Below, one piece after another: positions 1 to 64,000 of a stretch of 64,000 nt of DNA. Position numbers and translations under genes: made by a program. The notes beneath the pieces are model-generated. The model did no database searches. It was not told the DNA's origin and saw only the letters and a list, made by a program, of their open reading frames with translations. Within the stretch, counting starts at the first letter, position 1; each line of letters begins with the position of its first letter. The DNA is from Akkermansia sp. (GTDB lineage: Bacteria > Verrucomicrobiota > Verrucomicrobiia > Verrucomicrobiales > Akkermansiaceae), in contig NZ_JAJBTT010000038.1 of NCBI RefSeq assembly GCF_020860705.1, positions 1 through 64,000 of the forward strand, in the 5' to 3' direction.

Positions 1-22
1 CGGATTCCTAATCCGCCATACT
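1..22 (+). promoter_or_regulatory. Palindromic site and -10 box of the first PEP-CTERM gene
   Basis: The window opens on a perfect CGGAT-TCCTA-ATCCG palindrome (1-15), followed by one base and the hexamer CATACT (17-22), about 43 bp before the ATG. The same arrangement (palindrome, one base, -10-like hexamer) is found at the PEP-CTERM gene near 63.4 kb. By analogy a TTGAC(A/T)-N -35 box would lie immediately left of base 1, giving a 17-bp spacer made almost entirely of the palindrome. That part is outside the window, so the current promoter state cannot be read. Confidence 0.5.
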
Positions 23-65
23 TTCTTTACGTTCCTGATATTAATTTAACCTTATTTTTCATGTT

Positions 66-890
66 ATGCGTAAAACATTATCTTTTATTTTATTAACTTT
101 AAGCGGAGCACTTTCCGCCCAAGCTGCTACCGTGATCAATCCCCAGCCCGGCTCCCTTCAGGAAGGACTGGCCTTTTATTGGGACTTCAACAACGGTTCG
201 ACCGATTACAAAACGGCAACAGGAATGAATGCTTCCATCAACACCGGAATCGGAGCCGCCAACCAACACGCTACCGGTGGCATTGATGACAGCGGCTATA
301 TTTCCTCCAACAGCGGTTCTTCCCGCATTGACTTTTACAATACTCTTTCAGGGGCGGGAATCAAAGCAAACTCATTCACCATCAGTCTCAAGGTTTCCGC
401 TTTAACTGCGGATTACCGGAATATGCTCGGTTTTACACTGGGTAGTGAAACTTTTGATCTCCAAACCACCAATTCCGGAGCTGGCAACAAGATTGCCTTG
501 TATTCCAGCGGTTCCCACACCATCCAGACGGGCAATGATACCAATAGTGCCCTCAAGGGAGCGGACTGGGGAAATATCGTCATTACTTCAGACGGAACCA
601 ACCTGACTTTGTATATCAATGGAATCAAGGCAAGCATTGCATTCACTCCGGATGAGAGCACGACGCTGTCCAACTTCCAGCTTTCCAGCAAATGGGGGGA
701 CAGCGGAAGAGCGGCAGATGCCAATTATGATGACCTGGCCATCTGGAACAGAACACTGAATGAACAGGAAATCAATCATTTGGTTTCCGGTGGTACTGCA
801 GGGGATTTGATTGTTCCCGAACCAACTACCGCCACATTAAGCTTGCTGGGACTGTCTGTCCTGATGGTGCGTCGGCGGCGCATTGGTTGA
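66..890 (+). CDS. PEP-CTERM exported protein with LamG-like domain
   Basis: This 274-residue protein has a signal peptide (residues 1-20, ending SAQA). It then shows a LamG/concanavalin A-like beta-sandwich region, roughly residues 30-235, with typical strands such as GLAFYWDFN, LTLYINGIK and DDLAIWNRTLNEQEI. The last 25 residues are a PEP-CTERM tag: VPEP at 250-253, a Leu-rich segment and a terminal RRRR. Such tags are recognised by exosortases, which in other bacteria move the protein to the surface or outer layers. The LamG fold often binds glycans, so a surface sugar-binding role is plausible but inferred. No clear ribosome-binding site precedes the ATG. The gene stands alone, with a strong terminator behind it and the palindromic promoter site in front. 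Confidence 0.85.
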   Translation: MRKTLSFILLTLSGALSAQAATVINPQPGSLQEGLAFYWDFNNGSTDYKTATGMNASINTGIGAANQHATGGIDDSGYISSNSGSSRIDFYNTLSGAGIKANSFTISLKVSALTADYRNMLGFTLGSETFDLQTTNSGAGNKIALYSSGSHTIQTGNDTNSALKGADWGNIVITSDGTNLTLYINGIKASIAFTPDESTTLSNFQLSSKWGDSGRAADANYDDLAIWNRTLNEQEINHLVSGGTAGDLIVPEPTTATLSLLGLSVLMVRRRRIG

Positions 891-910
891 TCCCATTTAT
901 TCATCTCTTC

Positions 911-955
911 ATATCCCCTTTAGCGTATAAAAATGCGCTAAAGGGGATATTTTTA
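911..955 (+). terminator. Rho-independent terminator after the LamG PEP-CTERM gene
   Basis: A perfect 15-bp stem (911-925 with 936-950) encloses a 10-nt loop and is followed by a short T run. It starts 20 bp after the stop codon of the LamG gene. Confidence 0.85.
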
Positions 956-1112
956 TGAGAATGACTAGAAATAATTTAATGTCCCTCCCAAGTGCAGGCA
1001 CCGCGTGCCTTTCATTGCCAAGCGTTGCCCTCCCCATCCATATACAAATCCAACCCTGCCGGCATTCAAAAACGCTTCCCACTGCCGGATTCTCCCCTGA
1101 ACAGGATTCCTT

Positions 1113-1586
1113 CTAACCGTCGGACGGCGGAAGAATGAACCCCAGACGGTCAATCCCGTATCTGGCGCATTCCTGCCACAGGGATTTTTCCAGGGCCTCC
1201 GCGGTGCGGCGGCGCTCTTCCTCCGGCATGTTTTCAAAATATTCCGGTCCCAAGTGTTCGCTGATAGCCTTGTCCGCCATGCGCGTCACCAGGTCCGCCC
1301 AGAAAATGTTGTCCCGGTATTCGTCCAGGCAGTCCTGAAAAAAAGCGTTTTCCTCATATTCCCGGGTGAAGGCGTATCCTCCCAGATCTTCCGCATAGGC
1401 AATACAGCCTTTCAGCCGCGGAGTGGCGGAAAGTTCCTCCATCAGGCGGGAAACCAGTTTCCCCCATGCAGCCAAGCGCGCTTCCGCCCCGTCCTGCTGG
1501 TTGGAAGTGGCTACCGTGGCAGCTGTAGAGAGCATTTCCGCCAGATCGCGCGCCTCCTCATCGGATAATCTCAACGTCACCGGCAT
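1113..1586 (-). CDS. Conserved hypothetical cytosolic protein next to sufT
   Basis: This 157-residue acidic protein shows no signal peptide or membrane segment. It appears mainly alpha-helical (for example LRLSDEEARDLAEML near the N-terminus), and I do not recognise a family. It starts 4 bp downstream of the sufT stop, so the two are almost certainly co-transcribed. That spacing suggests a link to iron-sulfur cluster assembly, but nothing in the sequence itself supports it. Confidence 0.7.
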   Translation of the reverse strand: MPVTLRLSDEEARDLAEMLSTAATVATSNQQDGAEARLAAWGKLVSRLMEELSATPRLKGCIAYAEDLGGYAFTREYEENAFFQDCLDEYRDNIFWADLVTRMADKAISEHLGPEYFENMPEEERRRTAEALEKSLWQECARYGIDRLGFILPPSDG

Positions 1587-1590
1587 GGAA

Positions 1591-2136
1591 TCAGATTAAT
1601 CCAAGTTTCATTTTACCTTCCTCACTGACCATTTCCTGATTCCAGGGCGGGTCCCAAACCATTTCCACATCCGCGGCTTCCACGCCTTCCAGCGCTTCAA
1701 TGCGGTCCTTGGCCTCCATCACCAGATGGGGGCCCATCCCGCAGCCGGGCGCAGTCAGGGTCATTTTAACCGCCACGTGATGCAGTCCGTTTTCCAGCTC
1801 AATCACGGTCACGTCATAAATCAGGCCAAGGTTGACGATGTCCACGGGAATTTCCGGATCGTACACGCACTTCAGCGTATCCCAGACGCGTTCTTCAAGC
1901 GTGGCGTTTTCATCCAGCTCAGACGTCTCCGGAGAGGCTTCCGCCGCTTCCGCGCCCAGGGCGTCCGCATTCTCCCTGGAGATGCGGGCCAGACCATGAT
2001 CCGTAGCCACGGTATAGGAACCGCCCAGTATCTGGGTGATATACACGCGTTCCCCCTCCGGCAGGGTGAGCACATCCCCGCTGGGGATCTGGACCGCCGT
2101 CACTTCTCTTTTGAGTTCTACTACCTGGTTTAGCAT
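1591..2136 (-). CDS. sufT: Iron-sulfur assembly protein, SufT type (MIP18/DUF59)
   Basis: The protein has 181 residues, the usual length of the long SufT form. The MIP18/DUF59 domain covers roughly residues 82-170, with the characteristic VYDPEIPVDIVNLGLIYDV stretch (91-109) and the conserved cysteine C132 in APGCGMGPH. The N-terminal 75 residues form the extra domain that separates SufT from short DUF59 proteins. SufT proteins help mature Fe-S proteins, usually beside sufBCDS; no other suf gene is visible here. It is the first gene of a two-gene minus-strand unit and is divergent from the PpiD-like gene. Confidence 0.87.
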   Translation of the reverse strand: MLNQVVELKREVTAVQIPSGDVLTLPEGERVYITQILGGSYTVATDHGLARISRENADALGAEAAEASPETSELDENATLEERVWDTLKCVYDPEIPVDIVNLGLIYDVTVIELENGLHHVAVKMTLTAPGCGMGPHLVMEAKDRIEALEGVEAADVEMVWDPPWNQEMVSEEGKMKLGLI

Positions 2137-2466
2137 AAATCCTTGTGATTAAAGGAACATCCGGCTACGGACGAACGACGGAAGGATCCATACCACGGGG
2201 CTAAATCCCCCCCATGGCGTCCGGAACCTTCCGCGCAGGAGCAACATAAGGGGTATTTTCACCATCGTCGAGGTCAAAAACTGTTCTGCTCTCACCGGAA
2301 ACGCTCTTCATGACAGGAATGAGCATGCCGCAATGTTTTGGAAACGCAGCCGGACACGGAAAGCTTCGTTCTTGCCTAGTGGCGGGAAAAGGTGTAAAAA
2401 GTCCGGGCTGTCCAGGCTGCCGTCAGTTCGGGACCGATCACACGCGCATTTTCAACTAAACATTCC
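2137..2466. other. Intergenic region between divergent sufT and the PpiD-like gene
   Basis: These 330 bp separate two divergent genes and must hold both promoters. I see no RNA gene, no strong inverted repeat and no convincing -35/-10 pair. A C7 run lies near 2206. Confidence 0.5.
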
Positions 2467-4242
2467 ATGTTAGATTACTTACGTAAACATACAATCGTCA
2501 TCATGGCAGCCATGGCCCTGGTGTTTGTGGGCCTCATGTTCATCGGCGGGGACGTAAGCGGCGGCTCCATAACCGGCATGTTCAAGCAAACCTTCGTTTC
2601 CGTGGACGGCAAGTCTTACGGAGAAAAGGATTATAACAGCATGGGCAAAACCGGCCTGTCCGTAGCTCTTTCCTTCCCTTCCACGTTCGGGCCCCTGCTT
2701 CAGGACAATTTCAGCTCGGAAGACAATCTGCGCGAACTCTGCCATCTGCTGAAAACGAATAATCCCAACGCAGCGTTCCTGGCCTACCGCGGCATCATCC
2801 GCAGGGAGGCCTCCCGCCTGGGCCTGACACCCAATACGGCGGAAATCGACGAAGCCATCTGCAACATTCCCGAATTCCAGGATGAAAAGGGCGTCTTTGA
2901 CCCCCAGAAGTACGATAATTTCATTTCTATGCGCGGCAATATGGGCAAGAAGATGCAGGAGGAACTTCTGCGCGGCCTGATGGAAGATACGATCAGTCTG
3001 GTGCGCATCAAGGATGTGCTGACCGGCGGCATTTCCGTAGAATCCGGCTTTTCCGAAGCCGTGGCCGAATCCCAGAGCCAGCAAATTACGATCAATACCG
3101 CCTTCCTGGAAAAGAATGCCTTCCGCCCCAAGACGGACCCGGGAGAAGAGGAAATCAAAACCTTCTGGGACAAGCACAAGGAAAATTACAAGAATGAGGA
3201 AGCCCGTTTCTTCACCGTTTACACCTTCACTCCGGAAGGAAACCCCCAGGCGCCCAAGCCCGGCGACATTTCCAACGCCACCATGGAAACCATGAACCTG
3301 GTGGAAAACGATATCTGGGAACCGCTGAACGCCACCAACGGCAGGAACATGGACCAGGTCATCAGCGAAGCCATGGCCAAGACTCCCGGCATCTGCAAGA
3401 TGGAGAAGAAATCCTATGCGGCCGTGACGCGCAAAAATGCTCCCCAGGAAATCAACCAGCCGATCAACCAGTCCGCTTCCGACGGACGCAGCGCCACCCT
3501 GCTGGACGTGACCTTCTCCCTGGCGGGTGCCCCCGCCCTGCATGCAGATGCAGACTCCAAGGCCATCGAAGAAGCGCGCGCCAAGACGGGAGCCGAACAA
3601 ATCAGCACCATGCAGGTTCTGGAAAACGGCCAGGTGGTCCTGGTCCGGCTGGAAGGCATTACTCCGGTGAAGGCCCTGCCCTATGAAACCGCCCGCAACA
3701 GCGCCCGCGCCGACCTGCTGGAAAGCATGACCGTGGAATCCATGAACAAGGCTGCCGCGGAACTCAACGCCCAGCTGCAGAAGGCCGAGAAACCCGTGGA
3801 ACAGTTCAACGCCATCGCCGGAAAAGCGGGAGCCAAGACCGCTGCCTATGGCCCCTTCATCAACCCGGACACCATTCTGGAAAACGTTATCCGGCAGAAC
3901 GCCAAAACTTCTGAAGAGTTTCAGGCCCGGCTGGACCAGGCCTTGAATTCCCGCCTGGCCCCCCCCAAGGAACTCCCTGCTCCGGCACAAGTGTTTGCGG
4001 CATCCAGCGTTGTCAACCCCGGCCAAATGGCCCAGCCCATCAACACGGGAGACGGCATTCTGCTGACCCAGCTGGTCAAGCGGGAACTGGAGGATACGCC
4101 GGAATTCCAGATCAAGGCTACCCAGGAAGTTGCCCCGGCCCTGACCGCGGAAGCCAAATCCATGATCATGCTGGACTGGCTGAAGGCATGCATCGCCCAG
4201 TACAAGGTGGAAATCGCTCCCATCCTGAACCAGGAACGCTAA
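2467..4242 (+). CDS. PpiD/SurA-like membrane-anchored chaperone
   Basis: This 591-residue protein begins with a short basic stretch (LRKH) and one membrane anchor at about residues 10-28, then continues as a large polar, periplasmic-type helical region. The layout matches PpiD, and residues 95-150 (REASRLGLTPNTAEIDEAI, then FDPQKYDNFI) follow the SurA/PpiD N-terminal chaperone pattern. I cannot pick out a complete parvulin active site by eye, so it may be a chaperone without isomerase activity. PpiD family proteins sit at the inner membrane and help newly exported proteins fold. The gene is monocistronic and ends at a strong terminator. Confidence 0.75.
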   Translation: MLDYLRKHTIVIMAAMALVFVGLMFIGGDVSGGSITGMFKQTFVSVDGKSYGEKDYNSMGKTGLSVALSFPSTFGPLLQDNFSSEDNLRELCHLLKTNNPNAAFLAYRGIIRREASRLGLTPNTAEIDEAICNIPEFQDEKGVFDPQKYDNFISMRGNMGKKMQEELLRGLMEDTISLVRIKDVLTGGISVESGFSEAVAESQSQQITINTAFLEKNAFRPKTDPGEEEIKTFWDKHKENYKNEEARFFTVYTFTPEGNPQAPKPGDISNATMETMNLVENDIWEPLNATNGRNMDQVISEAMAKTPGICKMEKKSYAAVTRKNAPQEINQPINQSASDGRSATLLDVTFSLAGAPALHADADSKAIEEARAKTGAEQISTMQVLENGQVVLVRLEGITPVKALPYETARNSARADLLESMTVESMNKAAAELNAQLQKAEKPVEQFNAIAGKAGAKTAAYGPFINPDTILENVIRQNAKTSEEFQARLDQALNSRLAPPKELPAPAQVFAASSVVNPGQMAQPINTGDGILLTQLVKRELEDTPEFQIKATQEVAPALTAEAKSMIMLDWLKACIAQYKVEIAPILNQER

Positions 4243-4326
4243 AATCCCTCCCTTTTTCCATGACAACTGTCATTCCCCCCGTGTTTTCCCGCACAGGGAC
4301 GGAATGCCGCCAAAGCGCCTTTCCCA

Positions 4327-4356
4327 TGATGGCCCCGCTCCGGGGCCATCATTTTT
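4327..4356 (+). terminator. Terminator after the PpiD-like gene
   Basis: An 11-bp perfect stem (4327-4337 with 4341-4351) has a 3-nt loop and is followed directly by a T run. It lies 85 bp after the stop codon and before the POT transporter start. Confidence 0.85.
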
Positions 4357-4400
4357 ATTGCCCTTTTTTCAACCATCCCTGACCAACGCCCTTTTCCTCC

Positions 4401-5759
4401 ATGAGCGCCCTCCCTGCCCAATCCAGGTACATTATCGGAACGGAAGCCTGCGAACGTTTCAGCTTCTACGGCATGAAGTCCATCCTCATGCTGTACATGA
4501 CCGGCCATCTGCTGATGAGCGAAAACTGGGCCACCGCCACCCTCCACGTTTTCGTGGGGATGGTTTACCTGCTCCCCCTGGCGGGCGCGTGGCTGGCAGA
4601 CAAGGTATGGGGACGGTACAAGACCATTCTTTATATTTCCCTGCTTTACTGCGTAGGGCACGGAGTCCTGGCAACGGCGGACCTCTTCCATACCATTGAA
4701 GCGCGCCGTTACATCCTGATGACGGGGCTCTTCATCATTGCCCTGGGGGCCGGAGGCATCAAGCCCTGCGTATCCGCCTTCATGGGGGACCAGATTCCGG
4801 ACAAGTCCCCGCAGCTGATGACCAAGGCCTTCAATGCCTTTTACTGGGCCATCAACCTGGGGTCCTTTTTCTCCTTCCTGGTCATTCCGGCCATGGAACA
4901 GCATTACGGCTACAGCTGGGCGTTTGCCGTTCCCGGCATTTTCATGGGCATCGCCACCTTCGTCTTCTGGCTGGGCCGCAGGAAATACCACAGAACGCCG
5001 CCTGCCCGGAACAGTGGCCGACCCGGTTTCTGGAAAGTGCTCTTCACCGTCCTGTTCCACGGGGGCTGGAACAGTGCTCAACAGCGATGCGGCACAGCCG
5101 CTGTGGAGGATACCAGGCACATCCTGAAAATCCTTTCCATTTTCGCCTTCATTATTCCCTTCTGGTCCATTTTCGACCAGACGGCCTCCTCCTGGGTGGC
5201 CCAGGGCAACAAGATGATTCCGCTTCCCATTCCCCTGCCGGGCGGCGGCACATGGTCCATCGGTCCTGAAGAGATCCAGGCCGCCAATCCCGTTTTCGTG
5301 ATGATGTTCATCCCCCTGATTACCGTTTTCGTTTATCCGAAAGTGGTAACCCTGGCCCGTCCTCTGGTGCGCCTCGGAACGGGTCTTGCCCTGAGCGCCG
5401 TCACGTTCCTGATTGTGGCCTTCCTGCAATACAGGCTGGAAGGAGGCGCTTCCATGTCCATCGCATGGCAGCTGATCCCCTATTGCGTGCTTACCGTCTC
5501 CGAGATCCTGGTCAGCACCACCGGCCTTGAATTCGCCTACACGCAGGCCCCGGCGCATTTGAAAAGCGTTATCACCAGCTTCTGGAACCTCACTATCTTT
5601 GCGGGCAACATGCTGGTGGCCGCCATCACCTTTTTCCTGTCCAACGGAGAGACCGCCAACGCCATTTCCACGGACCGCTTCATCCTGTACGCCGTGCTCG
5701 CCGCCGTGGTGGCGGTGGCCTACTCCTTCCGGGCGCGCAGGTACGGAAAAACTGAGTAA
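4401..5759 (+). CDS. POT-family proton-coupled peptide transporter
   Basis: The protein has 452 residues and a multi-helix major-facilitator layout. Residues 15-24 carry the ExxERFxYYG-type signature (EACERFSFYG) used by proton-coupled oligopeptide transporters for proton coupling. LADKVWGRYKTIL (about 68-80) is the loop 2-3 motif, and further helices run to the C-terminus. POT proteins import di- and tripeptides with protons. It is slightly shorter than many family members (about 480-500), with a compact central loop. It follows a terminator, so it should have its own promoter. The substrate cannot be told from sequence. Confidence 0.88.
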   Translation: MSALPAQSRYIIGTEACERFSFYGMKSILMLYMTGHLLMSENWATATLHVFVGMVYLLPLAGAWLADKVWGRYKTILYISLLYCVGHGVLATADLFHTIEARRYILMTGLFIIALGAGGIKPCVSAFMGDQIPDKSPQLMTKAFNAFYWAINLGSFFSFLVIPAMEQHYGYSWAFAVPGIFMGIATFVFWLGRRKYHRTPPARNSGRPGFWKVLFTVLFHGGWNSAQQRCGTAAVEDTRHILKILSIFAFIIPFWSIFDQTASSWVAQGNKMIPLPIPLPGGGTWSIGPEEIQAANPVFVMMFIPLITVFVYPKVVTLARPLVRLGTGLALSAVTFLIVAFLQYRLEGGASMSIAWQLIPYCVLTVSEILVSTTGLEFAYTQAPAHLKSVITSFWNLTIFAGNMLVAAITFFLSNGETANAISTDRFILYAVLAAVVAVAYSFRARRYGKTE

Positions 5760-6243
5760 AGGAAGTATCACCGGCACGCGGCAAATGACGTTTTTTTTCC
5801 GGCTCCGGAGAACAGCGGACGCAATAATGTCTTGAAGAAGATAACCGGACCGTGCGAAATACAGGCACGGCCCGCCCATCCTGTCCGCGGGCATACTTTC
5901 GGGAAAGTATTGGAAATACAAATTACAGAGAAGATATGAGGCGAACGGGGTTTTGCCCCTGTTCCCTGCCGTACCGGAAAAGCTGCTTACAAAACAATCT
6001 TATCGGCTGCGCGTTTCCAGTCCGGCACAAGACGATCTATCTTTGCTTCATGTTTAATACTTCATTTAAATCGGCCTCGGTCTTGTAAACAACCGGTACT
6101 TTTCGTAGCGGTTGTCCCCTTTTGTTTGCTCCCGGATTATCCCTTCCGGGAAGAAGTTCCGTATAATGGAATTTCAACGTTAATCCATCTGCCGCGATGA
6201 TGGCGCCATTGTGCCCTCATGGCATCCAACATTTACTAATGTA
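5760..6243. other. Intergenic region before the methyltransferase-rsgA operon
   Basis: This stretch of about 480 bp holds no convincing gene. A 78-codon open frame (5852-6088) lacks family resemblance and a ribosome-binding site. A 6-bp GC hairpin (5850-5855 with 5865-5870) could mark the end of the transporter transcript but lacks a T run. A promoter candidate near 6162 is listed separately. Confidence 0.5.
6162..6167 (+). promoter_or_regulatory. Candidate -10 box for the methyltransferase-rsgA operon
   Basis: A perfect TATAAT lies 77 bp before the preferred methyltransferase start. The matching -35 position shows no good TTGACA, but the upstream sequence holds small symmetrical motifs around TTCCGGGAA that could bind an activator. 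This is a single-motif call. Confidence 0.35.
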
Positions 6244-7023
6244 ATGAACAACAAAAACAAAACAATTCACGAATTCGATTTCAATTTCATCTGCGACTAT
6301 TTCTCCCGCCTGGAACGGCAGGGCCCCGGCAGCCCGGAGGCCACCCTCAATGCCCTCGGCTTCATTGACAATCTGACCGGACAATCCCGAATCGCCGACC
6401 TAGGCTGCGGCACGGGCGGACAGACCAGGACGCTTGCCGCGCACGTTCAGGGAAGCATTACAGGGCTTGATCTGTTCCCGGATTTCATCCGCATCTTCAA
6501 CCGTCAGGCAATGCAGTCAGGCTTGCAGGACAGGGTAAAAGGCATCGTCGGCTCCATGGACAAGCTCCCTTTTGCAGAAGAAGAACTGGACCTGATCTGG
6601 TCGGAAGGGGCCATTTATAACATCGGCTTTGAACGGGGGCTGAACGAATGGCGCAAGTTCCTGAAACCGGGAGGCTACCTGGCCATTTCCGAAAGTTCCT
6701 GGTTTACCGCGGAACGGCCGGAAGAGATTCACCGCTTCTGGATGGACATGTATCCGGAGATAGACACAGTACCCAATAAGATAGCCCAGATACAGAGGGC
6801 CGGGTACGTGCCTGTCGCCTCCTTCATTCTGCCGGAAAGCTGCTGGACGGAGCATTACTACGCCCCACAGCTTCCAGTTCAAGAAATGTTCCTTCATCAG
6901 TATCCGGGAAATGAAGCCGCCGCAGAATTCATCGCCTTCCTGCGCCATGAAGAGGAATTATACCGCAGGTACAAGGAATTTTACGGCTATGTATTTTACA
7001 TCGCAAAAAAAACGGAACAATGA
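6244..7023 (+). CDS. SAM-dependent class I methyltransferase
   Basis: This is a Rossmann-fold methyltransferase of 259 residues from the preferred ATG. The SAM-binding motif I is ADLGCGTGG (about 50-58), followed by the acidic end of strand 2 (GLDLFPDF) and the motif-IV region ([14 protein letters not shown]). I chose the ATG at 6244 because the protein then begins [16 protein letters not shown], which matches my memory of Bacteroides and Firmicutes homologues; an upstream ATG at 6211 would add 11 unlikely residues. The substrate is unknown. The stop overlaps the rsgA start as ATGA, so the two are translationally coupled. Confidence 0.8.
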
Positions 7024-8075
7024 TTCATTTAAATACTTACGGCTGGAATGACAAGTTAAGTCGGCTTAAACGGGAATCAACGTACAGCGCCCTGCCCCAT
7101 GGCCGCATCGCCATCGTGCACAGGACGTGTTATGAAATCGTTGCCGAAAACGGAGTGTTCCAGTGCGAATTAAGGGGAAACCTGATGTACGAAAAATCAG
7201 CCTTTGAACTGCCCTGCACGGGCGACTGGGTGATTTTCCAGCCCTTCGATGAAACGAAAGGGCTCATCGTGGATATATTGCCCCATGAACGGACCTTGTA
7301 CCGCAAGAAAAGCGGAACGGTTTCCGACAGGCAGGCCATCGCCTCTTACGTGGACAAGGCATTCATTGTCCAGAGCCTTGATGATCATTTCAATATCCGC
7401 AAAGCCGAGCGTTTCATGGTTCAGATATTGGTGGAGGGGATCAAACCCGTACTGGTGCTGAACAAGGCCGATCTAGGGTTTGACAGGCAGGTCATTGAAG
7501 AACAGATCAAACACCTGGGCCGCCGGATGCCTGTATTTTTTACAAGCATTCATGAACCCCAGACGATTCTCCGGCTGCGGGAGTCCATCCCGGAAGGAGA
7601 AACGGTGGTGTTTGTCGGTTCTTCAGGCGTCGGGAAAAGTTCCCTGGTGAATGCGCTGTGTGGAAAACCGGTCCTGTCCACGTCACCCATAAGCTCGTCC
7701 ACGGGCAAGGGACGGCACACGTCCACCCGCCGGGAAATGGTATTGATGGACGGTTCGGGCGTTTTAATAGACACTCCGGGCGTCCGGGAATTCGGCCTGG
7801 CGATCGGGCAGCCCGGTTCTCTTGCAGAAGCACTGGATATTTCCGACTTGGCGGCGGCATGCCGTTTCAAGGATTGCGGGCATATCCATGAACCCGGCTG
7901 CGCCGTCCTGGAAGCGGTGAACACCGGCCTGCTGGACCGTGAGGTTTATGAAAGCTACCTGAAGCTGCGGCGGGAAGCGGAATACTTTTCCACGTCGGAA
8001 CATGAAAAGCGCAAAAAGGGAAAATCCCTTTCCAAACTCGTAGAGGAAGTGAAGAAGCGGAAACCCAAATTCTAG
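7020..8075 (+). CDS. rsgA: Ribosome small-subunit GTPase RsgA (circularly permuted)
   Basis: The 351-residue protein has the permuted GTPase order G4-G1-G3: NKAD at about 148, then the P-loop GSSGVGKSS at about 200-208, then DTPG near 254. An N-terminal OB-type domain precedes it, and the C-terminal zinc module reads [14 protein letters not shown] (about 281-294), the CxxxxxCxHxxxxxC pattern of RsgA. RsgA releases late assembly factors from the maturing 30S subunit. The lysine-rich tail ([11 protein letters not shown]) suits rRNA binding. It overlaps the methyltransferase by four bases. The pairing with a methyltransferase hints that this may be a second, horizontally spread RsgA, which cannot be decided from this window. 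Confidence 0.92.
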
Positions 8076-8089
8076 CTTCCATGGAAACG

Positions 8090-8130
8090 GTGCAGGCATT
8101 CCTGAAACGGGAATGCCTGCACTCTTGTTT
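8090..8130. terminator. Terminator between convergent rsgA and pentapeptide-repeat gene
   Basis: A perfect 13-bp stem (8090-8102 with 8110-8122) and a 7-nt loop are followed by TCTTGTTTT on the plus strand. It sits between two convergent genes and probably serves both, though the T run is better on the rsgA side. Confidence 0.8.
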
Positions 8131-8181
8131 TAGCCGCAACAGCGGTCAAACCAATATCCCTTTTAAACCGCACCCGCGATC

Positions 8182-8739
8182 CTATTCCCTGATGTCTATG
8201 TCCAGATGGGCGAGCAGCCCCTCCAGCCCATGCCGGGAAAAGACCGCCTTTTTCAGCTTGCACATGGCGGGATTGATCGAAAAGTTGAAAGAAGTGGAAA
8301 AATCAGCCTTTTCCAAATTGGTTCCGACGAAAGAAGCCCGTTTCAGGTCACAGCGGTCAAAAACGGATTCCGCCAGATCGGCGTTATCAAAATATCCTTC
8401 ATCCATTTTACAGCCACGGAAAACGGTTTTCCGTAACCTGGCTCCCACAAAGCTGGCGTAATCAAGATGCGAGTTTTCAAAGACCAGTCCGTTTGAAAAC
8501 CTGTCTATTTCCGTAAAATCCGCCCCAGTCATTTTGCAATCGGCAAAGGTACTGTCCCTGAGAGCCGTCCTGAACCTGGCCAATGCAAAGTTACACGTCC
8601 TGAATTCGCACTGGTCAAAATCAGTATTCTGGATGGCCTTTCCTGAAAAATCACACGCGATAAACACACAATCATTGTATTCATCATCCAGTTCCATTTC
8701 CTTGAAATCCACCTTTTCAAAAGTCTCTTTTTCAGTCAT
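8182..8739 (-). CDS. Pentapeptide-repeat protein (McbG/Qnr-like fold)
   Basis: The protein has 185 residues, of which about 30-150 are tandem A(D/N)LXX-type pentapeptides (CDFSG, TDFDQ, ADFTE, ASFVG, ADLAE, ADFST), predicting a right-handed quadrilateral beta-helix. The end (INPAMCKLKKAVFSRHGLEGLL) is typical of a common single-domain group of gut-bacterial pentapeptide proteins related in layout to McbG and Qnr. Some relatives mimic DNA and shield DNA gyrase from quinolones or toxins, but most have no known role. No gyrase or toxin gene is adjacent. Confidence 0.85.
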   Translation of the reverse strand: MTEKETFEKVDFKEMELDDEYNDCVFIACDFSGKAIQNTDFDQCEFRTCNFALARFRTALRDSTFADCKMTGADFTEIDRFSNGLVFENSHLDYASFVGARLRKTVFRGCKMDEGYFDNADLAESVFDRCDLKRASFVGTNLEKADFSTSFNFSINPAMCKLKKAVFSRHGLEGLLAHLDIDIRE

Positions 8740-8970
8740 ATCATTTCCAGCCGGATTACCGGTCCGTATTTATTCCAATATTCCTGGCGCATGCTCTCCA
8801 TCACGGAATATTTCCTTTGTTCCCTTACAGCTCAAGGGGATGCACGCATGGCCATGGATTTTCCCGGAAACCGCTTTGATTATCTCTCAAGCAAGCTTCC
8901 GAAGCTTCATGAATAGCAGAATATTCCCGGAAATAAAGGCAAGAAATATGTTGATACTTCCCCGAAGACA

Positions 8971-9822
8971 TTAGTCCGCTTTCTTTCGCTCCCTGATTTG
9001 AACCGGAAAATCAACCGGAACCTTTACGGTCTGCAAATCATCCCACATCCGCGCATGCACATATACCCGCCTGACGCTCCGGGGGAAAAGATAAAACCAT
9101 TCCTGATTGTCCCTGTCGCCCCCAAAACATGAGGTGCCCCGGCACCGGAAAGGAACAGCCGCGCCCTCAGCATCTGTAAACCACACGTCCTTGATCCCCA
9201 TATGATCCGGCTGCCAGAGAGCAACCATCTTCTCCGGTTCCTTCCGCACCGCTTTCCTGCCGGCCATTTTTTTCTTCAGACGTTCCCACACATACATTTT
9301 CCGCCGGCACGGCCATGTATCCCGAACCCTGAGCACCACGCCTTCTTTCACCACAGCTTCAGCCCCTTTTTTCAAATCCAGGGGAACAGCACTGGTTTCC
9401 TTGATAGTACGGGAAACGGTCACCGCAATTTCCCCGGTCAGCCGGTATCCCTCCCCGGATCCCACCTCCGGCGGCACTCCAAATGCAAGATGGCACAGTG
9501 AAGAACGGAAAGCCTCATTTTTTCCGGAGCCGTCATCCGAAGGCCACACGATTCTGACGCTGCAAGGCGAAATCTTTCCATCCCTCCCCGCCAGCCTCAG
9601 CTTTCCCTCGGGCATCGTCCTCACTGCCCTCCAGGGAGCATTGAGTTTCCAGGTCATTATTCCCTCCATTAAAAATTCCTTTTCAGAAAAGGGATTTCTG
9701 GACCGGGCGTCCGGATTCACGCTGACCGACTCGGGAACGAAAAGAGGTTCACCGGGGTCTTGCGCCATCAAGATACCGGATAAGGCAAACAAGACGCACG
9801 ACAACAATAGACGGGTAGCCAT
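8971..9822 (-). CDS. Secreted protein, member A of a local paralogous family
   Basis: This 283-residue protein has a signal peptide (residues 1-20, ending LMAQ) and is otherwise soluble. I do not recognise a named family. Its plan matches the two proteins at 42957-43883 and 43888-44691: an exported N-terminus, a middle stretch with the pattern G.(Y/W)(R/I)(L/V).G followed by a basic-acidic mixture, and a final strand pair ending (K/I)VPVDFPVQI here and (K/I)(V/I)PVDMKI or PVDIKI in the others. The gene is alone, 31 bp downstream of the polyprenyl synthase start-side neighbour's stop and on the same strand orientation. Function is unknown. Confidence 0.75.
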   Translation of the reverse strand: MATRLLLSCVLFALSGILMAQDPGEPLFVPESVSVNPDARSRNPFSEKEFLMEGIMTWKLNAPWRAVRTMPEGKLRLAGRDGKISPCSVRIVWPSDDGSGKNEAFRSSLCHLAFGVPPEVGSGEGYRLTGEIAVTVSRTIKETSAVPLDLKKGAEAVVKEGVVLRVRDTWPCRRKMYVWERLKKKMAGRKAVRKEPEKMVALWQPDHMGIKDVWFTDAEGAAVPFRCRGTSCFGGDRDNQEWFYLFPRSVRRVYVHARMWDDLQTVKVPVDFPVQIRERKKAD

Positions 9823-9853
9823 TTCTGCACACCCGGCAAATCAATTGGCCGCC

Positions 9854-10864
9854 TCAGGAAATCCTGCAATCGTTGAGCAGCTCGTCCATGTAAAAGGTCA
9901 TCTCCGCCAGGGCTTCACGGTATTCCGTCTGGGGAAGGAGCCACAGGATTTCACGGGCGGCCTCATTTTTTTCCAGAGCCACCTGGATCGCCTTGTCCAG
10001 GGCCTCCGCAAAGACAGGATTGTCCTGGAAGGAGGAATAATCCACCACTTCACGGTTTTCAATGGCGTCCCTCAGCGTAGCTTCCACGTTCCTGTCCCCG
10101 CATTCCAACAGGTTGAAAATGGGAAGGGTCAATTTGCCCTTGGTGGCGTCCGTGTGGAGCGTCTTGCCGGCGTCATCCTCATCTCCCACCATGTCCAGGC
10201 AGTCGTCGTAAATCTGGTAGGCCACCCCCAGCAGGTCACCCAGCTGGTAAAGTGATTCCTCCACTTCCGGAGCCACTCCGGATATCCAGCCCGCCCCACC
10301 CGTGGCTGCAGAGAACAGGGAAGCGGTTTTTTTCCGGATGATTTCAAAGTATTCCTCCCGGGTCATGCTTAGGTCATACAGACGGCTGGACTGGGCCACC
10401 TCTCCCTGGCATACGTCCCGGACGGTGTTCGCCAGCCTGCGGCAGAATTCCGTGCTGCCGAATTCCGTACCCAGCACCATGGCATGGGAAAAGAGGACGT
10501 CCCCCAGCAGCACGGCCAGGCTATTGCCCCACAGGGCGTTGGCGGTGGCCTCGTCACGGCGCTTGTCGGCCTCGTCAATCACGTCATCATGCACGAGGGA
10601 GGCCAGATGCACCATTTCCAGCAGAGCGCCCAGCCGGATATGGGCCGGCTTGATGCCGCCCGTAGCCCCGGCTACCAGCAGAACGAGGGCTGGCCGGAGC
10701 ATTTTCCCCTTGGACTGGCACACTGTTTCCATGTAATCGGTTACTTCCGGGTCAAAACAGGATGCCTGGGCTTCCACAAACTCAGAAACTTGCTTCAATT
10801 CAGGCTTTACCAGTTGAAGATAGTGTTTCTGGGATCGTAATTTCGAAAAGAACGGGATGGACAT
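9854..10864 (-). CDS. Polyprenyl diphosphate synthase (IspB-like)
   Basis: This trans-isoprenyl diphosphate synthase has 336 residues from the chosen ATG. Both aspartate-rich motifs are present: HDDVIDEAD (first DDxxD) and YDDCLDMVGDEDD (second), with GKMLRPALVLL upstream and GKLTLPIF downstream. The enzyme condenses isopentenyl diphosphate into the long side chain of menaquinone or a similar quinone; chain length cannot be read from the sequence. The ATG at 10864 gives the family N-terminus MSIPFFSKL, whereas the upstream ATG at 10942 would add 26 atypical residues. It diverges from the lar operon. Confidence 0.88.
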   Translation of the reverse strand: MSIPFFSKLRSQKHYLQLVKPELKQVSEFVEAQASCFDPEVTDYMETVCQSKGKMLRPALVLLVAGATGGIKPAHIRLGALLEMVHLASLVHDDVIDEADKRRDEATANALWGNSLAVLLGDVLFSHAMVLGTEFGSTEFCRRLANTVRDVCQGEVAQSSRLYDLSMTREEYFEIIRKKTASLFSAATGGAGWISGVAPEVEESLYQLGDLLGVAYQIYDDCLDMVGDEDDAGKTLHTDATKGKLTLPIFNLLECGDRNVEATLRDAIENREVVDYSSFQDNPVFAEALDKAIQVALEKNEAAREILWLLPQTEYREALAEMTFYMDELLNDCRIS

Positions 10865-11066
10865 GATATAAAACGAGAGCCGGCACTGGTCAGCGCCGGA
10901 ACAATTGTGGCATATTTGAAGTTCTCTAGCAATGTATTTCACAGGTCATCGTTGCATGGCCGCAGGGAATTTTGCCAAACCCGTGCCGCCGGGCGCTGGC
11001 GACCCTCCGGAGATAAGGCTCACTTTGACCTTGAGCCGGGATGTTTTCCTTCTACACTGGTTCATC

Positions 11067-12287
11067 ATGAGAGTCTTGGTCTACGATTGCAGCGCAGGCA
11101 TCAGCGGAGACATGAATCTGGGCGCCCTGATTGATTTGGGCGTGGACCGGGAAATCCTGGAACGGGAGCTGTCCAAATTGCACGTGCATGGGGAATGGAA
11201 GCTGGAATGCCGCCAGGCGCAGCAATCCGGCATCCAGGGAACGCGGGTTGACGTGCTGACGCCGGAGGAAGCCCATGCCGCCCATGGCCATGCACACCAC
11301 CACCGGACCATGGCGGACATACGCAGACTGATTGAAACAAGCGGCCTTTCAGATACCGTTAAGCGGACGGCCCTGTCCATTTTCTCCCTGCTGGCGGAGG
11401 CGGAAGCCCGGGTGCACGGCACCACTCCGGAGGAAGTCCACTTTCATGAAGTGGGTGCGGTGGATTCCATCATTGACATCACGGGGGCCGCCATCTGCCT
11501 GGAAATGCTCCGGGTGGACGCCATTTTCACCGGCCCCGTGGAGCTGGGTTCCGGAACCGTCACCTGCCAGCACGGGACGATGCCCGTTCCGGCGCCCGCC
11601 ACGGCTCTGCTGGCGCGCCATTTCCAGGCCACCCTGAACGGAACTTCCCATGAAGCAACCACTCCCACCGGAGCCGCTTACGTGGCAGCCATGGCCCAGC
11701 CCGTCCCATCCCCGCTGTCCGGCCGCATTACCGGAACCGGCTATGGCATAGGCCACCGCCAGGGGCTCCCCCTGCCGAATATTCTCCGGGTCATGCTGGT
11801 GGAAACGGAGGACGAGGCCCCTTCCCCGGAGCTGCTGACGGAGCTGTGCGCCAACATAGACGACATGACGCCGGAACAGACCGCCTACCTGGCGGAAAAG
11901 CTGATGGAGGCCGGGGCGCTGGATGCATGGCAGGAATCCATCTGCATGAAAAAGGGCCGACTGGCGGCCAAGGTCTGCGCCCTGTGTCTTCCGGAACAGG
12001 CGGATGGCGTCCGGGAGGCGTTTTTCCTGCACAGCAGCACGCCGGGCATCCGCCAGCATGACACCTGCCGCCACATCCTGCGCCGGGAAAGCGCACCCGT
12101 ATGCACGCCCCATGGCACAGTCCATGTAAAAACCTCTTTCATGAACGGGCGCCCCCATCACAGGAAGGCTGAATTTGAAGATTGCCGGACTCTGGCGGAA
12201 ACCACCGGGCTTCCGCTGGAACAGTGCCAGTTGATGGGGCTTTTCCCCAATCCTTCCCATGACGACGCTCCCACAGATTCCGTTTGA
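11067..12287 (+). CDS. larC: Nickel-pincer cofactor biosynthesis protein LarC
   Basis: LarC is a CTP-dependent nickel insertase that completes the nickel-pincer nucleotide (NPN) cofactor first found in lactate racemase. The 406-residue protein begins with the family hallmark VYDCSAGISGDMNLGALIDLG and carries VHFHEVGAVDSIIDITGA (about 129-146). A histidine cluster (HGHAHHHR, about 75-82) could bind nickel. The whole protein is one frame, unlike the split, frameshifted larC of Lactiplantibacillus plantarum. The start was set at the conserved MRVLVYDC; an upstream in-frame ATG at 10932 would add 45 non-conserved residues. It overlaps larE by 29 bp. Confidence 0.92.
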   Translation: MRVLVYDCSAGISGDMNLGALIDLGVDREILERELSKLHVHGEWKLECRQAQQSGIQGTRVDVLTPEEAHAAHGHAHHHRTMADIRRLIETSGLSDTVKRTALSIFSLLAEAEARVHGTTPEEVHFHEVGAVDSIIDITGAAICLEMLRVDAIFTGPVELGSGTVTCQHGTMPVPAPATALLARHFQATLNGTSHEATTPTGAAYVAAMAQPVPSPLSGRITGTGYGIGHRQGLPLPNILRVMLVETEDEAPSPELLTELCANIDDMTPEQTAYLAEKLMEAGALDAWQESICMKKGRLAAKVCALCLPEQADGVREAFFLHSSTPGIRQHDTCRHILRRESAPVCTPHGTVHVKTSFMNGRPHHRKAEFEDCRTLAETTGLPLEQCQLMGLFPNPSHDDAPTDSV

Positions 12288-13074
12288 ACGGCTGCGCGCC
12301 GTCCTGCTCCGCGGGGAACGCATCGCCATAGCCCTGTCCGGCGGCCTGGACAGCAGCGTGCTGCTGGCCGCTGCCGCCGACATTCTGGGGGCGGAGCATT
12401 GCCTGGCCCTGACTGCACAAACGCCTTACGTGATGGAGGAGGAAATGCGGGACAGCGCGGAGCTTTGCCGCCGCCTGGGCGTACGGCAGGAAAAACTTTC
12501 CTTCCCCATCCCGGCCTCCATTGCAGACAACCCGCCCCTGCGCTGCTACCTGTGCAAACACGCCCTGTTTTCCGCCCTGAAAGCCAGGGCTGCGGAAGAG
12601 GGCTTCCCCCTGCTGGCGGACGGCTCCAACATGGACGACCTGAGCGATTACCGCCCTGGACGCAAAGCCTTGCAGGAACTCGGCATCGTCAGCCCCTTTC
12701 TGGAAGCCTCCATGGACAAAGCGGACATCCGCCGGCTGGCCCGTGAACTGGGTCTGCCGGAATCCATCAGCGGCAAGCCGGCCTATGCCTGCCTGCTCAC
12801 CCGGCTGGAGCACAACCGCCCCGTGACGGAAGCCATGCTGAAACGCGTGGATACGGCGGAAACCTTTCTCCGCTCCCTGGGCTTGAAAGGCTGCCGCGTC
12901 CGGGTCCACGGGGAAGACCTGGCACGCATTGAACTTCCGGAAAAGGAACGCCTTTTGTTCCTGAACAGGGAGCTTGCCGCCCCTGTGGCGCATCGCCTGC
13001 GCGAACTGGGCTTCCGCCACATTGCCCTGGACCTGGAAGGATATTCCAGAGGAAGCATGAATGAACCATCATGA
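12259..13074 (+). CDS. larE: Sulfur transferase LarE of nickel-pincer synthesis
   Basis: LarE adds the two sulfurs to the pyridinium cofactor precursor. The 271-residue protein shows the PP-loop SGGLDSS (about 26-33), which adenylates the substrate. Three cysteines stand at C96 and C99 (CYLC) and C178 (YACLLTR). C178 lies where the sacrificial cysteine of L. plantarum LarE sits. The CxxC plus this cysteine is the pattern of the iron-sulfur LarE type, reported for Thermotoga, in which a [4Fe-4S] cluster carries the sulfur and the enzyme can turn over. That subtype is inferred. The gene overlaps larC by 29 bp and larB by 4 bp. Confidence 0.92.
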   Translation: MTTLPQIPFERLRAVLLRGERIAIALSGGLDSSVLLAAAADILGAEHCLALTAQTPYVMEEEMRDSAELCRRLGVRQEKLSFPIPASIADNPPLRCYLCKHALFSALKARAAEEGFPLLADGSNMDDLSDYRPGRKALQELGIVSPFLEASMDKADIRRLARELGLPESISGKPAYACLLTRLEHNRPVTEAMLKRVDTAETFLRSLGLKGCRVRVHGEDLARIELPEKERLLFLNRELAAPVAHRLRELGFRHIALDLEGYSRGSMNEPS

Positions 13075-13826
13075 ATGACATTACCGCCATCCTGCACCAG
13101 CTTGAGGAAGGCCGCCTTTCCACGGAGGAAGCGGCGGAAAGGATCAGGAACGCCCTCGCGCCCGCGTCTTCCCATACGGACATTGATTATGACCGCCTGG
13201 AGCGCACCGGATGCCCGGAAGTGATTTACGGGGCGGGAAAAACCCCGGACCAGATTGAAGAAATAACCCGCAGCCTGCTGGCCGCCGGACAGAACGTGCT
13301 CGCCACGCGCCTGAACGCAGATGCGCTGGACCACCTGGCCCAGGCTTTCCCGGAAGCGGACATGCACCCGGAAGCGCGCCTCATGCGCATTATCCCGCGG
13401 CCCGTTCCACCAACGGATGGTTTCATTGGCATCGTCAGCGCGGGCACCTCAGACCAGTCCGTGGCGGAGGAAGCCGCCCTGACGGCGGAATTCCTGGGCA
13501 GCCGGGTTCTCCGGTACCGGGACTGCGGCGTGGCGGGACTGCACCGCCTGGTTTCCCATCTGGATTCCATCCGCCAGGCCACCGTGCTGGTAGCCGTGGC
13601 GGGCATGGAGGGGGCGCTCCCCAGCGTCCTGGCCGGGCTGGTGAAAGCTCCCGTGATTGCCGTGCCCACCAGTGTGGGTTACGGAGCCAATTTCCGCGGC
13701 GTAACCACCCTGCTTGCCATGATGAATTCCTGCGCCAACGGCGTCTCCGTGGTCAACATAGACAACGGATTCGGCGCCGGATTCAACGCCCACCTGGTCA
13801 ACAGCCTGGCGTCCCGGTCCCGCTGA
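13071..13826 (+). CDS. larB: Nickel-pincer cofactor carboxylase LarB
   Basis: LarB carboxylates and hydrolyses nicotinic acid adenine dinucleotide in the first step of NPN synthesis. The 251-residue protein has the PurE/AIR-carboxylase-like core: GIVSAGTSDQSVAEEA (about 123-138), VAGMEGALPSVLAGL (about 179-193) and PTSVGYGANFRG near 203. Its ATG overlaps the larE stop as ATGA, making a strictly coupled larC-larE-larB unit. The order differs from the lactobacillar larA-E operon, and larA, larD and a nickel transporter are absent from the window. Confidence 0.92.
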   Translation: MNDITAILHQLEEGRLSTEEAAERIRNALAPASSHTDIDYDRLERTGCPEVIYGAGKTPDQIEEITRSLLAAGQNVLATRLNADALDHLAQAFPEADMHPEARLMRIIPRPVPPTDGFIGIVSAGTSDQSVAEEAALTAEFLGSRVLRYRDCGVAGLHRLVSHLDSIRQATVLVAVAGMEGALPSVLAGLVKAPVIAVPTSVGYGANFRGVTTLLAMMNSCANGVSVVNIDNGFGAGFNAHLVNSLASRSR

Positions 13827-13932
13827 ATGCCGCAGGAAGCCGCTTTTCCATGACGGAACCGCAGGCATCCGCCATGGACAGATTCCCCTAATAGGGGTTA
13901 AATGGCCCGGAAGCATCCCTTACCATTCCGTC

Positions 13933-15393
13933 ATGACCAGATTTCCTCTTCTCCATTTCCTCTCCTGCTCCCTGGTGGCCCTGGCCTCACAGGCGCTGGG
14001 GTGGCAGCCTTCCGGAGAAACCGTCCCCCCCGCTCCCCAGGAATTCCGCGCAGCCTGGATTTCCACCGTCCATAATATTGACTGGCCTTCCCGCTCCGGC
14101 CTTTCCGGCGCGGCCCAGCGCGCGGAGCTGCTGACGATCCTGAATACCTGCGCCCAGCTGAAACTGAACGCCGTGTTTCTCCAGGTGCGGCCGAACGCGG
14201 ACGCCCTGTACCAGTCCTCCCTGGAGCCATGGAGCCAGTGGCTTTCCGGTCCCGGCGTCAATCCGGGGTATGATCCCCTGGCCTTCGCCATTCAGGAAGC
14301 CCACCGCCGCGGCATTGAACTGCACGCATGGTTCAACCCTTTCCGGGCGAAGGCCAACATCAAGCATGCCGTGGGCCGCAACCATATTTCCCTCACCCGT
14401 CCGGACCTGATGAAGCGCAACGGTTCCGTGCTGATCATGAATCCCAGCGCCTCCTCCGCCCGTGACCACGCGCTGAAGGTCATTCTGGACGTCGTACGCC
14501 GGTACGATATTGACGGCGTGCACCTGGACGACTATTTCTACCCCTACCCCACGCCCGGCCGCGCCTGGTCCCCCGCCAGTTTCGGCGACGGCAAGACGCC
14601 CTCCCAGCGCCGCGCCTATATTGACGATTTCGTGCACGATATGTACAAATCCGTCAAATCTTCCAAACCCTGGGTGCGCGTGGGAATCAGCCCGTTCGGC
14701 ATCTGGAGGCCGGGCGTGCCCGGAGGCATCGAGGCCGGCGTAGACGCCTACGAGCACCTGGCCTGCGACGCCCGCAAGTGGCTCTCCCGAGGATGGGTGG
14801 ATTACCTGGCTCCGCAGCTCTACTGGCGTTGCAGCCCGGCCAAACAGAGCTTTCCGGCCCTGATGCAGTGGTGGGCCGCCCAGAATACGAGCCGCCCGGT
14901 ATGGCCCGGCATCGCTACGGCGCGCATCATGAGCAGCGAGGATCCGGGACGCCCCGCCTCTGAAATCGCCGCTCAGATCAATTACTCCCGGACCCTTGCC
15001 AGAACCGCCGCCGGGCAGTGCTTCTGGAGCGTCAAATCCATCATGAGGAACGCCGGAGGCATCCAGAAATACCTGAACAAGCTGTATCCTGCCATGGCCG
15101 TTCCTCCGGCGATGCCGTGGTGCGGAACCGGCGCGCCCGGCCAGCCGCAGAATTTTTACGTGGCGGACAACGGTTCCACGGTGACCCTCTCCTGGCAGCC
15201 GTCCGGCAATCCTTCCCGGAAGTGGGCCGTCCAGGCGCGCTACGGCAGCCAGTGGGCCACGCGCATTCTGCTGCCGGGCAACCAGACCCGCGTGACGCTG
15301 CCCAAATCCTTCCTGGGAGATGCGGCGTCCATCGCCGTCAGGGGCGTCAGCGCCTACGGAGCCCAGGGCCCGGCGGTGGCGGCCAGAAGATAG
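13933..15393 (+). CDS. Secreted glycoside hydrolase-like protein (GHL10/YngK type)
   Basis: The 486-residue exported protein has a signal peptide (about residues 1-23, ending ALG). A GHL10 (DUF187-type) TIM barrel follows, with the typical opening EFRAAWISTVHNIDWPS (about 36-52) and VFLQVRPNADALY, GIELHAWFNPFR and DIDGVHLDDYFYP (about 192-204). The acidic pair in HLDDY is where the family places likely catalytic residues. The last 90 residues (NFYVADNGSTVTLSWQPSG) resemble a fibronectin type III module. Related enzymes act on bacterial cell-wall or host glycans; the substrate here is unknown. It lies about 105 bp after larB. Confidence 0.85.
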   Translation: MTRFPLLHFLSCSLVALASQALGWQPSGETVPPAPQEFRAAWISTVHNIDWPSRSGLSGAAQRAELLTILNTCAQLKLNAVFLQVRPNADALYQSSLEPWSQWLSGPGVNPGYDPLAFAIQEAHRRGIELHAWFNPFRAKANIKHAVGRNHISLTRPDLMKRNGSVLIMNPSASSARDHALKVILDVVRRYDIDGVHLDDYFYPYPTPGRAWSPASFGDGKTPSQRRAYIDDFVHDMYKSVKSSKPWVRVGISPFGIWRPGVPGGIEAGVDAYEHLACDARKWLSRGWVDYLAPQLYWRCSPAKQSFPALMQWWAAQNTSRPVWPGIATARIMSSEDPGRPASEIAAQINYSRTLARTAAGQCFWSVKSIMRNAGGIQKYLNKLYPAMAVPPAMPWCGTGAPGQPQNFYVADNGSTVTLSWQPSGNPSRKWAVQARYGSQWATRILLPGNQTRVTLPKSFLGDAASIAVRGVSAYGAQGPAVAARR

Positions 15394-15492
15394 AAAAGTC
15401 CCTTTTCCGGAGGCTTCCGGTGAAAAAAGAAAAAAATGCCTGATGACCGAAGTTTTTTGAACGATTCAAAATACATCCATGTCCAAACTTCC

Positions 15493-16254
15493 ATGAATTC
15501 CCATGGCGCGGACATGACCAGAAGGTATTTCATCGCTCTCTCTTCATTGGCGGCGCTCGGAACAATCAGCCAGGCCCGGGCAACAGGGCCATCCATACAA
15601 CCACAGCACAACATGACTAAGAATCAAAATCCCTCCACGGTCGGCTATGCCGACGGCAAGTACGTATTACCGCCCCTGCCGTACGCTTACGATGCCCTTG
15701 AACCCATGCTGGATGAAAAAACCGTGCGCATCCATCATGACAAGCACCATGCGGCCTATGTCGCCGGCGCGAATGCCGCGGCCGAAAAGCTCCGTGAAAT
15801 TGCGGATGGCAAGCTGGACGCCTCCGCCACCACCAATTGGGTGCGCAACCTGTCCTTCAATGTCTCCGGCCACGTGCTCCATACCATTTACTGGACCAAC
15901 ATGACTCCCGATCCCAAGAAGGAACCGCAGGGTCCGCTGGTGGACGCCATCAAGGAAAAATTCGGTTCCCTGGAAGCCATGATGAAAGAATTCAAGGCGG
16001 CTTCCCAGGGCGTGGAAGGCTCCGGCTGGGGTATTCTGGGCGTGGATCCCGTCAGCAAGACGCTGGTGATCTGCGGCGCTGAAAAGCACCAGAACCTGGA
16101 AATCCCCGGCCTCGTCCCCATCCTCGTCTGCGACGTCTGGGAACACGCCTATTACCTGAAGCACCAGAACCTCAGGGCCGACTACATTGAAGACTTCTGC
16201 CGCCTCATCAACTGGGACGACGTAGAACGCCGTTACCAGGATGCCATGAAGTAA
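15493..16254 (+). CDS. Exported Fe/Mn superoxide dismutase with Tat-like signal
   Basis: This is an iron/manganese superoxide dismutase of 253 residues from the chosen ATG. Metal ligands are visible as the first His of IHHDKHH, the first His of SGHVLHTIYW, and Asp and His of CDVWEHAYYLKH. Ahead of the enzyme lies MTRRYFIALSSLAALG followed by SQARA, which looks like a twin-arginine signal, so a folded, metal-loaded enzyme would be exported. That suits an anaerobe living at the oxygenated mucus layer (inference). Starts at 15436, 15493 and 15514 all keep the RR motif. Metal choice cannot be told. Confidence 0.88.
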   Translation: MNSHGADMTRRYFIALSSLAALGTISQARATGPSIQPQHNMTKNQNPSTVGYADGKYVLPPLPYAYDALEPMLDEKTVRIHHDKHHAAYVAGANAAAEKLREIADGKLDASATTNWVRNLSFNVSGHVLHTIYWTNMTPDPKKEPQGPLVDAIKEKFGSLEAMMKEFKAASQGVEGSGWGILGVDPVSKTLVICGAEKHQNLEIPGLVPILVCDVWEHAYYLKHQNLRADYIEDFCRLINWDDVERRYQDAMK

Positions 16255-16283
16255 TATTCATTTTCAAAATCACTCAAACTATA

Positions 16284-16323
16284 AAAACCAGGGCGGGATT
16301 GTATTAATCCTGCCCTGGTTTTA
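16284..16323 (+). terminator. Terminator after superoxide dismutase
   Basis: A 15-bp stem with one G-T wobble (aaccagggcgggatt with aatcctgccctggtt) has a 5-nt loop, is followed by TTTTAT, and starts about 30 bp after the stop codon. Confidence 0.88.
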
Positions 16324-16730
16324 TATTAATTTTCAGCAATCATTCTTTGGGTGTGAGGATGATCACGCATCTGCTGATCAGGCTTTTTTTGTTTTTTATA
16401 AATCCTCTTGCCTAAAATATGAGTGATAGTGCAAAATTGATCACTATCATATTTTGGATATCAGAAGATATTCCAGTCTTTCCACTACATCAAAAAATAC
16501 AGTAATACCTGTTTTATCAATAATCCTTGGAAAAATAGATTTTGATATTTTCCTTTCCATATATAAATTATAAAGATTAACCTATTTTGATACCGGCCTT
16601 CCCGAGTTCCAGCCAACAACATATATAGCCCCTTCATTCAGGCTATTTTTTGCATGGATTCCAGCCCGCTCTTGCATCTGGAGCAGTAATAAGGCATACT
16701 GCGGCGGACTAATTATCTATCTCCACGCGC
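16324..16730. other. AT-rich intergenic region before the cytidylyltransferase fusion gene
   Basis: About 400 bp, much more AT-rich than the surroundings. It contains a bulged inverted repeat (16415-16431 with 16441-16455, arms AAAATATGA and GATAGTG) and the promoter candidate at 16672-16700. No gene is visible. The base composition is compatible with a regulatory region or a small acquired piece. Confidence 0.5.
16672..16700 (+). promoter_or_regulatory. Sigma70-type promoter for the fusion gene-murJ unit
   Basis: TTGCAT (16672-16677) and CATACT (16695-16700) are separated by exactly 17 bp. The predicted start is about 24 nt upstream of the ATG at 16731. The -10 hexamer is the same CATACT seen at the first PEP-CTERM gene. 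Confidence 0.5.
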
Positions 16731-17822
16731 ATGAAAAAAGTTTTCGTCTCAGGCTGCTATGACATCGTTCACGCCGGACATATCCAGTTTTTTGAAGAAG
16801 CCCGAGCCCTGGGCGATTACCTGATTGTCTCCTTTGCCTCGGAACCCGTGCTGTGGCATCACAAGCAGCGCAAGCCCTCCATCCCGGACGAGCACAAGAA
16901 AGTCCTGCTGGAAAGCCTGCGCATGGTGGACAAGGTCATTCTGGGGACCGGCATGAAGAAGGGGCTGGATTTTGAAGAGGAATTTCTTCAGGAAAAACCG
17001 GACATCCTGGCCGTGACGGAGGACGATCTTTACAGCAGCATCAAGAAAGAGCTGTGCGCCCGCGTTGGCGCGAATTACGTGGTGCTCCCCAAAACGCCAC
17101 CCAAATTCGCCCCTGTTTCCACCACCATGCTGGTCAACCGTATCAAGGCCCCGTCTTCCGTGCCGCTCCGGGTAGACTTCGCCGGAGGCTGGCTGGACGT
17201 CCCCCGGTACGCCAGAAAAGGTTCCTATGTGGTCAATTGCGCCATCACTCCCATGGTTTCCCTTTGCGAATGGCCGTATGAAAAACGTTCCGGACTGGGA
17301 GGCAGCGGCGCATGGGCCATGCTGGAAGGGCGCGACCCGGTTGCTTCCGAACTCGCCCTGGGCGTCGGCTGGCAGGATCCCGCCGTCATTGCGGAAACGG
17401 GGCTGTGCGTATGGCGCTCCGGCAGTTCTCCCGTGCTGGACGTCAAGGGCACGGGTGACTTCCTGGAAGGCAGAATGGCCATCCTGTACACGGGAGAGGA
17501 ACACGACACCCCGAAGATGGCGGACGAACAGCGCGACTACGTGCGCATTTCCCAGTCTTCCCTGATTGCCCGCACCGGCGTGCTGGAACGCAACATCAAC
17601 ACCCTGGCCGCAGGGGTGGCCCTGTATTACAGTGTACAGCTGGACGAAGGAATGCGGCCTTTGCCGGATATTCCCAATGCGCTTGCCAAAAAGTACCTGG
17701 GCGGCGGCTACGGAGGATACGCCCTGTACCTCTTCCCCTGCCGGGACGACCGCGACCAGGCCGTCAAGGATAACCCGGCCATGAAGCGGGTGGAGCCGTA
17801 CTGCCGTCAACTGTTCAATTAA
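16731..17822 (+). CDS. Fused cytidylyltransferase and GHMP kinase-like protein
   Basis: This 363-residue protein joins two enzyme domains. Residues 1-135 are a nucleotidyltransferase of the cytidylyltransferase group, with FVSGCYDIVHAGH carrying the HxGH motif at 14-17. From about 144 a GHMP kinase-like domain begins with PLRVDFAGGWLDVP and shows the glycine-rich SGLGGSGAWAM (about 186-196) and the C-terminal LGGGYGGYAL (about 322-331). The kinase part is short (about 220 residues). The pairing suggests phosphorylation of a sugar or polyol followed by activation to a nucleotide derivative, as in heptose or glycerol-type cell-surface precursors; the substrate is unknown. murJ follows 13 bp later. 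Confidence 0.8.
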   Translation: MKKVFVSGCYDIVHAGHIQFFEEARALGDYLIVSFASEPVLWHHKQRKPSIPDEHKKVLLESLRMVDKVILGTGMKKGLDFEEEFLQEKPDILAVTEDDLYSSIKKELCARVGANYVVLPKTPPKFAPVSTTMLVNRIKAPSSVPLRVDFAGGWLDVPRYARKGSYVVNCAITPMVSLCEWPYEKRSGLGGSGAWAMLEGRDPVASELALGVGWQDPAVIAETGLCVWRSGSSPVLDVKGTGDFLEGRMAILYTGEEHDTPKMADEQRDYVRISQSSLIARTGVLERNINTLAAGVALYYSVQLDEGMRPLPDIPNALAKKYLGGGYGGYALYLFPCRDDRDQAVKDNPAMKRVEPYCRQLFN

Positions 17823-17835
17823 ACCGCGTTTTTTC

Positions 17836-19401
17836 ATGTCCCTGATGCGAAACAGCCTGGTAGCCTCCGGCGCCATTCTTGCCTGCCGGCTGACAGGCAT
17901 GGCCAGGGAGATCGTATACACTTCCCTGTTCGGAGCCACAGGCGTGATGGACGCCTTTTATACGGCCTTCCGTATCCCCAACCTTTTGAGGGACCTGTTT
18001 GCGGAAGGAGCCCTTTCCCAGTCCTACACCAGCGTGGCCTCCAAAACCCGGGAAGCGGAGGGAGACGCGGCCGCCTGGGATCTGACCAACAAGGTAGCCA
18101 CCCAGCTCTCCACGCTGATGGTCGCCATCGTCACGCTGGGGATTCTGTTTGCCGGCCCCGTCATGGAGGCCCTTTACAGCGGGGATCACTCCCTGACGGA
18201 CCAGCTGTTCGCGACAGACCTGAGCCGCATCATGTGGCCGTTCATCGGGTTCGCCTCCCTTTCCGCCCTCGTCATGGGAGCGCTGAATATGGTCGGCGTC
18301 TTCGGGCTGCCCATGCTGGCCTCTGCCGCCTTTAACGTCACCTCCATCCTGTTCGGGCTGCTGATCGGATATTTCATTGATCCGACCTTTGGCCCCAGAG
18401 CCCTGTACGGCTTTGCCTGCGGCGTCACGATCGGGGGAGCGGCCCAGATTGCCGTGCAGCTCCCCAAACTCCGCAAAACCGGCTTCCGCTGGAAGCCGGA
18501 TTTCCATTGGGATGACCCCAAGGTTCGGAAAATCTGGGGGCTGATGCTTCCCTCCGTGCTGGCTTCCGGCGTCACGCAATTCACCATCTTCATCAATACG
18601 GGCTTCGCCCTGGACCTGCAGAAAGGCTCCGTTACGGCCCTGACCACGGCATTCCGCCTCTGGCAGCTGCCCGTGGGACTCTTCGGCGTAGCTACGGGCA
18701 TGGTGGTCCTTCCCGCCGTTTCCCGCATGATGGTGGGCGACGGTAGAAAGGACGTGGCCGCCCATATCGCCAAGGGTCTGCGGCTGGTGGCCTTTTTTGC
18801 CGTGCCCGCTTTCCTGATTCTCTATATCCTGGGCACGGAATTCGTTTCCTCCGTATACCAGTGGGGCCGCTTCAACCAGGATGCGGTACGCTACACCGGG
18901 GAAGTGCTTGGAGCCTATTCCCTGGGCCTGCTCGGCTATGCAGGAACCAAGGTGGTGCAGCCCGTCTTCCTGGCCCTGGAAAAACGCTGGGTTCCCCTGA
19001 TCGCCGCCGCCGTAGCTCTGGCGATCAGCATTGGCCTCAACTACTATTTTGTCTATGAGCTGCATAAAAATGCGGCATGGCTGGCGCTGACCACTTCCGT
19101 GGTCACCACCTTCAACTTCCTCTTCTACTTTTTCTACTTGCGCCGCCAGCTGGGCGGCGTGGACGGCCGGACGCTGGTTTCCGGCCTGGGCAGGATTCTG
19201 GCAGCGGGAGCCTTGCTGGGAGCCGTCTGCTGGGCAGGTAAAACATGGTTCCTCCAGGACTTCCTGAACTGGTCCTTTCCGGCCAGGATACTCGGCATCT
19301 CCCTAGTCTGCGGCTGTGCCGGGGTTGTTTACCTGGCGGCGTCTTTCCTGCTGAAAACGCCGGAACTTGACGCTGTGCGGGCCAAATTCATGAAACGCTG
19401 A
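17836..19401 (+). CDS. murJ: Lipid II flippase MurJ (MviN)
   Basis: The protein has 521 residues and about 14 membrane helices in the MATE/MOP fold. The N-terminus (RNSLVASGAILACRLTGMARE) and FRIPNLLRDLFAEGALSQSY (about 45-64) are the family hallmarks, including the central-cavity arginines of the motif around GMAREI and RIPNLLRDL. MurJ moves lipid-linked peptidoglycan units across the inner membrane. It lies 13 bp after the fusion gene, so both should be on one mRNA; the neighbour may therefore also serve the cell envelope. Confidence 0.93.
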   Translation: MSLMRNSLVASGAILACRLTGMAREIVYTSLFGATGVMDAFYTAFRIPNLLRDLFAEGALSQSYTSVASKTREAEGDAAAWDLTNKVATQLSTLMVAIVTLGILFAGPVMEALYSGDHSLTDQLFATDLSRIMWPFIGFASLSALVMGALNMVGVFGLPMLASAAFNVTSILFGLLIGYFIDPTFGPRALYGFACGVTIGGAAQIAVQLPKLRKTGFRWKPDFHWDDPKVRKIWGLMLPSVLASGVTQFTIFINTGFALDLQKGSVTALTTAFRLWQLPVGLFGVATGMVVLPAVSRMMVGDGRKDVAAHIAKGLRLVAFFAVPAFLILYILGTEFVSSVYQWGRFNQDAVRYTGEVLGAYSLGLLGYAGTKVVQPVFLALEKRWVPLIAAAVALAISIGLNYYFVYELHKNAAWLALTTSVVTTFNFLFYFFYLRRQLGGVDGRTLVSGLGRILAAGALLGAVCWAGKTWFLQDFLNWSFPARILGISLVCGCAGVVYLAASFLLKTPELDAVRAKFMKR

Positions 19402-19569
19402 CGAAGGAATCCAAGGTTCACGGGGAGGAGCGCCCCGTCCGGAAGAAAAAGAACGGCTTCCACAAGCATTCTCCTTGCCAGAAATGCCCTCAGTGAGTAA
19501 AGTTTTTCCGCCTGTGCGGGAAATAGCCTGTTTCCCGTCCGGCATTCAAAAATCTACGATCGCACCACA

Positions 19570-20736
19570 ATGGACATGATTTCCCCCAGCATTGCTGCAT
19601 TGACCCCTTCCCTGACCCTCAAGGTGACTAACCGGGCCAAGGCCATGAAAGCCGCCGGTGAAGAAGTTTACGGTTTGGCAGGCGGTGAACCGGAAATGGA
19701 CACCCCTGAAAACATCAAGCAGGCAGCTATCACGGCCCTGAACAACGGAGCCACCAAGTACACGCCTTCCGCCGGTTTGCCCGCACTCCGCCAGGCCATC
19801 GCTGAAAAGCTCAAGAGGGAAAACAACCTGGAATACGATTTCACCCAGATCACCGTGGGCGCCGGCGCCAAGCACGCCTGCTTCAATGCCATCATGGCTA
19901 CCGTTTCCGAAGGAGACGAAGTGATCATCCCCGCCCCGTACTGGGTCAGCTACCCGGAAATGGTCCGCATGTGCGGCGGCATCCCCGTCATTGTGGAAAC
20001 CACGCAGGAAAACGGCTGGAAGCTCACGGCGGAACAGTTTGAGGAAGCCATGACCCCCCGCACCAAGATGGTGATCCTCACCACGCCGAACAACCCGACC
20101 GGAGCCGTTTATTCCGAAGAGGAACTGCGCGCCCTGGGCGAAGTGGCCCTGAGCGAAGACATCCTCATCCTGGCTGATGAAATCTACGAACACCTCGTGT
20201 ACGGAGACACCAAGCACGTCAGCATCGCCTCCCTTAGCCCGGAATTGTACGACCTGACCATCACCATCAACGGCTTCTCCAAGGGCTATGCCATGACAGG
20301 CTGGCGCATGGGATACTCCGCCGCTCCGGCCCCCATTGCCAAGGCCATCCAGATGATTCAGGACCACACCACCTCCAACGTCTGCACCTTCGCGCAGTAC
20401 GGCGGCATTGAGGCCCTCACGGGAGACCAGAGCTTCATCAGCGACATGCGCGACGAATACGACATGCGCCGCCAGTACGTCTACTCCCGCCTTTGCGCCA
20501 TTCCGAACGTCAGCGTCGTAGAACCGCAGGGCGCCTTCTACTTCTTTGTAGACACCAGCAAGCTGGGACTTACCTCCCTGAATCTGTGCGACAAGCTTCT
20601 GGAACGCTACAAGGTGGCGGCCGTCCCCGGCATCGCGTTCGGCAATGACAAGGCCATCCGCATCAGCTACTGCACCACGCTGGACATTCTGAAGGAAGCA
20701 CTGGACCGCTTTGAAGAATTCTGCAAGGCGCACTAA
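19570..20736 (+). CDS. aspC: Aspartate aminotransferase (class I, Ib-like)
   Basis: The protein has 388 residues. The PLP lysine is K238 in NGFSKGYAMTGWRMGY, the aspartate that holds the pyridine nitrogen is in LADEIYEHLVYG, and the carboxylate-binding arginine is in AIRISYC near the C-terminus. TTPNNPTGAVYS is the usual substrate-cofactor loop. It transfers the amino group between aspartate and 2-oxoglutarate; a prephenate-transaminating side activity is known for some Ib enzymes. A 110-bp decayed copy of its 3' part lies 2.2 kb downstream. Confidence 0.9.
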   Translation: MDMISPSIAALTPSLTLKVTNRAKAMKAAGEEVYGLAGGEPEMDTPENIKQAAITALNNGATKYTPSAGLPALRQAIAEKLKRENNLEYDFTQITVGAGAKHACFNAIMATVSEGDEVIIPAPYWVSYPEMVRMCGGIPVIVETTQENGWKLTAEQFEEAMTPRTKMVILTTPNNPTGAVYSEEELRALGEVALSEDILILADEIYEHLVYGDTKHVSIASLSPELYDLTITINGFSKGYAMTGWRMGYSAAPAPIAKAIQMIQDHTTSNVCTFAQYGGIEALTGDQSFISDMRDEYDMRRQYVYSRLCAIPNVSVVEPQGAFYFFVDTSKLGLTSLNLCDKLLERYKVAAVPGIAFGNDKAIRISYCTTLDILKEALDRFEEFCKAH

Positions 20737-20773
20737 GCGCTAACTCAGTTACAGTTATTTTCCCACTTTTCAA

Positions 20774-20805
20774 GGATCGCCTCATTCATGGGGCGGTTCT
20801 TTTTG
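20774..20805 (+). terminator. Terminator after aspC
   Basis: An 8-bp stem with two G-T wobbles (20776-20783 with 20790-20797) is followed by TCTTTTTG, 38 bp after the aspC stop codon. Confidence 0.65.
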
Positions 20806-20992
20806 TTGCAAACGGGAAATACTATGCCACTTCTTTGCCATTAAAACACCATATCTAACATATTTTTGAATTCATTGATATTTGAATGCATAACAGCCTA
20901 TCATAAATACTCTTTCCGTTAAGTCCTTCATCTGCAGGAACTCTACCACCTTCAGCATCTCCTTTTCCGGCCTCCTTCTGTATGCCCTGATT

Positions 20993-21925
20993 GTGCTGAC
21001 TCATGCAGAAGATATTCCAGCCACGGATGACCGCGCCCTGTACATCGAATCGGAAACTAAAGCAGTCTCCCCTCAATGTCTCATGGACAAAGGAGACCAG
21101 GATGAGGACAAGAAACGTACCGAAGTCGGAATCGGGGAAGTGGTTATATTAACCTTGAACGGCAAGCGATTAAAGGAAATAGATATGGACTCTATTGAAT
21201 GGTCCCTGGAGCCGGAGAAGGTAGCCACCATCGAGAAATCGGACCAAGAAAAAAATCAGGCTACGCTGACGATCAATAAAGACCTCACTCAGAACACCAC
21301 GCTGAAGATCCGGGTAAAAACCAATCTTGACGAAGAATTGCCGGCAAGACCTCCCTCCATTTTCACCATTCTTGTTCCTTCCGACATCACCGCAGAGCAT
21401 TCCGGGGAACGGGACAAGGAGCATCCCCAAGACAAGGAAAAAGACAGACCGGGGGCTTCCTCCAAGCTTGTTGTCACCTTTCTGCCCCTGAATGTCAGCT
21501 TCAGCAATATTTCCATCATGGAACGGGCGGAAGATCCGGAAGGATTCACTCCCGTGCATGTCCCGGGAAAACTGCTGATAAGGCCCAACGCCTTCAACAT
21601 TCACCGTCATGATACCATTGGATGGAGATGGGACAAAGAGCAGGATATTCGTTTGCAGCACTTGCAGAACATGAAGCTTCCCAGCTCCTTTTCATGGAGC
21701 TGTGGATGGTACATACGCGCCGACGGCAAAGACCACTGCAAGATCAGCAATGACACGTGCACCCAGGATTTCAGTTTTAAATATGAAGACGGCATAGAAA
21801 CCGATGAGAAATCTCCCACCAGGGGATTGAAAAACATCAAGGTCACCATCACCATATTCGGATGCACCGTCACACGCAGCACAGCAGGGGATGCCTTGCA
21901 TGTCAACTCTACAACTTCTCAATAA
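20993..21925 (+). CDS. Secreted protein of unknown function, start codon uncertain
   Basis: The open frame from the GTG at 20993 gives 310 residues of no family I know. It is polar and beta-rich, with several cysteines near the C-terminus and a charged linker (about 133-155). The frame stays open upstream to 20894 and there encodes a good signal-peptide core (FSISFSGLLLYALIVLTHA), but no ATG, GTG or TTG lies ahead of it. Either a rare start codon is used, or the start was lost and the gene is decaying. The next gene begins 17 bp later. Both lie between intact aspC and its decayed copy, which points to an inserted or duplicated block. Confidence 0.6.
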   Translation: MLTHAEDIPATDDRALYIESETKAVSPQCLMDKGDQDEDKKRTEVGIGEVVILTLNGKRLKEIDMDSIEWSLEPEKVATIEKSDQEKNQATLTINKDLTQNTTLKIRVKTNLDEELPARPPSIFTILVPSDITAEHSGERDKEHPQDKEKDRPGASSKLVVTFLPLNVSFSNISIMERAEDPEGFTPVHVPGKLLIRPNAFNIHRHDTIGWRWDKEQDIRLQHLQNMKLPSSFSWSCGWYIRADGKDHCKISNDTCTQDFSFKYEDGIETDEKSPTRGLKNIKVTITIFGCTVTRSTAGDALHVNSTTSQ

Positions 21926-21942
21926 CCCCTTTTTACAACGCC

Positions 21943-22770
21943 ATGAATCATTCCTGCCGCCACCTCCTGCCGTACTTTCTTTTCCTGCTGTCTTTTACCT
22001 GTTCAGCTTCTCCGCCCCAGGAACGGCTCCCCCTCCCCTCTGTCATAAGGAATCCGGACAAGCAGAATCCGGAACTCCTCCGGCTTCAGAAACTGCTGGA
22101 CAACGGCCAGCTTATCCTGTTTTACCAGGGGGCCGACAACATGCGGAAAGAAGCCAAACGCTACAGGAAGAAGGACGTTACGCCCCAGGAACTGACGGAC
22201 GGACTCTTTCTGTGTTACATGATTGCCAAGGCACCGTTCCTTGACCTCAACGACTACAACAATGTCGAATGGGTTTCCGAGTATAGTGATCTGGATCACA
22301 CCGTAAAAGAATTCATGTCCAACAGCATCCCGTTCATCGCCCTGACGGACAAAAACAGCAAGCTCCCGAACAAGGAAGAAGCCCTGCGGTTTTATTTAAG
22401 CGCCGCCGCACTGGTGCTTAAACAATTCCACAGCCAGGTGGACTACGCTTTTAAAGCTACGGAGATTTGCGCCGACATGCTCATTGATTACGCCTCCGAC
22501 ATGTCCGGCGAGCAGGAAACCAGGCTATTCAACACTACAAGCGCTCGCGGAGCGAGAAGCAACAACGCCCAGTACATCATCAAAAGCAAGGAACGCGGAT
22601 TCATCAGGGAATTGATGACCTGCTTCCCGACCAAGGCACGGGAAGTCAGAAAATACCTCAACCTGGCCGGATATGAAGACAAAGAAATTCCGGCCTTGCT
22701 GGACAGAACCGTTGGAAGGGTTCCGGAAGCTGACTATTTATACAAGGGTTTGCCCAAACGCAGTGACTAA
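21943..22770 (+). CDS. Secreted protein of unknown function, paralogue of 45053-45958
   Basis: The protein has 275 residues with a signal peptide at about 1-21. I do not recognise a family. It resembles the 301-residue protein at 45053-45958 in plan: an exported N-terminus, LL(D)DGQ near residue 50, a helical middle, and an alignable C-terminus (MTCFPTKAREVRKYLNLAGY here, LLTDLFPREKSEIEKYIKMA there), both closing with a DRT motif. It is probably co-transcribed with the gene upstream. The ATG at 21943 puts the signal peptide at the N-terminus; an upstream in-frame ATG at 21862 overlaps the previous gene. Confidence 0.72.
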   Translation: MNHSCRHLLPYFLFLLSFTCSASPPQERLPLPSVIRNPDKQNPELLRLQKLLDNGQLILFYQGADNMRKEAKRYRKKDVTPQELTDGLFLCYMIAKAPFLDLNDYNNVEWVSEYSDLDHTVKEFMSNSIPFIALTDKNSKLPNKEEALRFYLSAAALVLKQFHSQVDYAFKATEICADMLIDYASDMSGEQETRLFNTTSARGARSNNAQYIIKSKERGFIRELMTCFPTKAREVRKYLNLAGYEDKEIPALLDRTVGRVPEADYLYKGLPKRSD

Positions 22771-22780
22771 AAAGACAGTA

Positions 22781-22890
22781 TTCCGACCGTCAGCGTCGTG
22801 GAACCTCAGGGCATCTTCTACTTCTTTGTAAACACCAGCAAGCCGGGGCTTACCTCCCTGAACCTGTGAGACAAGATTCTGGAACGCTAC
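22781..22890 (+). pseudogene. Decayed 3' fragment of aspC
   Basis: These 110 bp align without gaps to 20501-20610 inside aspC, with 11 mismatches by my count (about 90% identity). The fragment carries an in-frame stop (TGC to TGA at the LCDK codons) and similarity stops at both ends. No start or ribosome-binding site exists. It is a remnant of a duplication or of a recombination that placed genes 20993-22770 between aspC and an older copy of its 3' end. Confidence 0.88.
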
Positions 22891-22944
22891 AAATAGCGCC
22901 CCATAAAGGATTACTGCGGATTAAATCGTACGGATGATTCTTAA

Positions 22945-23131
22945 CGGATTTGGAATCTGTGAGATCAGCCAGAGCTGCCATCAAAAAGGTCTATTGATAG
23001 GGAATAGAAGGATAATAGGGGCAATAGGGCAAATTCTGCCGACCCCTATTATTCCTATCATCCTTATATTCCCTATAACTCCTACCCAACTTTTCCACAG
23101 ATTTTCCCTTTGACTTCGGATTCCAAATCCG
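22945..23131. promoter_or_regulatory. Candidate invertible element A (orphan copy)
   Basis: Two palindromic sites face each other: CGGAT-TTGGA-ATCTG (22945-22959) and CGGAT-TCCAA-ATCCG (23117-23131). The 5-nt cores are exact reverse complements, so the sites form an inverted pair. TTGACT (23110-23115) lies one base inside the right site, as in elements B and C. Neither flank has a good -10 (AACAGC on the right, TAAGAA on the left) and no PEP-CTERM gene adjoins it, so it may be inactive. The interior is homologous to element B. Confidence 0.55.
22960..23116. repeat. Non-coding repeat, copy 1 (interior of element A)
   Basis: About 155 bp shared with copy 2 at 24814-24965. The best-conserved parts are GGATAATAGGGGC near the middle and CCAACTTTTCCACAGATTTT at the right end. 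It contains a long imperfect hairpin (about 22997-23021 with 23043-23076; the right arm has a 9-nt insertion). No coding capacity is seen. Confidence 0.7.
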
Positions 23132-23215
23132 CAACAGCCAGTGACAAGAAAAAAACGCATCATGCCTCGCAACCGGGTTGCCCTGTCTTGAAAGTCATGG
23201 TTGAATGAACCTCAT

Positions 23216-23725
23216 ATGAATACTCCCGTTCTCAATGACAACCTGCGCGCCGCCACGGAAGCCCTTTGCAACCTTCTTGCCAAGGAAGACCAGGTTGTAG
23301 CCTCCAAGGCGAAAATCGGCCTCTTTTTCCAGAATCCGGAGGCAACCAAGCTTTTTGAAGAAGTGAACGCTTACGGTGAAGAATTGCGCAACAAGCACCT
23401 GGCCGGCATGCCCCCCACCGAAGAGGAAATTTCCAAGTTCGATACCCTGCGTGAAAACGTGGTCAAGAATGATGCGGCACGCGGCTTTCTGGAAGCGCGC
23501 CAGACCATTGACGAACTCCTGAACACCATCAATCATTACCTGGGCATGTCCATTGACCTTGGCCGCGCGCCCACTCCGGAAGAGATTGAGGAAGCCCGCC
23601 AGCGCGCCATGAGCGCCCAGTCTTCCTGCTCCTGCGGAGGAGATTGCAACAAGGAAAACTGCGACTGTGACGGCAACTGTGATCATGATCACAAGGACGG
23701 CGGTTGCGGCTGCGGCAAACACTAA
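23216..23725 (+). CDS. YlbF-family protein with a Cys/His-rich metal-binding tail
   Basis: The protein has 169 residues. Residues 1-130 are helical with the YlbF/YmcA pattern (TEALCNLLAKEDQVV, FFQNPEATKLFEEV, ARGFLEARQTIDELL). The last 33 residues hold nine cysteines and three histidines (from SSCSCGGDC onward to GCGCGKH), an unusual addition that should bind metal such as zinc, copper or an Fe-S cluster. YlbF relatives in Bacillus help RNase Y and also carry Fe-S clusters in a complex with YmcA and YaaT, so a metal-linked RNA-processing role is conceivable (inference). The ATG at 23216 is preferred over the TTG at 23201. Confidence 0.8.
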   Translation: MNTPVLNDNLRAATEALCNLLAKEDQVVASKAKIGLFFQNPEATKLFEEVNAYGEELRNKHLAGMPPTEEEISKFDTLRENVVKNDAARGFLEARQTIDELLNTINHYLGMSIDLGRAPTPEEIEEARQRAMSAQSSCSCGGDCNKENCDCDGNCDHDHKDGGCGCGKH

Positions 23726-23748
23726 CGCTGCACACTTTTTTTCGCTAC

Positions 23749-23780
23749 GCGGCTTCATCTTTCGGGATGAAGCCGCTTTT
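23749..23780 (+). terminator. Terminator after the YlbF-family gene
   Basis: A perfect 11-bp stem (23749-23759 with 23766-23776) has a 6-nt loop and is followed by TTTTATTTT, 24 bp after the stop codon. Confidence 0.9.
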
Positions 23781-23922
23781 ATTTTCCCGGTCGACGCCGA
23801 ACAGAGCCGTATTTACGGGATGAACACCGTATTTTCCAATTCCGGCAGGTCTGAACAGACGGTTTTATCGTGCCGAAAAAATAATATCAGGAGAAATAAC
23901 TCGTTTTCCAACGGAAATAAGA

Positions 23923-23963
23923 ATCTCCGCGTACAAGGCCATTACAACCCTGCACGCGGAGAT
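23923..23963 (-). terminator. Terminator after the PEP-CTERM gene at 23985-24761
   Basis: A perfect 10-bp stem (23923-23932 with 23954-23963) lies 22 bp beyond the stop codon on the minus strand and is followed there by TCTTATTTCC. Confidence 0.7.
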
Positions 23964-23984
23964 CTTTTTCCAATAATGATCTTT

Positions 23985-24761
23985 TTATCCTTGCCGGCGG
24001 CGGCTCCACAACAAACACCCAAGACCCAAAAGGCTCAAAGAGGCGGTGGCGGGTTCCGGAACCATGTACTGAACCCAAAGTTTTGTACTATTATCTAAAC
24101 TTCCTTTGGTGACGACAAGCCGATACTCCCCTTTATTCAAGCTCCCGAGACTGCTCGGATTTTCAATAGACGCATCCTTCACTCCGTCCACCTGGGTCAG
24201 CCCTTCCAAGGAAAGGCTCAGCCTGCTTAAATCAAGAGTAGCCGAACCAGCTGTAGAATAAGTAAAATAGGCCAATTCCCTGGTCACCATTCCGGTCTGG
24301 GAAGAATCCACGGACAAAGTGAGGTTAAGATTCACACCGTTCGTCCCGGACCATGGATTGCCAAATTGAATTTTCCCTGAAGAATTGAGATTCAGATTGA
24401 GTGTACAACCATTCAAATTTGCCCCACCCTTGAGGAATAAGGTGGACCCGTCACCGATGGTAAAAGTCGTAGGGGTAACATTGCTGAAAGAAGGACCATG
24501 ATTCTCCCCTATCCTGACTGTGGAATTGTTTCCAAGAACAACCGTGCTTCCGGAAAGATTAGGGCTGGTAGGAGTATCCAAGCTACCCAGGGACAAACCG
24601 TCTCCAAAGACAATCGTGTCACCAGCGGAAGGAGCGGAACCGGAACTCCAATTGCTCCCCTCATTATAATTGGGAGAGCCGGTAGACGCTCCTGTCCAGG
24701 TAACCGTAGCGGCGGAAGCAAGTCCGCTCAGAAGGGCTAATAATAGAATGGATAATTTCAT
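23985..24761 (-). CDS. PEP-CTERM exported beta-rich protein
   Basis: This 258-residue protein has a signal peptide (MKLSILLLALLSGLASA) and a Ser/Gly/Asn-rich beta body with repeating strand-like units (TIVFGDGLSLGSL, STVVLGNNSTVRIG, TFTIGDGSTLFLKG). These recall the autotransporter-associated beta-strand repeat. It ends with a PEP-CTERM tag: VPEPATASLSLLGLG and a terminal SRRRQG. The product should be exosortase-processed and surface-linked. An in-frame ATG four codons upstream (24773) is also possible. Upstream lies candidate invertible element B, whose gene-proximal site is about 38 bp before the ATG. Confidence 0.83.
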   Translation of the reverse strand: MKLSILLLALLSGLASAATVTWTGASTGSPNYNEGSNWSSGSAPSAGDTIVFGDGLSLGSLDTPTSPNLSGSTVVLGNNSTVRIGENHGPSFSNVTPTTFTIGDGSTLFLKGGANLNGCTLNLNLNSSGKIQFGNPWSGTNGVNLNLTLSVDSSQTGMVTRELAYFTYSTAGSATLDLSRLSLSLEGLTQVDGVKDASIENPSSLGSLNKGEYRLVVTKGSLDNSTKLWVQYMVPEPATASLSLLGLGCLLWSRRRQG

Positions 24762-24798
24762 TTCAAAAAACAATGTTGTTATGTGTTCATATGAATAC

Positions 24799-24980
24799 CG
24801 GATTTATAATTCGTAATAAATCAGCGTCGCTATCCAGGATGCCTATGATAGGAAATATAAGGATAATAGGGGCTATAGGAAATTTTACGGGCCCTGTTAT
24901 CCCTCCCGGCCTTATATGCCCCTATTGACTCTAACCAACTTTTCCACAGATTTTTCCTTTGACTCCGGATTATAAATCCG
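24799..24980 (-). promoter_or_regulatory. Candidate invertible promoter element B
   Basis: Sites CGGAT-TTATA-ATTCG (24799-24813) and CGGAT-TATAA-ATCCG (24966-24980) form an inverted pair with exactly matching 5-nt cores. Inside the right end is TTGACT (24959-24964), one base from the site and pointing away from the PEP-CTERM gene. On the gene side, one base beyond the left site, is TATTCA (24792-24797). In the order shown, the -35 position facing the gene reads TTTATT. After inversion it would read TTGACT at a 17-bp spacing, so this assembly looks like the OFF state. Confidence 0.6.
24814..24965. repeat. Non-coding repeat, copy 2 (interior of element B)
   Basis: The sequence is homologous to 22960-23116 over nearly its whole length. 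Shared blocks include AAGGATAATAGGGGC and CCAACTTTTCCACAGATTTT before TTGACT. An imperfect internal hairpin is present here too. The two copies differ in the 5-nt cores of their end sites although each copy is internally matched. Confidence 0.7.
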
Positions 24981-25200
24981 GTTCACACCCTTTCTTGAAT
25001 GAAAAAGGATTATTTTCCTACCCTTCCGCAATTCTTAAATCCGGCTCCTCTTCCAGGGATTCCCCCCTTTTTTCCTTACTTCCATTTTTAACAAATAAAA
25101 TCAGCCAAGCTACAAGAAGGTTATACGGTCCATTGCCCGGCAGGACGGGCAAGACGCTTGAACAGGACACGGCCGCATGCTAGCTTCATTCTAAGAGGCC

Positions 25201-26211
25201 ATGACTTTCTCCAGACGCCAGCTTTCCCGAACCCTGCCGTTCGTCAAAACGGATTTCCCCCTGTTCCTGGCTCCGATGGCCGGCGTGACGGATCCTATTT
25301 TCCGCACTATTTGCAAGGAACTGGGAGCCGACGTGATGGTCACGGAATTCGTATCCGCAGAGGGCATTCTCCAGGCCTGGGAGAGAAACCGCAGGTACAC
25401 AAAGATAAAAGATTCCCACCGTCCCATAGGTATTCAGCTTTTCGGCGCTGACGGGGACCACATGGGAGAAGCCGCCAGAATTATCCTGGACCATGAAAAA
25501 CCGGATTTCATAGACATCAATTTCGGTTGCCCGGTTCCAAAAGTAGTCGGCAAGAATGGAGGGTCCTCCCTGCTGAAAGACCTGCCCCTGCTGGCCGCCG
25601 TGGCCGGGGGGGTGGTGAAGGCGGTGGGGGACCGCATTCCCGTCACGGCCAAAATACGCATTGGCTGGGATTTCCAGAATTTATGCGCCATGGATGCGTG
25701 CCGCTTGCTGGAGGAGGAAGGCATTTCCATGATCACCATCCACGGGCGCACCCGTTCCCAACAGTATTCCGGCACAGCCAATTGGGACATCATTGACGAA
25801 TGCGCACGGGCCATGGCCGTCCCGGTCATCGGGAACGGAGATATTTCCACCCCGCAGGCAGTAGCTTACGTGAAGGAAAACACGGCCGTCAGCGGTGTCA
25901 TGATCGGCCGGGCCGCCATGAAAAATCCCTGGATTTTCAGAGACGCCAAATATTACCTGCTGCACGGAACCATGCCACCGGCCAGAGCCCTTCAGGAAAA
26001 GACGAACCTGATCCTGCGGCATACGCGGATGGCTCTGGATTCCGGACATTACGGGGATGAACTCCACACCATGCGCCACATGCGCTCCCGCATTCTGGCT
26101 TATACGAAGGAATTTCCCGGCGCCAAGGAAATGCGCTCCCGCCTGGTGCGCGTTTCCAGCATGGCGGAGCTGGAAAACCTGCTCTCCGCCCTTCCCCGCC
26201 AGGGAGCCTGA
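25201..26211 (+). CDS. dusB: tRNA-dihydrouridine synthase (DusB-like)
   Basis: The 336-residue protein reduces specific uridines in tRNA D-loops using FMN and NADPH. The FMN barrel starts LFLAPMAGVTDPIFRTIC (about 21-38). The active-site cysteine lies in INFGCPVPKVVGKNGGSSLL (about 104-123), and GRTRSQQYSGTANW and PVIGNGDI are the tRNA- and phosphate-binding segments. The length and motifs fit DusB or a general Dus; exact position specificity is not readable. A small hairpin (25133-25139 with 25146-25152) lies in the leader. In some bacteria dusB precedes fis; here a secretion ATPase follows after 210 bp. Confidence 0.9.
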   Translation: MTFSRRQLSRTLPFVKTDFPLFLAPMAGVTDPIFRTICKELGADVMVTEFVSAEGILQAWERNRRYTKIKDSHRPIGIQLFGADGDHMGEAARIILDHEKPDFIDINFGCPVPKVVGKNGGSSLLKDLPLLAAVAGGVVKAVGDRIPVTAKIRIGWDFQNLCAMDACRLLEEEGISMITIHGRTRSQQYSGTANWDIIDECARAMAVPVIGNGDISTPQAVAYVKENTAVSGVMIGRAAMKNPWIFRDAKYYLLHGTMPPARALQEKTNLILRHTRMALDSGHYGDELHTMRHMRSRILAYTKEFPGAKEMRSRLVRVSSMAELENLLSALPRQGA

Positions 26212-26422
26212 AAGAAGGGGAAATCCTGCCCGTCAGCACATTCCCAAGGACCTGGAAGCGGCATATGCGGAATCCCATCCTGTCATCCTCCGCTTCCTGC
26301 TGAAAAAAAATGCCCTTTTGAGGGAAGCTAAGTTGACTTTACGGCCCGAACCTGTCAGAAATAGGGGAGTATCCTGCCGCTCCGTTTCGGCAGACTTCCA
26401 ACCATAGACTCCAGAGATCGAC

Positions 26423-28069
26423 GTGTACTCCAACGAATCATATCTCATCGAACTTCTTACGCAGGCCGGCTATCTGAATGAAGAGATTCTTCAATACGCA
26501 CGCAGTCAAAAATCTCCCACCCAGGGCCTGGTTGATTTTCTTATCCAGGCCAATTACCTTACGGAAGACGTCATTGCCCAGGTGACGGCCTCCACTTCCC
26601 TTCTGCCCGTTGTGGATCTGGGTTCCATGCACATTCCCCAGGAAGTGCGCGAACTCATCACGCCGGAACTCGCCAGGCGTTTCCGGGCCATTCCCATTTC
26701 CGACGACGGCTTTTCCGTCAATGTCGCCATTGACGACCCGCTGAATCTGGAAACCATGGACAGCCTGCCTCCGTTGATGGGGCGCGACGTGATTTTCAGC
26801 GTCGCCACTCACAGCGCGGTGGAAAGCCGCCTGAAAGAATTTTACCGTGACCTGACCGTTCCCGGAGAAAACAGCGGCATTGAAGGGGAAGACGGAGACG
26901 CCCCCATCATCCGCCTGGTGCAGCAGATGCTGACGGACGCCTTCAAGATGCGGGCGTCCGACATTCACATTGAGCCCATGGAAAACCGGCTCCGCATCCG
27001 CTACCGCGTGGACGGCAAGCTGGTGGAAGTGGCCACCCATCCCAAGAAGCTGCTCAGCCCCATCATCGCACGCCTGAAGGTGATGAGCACCACCATGAGC
27101 ATTGCGGAAAAGCGCATGCCCCAGGACGGCCGAATCCAGATGAGCATCGGCGGCAAGCAGATTGACCTTCGTGTATCTTCCGTCCCCAGCAACCACGGGG
27201 AAAGCATCGTCATGCGTATTCTGGACAAGTCAGCCCTGGTGCTGGGTCTTCCCCAGCTCGGGTTCTTCTCGGATGATGAAGCCGTGTTTGACCGCCTCAT
27301 CACCCTGCCGGACGGCATTATCCTGGTGACAGGCCCCACCGGTTCCGGTAAGACCACCACTCTGTACGCGTGCTTGAACCACATCAACCGCCCCGACAAA
27401 AAGATCATCACGGTGGAAGACCCCGTGGAATACGAACTTTCCGGCATCAACCAGGTGATGGTGAAGGCGGACATCGGCATGACCTTCGCCGCCGCGCTGC
27501 GCGCCATGCTCCGCCAGGCCCCCAACATCATCATGATCGGGGAAATTCGAGATATGGAAACGGCCAGCATCGCCATCAACGCCTCCCTGACAGGCCACCT
27601 GGTGTTCTCCACCCTCCATACCAATGACGCACCCAGCGCCGTAGCCCGTCTGGCGGACATCGGCATCAAGCGCTTCCTGATCGCCTCTTCCGTCCGGGCC
27701 ATCATGGCCCAGCGCCTGGTGCGCAAGCTGTGCGACCGCTGCAAGGTGGACGGCATGCTGACGGAAAAGCAGGCCCACACGCTGAACATCGACATGTCCC
27801 GCGTCACTCCGGGCCAGATCAAGGCCCCCCACGGCTGTGACTTCTGCCGTGGCGGAGGGTTCAAGGGACGAATGGGCCTCTTTGAAATTTTCGAGATTGA
27901 CGACGAAGTTCGCCGCATGATCAACGAAAATCTTACCTCTCCGCAGCTCCGCAAGCGCGCGCGGGAACTGGGCATGAGAACCCTGAGAGAAGACGGCGTT
28001 CGCAAGGTGCTGGCCGGCCTTACCTCTCCGGAAGAAGTGCTGAACGTCACCATGGGAGACGCCAACTGA
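26423..28069 (+). CDS. Secretion/pilus assembly ATPase, GspE/PilB type (first copy)
   Basis: This 548-residue ATPase begins at a GTG. An N-terminal MshEN-type domain (1-150) precedes the motor domain with Walker A GPTGSGKTTT (about 304-313), the Asp box and Walker B region NIIMIGEIRDMETA (about 368-381), and the His box HTNDAPSA. A four-cysteine zinc element (CDRC and CDFC, about 436-475) is typical of GspE/PilB, as opposed to PilT. It powers assembly of a pilus or pseudopilus at the inner membrane. The next ATPase starts 28 bp downstream. The GTG was chosen because no ATG lies nearby and YSNESYLIELL is a plausible family N-terminus. Confidence 0.9.
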   Translation: MYSNESYLIELLTQAGYLNEEILQYARSQKSPTQGLVDFLIQANYLTEDVIAQVTASTSLLPVVDLGSMHIPQEVRELITPELARRFRAIPISDDGFSVNVAIDDPLNLETMDSLPPLMGRDVIFSVATHSAVESRLKEFYRDLTVPGENSGIEGEDGDAPIIRLVQQMLTDAFKMRASDIHIEPMENRLRIRYRVDGKLVEVATHPKKLLSPIIARLKVMSTTMSIAEKRMPQDGRIQMSIGGKQIDLRVSSVPSNHGESIVMRILDKSALVLGLPQLGFFSDDEAVFDRLITLPDGIILVTGPTGSGKTTTLYACLNHINRPDKKIITVEDPVEYELSGINQVMVKADIGMTFAAALRAMLRQAPNIIMIGEIRDMETASIAINASLTGHLVFSTLHTNDAPSAVARLADIGIKRFLIASSVRAIMAQRLVRKLCDRCKVDGMLTEKQAHTLNIDMSRVTPGQIKAPHGCDFCRGGGFKGRMGLFEIFEIDDEVRRMINENLTSPQLRKRARELGMRTLREDGVRKVLAGLTSPEEVLNVTMGDAN

Positions 28070-28097
28070 TTTTTCCCCGCAATCCACTCAGAACATT

Positions 28098-29756
28098 ATG
28101 GACACCAATCTTACACTGGAACTTTTCATCGGCCGGGGAATGATCGACAAGTCCCTTGCCAAGGACATCAAGGAGGAAATGGCCGTCTCCGGCAAGGAAC
28201 TGCCGGAAGTGCTCGCAGACTTCGGCATCATCGGCAACAAGGACGATATCTGGCAGATGATCGCCAGCGACCTGGGAACGGAATTCATCACGCTGGACAA
28301 TTTTAAGCCGGATCCGAACGTGCAGAACATGATGCCAGCCACGCTCGTGCGCCTGCACGGCGCCCTGCCCGTCCGCTACGGGCCGGAAGGCCTGTACGTC
28401 TGCCTGGTGGACCCTCTGAACCCCCAGACGGTGGAAGACCTGCGCTTCGCCCTCGGCCAGGACATCCACGTCCTGATCGCTCCGGATTACCAGATTTCCG
28501 AGCGCATCAATGAGCTGTACGGCGGGGAATCCGCCGCCATGAAGGACCTGATGCAGGAGCTCAACAACATGGAAGTCAGCAATGAAACGGAAGATTCCGC
28601 CGCTGCTCCCGTCATCCGCTTCGTGGACCTGGTTATCACCCAGGCCATCAAGGAAAAGGCCTCCGACATTCACTTTGAGCCCTTTGAAAACGAATTCAAG
28701 ATCCGCTACCGCGTGGACGGCGCTCTTTATGAAATGCAGCCTCCGCCCGTGCATCTGTCCGTACCGGTCATTTCCCGCGTCAAGGTCATGTCGAACATGA
28801 ATATCGCGGAACGCCGCGTGCCGCAGGACGGCCGAATCGTGAAGCAGATAGGGGACCGGTCCGTGGATATGCGTGTTTCCACCCTTCCCACCCAGTACGG
28901 TGAATCCGTGGTGCTCCGCGTTCTGGACCGCTCTTCCGTGAACCTGAATCTGAACAACCTGGGCCTGCCCCCCCATATCCATGAATACATTCTGGACACG
29001 GTGCACAAGCCCAACGGCATCTTCATTGTCACCGGCCCCACCGGCGCCGGTAAGACCACCACCCTGTATGCGGCACTCCGGGAGATCAATACGATTGACT
29101 CCAAGGTGCTGACGGCGGAAGACCCGGTGGAATATGACATTGACGGCATCATCCAGATCCCGATCAATGAGGCCATCGGCCTGGACTTCCCGATGGTTCT
29201 CCGCGCCTTCCTGCGCCAGGACCCGGACCGCATCCTGGTGGGGGAAATGCGTGACATGGCTACGGCCCAGATCGCCATCCAGGCTTCCCTGACAGGCCAC
29301 CTGGTGCTTTCCACCCTGCACACGAACGATTCCGCCGGGGCCATCACGCGACTGGTGGACATGGGCTGCGAGCCCTTCCTGGTGGCCGCCTCCCTGGAAG
29401 GGGTTCTGGCCCAGCGCCTCGTGCGCACCATTTGCCCGGACTGCCGCACGCCGTATGAGCCCTCCTCCAGCATCCTCTCCCAGCTTGGCGTATCTCCCTA
29501 TGAACTGGGGGATAAGCACTTTTACACGGGCCGCGGCTGTGACAAATGCTCCAATTCCGGTTACAAGGGCCGGAAGGGGATTTACGAGCTTCTGGATATC
29601 AACGATACCCTGCGGGACATGATCACGGACCGCGCCCCCTCCGTGGTGCTGAAGCAGAAGGCCATTGAAATGGGCATGTCCACCCTCCGCGAAGACGGCT
29701 TGAGAAACATTTACAACGGCAATACCACCATTGAAGAAGTGCTGAAGTACACTTAA
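28098..29756 (+). CDS. Secretion/pilus assembly ATPase, GspE/PilB type (second copy)
   Basis: At 552 residues this is nearly the same length and layout as the ATPase just upstream: N-terminal MshEN-type domain, Walker A GPTGAGKTTT (about 313-322), DRILVGEMRDMATA, HTNDSAGA and a zinc element made by CPDC and CDKC. The two are clearly related but well diverged, so the duplication is old. Both look like assembly (PilB/GspE) rather than retraction (PilT) motors. They may work as a hetero-hexamer or serve two filaments from a shared platform protein. Confidence 0.9.
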   Translation: MDTNLTLELFIGRGMIDKSLAKDIKEEMAVSGKELPEVLADFGIIGNKDDIWQMIASDLGTEFITLDNFKPDPNVQNMMPATLVRLHGALPVRYGPEGLYVCLVDPLNPQTVEDLRFALGQDIHVLIAPDYQISERINELYGGESAAMKDLMQELNNMEVSNETEDSAAAPVIRFVDLVITQAIKEKASDIHFEPFENEFKIRYRVDGALYEMQPPPVHLSVPVISRVKVMSNMNIAERRVPQDGRIVKQIGDRSVDMRVSTLPTQYGESVVLRVLDRSSVNLNLNNLGLPPHIHEYILDTVHKPNGIFIVTGPTGAGKTTTLYAALREINTIDSKVLTAEDPVEYDIDGIIQIPINEAIGLDFPMVLRAFLRQDPDRILVGEMRDMATAQIAIQASLTGHLVLSTLHTNDSAGAITRLVDMGCEPFLVAASLEGVLAQRLVRTICPDCRTPYEPSSSILSQLGVSPYELGDKHFYTGRGCDKCSNSGYKGRKGIYELLDINDTLRDMITDRAPSVVLKQKAIEMGMSTLREDGLRNIYNGNTTIEEVLKYT

Positions 29757-29820
29757 TGGACAGCCGGACACCGCCCCCCATTTCAACCACCAAGCAGAGA
29801 ACACTTAAAATACCACATAT

Positions 29821-31089
29821 ATGCCTAAATATCAATATACAGCACTTGACCATAAAGGCGACCAGAAGACAGGTACCCTGGAGGCCAATTCGGAAGCGGA
29901 GGCCATGGAATCCATCCGTGCGCATGGCCTGTATCCCACCCAGATTGTAGAAGCCGGAAAAGGCAAGCTCCAGCAAACGCCCGCCGCCAAGAAGAAGGCC
30001 AAGGGAACCAAAGGGCAGAAAGGCAAGCTGGGGGGCAGAATCAAGGCCAAGGCCCTGATGATTTTCACCCGCCAGCTGGCCACCCTGATTGACGCCGGGC
30101 TGCCCCTGCTCCAGAGCTTGAACGTGCTGGCCAAGCAGGAGGCAAACCCCAACCTGCGTGTGACTATTGAAGCCCTGGGCGATTCCGTGCAGGGCGGCTC
30201 CACGTTCTCCGAAGCGCTGGCGCAGCACCCCCGGATTTTCGACCGCCTGTTCGTCAACATGGTGAAGGCCGGCGAACTCGGCGGTGTGCTGGAAGTCGTG
30301 CTCAACCGCCTGGCTGAATACCAGGAAAAGGCCCAAAAGCTGAAAAGCAAGGTTATTTCCGCCATGGTGTACCCCTCCATCGTGCTGTTCATTGCAGTAG
30401 GCATCGTGATCTTCCTGATGTTGGTCATCGTGCCTAAGTTCAAGGCCATGTTCGCGGAACAGAATCAGGAATTGCCCGCCATTTCCGAATTCGTGTTCGG
30501 CATCAGTGACTGGTTCATGGCTGCTCCCTTCTTTGTGCCCAATGCCGTTATCCTGGCCGCCATCGTCGCCATCCTGTACGCCGTCTTCACGGCAATGAGC
30601 AAGACGCCCAACGGCCGCCGCAAGATTGACTCCGCCCTGCTGACCATGCCGGTCATCGGCAATGTGCAGAGCAAGAGCGCCATTGCCCGTTTTGCCCGCA
30701 CCTTCGGTACGCTGGTGACTTCCGGCGTGCCTATTCTCCAGGCGCTCACCATCACCAAGGATACTGCCGGCAACATGATCGTGGGAGACGCCATCGGCCT
30801 CATCCATGATTCCGTGAAGGAAGGCGAATCCGTGGTGACGCCCATGTCTTCCTCCAAACTCTTCCCGCCCATGGTGATTTCCATGGTGGACGTGGGTGAA
30901 GAAACCGGCCAGCTGCCGGACATGCTTCTCAAGATTGCGGACGTATATGATGATGAAGTGGATAACGCCGTGGGGGCCATGACCTCCATGCTGGAACCCA
31001 TCATGATCGTGTTCCTGGCCGTGGTCGTGGGCGGCATCGTGTTCGCCATGTTCCTGCCCCTCCTGCAGGTTATTGAAAAAATGGGTTAA
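29821..31089 (+). CDS. Inner-membrane platform protein, GspF/PilC type
   Basis: The protein has 422 residues. It starts with MPKYQYTALDHKGDQKTGTLEA, a GspF/PilC N-terminus, followed by a Lys-rich linker (about 46-75). Two GspF domains follow, each opening with a pattern such as FTRQLATLIDAGLPLLQSL (about 82-100) and FARTFGTLVTSGVPILQAL (about 297-315). Three hydrophobic segments lie near 180-205, 240-260 and 395-415. It couples the cytosolic ATPase to pseudopilin assembly. It lies in the operon after the two ATPases, 64 bp downstream, and the pseudopilin gene begins 19 bp after its stop. Confidence 0.9.
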   Translation: MPKYQYTALDHKGDQKTGTLEANSEAEAMESIRAHGLYPTQIVEAGKGKLQQTPAAKKKAKGTKGQKGKLGGRIKAKALMIFTRQLATLIDAGLPLLQSLNVLAKQEANPNLRVTIEALGDSVQGGSTFSEALAQHPRIFDRLFVNMVKAGELGGVLEVVLNRLAEYQEKAQKLKSKVISAMVYPSIVLFIAVGIVIFLMLVIVPKFKAMFAEQNQELPAISEFVFGISDWFMAAPFFVPNAVILAAIVAILYAVFTAMSKTPNGRRKIDSALLTMPVIGNVQSKSAIARFARTFGTLVTSGVPILQALTITKDTAGNMIVGDAIGLIHDSVKEGESVVTPMSSSKLFPPMVISMVDVGEETGQLPDMLLKIADVYDDEVDNAVGAMTSMLEPIMIVFLAVVVGGIVFAMFLPLLQVIEKMG

Positions 31090-31108
31090 CCTCCCCAAGC
31101 AGAACCAG

Positions 31109-31777
31109 ATGAAGATTCGCTCCGCATACAGCCGCCTCCGGGCGGCACAGGGCTTCACCCTCATGGAAATCCTGGTGGTGATGGCCATCATCGTGGTGCT
31201 GGCCACGCTGACCATCTCCATCTATACCTGGCTTGAAACCAGAAAGAACGAGCAGGCCACGGAATCCATCGTCCGCAAGATAGAAATGGGGCTGGAAAGC
31301 TACCACAACGACCACGACCGCTATCCCTACGGAACGGAAGCTCCCTTCAACAACCACGGGGTAGCCGTTGCAAACGGGGAGGAGTACAGCTCCAACGTCG
31401 TTTACATGGCCCTGTTCGGCGACCACAAGAATGAAGGCGTCCCTTCCCGGGATACCACCATTTACAATGATGAGCTGAATCCCGCCACCCAGCCCAAGAG
31501 CAACCCGACCGTCCGGGAAGTCCGTGTGAAAGGAAAGGACGGAAAGCCGGTCACCCTCTATATTCTGGCTGACCCGTGGGGTTCTCCCTACCGCTACCGC
31601 CTTGGCAACGGGCAGGCTATTCCCACCAAATCCGCCAGTTCCAAGAACCTGAAAATGGGCAACGGCCTGAATCCGGATTACGACTTCTGGTCCTTCGGCA
31701 AGGATGGAGACAGCGATCTGAAAGACCCGCACGCCCCTGAAAACGAAGATGACATCGGCAACCTGCCGAAATTCTGA
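31109..31777 (+). CDS. Type II secretion pseudopilin, GspG-like
   Basis: This 222-residue protein has the prepilin N-terminus: a short basic leader, then G-FTLMEILVVMAII with the peptidase site between Gly16 and Phe17 and the conserved Glu at +5. A long hydrophobic helix and a globular domain follow. The C-terminal DPWGSPYRYRL...DYDFWSFGKDG pattern is the GspG calcium-loop region. An upstream ATG at 31073 overlapping gspF would make the leader implausibly long. The prepilin peptidase and the outer-membrane secretin must be encoded elsewhere. Confidence 0.87.
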   Translation: MKIRSAYSRLRAAQGFTLMEILVVMAIIVVLATLTISIYTWLETRKNEQATESIVRKIEMGLESYHNDHDRYPYGTEAPFNNHGVAVANGEEYSSNVVYMALFGDHKNEGVPSRDTTIYNDELNPATQPKSNPTVREVRVKGKDGKPVTLYILADPWGSPYRYRLGNGQAIPTKSASSKNLKMGNGLNPDYDFWSFGKDGDSDLKDPHAPENEDDIGNLPKF

Positions 31778-31814
31778 TTTTTCCGGTTTTTCTGCGCGCA
31801 GCGACTTTTTCCGG

Positions 31815-31847
31815 CAGCCTTCCTTCCCACTTGGCGGAGGAAGGCTG
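31815..31847 (+). terminator. Possible terminator after the secretion operon
   Basis: A perfect 10-bp stem (31815-31824 with 31838-31847) encloses 13 nt, 38 bp after the pseudopilin stop. The following T run is poor, so termination may be weak. Confidence 0.45.
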
Positions 31848-31912
31848 TTCCGCGCACAGGGCACTATTTTCTGGCATCAGCACAGCTCCTGACGTATGAT
31901 CCGGGCATTGCC

Positions 31913-32857
31913 ATGAAACGCATTTCCCTGATCGTTCCCTGCCTGAATGAAGAACAGGCCATACCGGCATTTAAACAAGAAGTAGACCGGGTTTTCAAGG
32001 AACGCTTGGAGGGTTACGTCCCGGAACTCATTTTCGTGGATGACGGCTCCACGGACCACACCCTGGAAATAATCAAGAAACTGGCGGAACATTCCCCGGA
32101 AGTGAGGTTCATTTCCTTCTCCCGCAACTTCGGGAAGGAGGCCGCCATCTATGCCGGGCTGGAAGCCGCCACGGGAGATTATGCCGCCGTCATGGACGTG
32201 GACCTTCAGGATCCTCCCTCCCTGCTTCCGGAGATGGTGAAAGCCATTGACGAGGAAGGATACGACTGTGCGGGCACGCGCCGCGTCACCAGGCAGGGGG
32301 AACCGAAGCTGCGGTCCTTTTTCGCGCACGCCTTTTACAAGACGATTCACTGGATATCGGACACCCATATCGTGGACGGAGCACGGGATTACAAGCTGAT
32401 GACGCGTCCCGTGCTGGAAGCCCTGCTTTCACTGAAGGAATACAACCGTTTTTCCAAAGGGCTGTATGAATGGGTGGGCTTCCGCACCAAATGGTTTGAA
32501 TATGAGAATGTGGAACGGGTGGCAGGAGAAACCAAATGGTCCTTCTTCAAACTGTTCCTGTATTCCATTGAAGGCATTGTGGCTTTTTCCACAGCGCCTC
32601 TGGCTCTGGCTTCCATCATGGGAGTCCTGCTTTCCTTCATCTCCTTCCTTGCCATCATCATCCTGACGGTCCGTGAATTGGTCTGGCCCCATTCCGCTTA
32701 TGGATGGACTTCCATGGTCTGCGTTTTCTGCCTGATGGGGGGCATTGTGCTGCTGTGCCTGGGCATTCTGGGCCAATACCTGGCCAAGACCTATACGGAG
32801 GTTAAAAAGCGGCCCATTTATATTGCCAGGGAACGTTCCATTGATCCTTCCAAGTAA
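31913..32857 (+). CDS. Membrane glycosyltransferase, family 2 (polyprenyl-phosphate type)
   Basis: The 314-residue protein has an N-terminal GT2 domain: SLIVPCLNEEQAIP, FVDDGSTDHT and the metal-binding AVMDVDLQDPP. Two membrane helices follow at about 228-255 and 268-295. This is the DPM1/GtrB/ArnC plan, in which the enzyme moves a sugar from a nucleotide to undecaprenyl phosphate on the cytosolic face. The sugar is unknown. A second GT2 gene begins 8 bp later, so both probably build one surface glycan. Confidence 0.88.
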   Translation: MKRISLIVPCLNEEQAIPAFKQEVDRVFKERLEGYVPELIFVDDGSTDHTLEIIKKLAEHSPEVRFISFSRNFGKEAAIYAGLEAATGDYAAVMDVDLQDPPSLLPEMVKAIDEEGYDCAGTRRVTRQGEPKLRSFFAHAFYKTIHWISDTHIVDGARDYKLMTRPVLEALLSLKEYNRFSKGLYEWVGFRTKWFEYENVERVAGETKWSFFKLFLYSIEGIVAFSTAPLALASIMGVLLSFISFLAIIILTVRELVWPHSAYGWTSMVCVFCLMGGIVLLCLGILGQYLAKTYTEVKKRPIYIARERSIDPSK

Positions 32858-32865
32858 TTTTTCCC

Positions 32866-33687
32866 ATGGATACCGAACCGGATTTCAGCATCGTCACGCC
32901 CAGCTATAATTACGCCAGATACGTCAGGGAGTGCATTGAGAGCGTTAAAAACCAGGAGGGCGTCACTTTTGAGCACATCATCCAGGATGCGGGTTCCACG
33001 GACGGAACGCTGGATATCCTGAACGCCTATCCCCATCTGCAATTGCATGTGGAGAAGGATTCCGGCATGTCGGAAGGCATCAACCGCGGCTTCCGCAGGG
33101 CGCGCGGCAAGTGGGTCATGTGGCTGAATACGGACGACCGTTTGCTGCCGGGCGCCCTGGCGGCCGTCAAAGCTTTTGCGGATTCCCGGCCTGATGCGGA
33201 TATCGTGCACGGAGCCTGGAATTTCATCGGACCGGACGGAGACATCCAGCGGCCCATGAAGGCCCTTCCCTACAGCCTGAACATGCACATCTGGTACGGA
33301 ACCTACCTGGCCTCCACCGCGCTGTTCCTGCGCAGGAGCACCACGATTGAAGAAGGATTCCTGCTGGATGAAAGGTTCCACTACGACATGGACGGGGAGT
33401 ATTACGCACGCCTAGGCCGCGCCGGAAAGAAATTCGTCCATTACAACAGGCTGCTGGCGGATTTCCGCTGGCATGGCGACAACCTGAGCGCCCCCAATGT
33501 GGAACGCCGGGACATGGATGCCGAATTAAAGCGCCAGAAACAGCACAGTGAAGATGCCGCCATCAAACGCGTTTACGGATATTCCTTTTCCACGCATAGC
33601 TGCAATAATATTATGGACGGCTTCATGCGGGAGGCCTACCGCATGAAAAAGGCCTTCCTTTACCTGACCACCCCCTGGGTAAAGTAA
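32866..33687 (+). CDS. Glycosyltransferase family 2
   Basis: This 273-residue soluble GT-A enzyme opens with FSIVTPSYNYARYVRECIESV. It has the nucleotide-sugar motif IIQDAGSTDGT (about 39-49) and WLNTDDRLLPGAL (about 86-98), where the aspartates bind the metal-diphosphate. No membrane segment is present. It is coupled (8 bp) to the polyprenyl-type GT2 upstream. Donor and acceptor are unknown. The closing residues (MKKAFLYLTTPWVK) may touch the membrane. Confidence 0.86.
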   Translation: MDTEPDFSIVTPSYNYARYVRECIESVKNQEGVTFEHIIQDAGSTDGTLDILNAYPHLQLHVEKDSGMSEGINRGFRRARGKWVMWLNTDDRLLPGALAAVKAFADSRPDADIVHGAWNFIGPDGDIQRPMKALPYSLNMHIWYGTYLASTALFLRRSTTIEEGFLLDERFHYDMDGEYYARLGRAGKKFVHYNRLLADFRWHGDNLSAPNVERRDMDAELKRQKQHSEDAAIKRVYGYSFSTHSCNNIMDGFMREAYRMKKAFLYLTTPWVK

Positions 33688-33784
33688 TCCGCCTTTTTCC
33701 GGGCGTCTCCGTTCTTCCTGCGAGCGCATGAAGTTTTCCCCCCATCCCGCGCCCCTGTTTTCACGGAGATATTTTCCGGCACGG

Positions 33785-33815
33785 AAAAGGCCGCAGCCGT
33801 TAAACGCCTGCGGCC
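33785..33815 (-). terminator. Terminator after ndk
   Basis: An 8-bp GC-rich stem (33789-33796 with 33808-33815) has an 11-nt loop and is followed on the minus strand by TTTTCC, 33 bp beyond the ndk stop. The GT2 gene also ends toward it. Confidence 0.7.
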
Positions 33816-33847
33816 CGTAATAAACCGGATGGAAAAAAGGCAAAGCC

Positions 33848-34303
33848 TCAGTTCAAGCTGTCAAACAGCTCTTCTTCCCGGAAGAACCTTGCCAGTTCCA
33901 CGGCGGCGGATTCGCGGCTGTCGGAAGCATGGCAGATGTTCATCATGCTGTCCGTCCCATAATCTCCGCGGATGGTGCCTTTGTCCGCCTTCTGGGAATT
34001 GGTGGGCCCCAGCAGTTCGCGCACGCGCACAATCACGCCCGGCCCCTTCAGGGCGATGGCGATGACCGGAGAGCTGGTCATGAAATCAAGCAGTTTGGGG
34101 AAAAGCGGTTCTCCATTGACGACAAGGTCCAGAATATGGGCGTAATGTTCCCGGAGAACCGGTTCGTCAAGCTGAATCATCTTTATGCCGCGCAGGCGAA
34201 ACCCTTCGGACAAAAAACGTTTTAAAATGGTGCCGGAAAGGTTTTTCCGCACGCAATCGGGTTTCAGCAGAATCAGCGTTGTTTCTTCTTGAGTGTTTGG
34301 CAT
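33848..34303 (-). CDS. ndk: Nucleoside diphosphate kinase
   Basis: The 151-residue protein balances nucleoside triphosphate pools by phospho-transfer through a histidine. LILLKPDCVRKNLSG (10-24) is the phosphate-binding region, and H125 in NICHASDS is the phosphorylated histidine. The length is close to the usual 140-150. The gene stands alone between convergent and same-strand neighbours, with its own terminator. Confidence 0.95.
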   Translation of the reverse strand: MPNTQEETTLILLKPDCVRKNLSGTILKRFLSEGFRLRGIKMIQLDEPVLREHYAHILDLVVNGEPLFPKLLDFMTSSPVIAIALKGPGVIVRVRELLGPTNSQKADKGTIRGDYGTDSMMNICHASDSRESAAVELARFFREEELFDSLN

Positions 34304-34405
34304 AAAATTAGCGAAGTTTCAGGATGAGTGAGGGAATTACACCCTAATCCGCGGCAGGTCAAGGATAATTGCGCAACTGGTCTTTTCCTCCAGACAAGGA
34401 ATTCG

Positions 34406-35194
34406 TCACAGACTTCTCTTGTAGGAATCGCACCGGTTCCTCCATCCGGCAAGCCAGCGCGCCTCTCCACGGCCCGGAGGGCTGTTGTCCACGCGCCGCT
34501 TCAGCACCCTTTTGGCAGCTTCCGCAAACTCCGCCGCCGCAGGCTGTCCCGGAGAAGCCGAGCGCATCTCCTCCAGCACCTGTTTGAGGCCCCAGCCCTG
34601 CCCCCGGTACTGTTCCGCGGGGTTTGTCCCCTCTCCCTTGAAATTCACGTAGTCAATCAGAGCATACATGCCGTTGGGAGCCGTCGCCACGGCATTGTAC
34701 CTGGCCGCCATCTCCTCCGGACGCCGGGACTGGCTCTTGATGCGCCCCAGGGCAGCCACGGACCTGCCGATGATGAAGTCCGCCTGCATTTGAAGGACGG
34801 CAGGGCTGGAAAGCCACTGGCGCATCCGTTCCGGAAGGCCGCCCCGTACATCCGCCGCTTCAAATTCCGCCCTGGTGCGCCACGGCGCCGCACCGGAAAA
34901 CCATTCCGGAACACGGGCTCCCCTTTTCCGGCAAAACTGGATGAAATGGGGGAAACTCTCCTCAAACCTTTCCGTAACACCGGCAGGGAACCAGATGAAA
35001 TGCCCGATGCCCAGGGAAGGAAACGCCTCCCCCCGGTTCCAGGAAACCAGCCCCCTGACTGTTCCGGCGCATTCATTCTGCCAGATTTTCCTTGCGATTT
35101 TCGCCTTCACTTCTCCCGCATCCGGAGCTGCCTGAACCCAGCCGGGCAAGCAGCACGCCAGCACCAGAACGCAGACTGCCATTTTTCCATGCAT
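34406..35194 (-). CDS. Secreted protein, possibly lysozyme-like
   Basis: The protein has 262 residues from the ATG at 35194, which gives a clean signal peptide (about 1-23, ending VQA). The region after it reads KIWQNECAGTVRGLVSWNRGE and then FPSLGIGHFIWFP. The Glu followed by a GIGH motif recalls phage-type lysozymes, whose catalytic Glu precedes a T/S-x-GxGH strand. This resemblance is only a motif-level impression. A cell-wall role fits the exported location. An earlier in-frame ATG at 35353 lies inside the divergent gene and is unlikely. Confidence 0.65.
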   Translation of the reverse strand: MHGKMAVCVLVLACCLPGWVQAAPDAGEVKAKIARKIWQNECAGTVRGLVSWNRGEAFPSLGIGHFIWFPAGVTERFEESFPHFIQFCRKRGARVPEWFSGAAPWRTRAEFEAADVRGGLPERMRQWLSSPAVLQMQADFIIGRSVAALGRIKSQSRRPEEMAARYNAVATAPNGMYALIDYVNFKGEGTNPAEQYRGQGWGLKQVLEEMRSASPGQPAAAEFAEAAKRVLKRRVDNSPPGRGEARWLAGWRNRCDSYKRSL

Positions 35195-35287
35195 GGAAGT
35201 ACTTTCCTTCCCCGCCGGGGGCAAGTCAAGCCGCTTCAATTTCTCGTGCCAAAGCCGGCGGCCCATGCTACCTTTTCCCTGCACGGC

Positions 35288-35854
35288 ATGATTCTGGCGT
35301 TCAACAAACCTTACGGCGTCCTCTCCCAATTCACCCAGGAGGCTCCCCACCACCGGACACTGGCCGAATTCGGCTTTCCGCCCGGCGTGTATCCCATCGG
35401 CAGGCTGGATTCGGATTCCGAAGGGCTGCTGCTTTTATCTGATGAGAAATCCCTGGTAGACCGCCTCCTGAACCCAGCCAACCGGCATCCCAGGACTTAC
35501 TGGAGCCAGGTGGAAGGCATTCCTTCCGCCGGGGACCTGCTCCCCCTGGAACGCGGAGGAATCCCCATCCAGGGGTACCGCACGCTGCCCTGCCGGGCGC
35601 GCCTCATGCCTGGAGAAGCGGACGTACCGCCCCGTCATCCACCCGTCCGCTACCGCGCTTCCATTCCCACCGCGTGGCTGGAACTGACCCTGGTAGAGGG
35701 AAAAAACCGCCAGGTACGGCGCATGACCGCCGCCATCGGCTTTCCCACACTCCGGCTTCTGCGCGTCAGAATTGGAAAATTCTCCCTGAACGGCCTGGAA
35801 CCCGGTACATGGAAGGAACTGGGCTCCCGGGAACGAAGGGAGCTCATGCCGTAA
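35288..35854 (+). CDS. rluE: rRNA pseudouridine synthase, RluE-like
   Basis: This 188-residue single-domain RluB/E/F-family enzyme converts uridine to pseudouridine in 23S rRNA. The start FNKPYGVLSQF and the catalytic GRLDSDSEGLLLL with D41 are diagnostic, as is GKNRQVRRMTAAIG near 145-158. It lacks the N-terminal S4 domain, which fits RluE (site U2457 in E. coli numbering). The frame is open far upstream but family similarity begins at the ATG at 35288. Confidence 0.88.
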   Translation: MILAFNKPYGVLSQFTQEAPHHRTLAEFGFPPGVYPIGRLDSDSEGLLLLSDEKSLVDRLLNPANRHPRTYWSQVEGIPSAGDLLPLERGGIPIQGYRTLPCRARLMPGEADVPPRHPPVRYRASIPTAWLELTLVEGKNRQVRRMTAAIGFPTLRLLRVRIGKFSLNGLEPGTWKELGSRERRELMP

Positions 35855-35930
35855 TATAGTCTTGATTATAGACAGGGAGAGACTTTATATGTCTTTCCGC
35901 ATCAGGAGATCTCTACCTAAACATTTTTAC

Positions 35931-36152
35931 ATGAAAGCTGAACTCGTCGAACAAGCCGCTAAAATCATTCCCGAACCCCAGATGCTGATCAACGTGGTGT
36001 CCCGCCGCGTCGCCCAGCTCAACAATGGCCGCGCTCCCTTGGTTCCCACCACTCCCCACATGGGCAACGCGAACATTGCCCTGACGGAGATCGTTGAAGG
36101 CAAGCTCGTCTATCATGCAGAATCCGACAGTCTCCAGGAAGACAACCAGTAA
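35931..36152 (+). CDS. rpoZ: RNA polymerase omega subunit
   Basis: This 73-residue protein matches RpoZ: LINVVSRRVAQLNNGRAPLV (about 18-37), then ANIALTEIVEGKLVYH. Omega helps fold and assemble the beta' subunit. The ATG at 35931 gives the family start; the frame is open upstream to 35862 but those residues are not family-like. A terminator separates it from smpB. Confidence 0.85.
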   Translation: MKAELVEQAAKIIPEPQMLINVVSRRVAQLNNGRAPLVPTTPHMGNANIALTEIVEGKLVYHAESDSLQEDNQ

Positions 36153-36218
36153 AAGCATATTCCATCCTATTGCCGTTCCGGCCCGGATTTCCGCACGGAA
36201 CATCCCCTTTTCCAACCA

Positions 36219-36249
36219 GGCCCCGGCTCTTCCAGTCCGGGGCCTTTTC
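36219..36249 (+). terminator. Terminator between rpoZ and smpB
   Basis: A perfect 8-bp GC stem (36219-36226 with 36237-36244) is followed directly by TTTT, 66 bp after the rpoZ stop and 20 bp before the smpB ATG. Confidence 0.8.
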
Positions 36250-36268
36250 ATCCCTTCACGCCACAGCC

Positions 36269-36727
36269 ATGAGCTCCGATATCTCCACCAACAAAAAAGC
36301 CCGCCGGGATTATGAAATCCTGGACACCTACGAATGCGGCATGGAACTCAAGGGCACGGAGGTCAAATCCATCCGTGCCGGCAAGGTAAACATAGCCGAT
36401 TCCTTCGCCCGAGTGGAAAACGGGCAGATGCTCCTGTACGGCTGCGACATCCAGCCGTGGGAAACCGCCGGAGAATTCTTCCAGCACCAGTCACGCCGCC
36501 CGCGCCGCCTGCTGCTTCACAAACGGGAAATTTTCAAACTGGAACAGCAGACCTCCCAGAAAGGCTGCTCCCTGGTGGCCCTGAAGCTGTACTGGAAAAA
36601 CGGCAAGGTGAAACTGGCCCTGGGCCTTGGCAAGGGCAAGACCCACCGCGACCAGCGCTATGACCTGAAGGCCCGCGTGGAAATGCGGGAAGCCCAGCGG
36701 GAAGTGGCCCGCATCAACCGCCGGTAA
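36269..36727 (+). CDS. smpB: SsrA-binding protein SmpB
   Basis: SmpB carries tmRNA to stalled ribosomes. The 152-residue protein has TNKKARRDYEILDTYECGMELKG at the N-terminus, KVNIADSF in the OB-fold, LLLHKREI and the basic tail GKGKTHRDQRYDLKAR that enters the mRNA channel. The ATG at 36269 is chosen because the conserved part begins there. No tmRNA gene is visible in the window. Confidence 0.93.
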   Translation: MSSDISTNKKARRDYEILDTYECGMELKGTEVKSIRAGKVNIADSFARVENGQMLLYGCDIQPWETAGEFFQHQSRRPRRLLLHKREIFKLEQQTSQKGCSLVALKLYWKNGKVKLALGLGKGKTHRDQRYDLKARVEMREAQREVARINRR

Positions 36728-36754
36728 TCACTCCGGAATTCCACGCTTGCCCTC

Positions 36755-36778
36755 TGCTCCTTTCCGGAGCATGTTTTT
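36755..36778 (+). terminator. Terminator after smpB
   Basis: A short stem (TGCTCC at 36755-36760 with GGAGCA at 36766-36771) is followed by TGTTTTT, 28 bp after the stop codon. Confidence 0.6.
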
Positions 36779-36938
36779 CATGGGCATGCTCTCCGCAGCG
36801 GCATTTATCCCGGCCCCGGCAACAAATTCAGTAACCTGAAAACGGAAAAGACAACCGGGACCGCCGCCACTAGGGAAGGAAGGGACCATGCAGGATGTCG
36901 CCCCCCTTGCTTATCATGACGCCGCAGAAGGAAGAAAA

Positions 36939-37502
36939 CTATAACTTCCAATCCACAGGCAATTCCACCTGGCCGCCCTTCTTGTCATCGTAGCGGATGA
37001 AGCCATGTTCCGCGCCGTACCAGTGTACGTCACGCGTCACCTTCACGTCAAAGCAGCAATAGCGGGCAATATCCATCAGCAGGTCCGTATTGCCCGTCTG
37101 CACGTATTCCGCCCACCACTTGAGGGCCTGGGTTCCTACGGCCGTTTTTGAGGAGCCGATGGAAGCGGCCGCCACGGAATCCAGCTTGACGCGCACGCCC
37201 CCCCGCTGCTCGATGTCCTTGCACAGGTCAAGGTTGTTCGTGATGTCAATCATGTTCCACATCGTATAGCGCTGAAGCACGCCGTAGTCGAAATGCTCGT
37301 GATTGTACCCTACCACCAGGTCGGCCTGGCGGAGCTGCTGGATCAGGTCATCCACCATTTCCTCGGAATAAATCGTGTACTTGCCGGAAGCCGTGGAATA
37401 AGTCACCCCCACGGAAACCCGCATGTCGGCCGTGTTGTGCCAGCCGCCCACCTCCGCCGCGGAATGACGGGTTTCCAAGTCAAAATACACGATGTCTCTC
37501 AT
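36939..37502 (-). CDS. RNase H-fold exonuclease-like protein (YprB-type)
   Basis: The 187-residue protein begins with MRDIVYFDLETR, the DxE motif of DEDD exonucleases (D8, E10). It continues with DLVVGYNHEHFDYGVL (second acidic motif) and ends with YCCFDVKVTRDVHWYG (third). This is the ribonuclease H-like fold found in YprB and helicase-associated nuclease domains. Here the domain stands alone. Its substrate is unknown. The start at 37502 was preferred over 37529, which would add nine residues. Confidence 0.72.
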   Translation of the reverse strand: MRDIVYFDLETRHSAAEVGGWHNTADMRVSVGVTYSTASGKYTIYSEEMVDDLIQQLRQADLVVGYNHEHFDYGVLQRYTMWNMIDITNNLDLCKDIEQRGGVRVKLDSVAAASIGSSKTAVGTQALKWWAEYVQTGNTDLLMDIARYCCFDVKVTRDVHWYGAEHGFIRYDDKKGGQVELPVDWKL

Positions 37503-37582
37503 CGGAAGGAAACGTACATTATTTGCCACTTTTGGACAAGTCTCACTTGAACGGAAGGCGCGTTTGTGGTGAGAATAGGCGC

Positions 37583-38047
37583 ATGCAGCCCCGTTTCCAT
37601 ATTGTCATGTTCCATCCGGAAATTCCGCACAATACGGGAGCCGCCGGGCGGCTGGCGCTGGCTACGGGATCCAGGCTCCACCTGATCAGGCCGCTGGGGT
37701 TCAGCCTGGATGAAAAGCACGTGCGCCGCACGGGCCTTGATTACTGGAACAAAGTGGACCTGCATGTCTGGAACACCCTGGAGGAATTGCAGCAGGCGGC
37801 GGAACCCTCCGCGCGGTTCTGGTACCTGAGCACCAAGGCGCGCCGCTCTCACTGGGAGGCTGATTTCCGGGAAGGGGATTATCTGGTCTTTGGTCCGGAA
37901 TCCCGGGGACTGCCGGAAAGCATGCTGAAGGAACATGCAGATTCCGCCCTGACCATTCCCATGCCGGGAGAAGGTTCCCGCAGCCTGAACCTTTCCACCG
38001 CCGTGGCCATTGTCCTTTATGAAGGGCTTCGCCAAACCGGAATTTGA
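37583..38047 (+). CDS. trmL: tRNA 2'-O-methyltransferase TrmL
   Basis: This 154-residue SPOUT enzyme methylates the wobble nucleotide (position 34) of tRNA-Leu isoacceptors. It shows the trefoil-knot motifs NTGAAGRLALATGSRLHLI (about 14-32), VFGPESRGLPESML (about 101-114) and IPMPGEGSRSLNLSTAVAIVLYE (from about 125). The length is the family standard. The ATG at 37583 begins MQPRFHIVMF. It is divergent from the RNase H-fold gene. Confidence 0.92.
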   Translation: MQPRFHIVMFHPEIPHNTGAAGRLALATGSRLHLIRPLGFSLDEKHVRRTGLDYWNKVDLHVWNTLEELQQAAEPSARFWYLSTKARRSHWEADFREGDYLVFGPESRGLPESMLKEHADSALTIPMPGEGSRSLNLSTAVAIVLYEGLRQTGI

Positions 38048-38163
38048 TGCGTAAAACGCCGAAATTCCTCCTGCCGGGCTGTTTCAACCACGGGATGCGG
38101 AACAGGAATGTTTTTGCCGGACAGCAAGAGCGGACCAAACAGCAGCGGCAGGGGAATAGCGCG

Positions 38164-38772
38164 TCAGGACAAAACAGAATCCGCACTCTTCCTGCGCCAG
38201 GGCCGCACCATGTAAAAAAGGATCAGGGAGGCGACAGCTCCGCAGGTATCACAGAACATGTCCTTCTGCGCATCCCAGATGTCTCCCTGGGAACCTAGAA
38301 AATCATTCGCGTCATTCCCGCCAACAATGACCGCGTACTGCCATTCAATGATCTCATAGGCTGCGGCCACGGCCATCACGAAAAAGAGGCCGAAAATCCC
38401 CGCCAGCACCTTCCCGGCATATTGCTTGCGCACCAGATATTCCGCCACGGGAAAGGCGTAAAAACCCACCGTAAAATGAGCTACCCGGTCAAACGGGTTC
38501 CGGTGGGCGCCCACCAGCTCCCGGAACCACTCGAAAGGCACTTCCGCAAAGGTGTAATGCGCCCCCACCGTGTGGCAGACCAACCAAAAAAACATCAGCG
38601 TGTAAGACCAATTGCTGAAACGGAATTTCCGGAATGCCGCCACCAGAATAATCACCACCAGCATCACGGGAATCACCTCCGCCACCCAGACGGAGCGGGA
38701 ACACGGAGAAATCCCCATCACAAGGAACAGCAGGGAAAATACCACCAGCAGATAGAATGGATAGTTTTTCAT
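38164..38772 (-). CDS. YjdF-family (DUF2238) inner-membrane protein
   Basis: The 202-residue protein has about six hydrophobic segments and the DUF2238 signature: WLVCHTVGAHYTF, NPFDRVAHFTVGF, AAYEIIEWQYAV and DFLGSQGDIWDAQKDM. The polar, conserved His/Asp/Glu residues lie at membrane edges. Function in this family is unknown. It follows gltA on the same strand, but an 80-bp gap with a strong hairpin separates them. Confidence 0.85.
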   Translation of the reverse strand: MKNYPFYLLVVFSLLFLVMGISPCSRSVWVAEVIPVMLVVIILVAAFRKFRFSNWSYTLMFFWLVCHTVGAHYTFAEVPFEWFRELVGAHRNPFDRVAHFTVGFYAFPVAEYLVRKQYAGKVLAGIFGLFFVMAVAAAYEIIEWQYAVIVGGNDANDFLGSQGDIWDAQKDMFCDTCGAVASLILFYMVRPWRRKSADSVLS

Positions 38773-38802
38773 GAGAAAGAAAAGGTAGGAGTGGATAACG
38801 CA

Positions 38803-38837
38803 GGAAAGGCGCCGGAGTATATCTCCGGCGCCTTTCC
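38803..38837 (-). terminator. Hairpin terminator after gltA
   Basis: A perfect 15-bp stem (38803-38817 with 38823-38837) with a 5-nt loop lies 15 bp beyond the gltA stop. The T run is poor, but the stem is one of the strongest in the window. Confidence 0.65.
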
Positions 38838-38852
38838 ACTGGAAAAACTTTA

Positions 38853-39995
38853 TTACCGCATGTCAATGGTGGGAACGGGAATGCGGTCCTTGGGCCCCGT
38901 ATAAAGGGTCAGCGGCCTGTACAGCGTATTGTCCTCCATCTGTTCCAGCACCTGGGCCACCCACCCGCAGCAGCGGGCAATGGAGAAAATGGCCGTGAAC
39001 AGCCTGGTGGGAATGCCGATGCTGTAATAGACCGTGGCGGAATAAAAATCCACGTTGGCATTAAGCCCCTTGCGTTCCCGGACGAGCTTGGCGATGCGTT
39101 CCGACATGCGGATCCACTTGGGTTCCCCGATTCTGGAGGAAAGGCGGATGGCCATGCGGCGCAGATGGGGGGCCCGGGGGTCCAGCACGCGGTACACGCG
39201 GTGGCCCATGCCCATGACCTTTTCCTTCCGTGCCAGTTTGTCCTCAATGTAGGAATCCACTTTATCCTCCGAGCCTATTTCCTTGAGCATTTCAATTACG
39301 CCTTCATTGGCGCCGCCGTGAAGCGGCCCCTTCAGCGTGCCGATGGCTGCCGTAATGGCGGAATACATGTCTGAAAGAGTGGCAATGCAGACGCGCGCCG
39401 CAAAGGTGGAGGCGTTCATGCCGTGGTCCGCATGCAGAATGTAGGCCACGTCCAGAATATGGGCTTCATCCGGATTCGGTTCCTCCCCTTTCAACAACCA
39501 CAGGAAATGTTCCGCCTCATTCAGATCCTCCCGTACGGGCGGAAGCTCCAATCCCTGGCACAGACGGTAGTAGTACGCCACCATCACGGGCACCTTGGCG
39601 ATGAGGCTGAGGCCGATCTCCTTCAGCTGTCCCGGGTCCTTTGTCCGGTCGTCGTACATGCCGAGCATGGAAACCGCCGTCCGGAGGGCGGACATGGGCC
39701 GCGCAGACTTGGTGGCCGTTTTAAAGAAATCCAGAATGGGCTGGGGCAGGTCGCGGTCGGAACGGAGGCGTTTCTTGATGCCCTCCAGCTCCTCCCGGTT
39801 GGGAAGGCGCTTGTTGAGAAGCAGGTAAACCACTTCTTCAAAACAGCACATTTCCACCAGATCATCAATATCGTAACCCAGGTACAGCAGGCGTCCTTCC
39901 TCACCGCGCACGTCACTCAAGGCAGATTCATTGGCGATGATTCCTTTTAAACCTTTGGGATATGTGGGCCGTTCGGAAAAAGTGTCATTGCTCAT
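38853..39995 (-). CDS. gltA: Citrate synthase
   Basis: The 380-residue enzyme condenses acetyl-CoA and oxaloacetate. Active-site residues are visible as His in HADHGMNASTF, His in MGMGHRVYRVLDPRA and Asp in NVDFYSATVYYSIGIP. GPLHGGANEGV is the CoA/oxaloacetate loop. The length is that of the short, hexamer- or dimer-forming bacterial type. It has no other TCA gene next to it. Confidence 0.94.
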   Translation of the reverse strand: MSNDTFSERPTYPKGLKGIIANESALSDVRGEEGRLLYLGYDIDDLVEMCCFEEVVYLLLNKRLPNREELEGIKKRLRSDRDLPQPILDFFKTATKSARPMSALRTAVSMLGMYDDRTKDPGQLKEIGLSLIAKVPVMVAYYYRLCQGLELPPVREDLNEAEHFLWLLKGEEPNPDEAHILDVAYILHADHGMNASTFAARVCIATLSDMYSAITAAIGTLKGPLHGGANEGVIEMLKEIGSEDKVDSYIEDKLARKEKVMGMGHRVYRVLDPRAPHLRRMAIRLSSRIGEPKWIRMSERIAKLVRERKGLNANVDFYSATVYYSIGIPTRLFTAIFSIARCCGWVAQVLEQMEDNTLYRPLTLYTGPKDRIPVPTIDMR

Positions 39996-40069
39996 GTTTA
40001 AAAAAATGCTACTAGTGATGAAGAGTACCGGTTAAAAGTCTAACAATCTTCCAGAAAGTCAAACCTTAA

Positions 40070-40738
40070 TTACGCCTTCACGGCCCAGGCCGGACGTTTG
40101 GCGCAGGTGATGTGGGGCGCCCTTACGTACAGAGGCTCCGCCGGACCTTCCAGAAGTTCCTTCCTGCGGTCTGCAGCCAGAGCCTGCCATGCGGCCCCCA
40201 GAGCCTCTGCGCCCGGGAACACGGGAACGATGCCCGCCATTTCCCTGGCAGTCAGGGTTTCCTGCGTTTCCGTAGAATAAACGGGCACGCCGTTTTCCAG
40301 GCATTCCGCCACGCGGGCACGCACCTGTTCCGCAGGCAGCACGACGGGCGCTTCTGCCAGAAAACCGTGCTCCAGCCGTCCCCACGTCCAGCCTCCGCGC
40401 CGGGCGTCCGACATCACGAAGGCCTTCCCGTCATCAATGCCCAGGCCGTTCCAGGAAGGAAACGCCGCCACGCCGGAACCGTGCACCAGGGAAATGCCGT
40501 CCGCCACGGCCAGCGCTACGCGGATTCCCCCATAGGCCCCCGGGCCGGAACCGACCACTATTTCTTTCAAGCGCCGTCCTTCCAGGGAATCCAGCGCCTG
40601 GCGCAATGCCTCAAAAATGGCGGAGGAATGGTTGCGCTCAGCTCTCCATTCCACCCGGCACAGCAATTCCTTTCCGTCCCATGCCGCAGCGGAAGCCTGC
40701 GCACAGGAAGTTTCCAGAACCAGCAGAGCATCTTGCAT
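40070..40738 (-). CDS. tsaB: tRNA threonylcarbamoyladenosine protein TsaB
   Basis: The 222-residue TsaB belongs to the ASKHA fold and forms the TsaD-TsaB-TsaE complex that makes t6A at tRNA position 37. The N-terminus LLVLETSCAQASAAAW and VGSGPGAYGGIRVALAVADGI (about 75-95) are diagnostic. Alternative start 40777 would add 13 residues; the ATG at 40738 matches the family start. tsaD and tsaE are not in the window. Confidence 0.9.
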   Translation of the reverse strand: MQDALLVLETSCAQASAAAWDGKELLCRVEWRAERNHSSAIFEALRQALDSLEGRRLKEIVVGSGPGAYGGIRVALAVADGISLVHGSGVAAFPSWNGLGIDDGKAFVMSDARRGGWTWGRLEHGFLAEAPVVLPAEQVRARVAECLENGVPVYSTETQETLTAREMAGIVPVFPGAEALGAAWQALAADRRKELLEGPAEPLYVRAPHITCAKRPAWAVKA

Positions 40739-40823
40739 GCGGGGATTATACAGGAAGTTCCGGCACTCATAAAACATTTTTTCCCCCGGTTTCCGGAAGC
40801 AGCAAATTTGGTTCGCATTTCTT

Positions 40824-41771
40824 ATGAAGTCCCCTTATGCTGGCCCCGCACCTCACCACCGCATGCCCAAGGCACCCAAACACACACCGCCGCGCCAGGA
40901 CTGGCGCCGGTATGCAGAAACCGTCCGGAAGCCGCGTTCCACGGCCAGCCTTGGCGACATGATGAGGCAATGCAACCGGGACGCCTGGGACAAGACCTAC
41001 CGCGCCCAGGTCTCCTCGGAATGCTGGGAAGACGAATGCCAGGAATTCACCTTCATGGACCTTCCGCGCAAAACCCGGTTCATCAGGCACGCCGTCGCCA
41101 CCTTCCTTCTTCTTCCTCTGGCCCTGATTACGGCCATGTCCCTGTGCGACCAGCTGGCCCATGCCTCCGGCAGCCTCAACATCCTCTTTTCCATCCCCGT
41201 GTGGTACGCCCTGATGGGGGCGACCGTCTGGGTGGTGCTGGGCAGCAGCAGGCTGTTCACCTCCTCCCTGCTGTACCTGTACGTGCTGGGCCATGAGCTG
41301 ACGCACGTGCTGGCGGTCTTTTGCAGCCGCGGCTCCGTCCATGAGTTCAAGGCGGATCTGGACGGAGGATACATCCAGACGGATAAAAACAACCTGTTCA
41401 TCTCCCTTTCTCCCTACTTCCTCCCTCTCTGGGCTCTGCTGTGGGGATTGGTCTGGGGACTGACGTACATCTTCTGGCCCACGGTCACCTGCCAGGCCCT
41501 GCTTTATTCAGGCCTGGGCTTCTGGTGGTGTTTCCACCTGTTCTGGACGGCATGGATCATCCCCAAGGATCAGCCGGACCTGGCGGACAACGGAACCTTT
41601 TTCTCCCTCATCCTGGTTTACTTCGCCAACCTGCTTCTGTTCCTGGTGCTGCTGCGCCTGTTCAACGCCGTGAGTCTTCACCGCTTTTTGGAAGACTGTA
41701 TCTACAATGCGGAAAGGCTGTGGGATGCGCTCCGGGACCTCGCCATGCTAACGGCCGGCCTGTTCCTGTGA
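40824..41771 (+). CDS. Multi-span membrane protein with HExxH metalloprotease motif
   Basis: The 315-residue protein has a polar N-terminal 85 residues and then about six membrane segments. The sequence LYVLGHELTHVLAVF puts an HExxH zinc motif at 157-161 inside or at the edge of a helix. This is the layout of M50-like intramembrane proteases, although I cannot find the usual second NPDG-type motif; LSPYFLPLWALLWG could take its place. A regulated-proteolysis or envelope-maintenance role is possible. A lipoprotein gene follows 80 bp later with its own good ribosome-binding site. Confidence 0.7.
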   Translation: MKSPYAGPAPHHRMPKAPKHTPPRQDWRRYAETVRKPRSTASLGDMMRQCNRDAWDKTYRAQVSSECWEDECQEFTFMDLPRKTRFIRHAVATFLLLPLALITAMSLCDQLAHASGSLNILFSIPVWYALMGATVWVVLGSSRLFTSSLLYLYVLGHELTHVLAVFCSRGSVHEFKADLDGGYIQTDKNNLFISLSPYFLPLWALLWGLVWGLTYIFWPTVTCQALLYSGLGFWWCFHLFWTAWIIPKDQPDLADNGTFFSLILVYFANLLLFLVLLRLFNAVSLHRFLEDCIYNAERLWDALRDLAMLTAGLFL

Positions 41772-41851
41772 AAAATATTCTTTTCCTTACCGGGAATGAT
41801 GAACGGCAGAAGGAGAAAAGGAATCCAACCTTTCAGCAAAAAGGAGTTTCC

Positions 41852-42373
41852 ATGCATACCACGCACTTGATTATCCTGACGATGGGCGCCATTTCCCTGA
41901 TGGGCTGCAACCCCAAGGAAACCGTGAACGCCCTCACTTCCGATCAAAATGTCACCCAGCAGATGGCCGTGAGATTTGCGGAAAACATGGTGGGCCTCCC
42001 GAGAGCCCTCGTGGTTTCCGACGCCAGAAAAGCCGCCCCGGGAGATAAAATCACAGTCAAGGGAGCGGTGATCGGAGACGACCCCGTTTTCTCACAAAAT
42101 ATTGCCTCCTTCACGATCGGGGATCCCGCCCAGCTTCTGAACAACATGAAAGAACATGGAGTATGGGCCTCCGATACCGTCCCTGTGGAAATACGGAAAA
42201 ACAATACGATGACCGTCCAGTTTGTGGATGACCAGGGCCAGCCCATCAAACACACCGCCAAGGGTGTGAACGGACTGAAGGAACGCGATGCCGTGATCAT
42301 TACCGGAACTATTGATTCCCACTCCACTCCGGACCATCCGGTGCTGAACATTGAAAGCATCGTGATTGAATAG
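41852..42373 (+). CDS. Predicted lipoprotein of unknown function
   Basis: This 173-residue protein has a signal with a lipobox (SLMGC; the cysteine would carry the lipid), then a beta-rich domain (KITVKGAVIGDDPVFSQNIASFTIGD, later DAVIITGTIDSHSTPDHPVLNIESI). The two strands of the type VTVKG and IITGTI suggest an OB-like barrel, but that is a guess. An AAGGAG ribosome-binding site lies 5 bp before the ATG, one of few clear ones in the window. A strong terminator follows. Confidence 0.75.
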   Translation: MHTTHLIILTMGAISLMGCNPKETVNALTSDQNVTQQMAVRFAENMVGLPRALVVSDARKAAPGDKITVKGAVIGDDPVFSQNIASFTIGDPAQLLNNMKEHGVWASDTVPVEIRKNNTMTVQFVDDQGQPIKHTAKGVNGLKERDAVIITGTIDSHSTPDHPVLNIESIVIE

Positions 42374-42405
42374 ACCCCTCTTCTGAGCCAACCCTGATTC
42401 ATGTC

Positions 42406-42441
42406 AAACGGTTCAGGCGTTTTGCGCCTGGACCGTTTTTC
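42406..42441 (+). terminator. Terminator after the lipoprotein gene
   Basis: A 14-bp stem with one G-T wobble (42406-42419 with 42425-42438) and a 5-nt loop is followed by TTT. It lies between the lipoprotein stop and the ATG at 42458, which argues against an earlier start at 42401 for the next gene. Confidence 0.85.
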
Positions 42442-42457
42442 GTATCAGGATGCGCGC

Positions 42458-42937
42458 ATGGGATTTGATCCAGTATCTTTGGGAATGATAACGCTGGCAG
42501 CCACTTCAGTGGCAGCGGGAGCGGCTTCCGCCTCCGCCCAGAAAAAAAGCGCGGACGCTACTAAAAAGGCGGCGGATGCCAATGCAGCCACCCTCAGGAA
42601 TGAGGCGGAACTCCAGAAACAGACAGGCTTGGAAAACGCCAAACGCATGCAGCAGGACGCCGCACGGCAGATGGGGGACGCCCGTCTGGATGCCGCCAGC
42701 TCCTCCCTTCTCCGGGAAGGGTCCATACCGGTCAGGGAACAGGCTCTGGCGACGCGCCTGCAAACCCGGATTCAGGATGAAGCGGCGGAAGCCATGAGAA
42801 ACGCGCAATCCCTGTACAACCGTGCGAACATGGAGCAGTACATGGGACATGCCAACGCAAGGGCCCAGAAAACCGCTGCGGCGGGCACCCTGCTTTCCGG
42901 GTTCGCGCAGGGAGGCAATACCCTGCTCAAATGGTAA
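42458..42937 (+). CDS. Orphan protein resembling podophage internal virion proteins
   Basis: This 159-residue Ala/Gln-rich helical protein starts MGFDPVSLGMITLAATSVAAGAASA and continues with a long coiled-coil-like stretch (KKAADANAATLRNEAELQKQ) and AMRNAQSLYNRANMEQYMGHA. The hydrophobic glycine-alanine N-terminus followed by amphipathic helices is the look of T7-like gp14 and related DNA-ejection proteins. No other phage gene is nearby, so it is either a relic or a domesticated membrane-inserting protein. It sits between a strong terminator and a convergent secreted gene. Confidence 0.6.
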   Translation: MGFDPVSLGMITLAATSVAAGAASASAQKKSADATKKAADANAATLRNEAELQKQTGLENAKRMQQDAARQMGDARLDAASSSLLREGSIPVREQALATRLQTRIQDEAAEAMRNAQSLYNRANMEQYMGHANARAQKTAAAGTLLSGFAQGGNTLLKW

Positions 42938-42956
42938 CGCAGCAGGGGGCGGCCAG

Positions 42957-43883
42957 TCAGCGGGCTCCGGCATCCGGCTGCGGAACTTCCTGAGGGGGAG
43001 GAAGAACCTCGGGCATTGCCCCTCCCACCCCTATTTTAATATCCACGGGAATGGACTTGATCCGGGAAGGCCCCTGGTACAGTACGGCCACCTCTACGAA
43101 CCGGGGGGAAGGATGGAACAAAAAGGATTTTCCCTGGTCCTCATTATAAGAATAGTGACAGGTAACGCGGGGCTTCAGGCGCGTTCCCTTCAGGTCATGA
43201 AACACAAAATCCTCCGCCCGGAACATGTTCTCGGAACTCATCTCGGCATATACCATGAACTTCCATTCCACACCCGGTTCTTTTGCCGGTGCATGGCGGG
43301 CGCTCCCTTCCTGCCTGGTCACTTTCAACGTCACGGTCTCCAGCTTGGACATGTCCGCTATCTCCACCCGGTTACTTTCCTGAGCCCTCCGCACGGCAAT
43401 AGGATCCGGCACCGGAATGGAAACGCCGTTTTCCTTCAATTCCACCCTTCCGAAATCCAGGGATTCCAGGCCCTGGCACAAGGGGAGAAAAAGAGTGCCG
43501 CTCACCCGGATCCAGCGGGCGCCGGGAGAAGGAACATCTTTTAAATCAATGTTCACATCCACCCTTCTGAGACGTTTGTCCTTGATCGCCCCTTCCCGCA
43601 AACGGACGGAACGCACTCTCAGGCGAACTCCATTGGAATCAATCGCCTTCAATTCCTGCGCCGGCTGTTCCGGCACCAGCATTTCCGTACCGGGAAACAC
43701 GCAATACAGGGAGATATGGGTTTGAACGAAATTAAAAGGCTCTCCCATCATCAGCCCCATGGAAGACAATCCGATGACCGGTCCCGTTAAATTGGTTCCG
43801 GAATAGGGAACACTCTTCACAGGCATATCTGCCGCCATGAGTATTCCCGCACACCAGCAGGCAATCGCAACAAAGCATTTCAT
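42957..43883 (-). CDS. Secreted protein, member B of the paralogous family
   Basis: The 308-residue protein has a signal peptide (about 1-18, ending LMA). It shares its plan with the adjacent upstream protein and with the one at 8971-9822: a middle stretch GARWIRVSGTLFLPLCQGLESL, then VELKENGVSIPVP, then a beta region and the end pattern FVEVAVLYQG...SIPVDIKIGVGGA. The tail after the family end is Pro/Gln-rich. No named domain is recognised. It begins 4 bp after the stop of the adjacent paralogue, so both are one transcript. Confidence 0.75.
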   Translation of the reverse strand: MKCFVAIACWCAGILMAADMPVKSVPYSGTNLTGPVIGLSSMGLMMGEPFNFVQTHISLYCVFPGTEMLVPEQPAQELKAIDSNGVRLRVRSVRLREGAIKDKRLRRVDVNIDLKDVPSPGARWIRVSGTLFLPLCQGLESLDFGRVELKENGVSIPVPDPIAVRRAQESNRVEIADMSKLETVTLKVTRQEGSARHAPAKEPGVEWKFMVYAEMSSENMFRAEDFVFHDLKGTRLKPRVTCHYSYNEDQGKSFLFHPSPRFVEVAVLYQGPSRIKSIPVDIKIGVGGAMPEVLPPPQEVPQPDAGAR

Positions 43884-43887
43884 ACAC

Positions 43888-44691
43888 TTATTCGGGGTCG
43901 GCTACGCCGGGAACAACTGCCCCACCCAGGCTGATTTTCATATCCACAGGCACCTTGCGGAACATCCGCTTATTCCAATAAGAGACTACCACGCGCACGG
44001 AATGGCTGCGGGAAGAAACGCGGTAATGCTTGCCCCACATGCGCTTCTGCCCGCTCCGGGAATTCAGGTCTCCCCGGCCTTTCAGGACCACACCGTCCTC
44101 ATCCCTGACATTCAGGGAATTGAAATAAAAATCACTCTTCCCCTCCACCTCCAGCTTCCAACGCTTGAAATACTTTTTCAAGGTAAGCGTCACCTTGTCC
44201 CTACGGGGCTTCACCAGAGGCAGTTCTACCTTTTCCCCTTCCTCCCGCAACGGCAGAACCACGGCAGGCAGCTCTACCAGGTCATCTGCAAAAGCGCACA
44301 GGAGAAATCCCCGGAGGCGCACCCATTCCGCCCCGGAATCGGGACGCTGAACGGAAATGCCCAGCCAGACGGGATCGCCGTGGCCCGCGTCAAACGCCTT
44401 GGTTGCATCAGCCGAGACCTGGTAGACCTTCAGGTTCTTTCCCGTTGAATCCGTACAAACAAGCTCCTCCGGGGCCGCTTCGTAAAAAACGGGGCATCCC
44501 AACTGGTCCTCATACGTGCACAACACCCCCAGCAACAGCTGGGGAACGATTTTGTCCATGGGGTCTTCCACCAGGATTCTCAGAAAAGACAAGTTCAGCA
44601 CCGCATTCCGGAGCAGAGGAACGTCCGTTGCAGCAACGGCAGGCTGGACAGCAGCACACATGAAAAACAGGCACGCGGAAAAACACTTCAT
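43888..44691 (-). CDS. Secreted protein, member C of the paralogous family
   Basis: The 267-residue protein has a signal peptide (about 1-20, ending AVA). The middle pattern GAEWVRLRGFLLCAFADDLVEL and the closing VRVVVSYWN...KVPVDMKISLGGAVVPG match member B in place and spacing. It is the first gene of the two-gene unit. The tandem paralogues probably arose by duplication and have diverged strongly. Role unknown; the exported location and beta-rich body suggest a surface or periplasmic function. Confidence 0.75.
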   Translation of the reverse strand: MKCFSACLFFMCAAVQPAVAATDVPLLRNAVLNLSFLRILVEDPMDKIVPQLLLGVLCTYEDQLGCPVFYEAAPEELVCTDSTGKNLKVYQVSADATKAFDAGHGDPVWLGISVQRPDSGAEWVRLRGFLLCAFADDLVELPAVVLPLREEGEKVELPLVKPRRDKVTLTLKKYFKRWKLEVEGKSDFYFNSLNVRDEDGVVLKGRGDLNSRSGQKRMWGKHYRVSSRSHSVRVVVSYWNKRMFRKVPVDMKISLGGAVVPGVADPE

Positions 44692-45052
44692 GGGGGTAGC
44701 GACGAAGGCAATCTAACAAACGGCTCCGCCCACGCAAGGAAAAAGGAACGCCTTGAAGACAAGCCGAACATCGCGATTACCCAGCAGCACTTCTGTACCC
44801 CGCCGGATATTTGCGGATTCCTTTTCCGCCATGCAGCATTCAGGAACGAACGGGCAGACGAACATGCCCATGCAATAATGAAATACTCCAAATGAACAAG
44901 CGCATTGTACAAATACAGCAACTCTTGATGTGACAGGAACTGGTCATCCTGCATATCCAAAACAGGAAACCATTCTGATGCTATTACAAAATTTGGAGTT
45001 CCATTTTCTAGAAAAGCTGTAGAATAAATACTATTAATTTCTATACAACATC
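44692..45052. other. Intergenic region between divergent secreted-protein genes
   Basis: About 360 bp that become very AT-rich toward 45053. TTCTAG (45006-45011) and TACTAT (45029-45034) are 17 bp apart and could be a weak promoter for the gene at 45053. No gene or strong repeat is seen. Confidence 0.4.
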
Positions 45053-45958
45053 ATGAAGTTGCTCATATCGGTTGGGATTCTCATTTTTTCCATCTATCCC
45101 ACCCTGGCAAAAATACAGCTACTTGACTCCGGCCTCATCAAACCGGATTCTCCTGACGTTCTAAAAAACATTCAGTCAACTCCGTCAAAATTAAAAAAAA
45201 TCCTCGATGATGGACAATCAGGAGAATTTTTCAAGGAAGCAGGAATGGAGCTTGATTATATGAGGAAGCTTTCAGTGGAGAACAAATCCCCAAGTGAAGA
45301 AACCCGTAAAAACGTCGCGTGGATTTTTTATTTCATCGCCAATACTCCCCTTGTTGCCATAGATTCAGCAGAGCAGGCAAGATGTGCCATAAACAGCCGT
45401 CACGTAGATCTTTATCTTAAGGAGAAAGCCCTGGCAATGCTCGCCATCTCCACTTACCGTGACCTTTTTCCTAAGGGCAACGCATCAAGAGAGTTGATGG
45501 CGTCCTACGGAGCTGCCATCATGCGTAGCTTCCTCAACGGCACAAAATCAAAATCCTATTCGGACAAGCCGGTATTCGTTTCCGAGGAGGAAAAAACATC
45601 CATGCTGAAGAGAGACATTGAGATCATGAAAAACGCATTTTCTGAAATTGATCAAATCCAAAGAAAAGGAACGGGACCAGAAACAGATAAGAAAATAAAT
45701 GACCTCTATCAAGACATGAACAAACGGATTCATGACAACGGCAGGCAATTCCAAGATCACACCGTTGTGGTCAACACGAAAACCTCCCGAAAACTCCTGC
45801 TAAAGAATATTTTGGAACGGTCAGAGAAGAATTTCATGGTCCTTCTTACTGATTTATTTCCTAGGGAAAAATCCGAAATTGAAAAATATATCAAAATGGC
45901 AGGATACTCAGACCAAGAGATTCGCAAGTTTATCGATCGCACCCTGGAAAAAGATTGA
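45053..45958 (+). CDS. Secreted protein of unknown function, paralogue of 21943-22770
   Basis: The 301-residue protein has a signal peptide (about 1-19, ending TLA) and a Lys-rich helical body. Its C-terminus (LLTDLFPREKSEIEKYIKMA, then a DRT motif) matches the end of 21943-22770, and LKKILDDGQSGEFFKEAG matches LQKLLDNGQLILFYQGAD near the N-terminus. The DNA is visibly richer in A and T than the neighbours, which suggests later acquisition. No domain is recognised. Confidence 0.72.
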   Translation: MKLLISVGILIFSIYPTLAKIQLLDSGLIKPDSPDVLKNIQSTPSKLKKILDDGQSGEFFKEAGMELDYMRKLSVENKSPSEETRKNVAWIFYFIANTPLVAIDSAEQARCAINSRHVDLYLKEKALAMLAISTYRDLFPKGNASRELMASYGAAIMRSFLNGTKSKSYSDKPVFVSEEEKTSMLKRDIEIMKNAFSEIDQIQRKGTGPETDKKINDLYQDMNKRIHDNGRQFQDHTVVVNTKTSRKLLLKNILERSEKNFMVLLTDLFPREKSEIEKYIKMAGYSDQEIRKFIDRTLEKD

Positions 45959-46172
45959 AAAGCTAAACTGCTTTAGAGAAGACCTGACACTGGAAACCAA
46001 CCTGAACCCGGAGTTCATGTAAAACCACCCACCTTCACAGCTGCATCAAAAAATCTAACCCAAGCCGGATCGCCCTGATGACGGAATAAAAGACCTGCTG
46101 CCTCTCGGAAAAATTCCTTCACACTTCTAATGCAAAGGGGATACAAGTAAATAACTTGCAGAACTTTATAAG
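45959..46172. other. Short gap between secreted-protein gene and tRNA-Arg
   Basis: No gene, repeat or clear terminator is visible here. I looked for a partial duplicate of the tRNA 3' end (an integration scar) and saw none. Confidence 0.4.
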
Positions 46173-46247
46173 TGGCGTCCCCGGCAGGAATCGAACCTGC
46201 ATCTAGTCTTTAGGAGAGACCCGTTCTATCCATTGAACTACGGGGAC
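46173..46247 (-). tRNA. tRNA-Arg (anticodon CCU)
   Basis: The minus strand folds into a full cloverleaf: acceptor stem GTCCCCG with CGGGGAC (46241-46247 with 46177-46183), a T-arm with GGTTCGATTCC, and an anticodon loop CTCCTAA on a 5-bp stem (one G-T pair), giving anticodon CCT. The 3' CCA is encoded (46173-46175). It reads the AGG codon. Such tRNA genes are common integration sites, but no integrase or duplicated end is seen. Confidence 0.93.
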
Positions 46248-46637
46248 CGGACATTGTCCGTGCAGGACAATAAACGGGAAGATTCCAAGGCTCAAGCAAA
46301 AAGCGGTACTACTACGCTACAAACCTTGATTTTGAAGAGTTATTCCCATGCTGAATTGCCGTACCTATTCCTTCTGCCTTCCGCCCCCATTTTATTCACT
46401 AATTCTGCCAGCGGCATAAGCTGCAGCCGTCTGCCAGATACCTGCCCACACGTACCAGCCACCGCTCCGCCTCCCGGACTGGAAAAGACGAAGCAGCAAC
46501 AGGCAGTTCCCCTGACCTTCAGAAGGAGCTTTTGGCGATAACCGCCTTTCCGTCCGCACTGAGAACGGGGCGCACAAAAGCCTTGAGCCGGGAATGGAAG
46601 AGACGTAGCGTTGGAGGCATCATCCCCGTATTCCGCC
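46248..46637. other. Intergenic region between tRNA-Arg and the alcohol dehydrogenase gene
   Basis: About 390 bp holding the tRNA promoter (46267-46295, minus strand) and, presumably, the promoter of the dehydrogenase. A 102-codon open frame that runs through the tRNA is not credible as a gene. Confidence 0.5.
46267..46295 (-). promoter_or_regulatory. Promoter of tRNA-Arg
   Basis: On the minus strand TTGAGC (46290-46295) and TATTGT (46267-46272) are 17 bp apart, and the mature tRNA 5' end follows 19 bp later. Position and spacing fit a sigma70-type tRNA promoter. Confidence 0.55.
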
Positions 46638-47825
46638 ATGCTCAATTTCGTTTACGACAACAAGACTACGCTCATTTTCGGCAAAGGAACCCAGCATGAG
46701 GCAGGCAGCCTTTTGAAGCCGTTCGGCAAAAAGGTTCTGCTACACTACGGGGGAGGCAGTATAAAACGCTCCGGTCTTTACGACGCCGTCACGGCTTCCC
46801 TGAAAGCCGCCGGCGTGCAGTATGAGGAATTGGGCGGCGTTCAGCCGAACCCCACGCTTCCCCTGGTGTACGAAGGCATCCGCCTTTGCCGGGAACATGG
46901 CCTGGGCCTTGTGCTGGCAGTGGGAGGCGGGAGCGTGATTGATTCCGCCAAGGCCATCGCCCTTGGCGTCCCTTACGGCGGAGACGTGTGGGACCTGTAC
47001 CTTTCCAAGAAACAGCCGGACGCTGAACCTTTGCCCGTCGCCACCGTGCTGACCATCCCTGCCGCCGGGAGCGAAAGCAGCCCGAACACGGTGATCACCA
47101 ATGAAGAAACCCGGCGCAAGCTGGGGTACGGTTCTCCCAAACTGCGCCCCGTCTTCAGCATCATCAATCCGGAACTGTTCTTCACCCTTCCCCACCGCCA
47201 GATGGCCAATGGCGTGAGCGACATGATGAGCCACATCTTCGAGCGCTATTTCACCCGGACCCTCCATACGGACCTTTCCGACAGCCTGTGCGAGGCCACC
47301 TTGCGCACCATCATGAAAAACGGCCGCCTCTTGAACGAAAACCTGCATGACTACGATGCCTGGGCGGAAATCGCCTTTTCCGGCAACATCGCCCACAACA
47401 ACCTGCTGGGCGTGGGCCGTGAACAGGATTGGGCCTGCCACGCCATGGAGCACGAACTCAGCGCCCTGTACCATGTGGACCACGGCGCGGGCCTGGCCGT
47501 CGTTACCCCGGCATGGATGAAGTACGTCTCTCCCAAACATCAGGAAATATTCATTCAGTTCTCCGTCAATGTGATGGGAGTTAAAGGCTCTTACCGGGAG
47601 CCGGAAGCCCTCATCCGGGAAGGCGTTTCCCGTCTGGAAGGGTTCTACCGGAAGCTGGGACTTCCCACATCCATGGAAGAACTCGGCATCCCGTCCAAGG
47701 ACTTTCCTCTGATGGCGGAACAGGCCATCAGCGTGCGCGGCCCCATCGGAGGGCTGGAAAAGCTGGACGCCCGGGACGTTCAGGCCATTTACCGCCTGGC
47801 CTGTGCAGGTCCGTTGTCCGAGTGA
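46638..47825 (+). CDS. Iron-containing alcohol dehydrogenase (YqhD/BDH type)
   Basis: The 395-residue group III dehydrogenase has VGGGSVIDSAKAIALG (about 97-112) as the nucleotide-binding GGGS motif. The metal ligands come from GVSDMMSHIFERY (Asp, His) and from CHAMEHELSALYHVDHGAGLAV (two His). MLNFVYDNKTTLIFGKGT at the start matches NADPH-dependent butanol dehydrogenase/YqhD relatives, which reduce aldehydes. The ATG at 46638 is preferred because nothing before it is family-like. It probably handles fermentation aldehydes or detoxification. Confidence 0.9.
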   Translation: MLNFVYDNKTTLIFGKGTQHEAGSLLKPFGKKVLLHYGGGSIKRSGLYDAVTASLKAAGVQYEELGGVQPNPTLPLVYEGIRLCREHGLGLVLAVGGGSVIDSAKAIALGVPYGGDVWDLYLSKKQPDAEPLPVATVLTIPAAGSESSPNTVITNEETRRKLGYGSPKLRPVFSIINPELFFTLPHRQMANGVSDMMSHIFERYFTRTLHTDLSDSLCEATLRTIMKNGRLLNENLHDYDAWAEIAFSGNIAHNNLLGVGREQDWACHAMEHELSALYHVDHGAGLAVVTPAWMKYVSPKHQEIFIQFSVNVMGVKGSYREPEALIREGVSRLEGFYRKLGLPTSMEELGIPSKDFPLMAEQAISVRGPIGGLEKLDARDVQAIYRLACAGPLSE

Positions 47826-48075
47826 CGGCAGGCGGAAGCAGCATTGGATCTCCGCCGCCGGAAAATCCCATGGAAACTGGAAGGAAGGCTTGAAAGGGAG
47901 CCCATGGCGAGAGTCCGCCCCGGCATGCCGCCCGGCACGTAAAACAATCTCGGGCCGTCCATTGAGCGCCCATTCTTCCGTCCCCTCTTCATTTGATAGA
48001 CGTTAAGACGGTCCTCCGTATGTTGTAACCTACTTGTAACTTGCCAAATATCTCCCGGAGAAGTAGTGTGGTGGA

Positions 48076-51000
48076 ATGAACAGAATCTTTTCCGCGCTTC
48101 TTCTTGCAGGCGGCATGATGGCTTCCGGAATGCCGTTTCCGGCCGCCGCCGCTACCCCGCGGCAACAGGAAGAAAACCCCATCCATGCCGGTAATAACGA
48201 CAGGGGGCAGGGAGATTCCCCTTCTCCAACCCGCCAACAAGGCACCCGGAACGTCAAGGATGCGGACAAGGTTTCCAGCGTCTCCCGGCAGCAGAGGAAA
48301 GAGTCCGTTGAAGCTATTCAAAAGCTCTTGAACAAGAGGCTGTTTAAAAAAGCGGCGGAACAGGCCTTAAAGCAGCTTGACGAATATGACGACCAGTACA
48401 GCGGAACGGACCTCTCTCTTTACTACGAGGCTCTTAAACGCCTCAATGCACTGAATGATTCCACGAATCTGGACACTATCCTGCAACAGCAGATGAAGCG
48501 CCACGGAAACAATCCCCGGTTCCTGATGGCCGCCGCCCTCCTGTATCAGGAGGCCTCCCATGCATTCAAACTGGTAGACGGTTCCTATATCCGTTGCAAT
48601 AATGTGTGGGATGGGGAATATTCCGGAGAAGCGCGGGACCGGGTGGAAGCCCTGAGGTGCCTTTTCAAAGCCATGCAGATTGCGGAACAGCAAGGCGACA
48701 TGGCCCTTCTGGGACAGTTGCGCTTCGCAACCGCACAGGCATTTCTAAGGCAGGACGGCCGTTTCTCCCCTCTTTCCCCTGTCCAGACTTATGCTTCCCT
48801 GGGCAATCTGACCAGCCTGAAGGAACTGCCGGACTACGTGGCCAAAGATGAATCTTCCCCATTCCGGAACGTGAAAACGCTGCCCGTTGCAGTCAATTCA
48901 AAAACGGGAAAGCCGGAAGTGGTCTTTTACCATGCCTCTTCCTCCTGGGAGACTGCTAAAAACGACGGGGAGCGCCTGCGCTGGCTGCTGGACTCCGCCA
49001 TTCAGGCGGATCCGGAAATAGCCAACCAGGTCAACTATTTTACGGCGTCCTGGTGCTGCACGCTGTTCTCCTATTCCAATACGGCGCCGGATCAGGAATT
49101 GGTATACGGCCCCGGCAATGCGGGATCCGTGGCAGGCATCGACCCCGCGCAACTGAAAACAAACCAGACCGTGGTTAAAACCGACCGGACGGACAAGGGA
49201 AAATTCATGCTCATCACCCTTCCTCCGGATTATGATTTCATTAGAATTGCCTCCGCTGTCCGCCCAGCCCCTTCCCCGGATTATTATGTGAACGCCTGTA
49301 ATCTGGTAGCCGATGAATTCCTGGCACGCAACCAGAGACCGGCGGCAGCGGACCTTCTTGCCAAAACCCTTCAAACCTGGAACACCGTGTCCTGGAATAA
49401 TGGTGACAAGGAGAAATTCCTGCGGGTTGCGGAAAGCCTGAAAAAACGCCTTGCCTCCATCACGGAACCCAACGGAACGTTTGACACGGACAAAAGAACC
49501 CTGCTGGCAGGCGAACCGGTGGAGGTCGCCTTTTCCTACCGCAACGCCGCCCACGCCCGCGTGACGGCCCGTTCCGTGGACATGCGGCGGTGGCAGCAGG
49601 AACGCATGGACACGGTACAGTCTTCCAGAACGCTGGGCAGGGAGTACGCCAAGAAGTATTCCAGCTCAGGAACCCTTCTTTTCAATTTACTGTATAACCA
49701 GTCGTATGCCCGCTATCTGGGGGAAGAAATCAAGGGGAAGGACATAGACCTGGCTCCGGGAGACCAGCACCTGAACAGAATCGCCCAGATTCCCGTACCC
49801 ACCCGGAAATCCGGCTGGTACCTGCTTACCGTTACGCTGGACAACGGCTACCGGTTCCACCGCTTCCTCACGCTGTCAGACATGGTGCTGGTACGCCGTT
49901 CCGTGCCGGAAGGCAACCTCTGGTTCCTGGCGGACGCCAGAACGGGCATGCCCATGGAAGGGGGCGACCTGCGCCTCCTGCGCTACGGAGAGAATAAAAC
50001 GCTCAAAAAACACCAGGTGGAAGGAACCACGGATAAAAACGGAGCCATGATAGAAACGATTCCTCCTCCCGACAGGCGGGAGGTCTTTTATGACAGGTTC
50101 CTGGGCATCGCTTCCAAAGGAAGCAGCTACGTACTGGCAGGAACCTCGGATTACGGCTGGGAGTCCGGCAACCAACTCATGAATACGGCGAACAAGGCTT
50201 CCGATCCCTACTCCTGTTTCTTCCTGGAGAGTCAGCCCGTATACCGTCCCGGACAGACGGCCCGGTTCAAGGGGGTCCTCTTCCGGCCGAACATCGCGAA
50301 CCCCGGAACGCAGGACTGCGCCGGAAAAAAACTCACCCTGACTATTACCTCCCCAACCGGGGACGAGAGCGTTTTTCCACAAAAAACTGTTATAACAGAC
50401 TCCACAGGCTGCTTTGAACTGGAATTGCTCATTCCTGCGGAAGCGCCTTTGGGGCAATATGAAGCCAAGTTGAAACTGCGTGATTCCGCAAACCCGGATT
50501 TCCGGCTGTATGCCCCTCTTTTCCGGATGGAAGAGTACAAAAAGCCGGAATTCTCCGTCCAGATGGACGCCCCCTCCAAACCTATCCGCCTGGGCCAGCC
50601 CATTCCTGTTTCCATTCAGGCGGATTATTATGCAGGCGGTCCCGTAAGTGAAGGAAAGGCCTCTATTACGATCACCCGGTCGCTGGGAGCGAACGTCTGG
50701 ACGCCCTACTGGAAATGGAGCTGGCTGTACGACAGTTCCTTCAGCCCGTACTACGTTCCCTTCTCTTCCGATGCCCCCCTGACTGTGCTGAAAAAGACAG
50801 TGCCGCTGAACAAGGATGGAAAGGCGTCCGTGGAACTCTCCACGGCACAAGATGCACGGGATTTCGCCTCCCAGAACATCACTTACCGGGTCACCGCCAG
50901 CGTTACGGACGCATCCCTGCGGGAAGTTTTCACTTCCGGACAGGTCATTGCCACCTTCCGCCCTTTCAATATCTTTACTTCCCTGAACCGCGGCTACGCC

Positions 51001-54000
51001 CCCACCGGAACTCCGGTGCAGGCGTCTATCACCGCAGCCACGGCAGACGGCGTCAAAATCAGCCACGCCAAGGGAACCACGAGATTGCAGCATATCCGTC
51101 CGGACGGCAGCCGCCAGGATCTGGAAACCTGGAATATCGCCACCGGTAAGGAAGGGGAAGCCTCCCTCTCCTTCCAGACCAGGGAATCAGGCCTGTACGC
51201 CCTTTCCACCACCCTGGAGGACGAACACGGAAACAAGGTGGAAGATTCCTTCCAGTTCCTTTCCTATGGCGCAGGAAAACAGAATCCCTTTAAAATTGAA
51301 CCTCTTGCCATCACCCCGGACAAAAAGGAATACGCCCCCGGGGAGACGGCCAGGCTGCTCGTCACGTCAGATTATCCGGACGCCCGTGTCTGGACTTTCC
51401 TGCGCAATTCCTGGAAAAACGAATCCCGCCGCCTAGTTGCCCTGGGCCGGCAAACCGCTTTGGTGGAATGTCCCCTGACCCGGGAAGACATGCCGAACAT
51501 GGGCGTCAATGCCTTCACCGTCAGAAATGGGGAACTTTATCAGGCTTCTGCGGAATTGCTGCTGCCTCCTGCCAGCCAGATCCTGTCTCCTTCCGTAACG
51601 TCCGGCAAACCCCAATACCAGCCCGGTGAAAAAGGACAGGTAACGGTTCAGGTCAAGGGGCCGGACGGCAAGCCTGTCAGCAACGGCATCGTGACCCTGG
51701 CCGTTTATGACAAGGCCCTGGAATACATTGCACGCCCCAATATCACGGACATAGCCAAGACCGTGTGGGGCAGCCTGAACAGCACCCGCTTCCTCAACCT
51801 GAAAAAAATGACGGCTTCCGGAACACAGAAGGACAGGGGGCCGGACCAGCCCTATTTCCAATCCCTGGTGCAGACCGGATACAGGTATATGGCCCGCGAT
51901 AAAATGGCTCCTATCAACGGGTTCGCCACAGCAGGGCCTAGATCTGGAAACTACGCGGTCGCAGTAAAATCCGTAAACCGTTTATTGGGTGAAGGAGCAG
52001 CACTTCCCGCCGCTGCTCCGGCTCCGGTAGTGCAGTATAAAGGAGCCGGAGACGAAGTAAGCGCGGAGGATGATTTCTTTGCAAATGCACCAGGGAGTAT
52101 GGACCTCCGGGGGAACGCCTCCCCACCCATTCAGCTGCGCACCCATTTTGCAGACTGCCTCAAGTGGTGCGGCACGCTCAAGACGGATGGGGAAGGCAAC
52201 GTCACCGTACCTGTGGAAATGCCGGACAACCTGACCACCTGGAAGGCCGCCGCCTGGACCATCACCCCAGAGCTGCAAGTGGGACAGGCTTCCGCAGAAT
52301 TCCTGACGACCAAGGATTTCATGGTCAGCTTGCAGGCTCCGCGCTTTTTTGTGGAAAAAGACGTGGTCATGCTCAGCGCCCTGGTCCGCAACCGGACGGA
52401 CAAGGCCGTCCGCGCCCGCGTTTCCATTGCCCTGAAAGACGGCTGCCTGGAACTTCTCCCCGCTGACGCTCCGTCCGTGAAGGCCCTGGCCCCAGACACG
52501 GACAATTCCGCCGTGAGGGAAGTGGACGTTCCCGCACAGGGGCAGGCCGTCGTCAACTGGTGGACTGTTGCCGTCAGGGAGGGAACCGCCACCGTCGCCA
52601 TGGAAGCGGCGGCGGGTTCCACCGGGGACGCCATGCAGATGAGCTTCCCCGTGCTGGTGCACGGCATGAAACAACTCCATGCAGGGAGCGCCGTGGTACT
52701 TCCCGGGGAACAGGAGCAGAAACTCTCCATCAATCTGCCGCAACAAAGGCGCAGGGAGGAAAGCGAACTGACCGTCAAGGTCTCCCCCAGCATCGCCCTG
52801 AGCATGGTGGAAGCGCTGCTCTATCTGGCTGAATACCCCTATGGCTGCGTGGAACAGACGCTCAACCGCTTCCTGCCTGCCCTCGTCGTGACGAACACGC
52901 TCAAGCAACTCGGGCTGAATCCCGGTGCAGCGCTGCAAAGCCACCGCAACCTGAACCCCCAGGCCATCAAGGACAAGGCTTTCTATGACAAGGTCATGAA
53001 GAAGCTGAAACGCAATCCCGTTTATGATGAAGCCAAGCTGAAGAAGATGGCCGCCGAGGGAATCGCCGCCCTCCGGGAAAAACAGCTCTCCAACGGCTCC
53101 TGGGGATGGTTTGGAGGAGCCAGTGAGGGGGACCCCGTCATGACGGCCCATGTGTTGCATGGCCTGAAGCTCGCTTCAAACACGGCCACCATTCCGGAGG
53201 GCATGCTCACCAGAGCCATACGCTGGCTGAAAGACCATCAGGAAAAACAGGTCACTCTTCTTGCCAGGGGAGACGAGTACCGGAAACTGGAAAAACTGCC
53301 GGATGGCCCGAAGAAGAAGGAAGCCATCCGCAAACTGGGGAATTACCGCCTGACGGCTTCCGCGGAAGACACCCTGATCTATTCCGTCCTGGCGGAATGC
53401 GGCGTCAGCAATCTTCCGATGGAACGCTACCTGTTCCGCGACAGGCTGGAACTTCCCGTCATCAGCCAGATCCAGCTGGCGGAAATCCTGCTGGACGCCC
53501 ACCGCATGGGTGACTTCAAGAAAGTATTGCCCATCATCTCCCAGTTCCTCCAGCAGGACGACTCCCTGCAAACGGCGTGGCTGCGCCTTCCCAACGAAGG
53601 GTACTGGTGGCGCTGGTACGGAAGCGACGTAGCCACCCAGGCGGCTTATCTGAAACTGATGGCCAAGAGCGATCCCGGCAATCCCGTCACGGCGCGCCTG
53701 GCTAAATGGCTGCTCAATAACCGCGCCAACGGCACCTACTGGAACTCCACCAAGGACACGGCGGATTGCCTGGAAGCCTTGTCCGCCTACCTCTTCCAAA
53801 CCAGGGAAGGCATGGAGGACATGGAAGCGGAAATTCTTTACGACGGCGTTCCGGTCAAAACGATCACCAGCACGAAGGAAACGCTGTTCACTTTCGACAA
53901 TGCATTCCGCATGAGCGGAAAAGACCTGAGGGACGGCAAGCACGTCATCACCATCCGCAGGAAGAAGGGCAAGGGGAATATCTATGCCAATTCCACGCTC

Positions 54001-54537
54001 AGCTACTTCTCCCTGGAAGATCCCATCCCCGCCGCCGGGAACGCCGTCACCGTGGAACGTTCCTACTACCGCATCCTGACGGAAACAGTGAAGGATGACT
54101 CCGTGAAGGACACCCAGACGGACTCCGGCGAACTCGTCACCCAGGGCAAAGACCTGACGCGGCGCACCCTGCTGAAAAACGGAGACGTCATTGCCAGCGG
54201 AGACATCATTGAAGTGGTGATGACCGTGAAAACGAAAAACGACGTGGAATACCTGATGCTCCGGGACCCCAAGCCCGCAGGATGCGAATCACGGGAAACC
54301 GCCAGCGGATATGCGTGGATGGGAACCGTCTCCGGCTACAAGGAAATAGGAGATGAGGAAATACGCATTTTCCTTTCCTCCCTCCCCATGGGGGAATACC
54401 AGATCAGCCACCGCCTGCGAGCGGAACGTCCGGGGCGTTTCAGCGCCCTGCCGGCCATCATTGAAGCCATGTACGCTCCGGAACTCCGCGGCAACAGCCG
54501 GGAACACAAGGTAGGCATTTCCATGCCCGCGGAATAG
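48076..54537 (+). CDS. Alpha-2-macroglobulin family protein (large, thioester type)
   Basis: This 2153-residue exported protein has a signal peptide (about 1-25). The first 450 residues are helical and unlike E. coli YfhM. MG domains follow, including the MG2-like segment QPVYRPGQTARFKGVLF (about 718-734) and YQPGEKGQVTVQVKG (about 1179-1193). The A2M core begins near 1355 (LKTDGEGNVTVPVEMPDNLTTW, about 1365 on). The thioester CVEQ stands at 1591-1594 within YPYGCVEQTLNRF, so the trap chemistry seems intact. The protein should entrap proteases in the periplasm or at the surface. The classic partner pbpC is not adjacent. Confidence 0.92.
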   Translation: MNRIFSALLLAGGMMASGMPFPAAAATPRQQEENPIHAGNNDRGQGDSPSPTRQQGTRNVKDADKVSSVSRQQRKESVEAIQKLLNKRLFKKAAEQALKQLDEYDDQYSGTDLSLYYEALKRLNALNDSTNLDTILQQQMKRHGNNPRFLMAAALLYQEASHAFKLVDGSYIRCNNVWDGEYSGEARDRVEALRCLFKAMQIAEQQGDMALLGQLRFATAQAFLRQDGRFSPLSPVQTYASLGNLTSLKELPDYVAKDESSPFRNVKTLPVAVNSKTGKPEVVFYHASSSWETAKNDGERLRWLLDSAIQADPEIANQVNYFTASWCCTLFSYSNTAPDQELVYGPGNAGSVAGIDPAQLKTNQTVVKTDRTDKGKFMLITLPPDYDFIRIASAVRPAPSPDYYVNACNLVADEFLARNQRPAAADLLAKTLQTWNTVSWNNGDKEKFLRVAESLKKRLASITEPNGTFDTDKRTLLAGEPVEVAFSYRNAAHARVTARSVDMRRWQQERMDTVQSSRTLGREYAKKYSSSGTLLFNLLYNQSYARYLGEEIKGKDIDLAPGDQHLNRIAQIPVPTRKSGWYLLTVTLDNGYRFHRFLTLSDMVLVRRSVPEGNLWFLADARTGMPMEGGDLRLLRYGENKTLKKHQVEGTTDKNGAMIETIPPPDRREVFYDRFLGIASKGSSYVLAGTSDYGWESGNQLMNTANKASDPYSCFFLESQPVYRPGQTARFKGVLFRPNIANPGTQDCAGKKLTLTITSPTGDESVFPQKTVITDSTGCFELELLIPAEAPLGQYEAKLKLRDSANPDFRLYAPLFRMEEYKKPEFSVQMDAPSKPIRLGQPIPVSIQADYYAGGPVSEGKASITITRSLGANVWTPYWKWSWLYDSSFSPYYVPFSSDAPLTVLKKTVPLNKDGKASVELSTAQDARDFASQNITYRVTASVTDASLREVFTSGQVIATFRPFNIFTSLNRGYAPTGTPVQASITAATADGVKISHAKGTTRLQHIRPDGSRQDLETWNIATGKEGEASLSFQTRESGLYALSTTLEDEHGNKVEDSFQFLSYGAGKQNPFKIEPLAITPDKKEYAPGETARLLVTSDYPDARVWTFLRNSWKNESRRLVALGRQTALVECPLTREDMPNMGVNAFTVRNGELYQASAELLLPPASQILSPSVTSGKPQYQPGEKGQVTVQVKGPDGKPVSNGIVTLAVYDKALEYIARPNITDIAKTVWGSLNSTRFLNLKKMTASGTQKDRGPDQPYFQSLVQTGYRYMARDKMAPINGFATAGPRSGNYAVAVKSVNRLLGEGAALPAAAPAPVVQYKGAGDEVSAEDDFFANAPGSMDLRGNASPPIQLRTHFADCLKWCGTLKTDGEGNVTVPVEMPDNLTTWKAAAWTITPELQVGQASAEFLTTKDFMVSLQAPRFFVEKDVVMLSALVRNRTDKAVRARVSIALKDGCLELLPADAPSVKALAPDTDNSAVREVDVPAQGQAVVNWWTVAVREGTATVAMEAAAGSTGDAMQMSFPVLVHGMKQLHAGSAVVLPGEQEQKLSINLPQQRRREESELTVKVSPSIALSMVEALLYLAEYPYGCVEQTLNRFLPALVVTNTLKQLGLNPGAALQSHRNLNPQAIKDKAFYDKVMKKLKRNPVYDEAKLKKMAAEGIAALREKQLSNGSWGWFGGASEGDPVMTAHVLHGLKLASNTATIPEGMLTRAIRWLKDHQEKQVTLLARGDEYRKLEKLPDGPKKKEAIRKLGNYRLTASAEDTLIYSVLAECGVSNLPMERYLFRDRLELPVISQIQLAEILLDAHRMGDFKKVLPIISQFLQQDDSLQTAWLRLPNEGYWWRWYGSDVATQAAYLKLMAKSDPGNPVTARLAKWLLNNRANGTYWNSTKDTADCLEALSAYLFQTREGMEDMEAEILYDGVPVKTITSTKETLFTFDNAFRMSGKDLRDGKHVITIRRKKGKGNIYANSTLSYFSLEDPIPAAGNAVTVERSYYRILTETVKDDSVKDTQTDSGELVTQGKDLTRRTLLKNGDVIASGDIIEVVMTVKTKNDVEYLMLRDPKPAGCESRETASGYAWMGTVSGYKEIGDEEIRIFLSSLPMGEYQISHRLRAERPGRFSALPAIIEAMYAPELRGNSREHKVGISMPAE

Positions 54538-54630
54538 AACCGGTTTCATCCCCGGAGTTCCCGGTAAAAGGCATCAAAAGAACTGCAAGCGCCGCCGGAA
54601 GACACGTTTATCAACACAACACCGAAGAAG

Positions 54631-54677
54631 GAAAAACCGGCTGAGGCAGCGTTAAAAACCCAGAAAGCCGGTTTTTC
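54631..54677 (+). terminator. Terminator after the alpha-2-macroglobulin gene
   Basis: A 12-bp stem (54631-54642 with 54666-54677) has a 23-nt loop, and its 3' arm itself ends in a T5 run. It begins 93 bp after the stop codon. Confidence 0.65.
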
Positions 54678-54822
54678 CGTATCGCGCCAGTCCATCAGTT
54701 TCTTTCCCTGCATGGCTCTACTCTCCGGGGGGGGAGGAGGAGGGGGTAGCCCGCGCTAAAAACTCTTGCAATCCGTCCGCGGAAGCGGAGAATGCGTTGC
54801 CCGCCGCGCAGCGGGTCATACC

Positions 54823-55740
54823 ATGGAATCGGGAACCCTGAAGGGACATCTAGCAATGGGGACGGCGGCCGTCATCTGGGGCCTCATGTCCCCGGTCAGC
54901 AAACTGGTCATGCAGCCGGGGGAAGTCAGTTCCGCCTCCCTGGCGACCTTCCGCCTGCTGGGCGCAGCCGTTCTGTTCTGGCTGGCCTCCGCCTTCATTC
55001 CTGGGGAAACCGTTGAACGGAAGGACCGGCTGACTTTGTTTTACGCCTCCCTGTTCGGAATCATTTTCAACCAGATGGCGTTCACCGTGGGCGTAGGATT
55101 CACATCCCCGGCGGATGCGGCCATCATCACCACCATCACGCCGGTATTGACCATGATTCTGGCGGCCTTCGTCCTCCGGGAAATGATCACGGGGAAAAAA
55201 ATCCTGGGGGTCTGCGCCAGCGCCATCGGAGCCATTTTGCTGGTTTCCGGCAGCGGAGCGCGTGCGGCAGCCCTGCCGGGAGACGACAACCTGCTGGGGG
55301 ACATCCTTTGCCTGGCCTCCCAGTGCAGCGTGGCCGTCTACTTCGTCTTCTTTAAAAACCTGATCGGCAGGTATTCGCCCGTCACCCTGATGAAATGGAT
55401 GTTCACGTATGCAGCAGCCGTCTGCCTGCCCTTCACGTTCAGGGAAGTGACCGCCATCCATTATGCCGCGCTGCCCGTCCAGACGTGGCTGGGCATTGCC
55501 TACGTGGTCGCGCTGGCTACCTTTGTCAGCTACATCTGCCTGTCCTTCGCCCAGCAGCGGCTGAAACCCACCGCCGTCAGCATGTACAACTACTGCCAGC
55601 CGGTGATCGCCTCATCCGTAGCGGTGCTGTGGGGCATGGACCATTTTGGCTGGATGAAAACCCTCTCCGTCCTGCTGGTCTTTACAGGCGTTCTTCTGGT
55701 CACCGGAACCGGAAAAAAGGCCGCTGTCCAGGAACCGTAA
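54823..55740 (+). CDS. DMT-superfamily permease, EamA type
   Basis: The 305-residue protein has ten hydrophobic helices in two EamA repeats (about 10-140 and 165-295). GTAAVIWGLMSPVSKLVM opens the first repeat, and ITPVLTMILAAFVLRE is the typical helix-4 motif. AQQRLKPTAVSMYNYCQPVIAS is the matching place in repeat two. These carriers export amino acids or metabolites; the substrate is not evident. The ATG at 54823 precedes MESGTLKGHLAMG; an earlier in-frame ATG (54766) adds 19 odd residues. Confidence 0.87.
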   Translation: MESGTLKGHLAMGTAAVIWGLMSPVSKLVMQPGEVSSASLATFRLLGAAVLFWLASAFIPGETVERKDRLTLFYASLFGIIFNQMAFTVGVGFTSPADAAIITTITPVLTMILAAFVLREMITGKKILGVCASAIGAILLVSGSGARAAALPGDDNLLGDILCLASQCSVAVYFVFFKNLIGRYSPVTLMKWMFTYAAAVCLPFTFREVTAIHYAALPVQTWLGIAYVVALATFVSYICLSFAQQRLKPTAVSMYNYCQPVIASSVAVLWGMDHFGWMKTLSVLLVFTGVLLVTGTGKKAAVQEP

Positions 55741-56333
55741 GCTATCGGAAACACAGGGAATCGTCTTTCCTCAACTGTCAACTAGCCGTCAGGAATGAAT
55801 ACCACGGTCCTGAGATACGGGATTCAGGCCATCCGCCTGTCCATGCCCTGCTGGAAAACGGACGCCAGGACTCCACATTCCACGGGGAATGAGGCGGGAT
55901 GCCTTCGGGCAGCGGCTGCACCTGATACGGATGGACCGCATGGACAAATATTTCATGGACAGAATTTCCCGGAGTATAGGCCCTTATTCTTGTGCTTCCT
56001 GCTGGACGCGTTGCCGGGAATAAGGGCCTCCCGGCCCTTATAGACTCCGGACGGCACACAGAAAAACAACCATTCCCCTCCTCGAGGTCGGCAAAGTACC
56101 CATCCCAGAAACGGCAACTCCCCTTCCCTGGTAAAATCCGCAAATACAAAAAGTATCCCATCCTTCCCTTCCTCTCTTAAATCTACAACGCCACTAAAGC
56201 CTCTGACACTCCGTAATCTCCCATACTCCTCCCGGCGTTCATGAAAAAATGTATGGGAAAATACGCCCCGGCAAGGTAGAATACGGTCGTAGTTTCCGTT
56301 TTTCCCCTTTCCGGGGAGTCCTGCTTCCCTGCC
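55741..56333. other. Long intergenic region before addB
   Basis: Nearly 600 bp without a credible gene. The main structure is a set of three alternately complementary arms at 55979-56041, described separately. Open frames here on both strands (82 and 127 codons) show no family resemblance. The addB promoter should lie toward the right end but I cannot define it. Confidence 0.45.
55979..56041. repeat. Alternative hairpins in the intergenic region
   Basis: The arm GGCCCTTATTC (55979-55989) pairs with GAATAAGGGCC (56018-56028). The latter also pairs with GGCCCTTAT (56033-56041), so the two hairpins exclude each other. The second is compact (9 bp, 4-nt loop). This is the shape of an attenuator or simply a repeated terminator arm. 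Confidence 0.45.
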
Positions 56334-59207
56334 ATGAATCGACTCTTTCTATCCTGGGACAAACCGGCCTGCCGGGCCGTAGCGGAACGCCTGCTTTCTT
56401 TGGAAAATGATTTCCACCGGCATCTGGTGCTGGTCCCTACGCGGGAATCCGGCAGGCAGCTGAGGGAATACCTCGCCTCCATTTCCAGCGCCCAGGCCAT
56501 TTTTGCCCCGCAGGTGATTCCGGCAGACCAGTTCCCCCGGATGGAAGAAAAGGAGGAAACGGCGTCCATTCTGGAAGAACTGGCCGGCTGGCTCCAGGCG
56601 CTGGGAACCTCTCCCCACCGCCTTTATCCGCGCCTGTTTCCCCGGAATATGCCGGAGGACTTTTCCAGCATGCTGGAGATGGCAGGCAGCCTGCAAGGCC
56701 TGAAGCACGCCATGACGAACCAGGGCATCTCCTGCGGCATGGTTCAGGATTCCTGTGCAGGCCGCGACGAACGCTGGACGGATGTGGACAGACTGGCGGA
56801 ACACTGCACGGAGCAGCTGAATGGCTGGCGGCTTGAAGACAGGACGGCCATGGAGGCGGTAGCTTCCCCGCACCTGCTGGCTTCCCTGAAGGAAACAAAA
56901 GGACACGTCATCCTGGCATGCGTGCCGGACGTTCCCCGCCCCCTGCGCCAGGCGCTTCAACACGCGGAATGCTGCGGCGTCCCCGTCCAGATATGGATAC
57001 ACGCGCCGGAAGAAGAAGCCGACTCCTTTGATGCCTGGGGATGCCCCATTCCGGAATTCTGGTGCCACTGCCCCATACCCATCCGGGACACCCAGATCAG
57101 GATCACGGCCAATCCCGCCCGTCTGGCCGGGGAAACCTGCCGCACGATCGCCCGAACGGCGGAAGAAGGAATTCCGGACGTAGCGCTGGGCGTTTGCGAC
57201 CCGGACATGAACGTGGCCCTGGACGCAAGCCTCCGGGAATACGGCTGGGGACTTCATAATCCGGAAGGAAAGCCTTTTGCCGGGACCGGAGTCATGGACC
57301 TGTTCCGCCACCTTCGGCAGGCGCTGGAAGAAAAGGGAGCGGCACGCCCCGTCTTTAGCCTTGCGCGTTCTTCTCTCCTCTGCTCCTCCCTGGGAATAGA
57401 CAACCAGCAATATTGCTGCGCCGCGCTGGATAAAATCCAGCAAAAGTTCCTTCCGGAATCGGAAGAATACCTGCTTTCCAGGTTGAAGGAATTCCATCCC
57501 GGCGCCCTCCCTTCCATCCATGCCATTCTGGCATGGCGGAACCGGATGGCGGAACCCGGCATGCTGGGAGAACGGCTGATGGAATGGTTCCCGGCCCTGG
57601 CGGAGGCTTACGGTCCGGACACGGAAGCCATGGAAATGCTCCATTCCTGCCTTTCCGGACTCGTACGCCTGCAGCAGCGCTCCACCGCCTTCTCCAAGTC
57701 GGCTACGGCTCTCCAGCTCCTGATGAAATGCCTTCAGCCGCTGCGCGTCAAAAACAGGAGGAAGGCCCATGCGGTGCTGGATTCCCTGGGATGGATGGAA
57801 GTCCACTTCCGCCCGGAAAGACACCTCATCCTGACAGGACTAAATGAGGGAACCGTGCCGGAAGGCGGCGTTTCCGACCAGTTCATGCCGGAGGAACTGA
57901 GGGAAGCCCTGGGCATCGATTCCTTCAACCGGAAAAAAGCACGGGACAGCTTTCTGCTGACCGCCCTGCTCCACTCCCGGAAACGGGAGGGCAGCCTGAC
58001 CATCATCCTCTCCCGGACCAGCAGCAAAAACGACCCGCTGACGCCTTCCTCCCTGCTCATGCGCTGTCCGGATGAAGAACTACCGCACCGCGTGGAACAG
58101 CTTTTCCGGGAAATCAGCGACCCGCCGGCTCCTCTTCCCTACAGGCGCGGACGCTGGTACCTTCAGCCCGAGGAAGGCTGGAAGGCCGCCACGGACATCG
58201 GCACGATGGCGCCTGGCTATAAAAACCCATGGAAGGAGAAGGGGCTGCCTTTTTCCCCCTCCGTCCTCAAAAGATTTCTTGCCTGCCCCATGCGCTTCTG
58301 GATGAGGGAAGCCCTGCACATGAATGAGGAAGAATTCCTTCCGGACAAGGAGGACATGGCCGTCAACGAATTGGGAACCATGCTGCACGACGTGCTGGAA
58401 TGCTTCTGCCGGGAACACGCCGTCCTGAAAGACGGCATGGAGGCCGCCGCCCTTCAGGATACGATCACGGAAGTACTGGAAGAAACTTTCCGGAAGCAAT
58501 ACGGTTCCACTCCCCTCATGCCGTTGCAGCTGCAAAAACGCTCCATGGAGCAGAGGCTTTCCGTTTACGCCGTCCAGCATTTGCAAGACCTTCAGGACGG
58601 GTGGTCCTGCATCGCCTTTGAACATCAGGTGGAAGGCTGGTCACTGGACGGATTCCCCATGAAATTCCGCATTGACCGCATTGACCGCCATGAGGACGGG
58701 CGCATGCGGGTCATTGACTATAAAACCGGAGCAGCGGCCTCATGTGAGAAAAAGCATCTGGAAACGATCGGGCGTCCGGACGCCTTGTCCCTGCTTTCCC
58801 CCGGCCTGCGCCCCTATACCAGGCGCCAGAAAAACGGCAAGCTGGCGCATGCGCGCTGGAAGGACCTGCAACTGCCCGTCTACGTGCTGTGGGCCATGGA
58901 AACCTATGGAGGCCACCCTGCAGCAGCCTATTACTCCCTCCCAGCCAACCCGCTGGACATCGGCATCTCCTGTTGGGACACGCTTCATGATCCCCTGCCC
59001 GGCTATGAGGAATGCGCGCTGGACAGCGCACGCTCCTGGACGGTGGAACTGATGAAGCTCCTTCATGAAGGCCGCGGCCTTATCACCGCGGAGGAACTGG
59101 GGTGGAACCCACCCTCCTATGACGTATTCAAGGACCTCATGGCCTCCCGCCGGGAAAGCCTGCAGGACCTGCTGGGCCTCCATGTTACCCCCCATCTGCC
59201 TTTCTGA
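56334..59207 (+). CDS. addB: AddB-like nuclease subunit of a RecBCD-type enzyme
   Basis: The 957-residue protein has an inactive helicase-like body (VLVPTRESGRQLREYL near the start, PERHLILTGLNEGTVPEGG around 490-508) and a C-terminal PD-(D/E)XK nuclease with RIDRIDRHEDGRMRVIDYKTG (about 777-797). A Cys near LKRFLACPMRFW (about 645) recalls the Fe-S staple of AddB, but the remaining cluster cysteines are not all evident to me. With the next gene it forms a double-strand-break end-resection enzyme. The addA ATG follows 1 bp after the stop. Confidence 0.85.
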   Translation: MNRLFLSWDKPACRAVAERLLSLENDFHRHLVLVPTRESGRQLREYLASISSAQAIFAPQVIPADQFPRMEEKEETASILEELAGWLQALGTSPHRLYPRLFPRNMPEDFSSMLEMAGSLQGLKHAMTNQGISCGMVQDSCAGRDERWTDVDRLAEHCTEQLNGWRLEDRTAMEAVASPHLLASLKETKGHVILACVPDVPRPLRQALQHAECCGVPVQIWIHAPEEEADSFDAWGCPIPEFWCHCPIPIRDTQIRITANPARLAGETCRTIARTAEEGIPDVALGVCDPDMNVALDASLREYGWGLHNPEGKPFAGTGVMDLFRHLRQALEEKGAARPVFSLARSSLLCSSLGIDNQQYCCAALDKIQQKFLPESEEYLLSRLKEFHPGALPSIHAILAWRNRMAEPGMLGERLMEWFPALAEAYGPDTEAMEMLHSCLSGLVRLQQRSTAFSKSATALQLLMKCLQPLRVKNRRKAHAVLDSLGWMEVHFRPERHLILTGLNEGTVPEGGVSDQFMPEELREALGIDSFNRKKARDSFLLTALLHSRKREGSLTIILSRTSSKNDPLTPSSLLMRCPDEELPHRVEQLFREISDPPAPLPYRRGRWYLQPEEGWKAATDIGTMAPGYKNPWKEKGLPFSPSVLKRFLACPMRFWMREALHMNEEEFLPDKEDMAVNELGTMLHDVLECFCREHAVLKDGMEAAALQDTITEVLEETFRKQYGSTPLMPLQLQKRSMEQRLSVYAVQHLQDLQDGWSCIAFEHQVEGWSLDGFPMKFRIDRIDRHEDGRMRVIDYKTGAAASCEKKHLETIGRPDALSLLSPGLRPYTRRQKNGKLAHARWKDLQLPVYVLWAMETYGGHPAAAYYSLPANPLDIGISCWDTLHDPLPGYEECALDSARSWTVELMKLLHEGRGLITAEELGWNPPSYDVFKDLMASRRESLQDLLGLHVTPHLPF

Positions 59208-59208
59208 A

Positions 59209-62200
59209 ATGTCCCGCCTGACCAACATGCTGATCTCCGCATCCGCCGGAACGGGAAAAACCTACCAGCTTTCCCTGCGCTTCCTGGGGCTGCTGGCCCT
59301 GAACCACGGCAACCATCCTGAGCGGCTCATCGCCATCACGTTCACCCGGAAAGCGGCCGGGGAGTTCAAGGACCGCATCCTGACGGACCTGGCGGCGGGG
59401 GCCACGGATGAGGCGGGAGCGGACCGGCTGAAAGAACAGCTCTGGACGGTTATCCGGGGAACTCCGGAGGAACCCGGCATCTGGCCCGGAGCGACGGAGG
59501 CATGGAAAGAGGAGAACCTGCACCGGGAACGTTTTCGCCAGCTGCTCCGCATTCTGGTGCAGAATCTGGCGCGCCTCAACCTCTGCACCATTGACAGCCT
59601 GTTTGCCCGGATCGCCTCCACCAGTACCTTTGAACTGGGCGTCAGCGGCTTCAGCATGATTGATACCACGGCGGAAAAACTGGCGCGCCGTGAAGCCCTG
59701 CTCTCCTTGTACCGGGAATGCTCCACAGACAAAGAACGGAGGCGGAGTTTTGAAGACGCTTTCCTCTCCGGAGCGGATTCCGACGCAGAAGCCGCAGAGG
59801 CGGAGGATTCCATGATGCGGCGGCTCAACACTTACCACGAACTTTTTCTGGATCAGCCGGACGCCGGAACATGGGGAAACCCCGTTACGCTGGGCTTTAC
59901 GCCGGAAGACCTTTCCCCACCCATTCCTCTGGAACAGTTTGACGCCGTGCTGCGCACGCTGGCGTACCGGGCGCAGGAAGCCCCCGCGCCGGAAGGAAAA
60001 AACGGTGCTAAGAATAAGGAATTGTTCCTGCGTTTCCTGAACGGTTTTTCCCGGTACGCCCGGCTGGGCCGCGTGCGCTTCCGCACGGACGGAGGCTTCC
60101 CGTGGAACATTACCGTGGAAGAGGCGCGGGAAAAATTCCAGGATTTCTGGTCCCCTGCCCTGGATGAACTCATCCAGAGCTGGCTGAGGATGGAGGTATT
60201 GCAGGCGCTGCACCGCACCCGAGCCACGCACGGGCTGATAAGCCTTTTTGAAAGCAACTATTCCTCCCTGGTCCGCAGCAAGGGCAGATTCCTGTTCCAC
60301 GACGTCACGCGCATGCTGGGGAACGGTGCCATTACGCCGGAACTCAAGCGGGACCTGCAATACCGCATGTACTGCCGCTATGACCACTGGATGCTGGATG
60401 AATTCCAGGATACGTCCCAGTCCCAGTGGCACGTCATCAAGCCTTTTCTGGATGACCTGACGGAATCCAAGGCCGGGAACGAAGGCAGCATCTTCGTCGT
60501 GGGGGACATCAAGCAGAGCGTGTACCAGTGGCGCGGCGGAGACCCGGAACTTTTCCGCTCCGTTTCCTCCCAGCTTCAGCTGGAAGAGCGTGGCATGTCC
60601 ACCTCCTACCGTTCCGTCCAGCCCGTGCTGGATTTGGTGAATGACATTTGCGACTATGCCCGTACAGCGCCGGACTGCGAACCTACCGCCCTGGAACAAT
60701 GGGGGGAATACCCGGAGCACCGGTGCGCTCCCCATCTGGAAAACCGGGCCGGCGTTTCCCAAATCTGGCAGACGCCCAAGGCGGAAGACTTCACGGCCAA
60801 TGACCTGGTGTGCCAGACGGCGGCCGACATTCTGGAACGCACGGGAGCCCTGCGGCGCGGCCTGGAAACCGCCATTCTGGTCAGCACGAAAAACCAGGCC
60901 CTTGCCATCAAGACCTGGCTGGCGGATCACGGCATTCCCGCGGAAGTGTGTGACGACGTTCCGGTAGGCGTGGATTCCCCCCTGGGGAAAAACCTGCTGT
61001 ACTTTTTCCGCTGGCTACTCATGCCGGGAGATCCTTTCACCGCCGGGCTCCTCACCCACTCCCCCCTTCAGCCCCTCATCACGCCGGAACGTCCGGAAGG
61101 CATGGATTGGAAAGGCTGGCGCCTTCTGCTGGAACGGGACGGCTATGCCGCCGTCATGGAGGAACTGGAACGGCGGCTGGCCCGGAGAGGAACGGAACTG
61201 ACGGAATTCCACCGGGACCGCCTGGCCGTCTGGCAGAATGAGGCGGAACAAGTGGATGAAAAAGGCGTGTCCCTGGATGAATGGATTAAGCACATGGAAG
61301 ACCTGACCCGCCGGGAAGACCCCGCCGGCGGCATCGTCCGCATCATGACCATTCATAAATCCAAGGGACTCGGGTTTGACATCGTCATTCTGCCCCAGAT
61401 CGGCAGGGATGCTCCTTTTGCGGATGGAAGGCACCTGACCCACTTTGTCAAAAAGAACCGGGAAGGAGAAATAGAAGGCATCGTACTAGCCCCTTCCAAG
61501 CACGTCTACACGAACGTTCCGCAACTCCGGGAACTTTACACGGAATGGCGCGCCCGGCAGCAGTTTGACGGATTCTGCAAGCTGTACGTGGCGCTCACCC
61601 GTGCCAAGCGCGCCACCTACGTCATCCTGCCCTACCGGGAGGACAAGGGAGAAATAACTGCGGATTCCATGTGGAAAATCATCCGTTCCGCAGCCCAATC
61701 CAGCGGAAAAGGTACGGAAGACACGCTTCCGGAATCCGGAGCGGAATGCCTGTATTCCTGCGGCCAGGCCGGATGGTACGGAGAATTTCCCGAATCCGTA
61801 CGGGAACGGACGGAGGAAGACATGCCGGAATGGCCCCTACGGCAACCGGTGATCAGGGAACGGCTCTCCCCCTCCGGACTGGCGGCAACGGGAGAAGCGG
61901 GCCATGAAGGAGAGCACGCGGCTGACGCGGAATCCGTTGCGTTCGGATCAGCCGTGCACGCCGTCTTTGAACGGATCACCCGCTGGAATGAAGCGCACAA
62001 GCCGGAATGGGCCCTTCATCCTGCCACGGAGGCGGAACGCACCGTGGCCGCCTGCATGGAAGAGCCCTCCATCCGGGAGCTCTTCACTCCCCCTGAAAAG
62101 GCATGCGTCATGAAGGAACAGCGCATTGAAGCCATTGACGGGAACAACTGGATTTCCGGCGTGATTGACAGGCTGGTCATCCATGACGGAAGCGTCTGCA

Positions 62201-62370
62201 TCGTGGACTTCAAGACGGATCACGCGGATTCTCCGGAACAATTGCGGGAACGCCATTCAAATCAGTTGAACGCCTACGCCCGCATCGTGTCCAGAATCAC
62301 CGGAATACCGCAGGAGCGCATTACAAGCATCATCGTTTCCACCCATTTGAAAGAAACTATCACCGTCTAA
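59209..62370 (+). CDS. addA: AddA-like helicase-nuclease (UvrD/RecB superfamily 1)
   Basis: The 1053-residue protein starts MSRLTNMLISASAGTGKTYQL with the Walker A lysine at K17. Helicase motifs follow: AITFTRKAAGEF (Ia), MLDEFQDTSQSQW (II), VVGDIKQSVYQWRGGDPELF (III), MTIHKSKGLGFDIVILP (V) and YVALTRAKRATYV (VI). The C-terminal RecB-type nuclease shows FGSAVHAVFERI, GVIDRLVIHDGSVCIVDFKTD (about 981-1001) and YARIVSRI. It unwinds and degrades broken DNA to a recombination hotspot with AddB. The ATG at 59209 directly follows the addB stop; an earlier frame start at 59065 overlaps addB and is unlikely. Confidence 0.92.
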   Translation: MSRLTNMLISASAGTGKTYQLSLRFLGLLALNHGNHPERLIAITFTRKAAGEFKDRILTDLAAGATDEAGADRLKEQLWTVIRGTPEEPGIWPGATEAWKEENLHRERFRQLLRILVQNLARLNLCTIDSLFARIASTSTFELGVSGFSMIDTTAEKLARREALLSLYRECSTDKERRRSFEDAFLSGADSDAEAAEAEDSMMRRLNTYHELFLDQPDAGTWGNPVTLGFTPEDLSPPIPLEQFDAVLRTLAYRAQEAPAPEGKNGAKNKELFLRFLNGFSRYARLGRVRFRTDGGFPWNITVEEAREKFQDFWSPALDELIQSWLRMEVLQALHRTRATHGLISLFESNYSSLVRSKGRFLFHDVTRMLGNGAITPELKRDLQYRMYCRYDHWMLDEFQDTSQSQWHVIKPFLDDLTESKAGNEGSIFVVGDIKQSVYQWRGGDPELFRSVSSQLQLEERGMSTSYRSVQPVLDLVNDICDYARTAPDCEPTALEQWGEYPEHRCAPHLENRAGVSQIWQTPKAEDFTANDLVCQTAADILERTGALRRGLETAILVSTKNQALAIKTWLADHGIPAEVCDDVPVGVDSPLGKNLLYFFRWLLMPGDPFTAGLLTHSPLQPLITPERPEGMDWKGWRLLLERDGYAAVMEELERRLARRGTELTEFHRDRLAVWQNEAEQVDEKGVSLDEWIKHMEDLTRREDPAGGIVRIMTIHKSKGLGFDIVILPQIGRDAPFADGRHLTHFVKKNREGEIEGIVLAPSKHVYTNVPQLRELYTEWRARQQFDGFCKLYVALTRAKRATYVILPYREDKGEITADSMWKIIRSAAQSSGKGTEDTLPESGAECLYSCGQAGWYGEFPESVRERTEEDMPEWPLRQPVIRERLSPSGLAATGEAGHEGEHAADAESVAFGSAVHAVFERITRWNEAHKPEWALHPATEAERTVAACMEEPSIRELFTPPEKACVMKEQRIEAIDGNNWISGVIDRLVIHDGSVCIVDFKTDHADSPEQLRERHSNQLNAYARIVSRITGIPQERITSIIVSTHLKETITV

Positions 62371-62543
62371 AAACCTGCTTCATGAAGGCCTGGGCCGTGC
62401 CGTTCCCCACACTGCTTTCCCAACCCCTCCGTCAGCATGATCATCAAGGCCAGCGCATTCCTGAATTGAAACGTTCCTGCAGAAGACGGCAAGCCGGAAA
62501 CGAATCATTCTTTTCCAACCCCTCGGAATAGAGGAAACGGCTG

Positions 62544-62576
62544 AAAAAAAGCTGCCTCACACGAATGCGAGGCAGC
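62544..62576 (-). terminator. Terminator after the PEP-CTERM gene at 62607-63398
   Basis: On the minus strand an 8-bp stem (62551-62558 with 62569-62576) is followed by seven T residues (62544-62550), 30 bp beyond the stop codon. Confidence 0.85.
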
Positions 62577-62606
62577 CTGGAATAAAAACAGTTGAAATTT
62601 CCCGGA

Positions 62607-63398
62607 TCAGGCCCTGCGCCGGCGCAGGCACAGAGAGGCCAGGCCAAGCAGGCTCAGCGTAGCCGTGGCAGGTTCCGGAACCTGCGTCAGGGAAAGGTAA
62701 TTGAGGGCTGTACGGCCAAAACTGCTGGAACCATCCCCTTGAAGCGTGAGCGTGAGTGTGCCGTCTTCCCCTACCGTGATGTGTTCCACCGTGGAATAAA
62801 GTCCTTTGTTGGCGGAAGAGTTAGAGCTGTTTCCAGCATTTCCGGGAGTCAGGACTCCGGAACTGTCTCCCGTCGTCATGGAAAGCTGATTCCACTCTCC
62901 GGAGGCGTCCGTTCCAAAATTTGACCATGTCGCATTGGAAGCGTCGGCGCCTCCGATCGTCCAAGTCTGGCTGGCAAAAACATCCTTGCCCGTGAAGCCG
63001 CCAAAAATGGCCAGAGAGTATTCCCCGGCGGCAAGACCGGTGAATGTCACCGTAAAGGAACCGGAACCATTCGTCGTTTGTGTTAAAAGCCCATCCCGGA
63101 AGCTGTCTCCCAGGGAAAAAGGCAGGCTGCCGCCAAAAGCGTTCTTCCAGCCGTTTTCTTCCCCGGTCGTCTTGGTCGTGGTATGACCGTCATCCCCCAC
63201 AGGGTATCCGGCAGTGCTCCATCCCAGAGTGACGCTGCCCGGCATCGTGCCCAGAGCATCGGTGGAATGATCGTAATTCATATTGAGAGCTCCGGATGTC
63301 GTGGCGTCATCACGCCCGAAATCAATTTGCACAGTCGCCGCCTGCACTGCCAGCAGGGAACTTGAGATCAGAGCTAATGAAAAAAGAGTTTTCTTCAT
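62607..63398 (-). CDS. PEP-CTERM exported protein, beta-rich
   Basis: The 263-residue protein has a signal peptide (1-20, ending AVQA) followed by VQIDFGRDD, a frequent start in this group. The Ser/Gly/Thr-rich body contains FTVTFTGLAAGEYSLAIFGG and looks like a jelly-roll or carbohydrate-binding-like fold (inference). The end is a full PEP-CTERM tag: VPEPATATLSLLGLA, LCL and RRRRA. Candidate invertible element C lies immediately upstream; its gene-proximal site starts 17 bp before the ATG, so the transcript would have a leader of only about 3-5 nt. Confidence 0.85.
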   Translation of the reverse strand: MKKTLFSLALISSSLLAVQAATVQIDFGRDDATTSGALNMNYDHSTDALGTMPGSVTLGWSTAGYPVGDDGHTTTKTTGEENGWKNAFGGSLPFSLGDSFRDGLLTQTTNGSGSFTVTFTGLAAGEYSLAIFGGFTGKDVFASQTWTIGGADASNATWSNFGTDASGEWNQLSMTTGDSSGVLTPGNAGNSSNSSANKGLYSTVEHITVGEDGTLTLTLQGDGSSSFGRTALNYLSLTQVPEPATATLSLLGLASLCLRRRRA

Positions 63399-63415
63399 GG
63401 CAAGACACAGTAAAC

Positions 63416-63586
63416 CGGATCAATAATCCGGTGAAGGTGCATGCTTTTCAGATTAAAATATATATTATTTATAATAAATATATTACATGTATTCGTTCTC
63501 TCATAAATATTTTTCAATACAGGAAAAATAAAAAAGATATGTTATTTAATTTTCAGTATTTTCATTGACACCGGATTATTGATCCG
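63416..63586 (-). promoter_or_regulatory. Candidate invertible promoter element C
   Basis: CGGAT-CAATA-ATCCG (63416-63430) and CGGAT-TATTG-ATCCG (63572-63586) are exact reverse complements over 15 bp, with a shared GTG extension to 18 bp on the inner/outer edges. One base inside the right site is TTGACA (63565-63570), pointing away from the PEP-CTERM gene. One base beyond the left site is TTTACT (63409-63414), pointing toward it. As written, the gene-facing -35 position reads CCTTCA. After inversion it would be TTGACA-17 bp-TTTACT. The interior is 141 bp of very AT-rich DNA. Confidence 0.65.
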
Positions 63587-63724
63587 CAAGCCCCCGTATC
63601 TTCATCAGTATTCAAGTAAAGAAAAACATTCCTAATCTAACGATTCCTGGGGCCTTCTTTCAGCCTCCCGGTTTTGCCGGAACACGGCCGTTTCAAGAAA
63701 ACGGCCTCTTCCCAACGAGGCCAA

Positions 63725-64000
63725 TCAACTCTCCGGCACAGCCACCCGGATGCTTTCAATTCCCAGATAACGGGCTATGGAGTAATTGATGAATTCATCC
63801 GGATCCCCGCTGCCCATGCGCCACATGACGGAAACATAGGGCGCCAGGGGAACGGGATCATAAGGAGGGACCACAATATTCCTTTTTCCCCGGGCCAATT
63901 CATGAAGGATCAACACTTTACGTTCCTCGCACTGGCGGTGAATGCGTGGAAAAGCATCCAGATACCCGGCGCATACCCACAAGGCCGGCCCGGCCGCCGC
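63725..64000 (-). CDS. C-terminal part of a protein cut by the window end
   Basis: The minus-strand frame is open from the right edge to a stop at 63725, giving at least 91 residues. The visible part has no signal or membrane segment. The segment HELARGKRNIVVPPYDPVPLAPYVSVMW could be the last strand pair of a LysR-type effector domain, but this is a weak impression and I do not assign it. The gene begins outside the window. Short hairpins (63686-63706 and 63703-63722) lie just after its stop. Confidence 0.55.
   Translation of the reverse strand, partial: AAAGPALWVCAGYLDAFPRIHRQCEERKVLILHELARGKRNIVVPPYDPVPLAPYVSVMWRMGSGDPDEFINYSIARYLGIESIRVAVPES

Follow-up and report, generated by a model that had tools for sequence, protein, structure and literature searches.

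The window analysed here, a stretch of 64,000 nucleotides of an Akkermansia sp. genome, carries close to its right-hand end (63416-63586) a short AT-rich segment, hereafter element C, held between two mirror-image sites and placed in front of a gene for a putative surface protein. The question raised by this locus is whether the segment turns over in the chromosome and, if so, which part of a promoter it carries along. The preliminary description had proposed that only the -35 hexamer is moved and that the recombination site itself fills the spacer of the promoter. Here, I compare element C with its counterparts in other genomes and with the remaining sites of its kind in the same genome.

The locus and the gene behind it

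Element C is bounded on the forward strand by a near, gene-proximal site (63416-63430, CGGATCAATAATCCG), the would-be promoter spacer of the ON state, and by a far site (63572-63586, CGGATTATTGATCCG) which is its exact reverse complement; the earlier reading of two 15-bp sites around 141 bp is thus correct to the base. Between the two lies the invertible AT-rich segment (63431-63571, 141 bp, 21% GC), present in the window in its OFF order. As had been stated, a -35 hexamer, TTGACA, is located 1 nt inside the far site (63565-63570, forward strand), and a -10 hexamer, TTTACT, lies 1 nt outside the near site, beyond the segment (63414-63409, reverse strand), the latter being a weak -10. The gene-facing -35 slot as found reads CCTTCA (63432-63437, reverse strand), with no match to the consensus. 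Flipping 63431-63571 in silico reproduces the predicted TTGACA-17-TTTACT, a combination absent from the order as found, so that, on the letters of the locus, a promoter facing the gene would be made or broken through inversion. A whole-genome search with the 15-mer of element C returned only these two paired copies. In the window, CGGAT-N5-ATCCG occurs five times against 0.09 expected, and perfect 15-mer inverted repeats spaced by 60-600 bp occur four times against 0.04 expected; counts so far above expectation exclude a chance origin for element C.

The gene to be switched (62607-63398, reverse strand) encodes a protein of 263 aa with a signal peptide and a PEP-CTERM domain. The latter assignment, already made in the preliminary description, is borne out by a match to PF07589 (24.6 bits, Pfam cut-off 20.7) and by a C-terminal VPEP motif with a hydrophobic stretch and a basic tail, together with an N-terminal signal peptide recognised by inspection; the protein would be expected to function at the surface of the cell in the host. 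Its ATG is 17 nt from the site and just 10 nt from the -10 hexamer, therefore transcription is predicted to start about 4 nt before the ATG and to yield a near-leaderless mRNA. The locus was compared among six genomes, namely that of the window, four other whole genomes (G017, G047, G049 and G053) and the named record A. muciniphila Mouse_2_MG, and the distance from site to ATG is 17 nt in all of them. The named loci closest to that of the window are in A. muciniphila records.

A site class with a putative promoter in fixed register

CGGAT-N5-ATCCG is found 100 times in the 3.07-Mb genome, as opposed to a single match for the reversed-pattern control, and the flanks of all 100 sites were inspected. 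Exact pairs of sites at most 700 bp apart number 31, all in inverted orientation with cores that complement each other, and no pair is direct. Many of the other sites are matched to a partner but for one mismatch, or are located at a contig end. Inverted arms with a core matching that of the partner, the arrangement on which inversion by tyrosine recombinases depends, are therefore found in 31/31 exact pairs, and a 5-nt core flanked by short arms is compatible with inversion driven by such an enzyme. That the cores pair only in inverted orientation, as had been claimed, is confirmed by these 31 pairs and by the co-variation of the cores across species (see below). Element C shares with the class its inverted CGGAT/ATCCG arms, its intergenic position and a distance between sites of about 130-190 bp, while its site departs from the usual arm in the sixth base of one arm, which is C instead of T (CGGATC AAT AATCCG). 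It is one of dozens of invertons of a published class, not a lone element.

Two further invertons of the class lie in the window, at 22945-23131 and at 24799-24980. The first is bounded by sites at 22945-22959 and 23117-23131, the second by sites at 24799-24813 and 24966-24980, and in each the left-hand site carries a single mismatch. Both have TTGACT 1 nt to the inner side of the right-hand site, and an upstream stretch of the AACTTTTCCACAGATTTTTCC type is common to the two. Across the genome, several invertons have interiors, about 154 bp long, that are homologous to one another, which indicates that copies were duplicated or dispersed. Two others (L076 and L082; C24:24777-25332 and C28:69676-70231) have GC-richer interiors of 526 bp, and both adjoin PEP-CTERM genes.

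The 62 half-sites of the 31 exact pairs show a strict register. TTGA occurs at an offset of exactly 1 nt on the inner side of the site in 27 of them, as compared to 0-4 at other offsets (binomial p about 1e-30, a value which is overstated given that some invertons duplicate each other and the -35 counts are not fully independent). TA starts 1 nt outside the site in 23/62, as compared to 1-8 elsewhere (binomial p about 3e-12), and only four times at the same offset on the inner flanks; being confined to the outer flanks, it is more than a mere continuation of the recombination site. Genes follow the same polarity: 17 PEP-CTERM genes adjoin the 31 invertons, 13 of them start on the -10 side, and none of the 17 starts on a flank that lacks a -10 while the other flank has one. 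Also on the -10 side are genes for, among others, a bacterial sugar transferase, an autotransporter-repeat protein and a PMT-family protein. Under a simple rule, 17 invertons are called OFF and 4 ON, 10 being left without a call. Apparent hairpins (CTAAGGA..TCCTTAG and CTAGGG..CCCTAG) are also seen just after the site in the leaders of PEP-CTERM genes at L053 and at L068 (first inverton).

The alternative that survives best, albeit an improbable one, is a conventional invertible promoter, i.e. one lying complete inside the segment, TTTACT being incidental. Most published invertible promoters are built in this way, and a sigma-70-like TTCAGA-17-TATAAT does lie wholly within element C. Internal matches of this kind, however, are at chance level in the AT-rich interior (2 found, 1.2 expected), and the -10-like TA stands in fixed register outside the sites and not on the inner flanks. 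Moreover, TTGACA, TTTACT and the 17-nt spacer are invariant in the six genomes, and conservation of the interior is concentrated at its TTGACA end, where the last 9 columns reach a mean pairwise identity of 93% as against 35% in the first 15 columns. The proposal of a -35-only switch with the site as spacer is sustained by conservation in six genomes and by the recurrence of this register in most of the 31 invertons, and a split promoter, in which only the -35 would flip, is a well supported model as far as sequence patterns can tell. TTGACA and TTTACT are presumably used in the sigma-70 manner, with promoter activity when joined and silence in the OFF order.

Orientation between genomes and within the assembly

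Relative to the gene, the interior of element C is flipped in G017, G049 and G053, and is in the order of the window in G047 and Mouse_2_MG, both orientations being thus represented among the six genomes. A case in point concerns G053 and Mouse_2_MG, which are nearly identical on either side of the segment (upstream 297/300, 99.0%; gene 695/700, 99.3%) and whose interiors are identical at 140/142 positions (98.6%) when one is inverted, versus 88/142 (62%) in direct alignment, about the level of unrelated pairings in the same comparison. Likewise, G047 and G017 are 95% identical upstream and 97.4% in the gene, the interior being 92% identical when inverted versus 67% direct. The core is CAATA/TATTG in four genomes and CAACA/TGTTG in two, both sites being altered together, and the outer-arm mismatch of the near site (GAACCG) is found outside whichever way the interior lies, which places the crossover within the site. 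On this comparison at one and the same locus, the segment is an inverton, and the site-specific inversion of 63431-63571 proposed earlier holds.

Traces of the same process are found at the ends of contigs. A site lies within 60 bp of 20/108 contig ends (0.2 expected), at distances of either 0-3 or 37-40 bp; these distances would be those of an orientation bubble, as from an assembly graph with both orientations at k=55, a k-mer value which is itself inferred and not a stated parameter. In the case of C34/C47, the assembly connects a single interior end with each of the two outer flanks, hence both orientations are present in it. Because repeated interiors could explain some of the other breaks, the case rests on C34/C47 and on the comparison between genomes. 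The window itself begins with a class site at the very start of contig C54 (1-15), where mixed orientation is the probable reason for the assembly break. At element C the assembly carries the OFF order and the locus is assembled without a break, thus a single orientation is seen in this sample.

The same observations bear on two readings in which nothing would turn over in place, both very improbable. In the first, the promoter is static and CGGAT-N5-ATCCG is the site of a transcription factor; operators are classically found in the promoter spacer, where this palindrome would lie, and copies of the motif abound in the genome. Yet near-identical genomes show direct inversion, which refutes an operator as the sole explanation, cores that match only within their own pair would be senseless for one common operator, and contig breaks coincide with the sites. 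In the second, element C is a MITE-like mobile element inserted either way round by its terminal inverted repeats, and the homologous interiors of about 154 bp would then be its duplicated or dispersed copies; this is rejected since, in contrast to the termini of transposons, the ends vary between copies but agree with each other in any one copy, since orthologous copies occupy one position between conserved outer flanks and differ in orientation alone, and since the segment is present in every genome where the locus was found. Neither target-site duplications nor empty sites, which would speak for such an element, came to notice in these comparisons.

Inversion of a split promoter is therefore the preferred reading: element C is very likely an inverton that phase-varies a PEP-CTERM surface protein, with a tyrosine recombinase acting on its 15-bp sites. 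The recombinase would pair the two sites and exchange strands in the matching 5-bp core, thereby inverting 141 bp, while the TTTACT -10 and the gene would remain fixed outside the segment. TTGACA, together with an AT-rich upstream tract, would be available at one end of the interior only. In the ON state the gap between it and the -10 would be exactly 17 nt, a spacer formed by the recombination site, and in the OFF state, that of the window assembly, CCTTCA would take its slot; production of the PEP-CTERM protein is expected to follow.

Candidate recombinases and known systems

As to the recombinase gene which the preliminary description had advised seeking in the rest of the genome, there are 13 matches to the Phage_integrase family and one serine recombinase of the Resolvase family (C7:12776-13438), the latter with no CGGAT site near it. 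Four of the tyrosine recombinases, at C28:166524, C16:76826, C20:198786 and C16:19858, are mutual paralogs, 43-58% identical, and two of the four adjoin CGGAT invertons. The ATG of L121 abuts an inverton site at C20:198771 (C20:198607-199859, L069), and expression of this recombinase may itself be phase-variable; L122 is about 29 bp from a site at C16:20924. L119, also one of the four paralogs (C28:166319-167624; L207, L208), has an inverton of its own whose arms belong to another class, CAGGATT..AATCCTG; this inverton is conserved in G047, G004 and G017. AGGATT..AATCCT was also considered as a second large regulon in this genome and rejected, for there are four such sites only, two of which are those of L119's own inverton. 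Among relatives of these recombinases across Akkermansia an inverton is often found just upstream, and in the tree its arms vary by clade (CGGATT, AGGATT, CGAATT, CGTATT, CGCATT and CGCTTT).

L120 is without an adjacent inverton. Exactly 8/59 genomes, that of the window included, have L120 or an ortholog of it (91-96%), with 37-84 sites each; in the remaining 51, more than eight sites are found only in G028 (88), G013 (22) and G015 (11). The L120 subclade alone tracks high site counts, an association confounded by shared ancestry and contradicted by G028, a genome of the Akkermansia genus (2.2 Mb) with 88 sites and no L120 ortholog; L120 cannot therefore be the sole enzyme for the CGGAT site class. 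A doubled set of inverton sites is seen in G028 before its recombinase (L181). A family-wide profile of presence and absence failed as a pointer to the invertase, nearly every Akkermansia genome having members, and a search by sequence for a solved structure similar to L120 gave no match. It is nonetheless highly probable that the invertase belongs to the Akkermansia family of tyrosine recombinases that holds L120, L121 and L122, and the recombinases paired with an inverton of their own are concrete candidates for it.

In Akkermansia genomes with few CGGATT sites, inverted repeats whose arms are asymmetric, of the type CGCTTT..AATCCGTAAG, lie before recombinase genes (L140, L143, L147, L148, L156, L193 and L199), which suggests other site classes and inverton regulons in those species. 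The chances are about even that the whole amounts to a design at the level of the genus, in which inversion of the -35 alone, with the site as an obligatory 17-nt spacer, would give dozens of genes one promoter format, and in which lineage-specific tyrosine recombinases, many of them preceded by a linked inverton of their own, would have diversified along with the arms listed above into separate switching regulons.

Akkermansia is a prominent gut symbiont in which phase variation of the capsule is already known. The inverted-repeat motif CGGATT..AATCCG is credited to Jiang et al. 2019, and the orientation of a cps1 inverton bearing it tracks capsule ON/OFF in culture, both orientations being found in culture, mice and humans (PMC13343947); the motif was found again as group 138, with 32 invertons in A. 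muciniphila ATCC BAA-835, PEP-CTERM genes are enriched nearby, and the promoter motif 138-2 failed the promoter test of that study (PMC11892184). Element C resembles these invertons in genus, repeat motif, intergenic position and PEP-CTERM neighbours (PMC11892184) and differs in its core, CAATA, and its arm, CGGATC..; with the cps1 inverton it has the site motif in common, although the latter drives a capsule locus and element C a PEP-CTERM gene (PMC13343947). Since the invertons, their PEP-CTERM link and capsule switching were already published, element C is a new member of a published class, for which the -35-only layout put forward in the preliminary description would be a mechanistic refinement supported by the sequence. 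In the accessible parts of the Akkermansia inverton literature, Jiang et al. 2019 aside, neither an account of the split layout (a fixed -10 outside, the -35 inside, the site as spacer) nor a named recombinase for the CGGATT..AATCCG invertons was found, and the split half-promoter repeated genome-wide seems not to have been spelled out before. This layout may explain why a search for complete promoters inside the segments was not significant (PMC11892184). Owing to the fixed format, any assembly or metagenome should reveal which of the dozens of surface genes are ON and which are OFF.

Two other systems offer a comparison. In Bacteroides fragilis, the capsule promoters lie whole inside their invertible segments and Mpi, the enzyme, is a serine recombinase. 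The Akkermansia set is alike in comprising invertible promoters spread over the genome, with a common site class and surface molecules as output, but here only the -35 would flip, the linked recombinases are tyrosine recombinases, and no serine recombinase lies beside the sites. Along the same line, insertion sequences with an outward -35 form hybrid promoters, in which, as proposed for element C, a mobile segment brings the -35 at its border up to a -10 already in place; insertion sequences do so by transposition, whereas element C would do so by reversible inversion in situ across a fixed 17-nt spacer made of the site itself.
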